A DNA stretch of 7,593 nt. It comes from Chitinophagaceae bacterium (GTDB taxonomy: Bacteria > Bacteroidota > Bacteroidia > Chitinophagales > Chitinophagaceae). The notes under the pieces were generated by a model. That model saw nothing but the letters and a program-made list of their open reading frames with translations. It did no database searches and was not told the DNA's origin. The DNA lies in assembly GCA_947472635.1 (NCBI GenBank), contig CANJDY010000131.1, forward strand, positions 1 to 7,593, written 5' to 3'. The position numbers and the translations under genes were made by a program. Of this stretch, positions 1-7,593 are shown one piece after another (positions within the stretch are counted from its first letter, which is position 1; every line of letters begins with the position of its first letter).

Positions 1-714
1 GGCTACACTGTAGTTAGGACCAGTCCAGCCGCCTTCCGACCACATAAAATAATATTTCCCCTTTCTTACAAACATCATTGGCCCTTCTACATATTTATCC
101 GGGGTAATTTCTCTGAATATTTTCCCATCATCAAAAGGGATTAATCCGGTAAAATCATCCTTTAGCCGGGCAATATTACAATGTCGCCATCCTCCATAGA
201 TCAGGTAATAGGCTCCGTCTACATCTTTAAAAACAAATTGATCAATGGGTTGTGCTCCATTGTGAAATTGGTCGATAAGTGGTTTGCCAAGATAATCCGT
301 GAAAGGCCCTGCCGGGTGATCCGAAATAGCAATGCCGATTCCGCCCTTTTCGTTTCCATTTTGTATATCGTTGGCGCTAAAAAAGAAATAGTATTTTCCA
401 TTTTTTTCAATAATAGCAGGAGCCCACATGGCACGGTGCGCCCATTGGATGGAGGAGGTATCCAAAATATGGGGGTGCTTTGTCCAGGTTACCAAGTCTT
501 TGGAAGAAAACGCATCAAAATGAACCTGCTGGTTGTAGGGAGCAGAGTAGGTTGGGTAAATCCAAAAAGTTTTATTGAAAATAGCCCCTTCAGGATCTGC
601 ATACCAGCCTGGGAAAACCGGGTTCCCGGAGCTTGGCTGTTTAATTTTATTTTGGGCCTGAATTAGACTGCTTACTAAAAGCAGCAAGTATAACAGCAAC
701 CGTATTTTTCTCAT
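1..714 (-). CDS. Secreted glycoside hydrolase family 43 protein, C-terminus off the left edge
   Basis: The reading frame is open from the ATG at 714-712 to the left edge, giving 238 residues. Residues 1-20 form a signal peptide (basic MRK, Leu-rich core, cleavage near A20|Q21), so the enzyme is exported. The rest fits the five-bladed beta-propeller of GH43: NPVFPGWYADPEG (31-43) with the likely catalytic base D40, WAPAI (97-101), PIDQF (156-160) with the likely pKa-modulating Asp D158, and YVEGP (208-212) with the likely general acid E210. All three catalytic positions are thus present in order. Known GH43 activities are mostly alpha-L-arabinofuranosidase, beta-xylosidase and endo-arabinanase; I cannot choose among them or name a subfamily. 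Family members usually exceed 300 residues, so perhaps a third or more of the protein is missing here. The gene is transcribed away from the 908 operon from its own promoter. The family call is firm; the substrate is unknown. Confidence 0.9.
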   Translation of the reverse strand, partial: MRKIRLLLYLLLLVSSLIQAQNKIKQPSSGNPVFPGWYADPEGAIFNKTFWIYPTYSAPYNQQVHFDAFSSKDLVTWTKHPHILDTSSIQWAHRAMWAPAIIEKNGKYYFFFSANDIQNGNEKGGIGIAISDHPAGPFTDYLGKPLIDQFHNGAQPIDQFVFKDVDGAYYLIYGGWRHCNIARLKDDFTGLIPFDDGKIFREITPDKYVEGPMMFVRKGKYYFMWSEGGWTGPNYSVA

Positions 715-770
715 AAATTGTTTTAAAATATATATGATCCTGACTAGACCAATTTGGCAGGTAATAATAT

Positions 771-796
771 CAAATATAAGTAATTCAGAGTATCAA
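771..796 (-). promoter_or_regulatory. Putative Bacteroidota-type promoter of the GH43 gene
   Basis: Read on the minus strand, 778-771 is TATATTTG, a perfect match to the Bacteroidota -7 consensus TAnnTTTG. A TTG at 796-794 could serve as the -33 element, but the gap of 15 bases is shorter than the usual 18-20, which lowers confidence. The transcript would start near 765 and have an untranslated leader of about 50 bases before the ATG at 714. Confidence 0.5.
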
Positions 797-856
797 TTTT
801 GGCATACTGTGACTTTAAATAAATGCTTTCCACTACATATTAACAATGTTTAACTA

Positions 857-885
857 TTGTAAATTCTCGGAAAGTATTATTTTTG
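857..885 (+). promoter_or_regulatory. Bacteroidota-type promoter of the OB-fold/yceI operon
   Basis: TTG at 857-859 (-33) and TATTTTTG at 878-885 (-7, perfect TAnnTTTG) are separated by 18 bases, which is the expected spacing. Transcription should start around 890-892, leaving roughly 17 bases before the ATG at 908. This short leader supports ATG 908 as the start codon rather than the upstream in-frame TTG at 899. The promoter points away from the GH43 promoter in the same 193-base divergent region. Confidence 0.65.
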
Positions 886-907
886 CATTTCGTTAAATTT
901 GTATCCT

Positions 908-1372
908 ATGGAGCTTGGACAGAAAAAAAAACATTCTTTTTTTAAAAAAGCAGCTCTTTTTTTTGGAATTCTTTTAGTAGTGGTTGCTGGTTGGTTTTGG
1001 TTTATAGTGAATGAGAAATTTTCAGATACCACTGAAATTAGCCCTGTTTATACGGTAACTGCACTGGATCTAATCCATGAGTTTGAAAAAAATGACAGTT
1101 TGGCCAACAAGAAATATGCTGAGAAAATAATGGTAGTAAATGGCGAGGTTTCAGCGGTAGAGGGTGTGGATTCTACGGTTAATATAAAAATGGCTGATTC
1201 AACTTCCGGTTCATATGTTATATTTGCTTTCCAGCAGCAGCATCTTGGACAAGCCAAGCAGATTAAACTGGGGGATAAAGTTTCTATAAAGGGATCTTGT
1301 AGTGGGGGAGCTTATAGCGAAATACTCGAAACTGAATTCATTACTTTCAAACGATGTGCAATTAACAATTAA
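908..1372 (+). CDS. Membrane-anchored OB-fold (tRNA_anti-like) protein
   Basis: This 154-residue protein begins with a lysine-rich cytoplasmic stretch (QKKKHSFFKK, 5-14) followed by one membrane segment (about 15-34), which predicts N-in, C-out anchoring in the inner membrane. Residues about 48-150 resemble the tRNA_anti-like OB-fold family common in Bacteroidota: a helix (DLIHEFEKNDSLANKKY), then strands beginning IMVVNGEVSAVE, then GDKVSIKGSCSGG (122-134) and a final strand ending in C150. The cysteines C131 and C150 sit where this family often has a pair and might form a disulfide outside the cytoplasm. Despite the family name there is no sign of tRNA binding; the molecular role is unknown. 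ATG 908 is chosen over TTG 899 because it fits the promoter. The yceI-type gene starts 20 bases downstream, so the two are probably co-transcribed. The fold call rests on pattern recognition only. Confidence 0.75.
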   Translation: MELGQKKKHSFFKKAALFFGILLVVVAGWFWFIVNEKFSDTTEISPVYTVTALDLIHEFEKNDSLANKKYAEKIMVVNGEVSAVEGVDSTVNIKMADSTSGSYVIFAFQQQHLGQAKQIKLGDKVSIKGSCSGGAYSEILETEFITFKRCAINN

Positions 1373-1392
1373 AATTTATAAAAAAAAACAAC

Positions 1393-1962
1393 ATGAAAAA
1401 ATCAATTTTATTTATTGCTTTACTTACGGTAACAGCCTCTTTGTTTGCTCAACAGCCTGATGCAAAAGCAGACCGCAAAAAAACCACCACTTCTGGCTCT
1501 ATTAGCTTTAACGCTACTACCGCTAAGGATGCCTTGCCGAAGGCGGTCAATAAAACAGTGGTTGGGACTATCAATACAAAAAAGGGTGGAGTAGCTTTTG
1601 AGGCAATGATCAAAAATTTCACTTTTGAAAAGGCAATGATGCAGGAACATTTTAACAGTGCTACTTGGATGGATTCTGAAAAATTTCCTACTGCTACATT
1701 CAAGGGTAACCTTACCAATTTAGCCGCGATTGATTTCAAAAAAGATGGTACTTATGCTGCTGAAGTAGCTGGTGATCTTACGATTCATGGAGTTACCAAA
1801 GCTGTTAAAACTGCTGGGTCTATTTCAGTTAGTGGAAAATCTATTAAAGTTGCTTGTGATTTCACCGTACTATTGGGTGATTACGGCATTAATGGTCCAG
1901 CCATTGCTGCTGGAAAAGTAGCTCTTGAGACCAAGATTTCGGTTGCTGCTGAAATGAATTAA
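1393..1962 (+). CDS. Secreted YceI-family lipid/isoprenoid-binding protein
   Basis: This 189-residue protein has a clear signal peptide (residues 1-19, MKKS then a hydrophobic core, cleavage near A19|Q20), so it acts in the periplasm or is exported. The mature part matches the YceI lipocalin-like beta-barrel: SGSISFNATTAK (34-45), VGTI near 57-60, the hallmark FNSATWMDSEKFPTATFKG (87-105), and GDLTIHGVTK (127-136) before the last strands. YceI proteins bind long isoprenoid or fatty-acyl molecules in a hydrophobic barrel; the ligand here is unknown. It follows the OB-fold gene by 20 bases and is followed by a strong terminator, so it is the last gene of a two-gene operon. The start is the first ATG, directly after an A-rich stretch, as usual in this phylum, which uses little Shine-Dalgarno. 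Family assignment is secure. Confidence 0.9.
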   Translation: MKKSILFIALLTVTASLFAQQPDAKADRKKTTTSGSISFNATTAKDALPKAVNKTVVGTINTKKGGVAFEAMIKNFTFEKAMMQEHFNSATWMDSEKFPTATFKGNLTNLAAIDFKKDGTYAAEVAGDLTIHGVTKAVKTAGSISVSGKSIKVACDFTVLLGDYGINGPAIAAGKVALETKISVAAEMN

Positions 1963-1979
1963 ATAATTCAATTTTGTAT

Positions 1980-2018
1980 AAAAAAAAGCTTTTGCCAGTG
2001 GCAAGAGCTTTTTTTTTT
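1980..2018 (+). terminator. Strong intrinsic terminator after the yceI-type gene
   Basis: AGCTTTTGCC (1987-1996) pairs with GGCAAGAGCT (2000-2009) around a three-base loop AGT; all ten positions pair, one as T-G. Ten T residues (2009-2018) follow, and the A run at 1980-1987 can extend the stem. The A run before it means the hairpin also has a T tail on the minus strand, so it could work in both directions, though no minus-strand gene ends here. Confidence 0.9.
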
Positions 2019-2092
2019 GCCTGTAAGGTAAGTTCAGTCTGCTTTGAAAGCTGATGGTGGTAGGGAGTCTTTTTTTGAAATGGATAAACAAT

Positions 2093-2151
2093 CCAATAGC
2101 TGATAAGTGTCAACTCAATTTTTGATTGCTATCATTGTTTCAGGCTATTGG
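2093..2151. repeat. Inverted repeat CCAATAGC...GCTATTGG upstream of the 2221 gene
   Basis: CCAATAGC (2093-2100) and GCTATTGG (2144-2151) are perfect 8-base inverted repeats. Directly inside, TGATA (2101-2105) can also pair with TATCA (2130-2134), which would extend the stem to 13 pairs with a nine-base bulge on the right side. The right arm falls between the putative -33 and -7 elements of the 2221 gene. It could be an operator or chance pairing in AT-rich DNA; the sequence alone does not decide. Confidence 0.4.
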
Positions 2152-2165
2152 AAGTAATTAATTTG
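2135..2165 (+). promoter_or_regulatory. Weak candidate promoter of the PepSY-like gene
   Basis: TTG at 2135-2137 and TTAATTTG at 2158-2165 (one mismatch to TAnnTTTG) are 20 bases apart. Since a strong terminator lies upstream at 1980-2018, the 2221 gene needs its own promoter, and this is the best candidate I see. The leader would be about 50 bases. Confidence 0.35.
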
Positions 2166-2220
2166 TACTATAAAAAAACCACGTTTAATTATTTTATTCA
2201 TTTCAATTAAATAAAAAAGT

Positions 2221-2706
2221 ATGAAAAAGAAAGTAATTGCAGTTTTGCTAGTAATATGCATTGTTACTGGTAAGCTAGTAGCACAGGAAAAAGATTCGGT
2301 AACTGTCTTACCCACTATTACCGTAACTTCTTCTACAGTAGTTAACAAGGAAGTTGATAAAGCATTTAAAAAATCATTTCCGAAAGCCCAAAATCTGAAA
2401 TGGTATGAAATGAACAAATTCTATTTGGCTCGTTTTATAGAAAGTGATATGAAACACCAGGCTTTGTTCACTCAAAAAGGCTACCTGAAGTATGATATTA
2501 GTTATGGGTATGAGCAAAATCTTCCAGTAGAAATTCGGGATAGAATTTTAGGAGCTTACGAAGACTATAAAATCACCCATGTGGCCAATGTAAAAGAAGC
2601 GGGACGAAACATATGGGTAACTAATCTGGAAAGCCTGAATCATTTGGTAATGGTTAGGGTAGAGGACGAGGAGATGGAAGAGGTGCAGAAATTTAATAAA
2701 TCATAG
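2221..2706 (+). CDS. Small secreted PepSY-like / BLIP-fold protein
   Basis: This 161-residue protein starts with a signal peptide (MKKK, hydrophobic core, cleavage near A21|Q22). Residues about 43-160 look like the two-repeat PepSY-like/BLIP-fold proteins abundant in Bacteroidota: VDKAFKKSFPKAQNLKWYEM (45-64) followed by FYLARF, then ALFTQKGYLKYDISYGYEQN, LPVEIRDRIL (101-110) and a second half (YKITHVANV onwards) ending in VRVEDEEMEEVQKFNK. The helix, then FPxAxxxKW, then a pair of strands is the recurring unit. Such proteins are exported, often encoded near stress or two-component genes, and none of that explains a function here; I do not assign one. The start is the first ATG after an A-rich stretch (ATAAAAAAGT). 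It stands alone between the 2018 terminator and a convergent neighbour. Confidence 0.7.
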   Translation: MKKKVIAVLLVICIVTGKLVAQEKDSVTVLPTITVTSSTVVNKEVDKAFKKSFPKAQNLKWYEMNKFYLARFIESDMKHQALFTQKGYLKYDISYGYEQNLPVEIRDRILGAYEDYKITHVANVKEAGRNIWVTNLESLNHLVMVRVEDEEMEEVQKFNKS

Positions 2707-2763
2707 CCATCCATAATGAGTCATAGATTCTCCACTGGATGCCTGAGCCAAATTATAGATGGC
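2706..2763 (+). terminator. Long-loop hairpin after the PepSY-like gene, possible terminator
   Basis: GCCATCCATAAT (2706-2717, starting on the last base of the stop codon) pairs with ATTATAGATGGC (2752-2763) at 11 of 12 positions, with one C-A mismatch and a 34-base loop. There is no clean T run directly after it (ATTGTATTTTGC), so termination would be weak at best. It lies in the convergent gap between the 2221 gene and the minus-strand 2811-3440 gene, where a terminator is expected. Confidence 0.3.
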
Positions 2764-2784
2764 ATTGTATTTTGCTTGCTTGGT

Positions 2785-2798
2785 TTTTGCCAGTGGCA
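2785..2798. repeat. Second copy of the 14-base terminator core TTTTGCCAGTGGCA
   Basis: These 14 bases are identical to 1990-2003, the centre of the terminator after the yceI-type gene. The copy contains the same TGCC-AGT-GGCA mini-hairpin, and GG (2782-2783) with CC further right may lengthen it with a bulge, but there is no T tail. It lies 13 bases beyond the stop codon of the minus-strand 2811-3440 gene. Confidence 0.4.
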
Positions 2799-2810
2799 TG
2801 AAAGCCATTA

Positions 2811-3440
2811 TTAATTGCAAATGCCTGCTCTTCGCTTTGGGAATTCGTTTTTGTCTAATTCGTTGAGCATAAATAAGGCAAGGTCTCCTGCATTGATCCT
2901 GTTGGAATTAGGGTTGGGTACAAAATCTGGGGTAGTTATAAATTTGCCTGTTGGTTCAGCATCTATGATATCAGGCGGGCATACAAAGGTCCAGTTCAAA
3001 GGGGAGTTTTGTAAGAATCCATAAGCCTTTAGGTGTTCCTTGCTAACCGGTAAAAATTTTGCAGGGTAATCTGGTTTATCCATGACAAGGGTATCTTTGT
3101 CGGCATTAAGTGAACCCATTCCGCCCACCGCAATAATTCTGGAAACACCCGCTTTCAGCATTTGTTCTATGATATTTTTCATTCCAAGAGATCGAGTCAT
3201 ATCCGCAACGGTTGAATTACCGCCGAGTGAAGACAAGACCGCATCTGCTCCTTTAATGGCATTATAAACTTGCTCCTGGTCAAACAAAGCACCTTGAATC
3301 AGCTCAAGTTGGTCATTTTTTGGCAGATCAGCCGTAAAAACGTTCCTACCAAAGGCCCTTACCTCATGACCTTTGTATAGGGCCTGTTTGACTAGTTGCA
3401 TTCCTACCAATCCTGTGGCGCCAAAGATGACAATTTGCAT
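2811..3440 (-). CDS. NmrA-like / atypical SDR NAD(P)-binding protein
   Basis: This 209-residue protein opens with a Rossmann fold: MQIVIFGATGLVG, with the dinucleotide-binding glycines G7, G10 and G13. R32 after the second strand (AFGRN) suggests NADPH rather than NADH. DAVLSSLGG (66-74) is the strand under the nicotinamide, RIIAVGGMGS (101-110) the next core strand, and LNWTFVCPPDI (148-158) the typical 'WTxxxPP' of NAD(P)H-binding NmrA/biliverdin-reductase-B-like proteins. The classical SDR Tyr-x3-Lys pair is not seen, as is usual in this atypical group. The members are often reductases or redox sensors; substrate and role are unknown here. About 210 residues is normal for the compact members, so it looks intact. 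The gene stands alone, convergent with the 2221 gene and divergent from the trp operon. Confidence 0.85.
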   Translation of the reverse strand: MQIVIFGATGLVGMQLVKQALYKGHEVRAFGRNVFTADLPKNDQLELIQGALFDQEQVYNAIKGADAVLSSLGGNSTVADMTRSLGMKNIIEQMLKAGVSRIIAVGGMGSLNADKDTLVMDKPDYPAKFLPVSKEHLKAYGFLQNSPLNWTFVCPPDIIDAEPTGKFITTPDFVPNPNSNRINAGDLALFMLNELDKNEFPKRRAGICN

Positions 3441-3465
3441 ATATAAATTTTAACAGCTTACTCAG

Positions 3466-3473
3466 TAAAGATA
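3466..3473 (-). promoter_or_regulatory. Candidate -7 element of the NmrA-like gene
   Basis: On the minus strand 3473-3466 reads TATCTTTA, one mismatch (final G to A) from TAnnTTTG, about 26 bases before the ATG at 3440. No TTG is found at a proper -33 distance, so this is only a weak candidate. Confidence 0.3.
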
Positions 3474-3595
3474 ATATTTACAACATTAAATAATTAGTTA
3501 TTGGCGCATAAACATGAGTGGGTTACAAATTCACTCAAAACAAGCCAGGTTGCTAAGCTATTGCTTTGTAGGAAAAGCGTTGAATGTATGGGAAT

Positions 3596-3638
3596 AGGTA
3601 ATATACCTGTTTTAGGTAAGTTGTAGGGTAGAATACCC
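3596..3638. repeat. Two GGTA-N3-TACC dyads 30 bases apart, possible operator
   Basis: AGGTA-ATA-TACCT (3596-3608) and GGGTA-GAA-TACCC (3626-3638) are both perfect 5+3+5 inverted repeats with the common core GGTA-N3-TACC. Their starts are exactly 30 bases apart, close to three helical turns, so both would face the same side of the DNA. A further half-site AGGTA sits at 3614-3618, which also pairs with TACCT at 3604-3608. The cluster is about 125 bases upstream of the trp -7 element and about 125 bases upstream of the candidate -7 element of the divergent NmrA-like gene. A dimeric repressor or activator could bind; which gene it would serve is not evident. Confidence 0.45.
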
Positions 3639-3761
3639 ATCTGATAGTAAAAATTGGTTCAAAAAATAGGTTTCCCAATTTATTGGTTACAAAATCCCTA
3701 TTTCTTTCCCCTTTTTTTCATACAATCCAGAAAAAAGTTTTTTTTATTAATTATTAGCCCA

Positions 3762-3769
3762 CATCTTTG
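3762..3769 (+). promoter_or_regulatory. Probable -7 element of the trp operon promoter
   Basis: CATCTTTG, followed by CA, differs from TAnnTTTG only in the first base and resembles the usual TAnCTTTGCA form of this phylum. The -33 position (about 3738-3745) is a T run without a clear TTG. Transcription would start near 3774-3776, only a few bases before the leader-peptide ATG at 3779. A dyad, TTTGC-ACCA-GCAAA (3766-3779), covers the element and the start site. I found no better promoter between 3441 and 3779. Confidence 0.5.
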
Positions 3770-3778
3770 CACCAGCAA

Positions 3779-3832
3779 ATGAAAAATACAATTTTAAATA
3801 GCAATGGTTGGTGGTGGCAGTCAATATTTTGA
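3779..3832 (+). CDS. trpL: trp operon leader peptide, 17 residues with three tandem Trp
   Basis: The short ORF encodes MKNTILNSNGWWWQSIF and stops at TGA 3830-3832. Trp codons stand in a row at 3809-3811, 3812-3814 and 3815-3817 (residues 11-13); Trp is otherwise rare, so three in 17 is highly unlikely by chance. The ORF lies between a probable promoter and an intrinsic terminator 5' of trpE, the arrangement of classical trp attenuation. The peptide itself is expected to have no function: its translation measures charged tRNA-Trp. Stalling at the Trp codons would leave 3833 onwards uncovered, whereas a ribosome at the stop codon would reach to about 3843 and hide the antiterminator strand. 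The start at 3779 may be almost leaderless. Low sequence conservation is expected outside the Trp run. The assignment is by context and codon content, not by homology search. Confidence 0.88.
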   Translation: MKNTILNSNGWWWQSIF

Positions 3833-3879
3833 TGTGTCGCAACGCTATTGTATGTATACTATATTAAGGCCCCGACACA
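3833..3879 (+). promoter_or_regulatory. trp attenuator: antiterminator pairing
   Basis: TGTGTCG (3833-3839), directly after the leader stop codon, is perfectly complementary to CGACACA (3873-3879), which contains most of the 5' arm of the terminator. The two structures exclude each other. A third pairing, CAATG/GTTG (3802-3810) with CAAC.C.ATTG (3840-3850), nine pairs with two single-base bulges, would enclose 3833-3839 in its loop when no ribosome is present. A ribosome stalled at the Trp codons covers 3802-3810 and opens that stem. The logic is therefore: low Trp gives the antiterminator and read-through; ample Trp gives the terminator. These are pairings found by eye, without energy calculation. 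Confidence 0.75.
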
Positions 3880-3896
3880 ATGTGTTGGGGTTTTTT
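3870..3896 (+). terminator. Intrinsic terminator of the trp attenuator
   Basis: CCCCGACAC (3870-3878) pairs with GTGTTGGGG (3882-3890) over nine positions (one G-T) around the loop AAT, followed by TTTTTT (3891-3896). It lies 37 bases beyond the leader-peptide stop codon and 132 bases before trpE, with no long gene ahead of it, so it serves as a conditional terminator rather than the end of a gene. Confidence 0.88.
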
Positions 3897-4028
3897 ATTA
3901 TACTTACTACTGTTGAACCTAGCAGGAATAAGGGAAATTTAATGGCAAATCGCTTAATTGGCTCCATCACCAAGTTGATTTAAGTATGGTGTAGACTTTA
4001 AGGTAAAAACTTTTATTGGCTGAGAATT

Positions 4029-5447
4029 ATGAAAAAAATAAAGATACAAACTTCGTACAAAAAACTCCTAGCCGACGTGTATACCCCTGTAGGTATTTAC
4101 CTGCGGCTCAGGGATAGGTTTCGGGATACGATTCTACTAGAAAGTTCTGATTACCATGCTGGAGAAAACAGTTACACCTTTATTGGCATCAATGCAATTG
4201 CAGGTATTGAAATAAGGACGGCCGCTACTATTGAGTATAAACTGCCCGGTCAGGTACCTGAAAAAGTAAAAATAGCCAACCCTTCCACCGTGCCGGAATT
4301 ATTATGGGATTTTATGCAGCGATTTGAAATAGTTGAGGCTGCACCAAAGCCCATCAATGTGGCACAGGGATTATTTGGTTATTGTACCTATGATGCTGTC
4401 CAGTTCTTTGATTCCATCCAGTTAGAAAATGGTCACCAACAACCGGGCATTGATATCCCACTAATGCGGTATCGTTTATACCAATACGTTATCGCCATCA
4501 ACCATTTTAAAAATGAGCTGTTCATTTGTGAAAACAAGCTAATTGGTATTGAAAGTGACGTTGATGCAATTGAAAGCCTTATAAAAAGTAAGGACGTACC
4601 TACGTTTCCCTTTTCAACCAATGGCTTGGAGCGTTCTAACCTTACGGATTCGGCTTATATTGATATGGTAAAAAAAGGGATCGCCAGTTGTCACAGAGGA
4701 GATGTATTTCAGATAGTGCTGAGTCGACGATTCCAGCAAGCTTTTTCGGGGGATGAATTCAACGTTTACCGCGCCCTACGAAGTATTAACCCAAGTCCCT
4801 ATTTATTTTATTTCGATTATGGCGACTATAAACTGATGGGGTCGTCTCCGGAAAGCCAGCTCATTGTTCAAAATGGCAAGGCTATTGTTCATCCAATTGC
4901 CGGCACATTTAAAAGAACAGGAAATGATGAAACGGATAAGGCATTGGCCATACAATTGGAAAATGATCCCAAAGAAAATGCGGAGCATGTAATGCTGGTT
5001 GATCTGGCGAGAAATGATTTAAGCCGAATGTGTAGCGAGGTGGAAGTTACCCAATACAAAAAGGTAAATTATTACTCTCATGTAATTCATTTGGTAAGTG
5101 AGGTAATCGGAAAGGTAGGTGCTGAAACAAATCCATTTAAGTTGCTAGCGGTTAGCTTTCCGGCTGGTACTTTGAGCGGAGCTCCTAAATTTAAGGCAAT
5201 GCAATTGATCAATGAAAATGAGCCCACAGGAAGGAGTTATTATGGTGGTGCCATTGGCTATATGGGATTTGACGGAAGTTGTAACCATGCCATTATGATC
5301 CGCACTTTTTTGAGTAAGCAAAATACCCTTTTTTATCAGGCGGGTGCTGGTATTGTGGCTGCAAGTAGCCCAGAGAGCGAGCTGCAGGAAGTAAATAATA
5401 AATTGAATGCTTTAAAACAAGCCATTGTATTGGCACAAAATATCTGA
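4029..5447 (+). CDS. trpE: Anthranilate synthase component I
   Basis: This cytoplasmic enzyme subunit converts chorismate and ammonia to anthranilate, the first committed step of tryptophan synthesis, with TrpG supplying ammonia from glutamine. The 472-residue length is normal. The N-terminal LLESS (36-40) is the motif that in TrpE binds the feedback inhibitor tryptophan. The C-terminal chorismate-binding domain shows GSSPES (271-276), PIAGTFKRTG (289-298), EHVMLVDLARND (319-330), SFPAGTLSGAPK (377-388), YYGGAIGYMGF (404-414) and QAGAGIVAASSPESE (437-451). These and the direct linkage to trpG, trpD and trpC favour TrpE over PabB or isochorismate synthase. ATG 4029 gives the proper N-terminus; the 132 bases between the attenuator terminator and this start hold no other convincing gene. 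It ends one base before trpG, suggesting translational coupling and equal amounts of both subunits. Expression is probably set by the attenuator at 3779-3896. Confidence 0.97.
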   Translation: MKKIKIQTSYKKLLADVYTPVGIYLRLRDRFRDTILLESSDYHAGENSYTFIGINAIAGIEIRTAATIEYKLPGQVPEKVKIANPSTVPELLWDFMQRFEIVEAAPKPINVAQGLFGYCTYDAVQFFDSIQLENGHQQPGIDIPLMRYRLYQYVIAINHFKNELFICENKLIGIESDVDAIESLIKSKDVPTFPFSTNGLERSNLTDSAYIDMVKKGIASCHRGDVFQIVLSRRFQQAFSGDEFNVYRALRSINPSPYLFYFDYGDYKLMGSSPESQLIVQNGKAIVHPIAGTFKRTGNDETDKALAIQLENDPKENAEHVMLVDLARNDLSRMCSEVEVTQYKKVNYYSHVIHLVSEVIGKVGAETNPFKLLAVSFPAGTLSGAPKFKAMQLINENEPTGRSYYGGAIGYMGFDGSCNHAIMIRTFLSKQNTLFYQAGAGIVAASSPESELQEVNNKLNALKQAIVLAQNI

Positions 5448-5448
5448 A

Positions 5449-6018
5449 ATGAAAATATTGGTATTTGATAATTATGATTCTTTTACTTATAATCTAGTAC
5501 ACTTGGTTGAAAAAATCCTGCACCAAAAAGTGGATGTATTTCGCAATGACCAGATACCATTAGAAGCAGTGAAAGCTTATGATAAAATCATTCTTTCTCC
5601 TGGACCAGGAATACCAGAAGAGGCAGGGTTGCTGTTACCTTTAATTAAAGAATACGCTTCCAGTAAATCCATTTTGGGAGTTTGTTTGGGCCACCAAGCA
5701 ATTGGTGAAGCCTTTGGTGCAAAATTGGTCAACTTGGATAAAGTGTACCATGGTGTTGCGACTCCTATAACCGTTACCAATCCTAATTCAAAAATTTTGA
5801 AGGGAATGGGCGATACAATAGAAGTGGGGCGCTATCATTCTTGGATAGTGAGCGACAAAAATTTGCCTGAAGAACTTGATATTACTGCAGTAGATAGTAA
5901 TGGATTTATTATGGGTTTGCAGCATAAGCAATTTGATGTGCAGGGAGTGCAATTTCATCCAGAAAGTGTACTCACGCCTAACGGAGAAAAAATGATGCGT
6001 AATTGGCTTGGGTTATAA
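5449..6018 (+). CDS. trpG: Anthranilate synthase component II, glutamine amidotransferase
   Basis: This 189-residue class I glutamine amidotransferase releases ammonia from glutamine for TrpE. The catalytic triad is visible: C79 in GVCLGHQ (77-83), and H170 and E172 in VQFHPES (167-173). SPGPG (50-54) forms the oxyanion region, and the opening ILVFDNYDSFTYNL is typical of TrpG/PabA. It is a stand-alone domain, not fused to TrpD as in enteric bacteria. I start it at ATG 5449, one base after the trpE stop; an upstream in-frame TTG at 5425 would overlap trpE and add eight residues that the family lacks. In some bacteria this subunit also serves PabB in folate synthesis; whether it does here cannot be seen. 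A 126-base gap follows before trpD. Confidence 0.96.
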   Translation: MKILVFDNYDSFTYNLVHLVEKILHQKVDVFRNDQIPLEAVKAYDKIILSPGPGIPEEAGLLLPLIKEYASSKSILGVCLGHQAIGEAFGAKLVNLDKVYHGVATPITVTNPNSKILKGMGDTIEVGRYHSWIVSDKNLPEELDITAVDSNGFIMGLQHKQFDVQGVQFHPESVLTPNGEKMMRNWLGL

Positions 6019-6144
6019 GCCCGCATTTCGAATGGCAAGAAAAATTATCTTACTTACTTGGGTAATTTTATTGTAAGAATAAAAAGTCAAAAGTGAAGGT
6101 AATGAATCATTCAACGATCGTATAAATGAATTTAAGCATAGGCA

Positions 6145-7131
6145 ATGAAAAAAATATTAAGTTTTTTATTTGAACACAAAACACTTTCTCGGGAACAAGC
6201 AAAGGAAGTGCTGATCAATATTGCAAAGGGGATTTACAATGAAAGTGAAATCACTTCATTTATTACTGTGTACCTAATGCGTTCCATTACCATTCCTGAG
6301 CTGCAGGGTTTTAGGGATGCATTGTTGGAATTGTGTATCCGGGTAGACTTGGATGGAATGGAAGTATTGGATATTGTAGGTACCGGAGGGGATGGGAAAA
6401 ATACATTTAATATTTCTACGCTGAGTTGTTTTATTGTGGCAGGCACAGGAAATAAGGTGGCCAAACATGGCAACTACGGGGCATCTTCCATCAGTGGTTC
6501 CAGTAATGTGATGGAGCAGTTAGGTTATCGGTTTACCAATGATGTAGCAACCTTACGTGAAGAGCTTGCAACGGCCAATATTTGTTTTTTACACGCGCCT
6601 CTTTTTCACCCTGCATTAAAAACAGTAGGCCCCATTCGTAAGAATTTGGGCATTCGTACCTTTTTTAATATGCTGGGACCAATGGTAAACCCTGCTTTCC
6701 CGAAACACCAACTCGTAGGGGTATACAATCTTGAAATGGCTAGAATTTATAATTATCTGTTGCAACAAACTGGTAATAATTTTACCATTATCCATAGCCT
6801 TGATGGCTATGATGAAATTTCATTGACGGGCGATACTAAAGTAATTACCAATGAAGGGGAAAAAATTATCAGTGCCGAAGTGTTGGGTAAGCGAGTGGTA
6901 AATGCTGCAGATATTTATGGTGGAGATACAGTAGAAGCGGCAGCAAAAATATTCATTGATATTTTGGAGGGAAAGGGAACTTGGGCGCAGAATGCAGTAG
7001 TGCTGGCTAATTCGGCTATGGCATTGCAGTGTACAGGGCTATACAAAACCTATGATGAATGTTACCAGTTGGCAGTGGAAAGCTTGGAGAGCGGGAAGGC
7101 ATTGGCTGGACTAAAAAAACTTTGCAAATAA
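6145..7131 (+). CDS. trpD: Anthranilate phosphoribosyltransferase
   Basis: This cytoplasmic enzyme transfers phosphoribosyl from PRPP to anthranilate, the second step after TrpE-TrpG. The 328-residue length is typical. A helical N-terminal domain (about 1-65) precedes the catalytic domain with the glycine-rich PRPP loop DIVGTGGDGKNTFNIST (76-92, GTGGD at 79-83), KHGNYGASSISGSS (107-120) for anthranilate and PRPP contacts, and RTFFNMLGPMVNP (171-183). DGYDEIS further on is the usual metal-binding acidic segment (commonly DELS or DEIS). All key motifs are intact. It is the short, unfused form. The start is ATG 6145; an ATG at 6126 is out of frame. The 126-base gap to trpG shows no TAnnTTTG promoter, so it is probably read from the same transcript; a possible stem at 6045-6082 lies in that gap. 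Confidence 0.97.
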   Translation: MKKILSFLFEHKTLSREQAKEVLINIAKGIYNESEITSFITVYLMRSITIPELQGFRDALLELCIRVDLDGMEVLDIVGTGGDGKNTFNISTLSCFIVAGTGNKVAKHGNYGASSISGSSNVMEQLGYRFTNDVATLREELATANICFLHAPLFHPALKTVGPIRKNLGIRTFFNMLGPMVNPAFPKHQLVGVYNLEMARIYNYLLQQTGNNFTIIHSLDGYDEISLTGDTKVITNEGEKIISAEVLGKRVVNAADIYGGDTVEAAAKIFIDILEGKGTWAQNAVVLANSAMALQCTGLYKTYDECYQLAVESLESGKALAGLKKLCK

Positions 7132-7170
7132 TTATTTAATTGTAAAAAACTGTTTTTGTTTTTGTGCCTT

Positions 7171-7187
7171 ATTTGGTTTTTCCAAAT
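7171..7187 (+). repeat. Small hairpin between trpD and trpC
   Basis: ATTTGG (7171-7176) and CCAAAT (7182-7187) are perfect inverted repeats around TTTTT. The stem is short and AT-rich and no T run follows, so it is unlikely to end transcription. It sits in the 77-base gap between trpD and trpC, 22 bases before the trpC start. Confidence 0.35.
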
Positions 7188-7208
7188 TATTAATTAACCA
7201 GTACTAGT

Positions 7209-7593
7209 ATGAATATTTTAGATACCATCATTGCCCATAAGAAAATTGAAGTTGCTAGCAGCAAAGCGCGGGTGAGTAGTGTCGAATTGATGCAAAGTGA
7301 TTTATTTAAACGATCCACTTTTTCATTGAAACAATTTTTGCTCGATGAAACCAAAACCGGAATCATTGCTGAGTTCAAGCGCCAGTCACCTTCCAAAGGT
7401 GTTATCAATAGCACGGCAGATGTAGTAGAAGTAACCGCTGCATATACTGCTCATGGGGCTAGTTGCCTTTCGGTTCTTACAGATGAACATTTCTTTGGAG
7501 GATTTGAGCAGGATCTTCGAAAAGCCAGAGTGAATAATATTCCCATCCTTCGAAAGGACTTTATAATTGATGAGTACCAAATTATAGAGGCAA
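7209..7593 (+). CDS. trpC: Indole-3-glycerol phosphate synthase, C-terminus off the right edge
   Basis: The frame is open from ATG 7209 to the edge, giving 128 complete codons of a protein usually about 250-270 residues long. The enzyme closes the indole ring from CdRP (made by TrpF) to indole-3-glycerol phosphate, in the cytoplasm. Visible landmarks of the (beta/alpha)8 barrel are IIAEFKRQSPSKG (52-64) with the catalytic E55 and K57 and the substrate-binding SPSKG, LSVLTDEHFFGG (87-98), and ILRKDFIIDEYQI (113-125) with the catalytic general acid K116. N-terminal residues ILDTIIAHKKIEV match the family's opening helix. The gene lies 77 bases after trpD in the same direction and should belong to the same operon; trpF, trpB and trpA would be expected beyond the edge. 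Whether a TrpF domain is fused cannot be seen. Confidence 0.96.
   Translation, partial: MNILDTIIAHKKIEVASSKARVSSVELMQSDLFKRSTFSLKQFLLDETKTGIIAEFKRQSPSKGVINSTADVVEVTAAYTAHGASCLSVLTDEHFFGGFEQDLRKARVNNIPILRKDFIIDEYQIIEA

Follow-up and report, generated by a model that had tools for sequence, protein, structure and literature searches.

Tryptophan leader of the trpEGDC operon

The genes trpEGDC of a Chitinophagaceae bacterium (assembly GCA_947472635.1, contig CANJDY010000131.1) are very probably controlled by a ribosome-mediated tryptophan transcription attenuator. The device lies ahead of trpE in the window, i.e. the whole stretch of 7,593 nucleotides that was analysed. Its anatomy, its conservation among relatives, compensatory changes in its hairpins and an in-silico competition between its pairings all support attenuation. 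This is the mechanism proposed in the initial annotation, which conservation and in-silico geometry now back; from the sequence, we further infer translation of the leader, ribosome stalling, co-transcriptional timing and a response to tryptophan. The mechanism is classical and its kind already known, and the variant is unrecognised by Rfam. Besides this variant itself, the new findings are that its stop codon slides, that its mRNA is predicted to be near-leaderless and that parallel leaders precede his genes.

Table 1. Features of the trp leader and operon in the window
Feature	Position	Strand	Basis or remark
-7-like element of the Bacteroidota primary sigma factor, CATCTTTG	3762..3769	+	predicted; TTTG end and spacing to ATG
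Leader peptide ORF, MKNTILNSNGWWWQSIF (then stop)	3779..3832	+	17 codons; ATG 3779, TGA 3830-3832
Three tandem Trp codons (sensor)	3809..3817	+	read in the window; conserved in relatives
Strand 1 (Trp codons and next codons; partner 3829-3847)	3809..3824	+	RNAalifold, inspection
Strand 2 (partner of strand 1; pause/protector hairpin)	3829..3847	+	RNAalifold, inspection
Antiterminator strand TGTGTCG, directly after the stop codon	3833..3839	+	exact complement of 3873-3879
Intrinsic terminator (3:4 hairpin and T run 3891-3896)	3866..3896	+	terminator scan; covariation in relatives
Strand 3, CGACACA	3873..3879	+	partner of 3833-3839
trpE	4029..5447	+	PF04715 and PF00425 (Pfam); ATG 4029
trpG	5449..6018	+	PF00117; TIGR00566 above cut-off
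trpD	6145..7131	+	TIGR01245 above cut-off
trpC, truncated at the window end	7209..7592	+	PF00218

The ORF, Trp codons, complement, hairpin, T run and trpE start had all been annotated exactly, to the base. TrpE scored below the cut-off of TIGR00564 in family profile searches; despite this shortfall, its operon context leaves little doubt about its identity. Elsewhere in the window, a hairpin with a poly-T run (1992-2020), 3' of a YceI-like gene (1393-1962) and overlapped by several sub-threshold Rfam models, is likely the terminator of that gene. The minus strand of positions 1-714 encodes the first part of a family 43 glycosyl hydrolase, with no relation to the trp genes.

The terminator core (CCCCGACAC, 3870-3878, with GTGTTGGGG, 3882-3890) is composed of nine pairs, one G-T and the rest Watson-Crick, with an AAT loop and six T; the terminator scan lengthened the stem to 13 pairs (3866-3894). 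An additional 1:2 hairpin, absent from the initial annotation, joins 3809-3824 to 3829-3847; the -7-like element at 3762-3769 had not been annotated either. The layout had been described as more compact than the enteric one. This holds insofar as the antiterminator strand begins at the stop codon, but the Trp codons do form an enteric-like 1:2 hairpin. With 1:2, 2:3 and 3:4 pairings predicted, the set follows enteric logic and the device is less reduced than was first held. The leader fold of the window was better than that of most shuffles (z -2.76; 2 of 200 equally good), and the antiterminator pairing by itself was mildly significant (p 0.035 against shuffles). The case for this pairing is strong because it is conserved, and does not come from the window alone.

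The proposed mechanism would operate as follows. A ribosome would load at the 5' end of the leader, or very close to it. With Trp-tRNA plentiful, it would reach the stop codon and cover 3833-3839, the terminator would form and transcription would end. With Trp-tRNA scarce, a stall on the Trp codons would cover strand 1 and leave strand 2 free; the latter would pair with 3873-3879, the terminator would be blocked and trpE transcribed. Without translation, the Trp codons and strand 2 would pair with each other and the terminator would form.

Conservation of the leader among relatives

A TrpE-based search matched at least 590 stretches, the best 80 of which were kept as loci. Their titles mostly designated Chitinophagaceae, Chitinophagales or unclassified Bacteroidetes, a few being less exact and one, a 'Williamsia' MAG, evidently mislabelled; the closest of these 80 came from a Ferruginibacter MAG (86%). 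Locus L061 offered only 1 nt upstream of trpE and was excluded from all counts, which left 79 usable relatives. Within these best matches, all 79 displayed a Trp leader peptide, with WWW in 69, WW in 4 and a single Trp in 6. The Trp codon run, whose loss in close relatives would have spoken against attenuation according to the initial annotation, was thus kept. Likewise, a loose script found a terminator behind the leader in 79/79 of these relatives. A script for leader ORFs with WW or WxW was positive in 73/79. The six loci in which the automated scan saw no WW (L060, L063, L072, L075, L076 and L077) resembled counter-examples, but inspection revealed single-Trp leaders of the same layout; they are counted as leaders and listed separately.

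The window belongs to a sub-type, named A2, with L001, L002, L003, L007, L050 and L071, where the peptide ends in WWWQSxx (WWHTI in L050) and TGTGTCG or a variant of it serves as antiterminator strand after the stop codon. The majority sub-type has a peptide similar to WWWHTNSxRGL, with GGGG as antiterminator strand within or beside the last codons; its complement is the CCCC of the terminator. A third antiterminator sequence was encountered in the Chitinophaga type (L074, L078 and L080). The stop codon occurred +9 to +27 nt past the last Trp codon, either before or after the antiterminator strand, whereas the best duplex for the antiterminator (searched for from +6 onward) began between +8 and +18 in 69 leaders out of 71, and at +25 and +26 in the other two.

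The distance from leader stop to trpE was highly variable among relatives and amounted to 196 nt in the window. This bears on a control by Rho or at the level of translation, in which the ORF would feed ribosomes to trpE or expose a Rho site. A role in reinitiation has indeed been proposed for leader ORFs located near genes (PMC4833913), but the long and very variable gap, together with the covariation of the terminator stem (see below), makes such upstream-ORF control highly improbable here.

A strict script, applied to at most 500 nt ahead of trpE, retained ATG ORFs of 8-45 codons with WW and a terminator no more than 120 nt downstream. It was positive in 71 of the 80 real regions (window included), against 0/1600 dinucleotide shuffles, 0/80 reverse complements and 0/578 other 500-nt stretches of the loci. 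The nine failures were the six loci without WW and L007, L018 and L073, which failed on the terminator. That the ORF arose by chance beside an unconnected terminator, constitutive or serving as operon punctuation, could be suspected from the 196 nt separating it from trpE and from the complete leader folding into the terminator in 69 to 71 of 71 cases per ribosome state. Such a coincidence is scarcely credible in view of the shuffles and other stretches, and of a duplex start that holds its place although the stop codon moves.

Another draw of genomes gave a TrpE match in 170 of 198. A leader with at least two Trp was found ahead of trpE in all 45 genomes of this draw whose TrpE was at least 48% identical, at least two of them being already among the best 80 loci. 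A terminator occurred within 120 nt in 44 of these 45 leaders (loose script, the whole locus and both strands being searched for 30), and a hairpin with a longer loop was seen by eye in L153. Most TrpE matches of the draw were 35-43% identical, and the five such upstream regions that were examined look proteobacterial. Since the draw seems to include proteobacterial regions, leader frequency is given for TrpE of at least 48% only and not as a phylum-wide rate.

As a separate observation, a repeat, GTGCGACGCAAnnnAnnnTGAATA, or its first half was present between terminator and trpE in several loci (L025:2901, L033:2941, L036:2957, L015:2928 and L008:2929). With up to 2 mismatches, this pattern occurred in 404 copies in the genome of L025, 147 in that of L036 and 0-29 in six others; the reversed control pattern gave 0 in all 8 genomes.

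Covariation and codon choice

Pairings were followed mainly in set A3, i.e. 35 leaders of the other sub-type, without the window and its kin; set A4 was omitted from the 2:3 counts, as strand 3 was out of register in part of its MAFFT alignment. In each of the three alignments A2, A3 and A4, RNAalifold recovered the 1:2 hairpin with no structure supplied. In A3, paired percentages and covariation scores of 2:3, 3:4 and 1:2 exceeded those of all slid versions and of nearly all shuffles.

Compensatory changes were clear in the terminator, where 96.4% of A3 cells were paired and 14 showed double changes (3.9 in shuffles). They were also clear in the 1:2 hairpin, with 94.1% of cells paired (34-61% when slid) and 16 double-change cells (7.0 in shuffles), 12 of these 16 falling in a single pair beside the Trp codons; the number of 1:2 pairs with double changes was not above controls (112/500 shuffles as high; slid versions had as many as 6 such pairs, the real one 3). 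Most pairs involving Trp codons change on one side only (e.g. G-C to G-U) because these codons cannot vary.

The antiterminator had 79.4% of A3 cells paired, against 22-59% when slid and 77.9% when shuffled (6/500 as high). Its helix is short and its double changes few (4 cells); pairs with double changes were not more numerous in A3 than in shuffles (121/500 as high) or in one slid version. The GGGG/CCCC core pairs well, while 33-81 and 36-78, which lie outside it, do not form in 18/35 and 22/27. Strands 2, 3 and 4 were altered in concert in L034 and L035 (GGGG to GAGG, CCCC to CCTC and GGGG to GAGG, respectively), the matching U of strand 1 being already present, as in nine other rows; strands 2 and 3 were altered together in L031, where the U of strand 1 also already matched. 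Among the 7 sequences of A2, 97.9% of antiterminator cells were paired and one pair was doubly changed in 2/7; 2:3 covariation in this small set was not significant (103/500 shuffles as high). When antiterminator energies were compared with shuffles, only 33 of 71 leaders reached p 0.05. Of the co-variation anticipated for the two mutually exclusive pairings, both were therefore kept, with clear compensatory changes in the terminator but few in the antiterminator.

Codon choice was also examined for the end of the peptide. Among 45 leaders reading W-H-x-N, Asn was AAC in 45/45 and Thr ACA in 36/38, against 29% AAC and 28% ACA in the trpE genes of this set of loci. Because these codons are nearly fixed in the leaders and not in trpE, the conserved tail appears to be kept for RNA pairing; this suggests that it is held by the RNA rather than by any function of the peptide.

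In other phyla, T-boxes, which respond to uncharged tRNA, and the protein TRAP control trp genes by way of an upstream terminator and its competing antiterminator. A sensing of Trp by a T-box or a TRAP-like protein, the ORF being incidental, would thus share the general arrangement seen here, but its likelihood is close to negligible: codons remain in-frame Trp while other bases vary, and the Rfam scans of the window and relatives listed no T-box.

Covariance model R1 was built from the 35 leaders of A3, i.e. with the sub-type of the window excluded, and run on 40 other loci. In the window, it matched 3806-3901 with 40.0 bits (E 1.1e-5; next best match 18.8), and each of the 40 loci gave a match with E <0.05 in the leader region (in L073, the terminator part only). 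Since non-leader matches reached 29.2 bits (on the reverse strand of a terminator), the weakest leaders (L080, L007, L074 and L073; 22.5-27.0 bits) are inseparable from the background.

Ribosome position and choice of hairpin

Competition between pairings was assessed with partition functions on the nascent RNA up to the 5' arm of the terminator, for 71 leaders (70 relatives and the window). A ribosome covers about 12 nt beyond the first base of the A-site codon, and this value was used throughout. The antiterminator had a mean probability of 0.73 when the ribosome was stalled on the last Trp codon. The value was 0.20 for a ribosome placed at the stop, and 0.23 (median 0.04) in its absence. 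The stalled state had the highest value, above that at the stop, in 71/71 leaders; the geometry initially put forward, whereby a Trp stall frees 3833-3839 and a ribosome at the stop covers it, hence holds in silico. The separation was not absolute, as a probability of at least 0.3 was retained in 22/71 with the ribosome at the stop and in 19/71 without ribosome. Shuffling the upstream segment lowered the stalled value to 0.40, and 44/71 leaders had no more than 2 of 40 shuffles as high.

At equilibrium, a stalled ribosome did not keep the full-length leader from folding as the terminator in 69/71. Because the terminator wins in that state too, the decision to antiterminate must be kinetic.

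Relationship to known leader families

Whether this class of leader was catalogued for the phylum had been left to a search of Rfam. Such a class exists, namely RF01692 ('Bacteroid-trp'), proposed in 2010 for Bacteroidetes (Weinberg 2010, PMC2864571), but the window falls below its cut-off. Rfam scans with E up to 5 or 10 did not list RF01692 in the window; at gathering (49 bits), it was found in 0/20 relatives and passed the cut-off in 0/6 of the relatives' genomes. The best trp leader in these six genomes was that of L002, with 32.4 bits (cut-off 49), which was also the best match in its genome (G004); the leader of L003 figured among weaker matches (23.2 bits). In an apparently mixed set of 247 genomes, 24 were over the cut-off, the members being mostly leaders like WWWNNLRQSS with ACGTCGTGA/TCACGAC. 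Conversely, R1 matched some RF01692-type leaders weakly, with 27.2 bits for L090 (over the RF01692 cut-off) and 32.1 for L118 (below it), non-leader matches reaching 29.2.

RF01692 and the present leader share their occurrence in Bacteroidota, their position ahead of trpE, a peptide with tandem Trp and a terminator behind it. The Trp codons are moreover located inside a conserved hairpin in both, as judged from alignments of L002 and of the member L090, and by analogy for the window. The two differ in the tail of the peptide (NNLRQSS and the like in RF01692, QSIF or HTNSxRGL here), in antiterminator and terminator sequences and in a 5' UTR predicted to be mostly shorter here. The leader of the window thus seems to be one form of a type widespread in Bacteroidota, with common descent a possibility.

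The enteric Rfam family Trp_leader (presumably RF00513) was likewise not listed in the window at E up to 5 or 10. Matches with E <1 over the leader to NsiR1, STnc180, Spot 42 and other Rfam families were rejected, being far below gathering and including the terminator. Membership in RF04312 ('trpB motif') was also rejected (18.4 bits for the window and 24.5 for L002; cut-off 59). The leader had no match when compared with plasmids, and no description of a Chitinophagaceae trp leader was found in the literature searched, which comprised sources other than subscription journals. A comparative paper published in 2010 by Lopatovskaya and colleagues may mention Bacteroidetes.

Like the enteric trp attenuator, the device combines a tandem-Trp peptide, 1:2, 2:3 and 3:4 hairpins and a terminator with T run (PMC1183508); in contrast to it, strand 2 begins at the stop codon or inside the ORF, and Bacteroidota initiate translation without Shine-Dalgarno pairing (PMC6847099). 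In Sinorhizobium meliloti, trpL-trpE(G) similarly has an attenuator-controlled trpE and a leaderless leader-peptide ORF, but the phylum is unrelated and its leader RNA, once released, has a trans-acting role there, as has the peptide (PMC7298713). Within Bacteroidota, leader-peptide attenuators of amino-acid operons were suggested in Flavobacterium psychrophilum, where pheA, hisG and other genes have structured 5' elements that lack Rfam matches; the passage on these elements describes neither a trp leader nor any anatomy (PMC9723704).

Promoter and 5' end of the leader

In 71/80 leaders, window included, an element ending in TTTG precedes the ATG of the leader by 4-9 nt (by 7 nt in 40); in the remaining nine, it is farther away or absent by the 4-9 nt rule. 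The first base deviates from the TAnnTTTG consensus in the window, and across leaders it is usually C instead of T. No clear TTTG was seen near -33 in the window. A scan for sigma-70 promoters was set aside because promoters here are of another type. In Flavobacterium johnsoniae, transcription starts 4-5 nt past the -7 element (PMC6847099). A start is thus predicted near 3774, with a 5' UTR of about 5 nt in the window and of about 0-5 nt across leaders, and the leader mRNA is predicted to be near-leaderless. Leaderless mRNAs are reported to make up 3.7% in B. thetaiotaomicron (5' UTR under 10 nt) and 5.5% in F. psychrophilum. At 30 RF01692-type loci, the gap was 4-7 in 8 and at least 12 in 22; because of the latter, near-leaderlessness is not universal.

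Leaders ahead of hisG

Leaders with three to five tandem His (e.g. MKQITHIHHHH) occurred ahead of hisG in 7/7 genomes (G001-G006 and G097; L169-L175). By eye, a terminator lies behind the peptide, and the general layout is as in the trp leader.

Conclusions

Attenuation of trp genes in Bacteroidota is hereby extended past what Rfam recognises, and some 120 natural variants are supplied (80 leaders and the 45 of the second draw, a few being shared). Among them, the stop codon slides across the antiterminator strand at a fixed distance of the latter from the Trp codons, a variation that serves as a natural experiment for the footprint of the ribosome. Attenuation requires a ribosome close behind RNA polymerase, so the leader allows the coupling of transcription and translation to be tested directly in Bacteroidota, which do not rely on Shine-Dalgarno pairing. 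We tentatively suggest, as a possibility with the odds somewhat against it, that amino-acid attenuators of the Chitinophagaceae type may work by means of a 5' end at or within a few bases of the AUG, which would load a ribosome upon emerging from RNA polymerase, so that transcription and translation of the leader would start in step. If true, coupled transcription and translation would exist in Bacteroidota, and the trp and his leaders would provide a ready-made assay for it.
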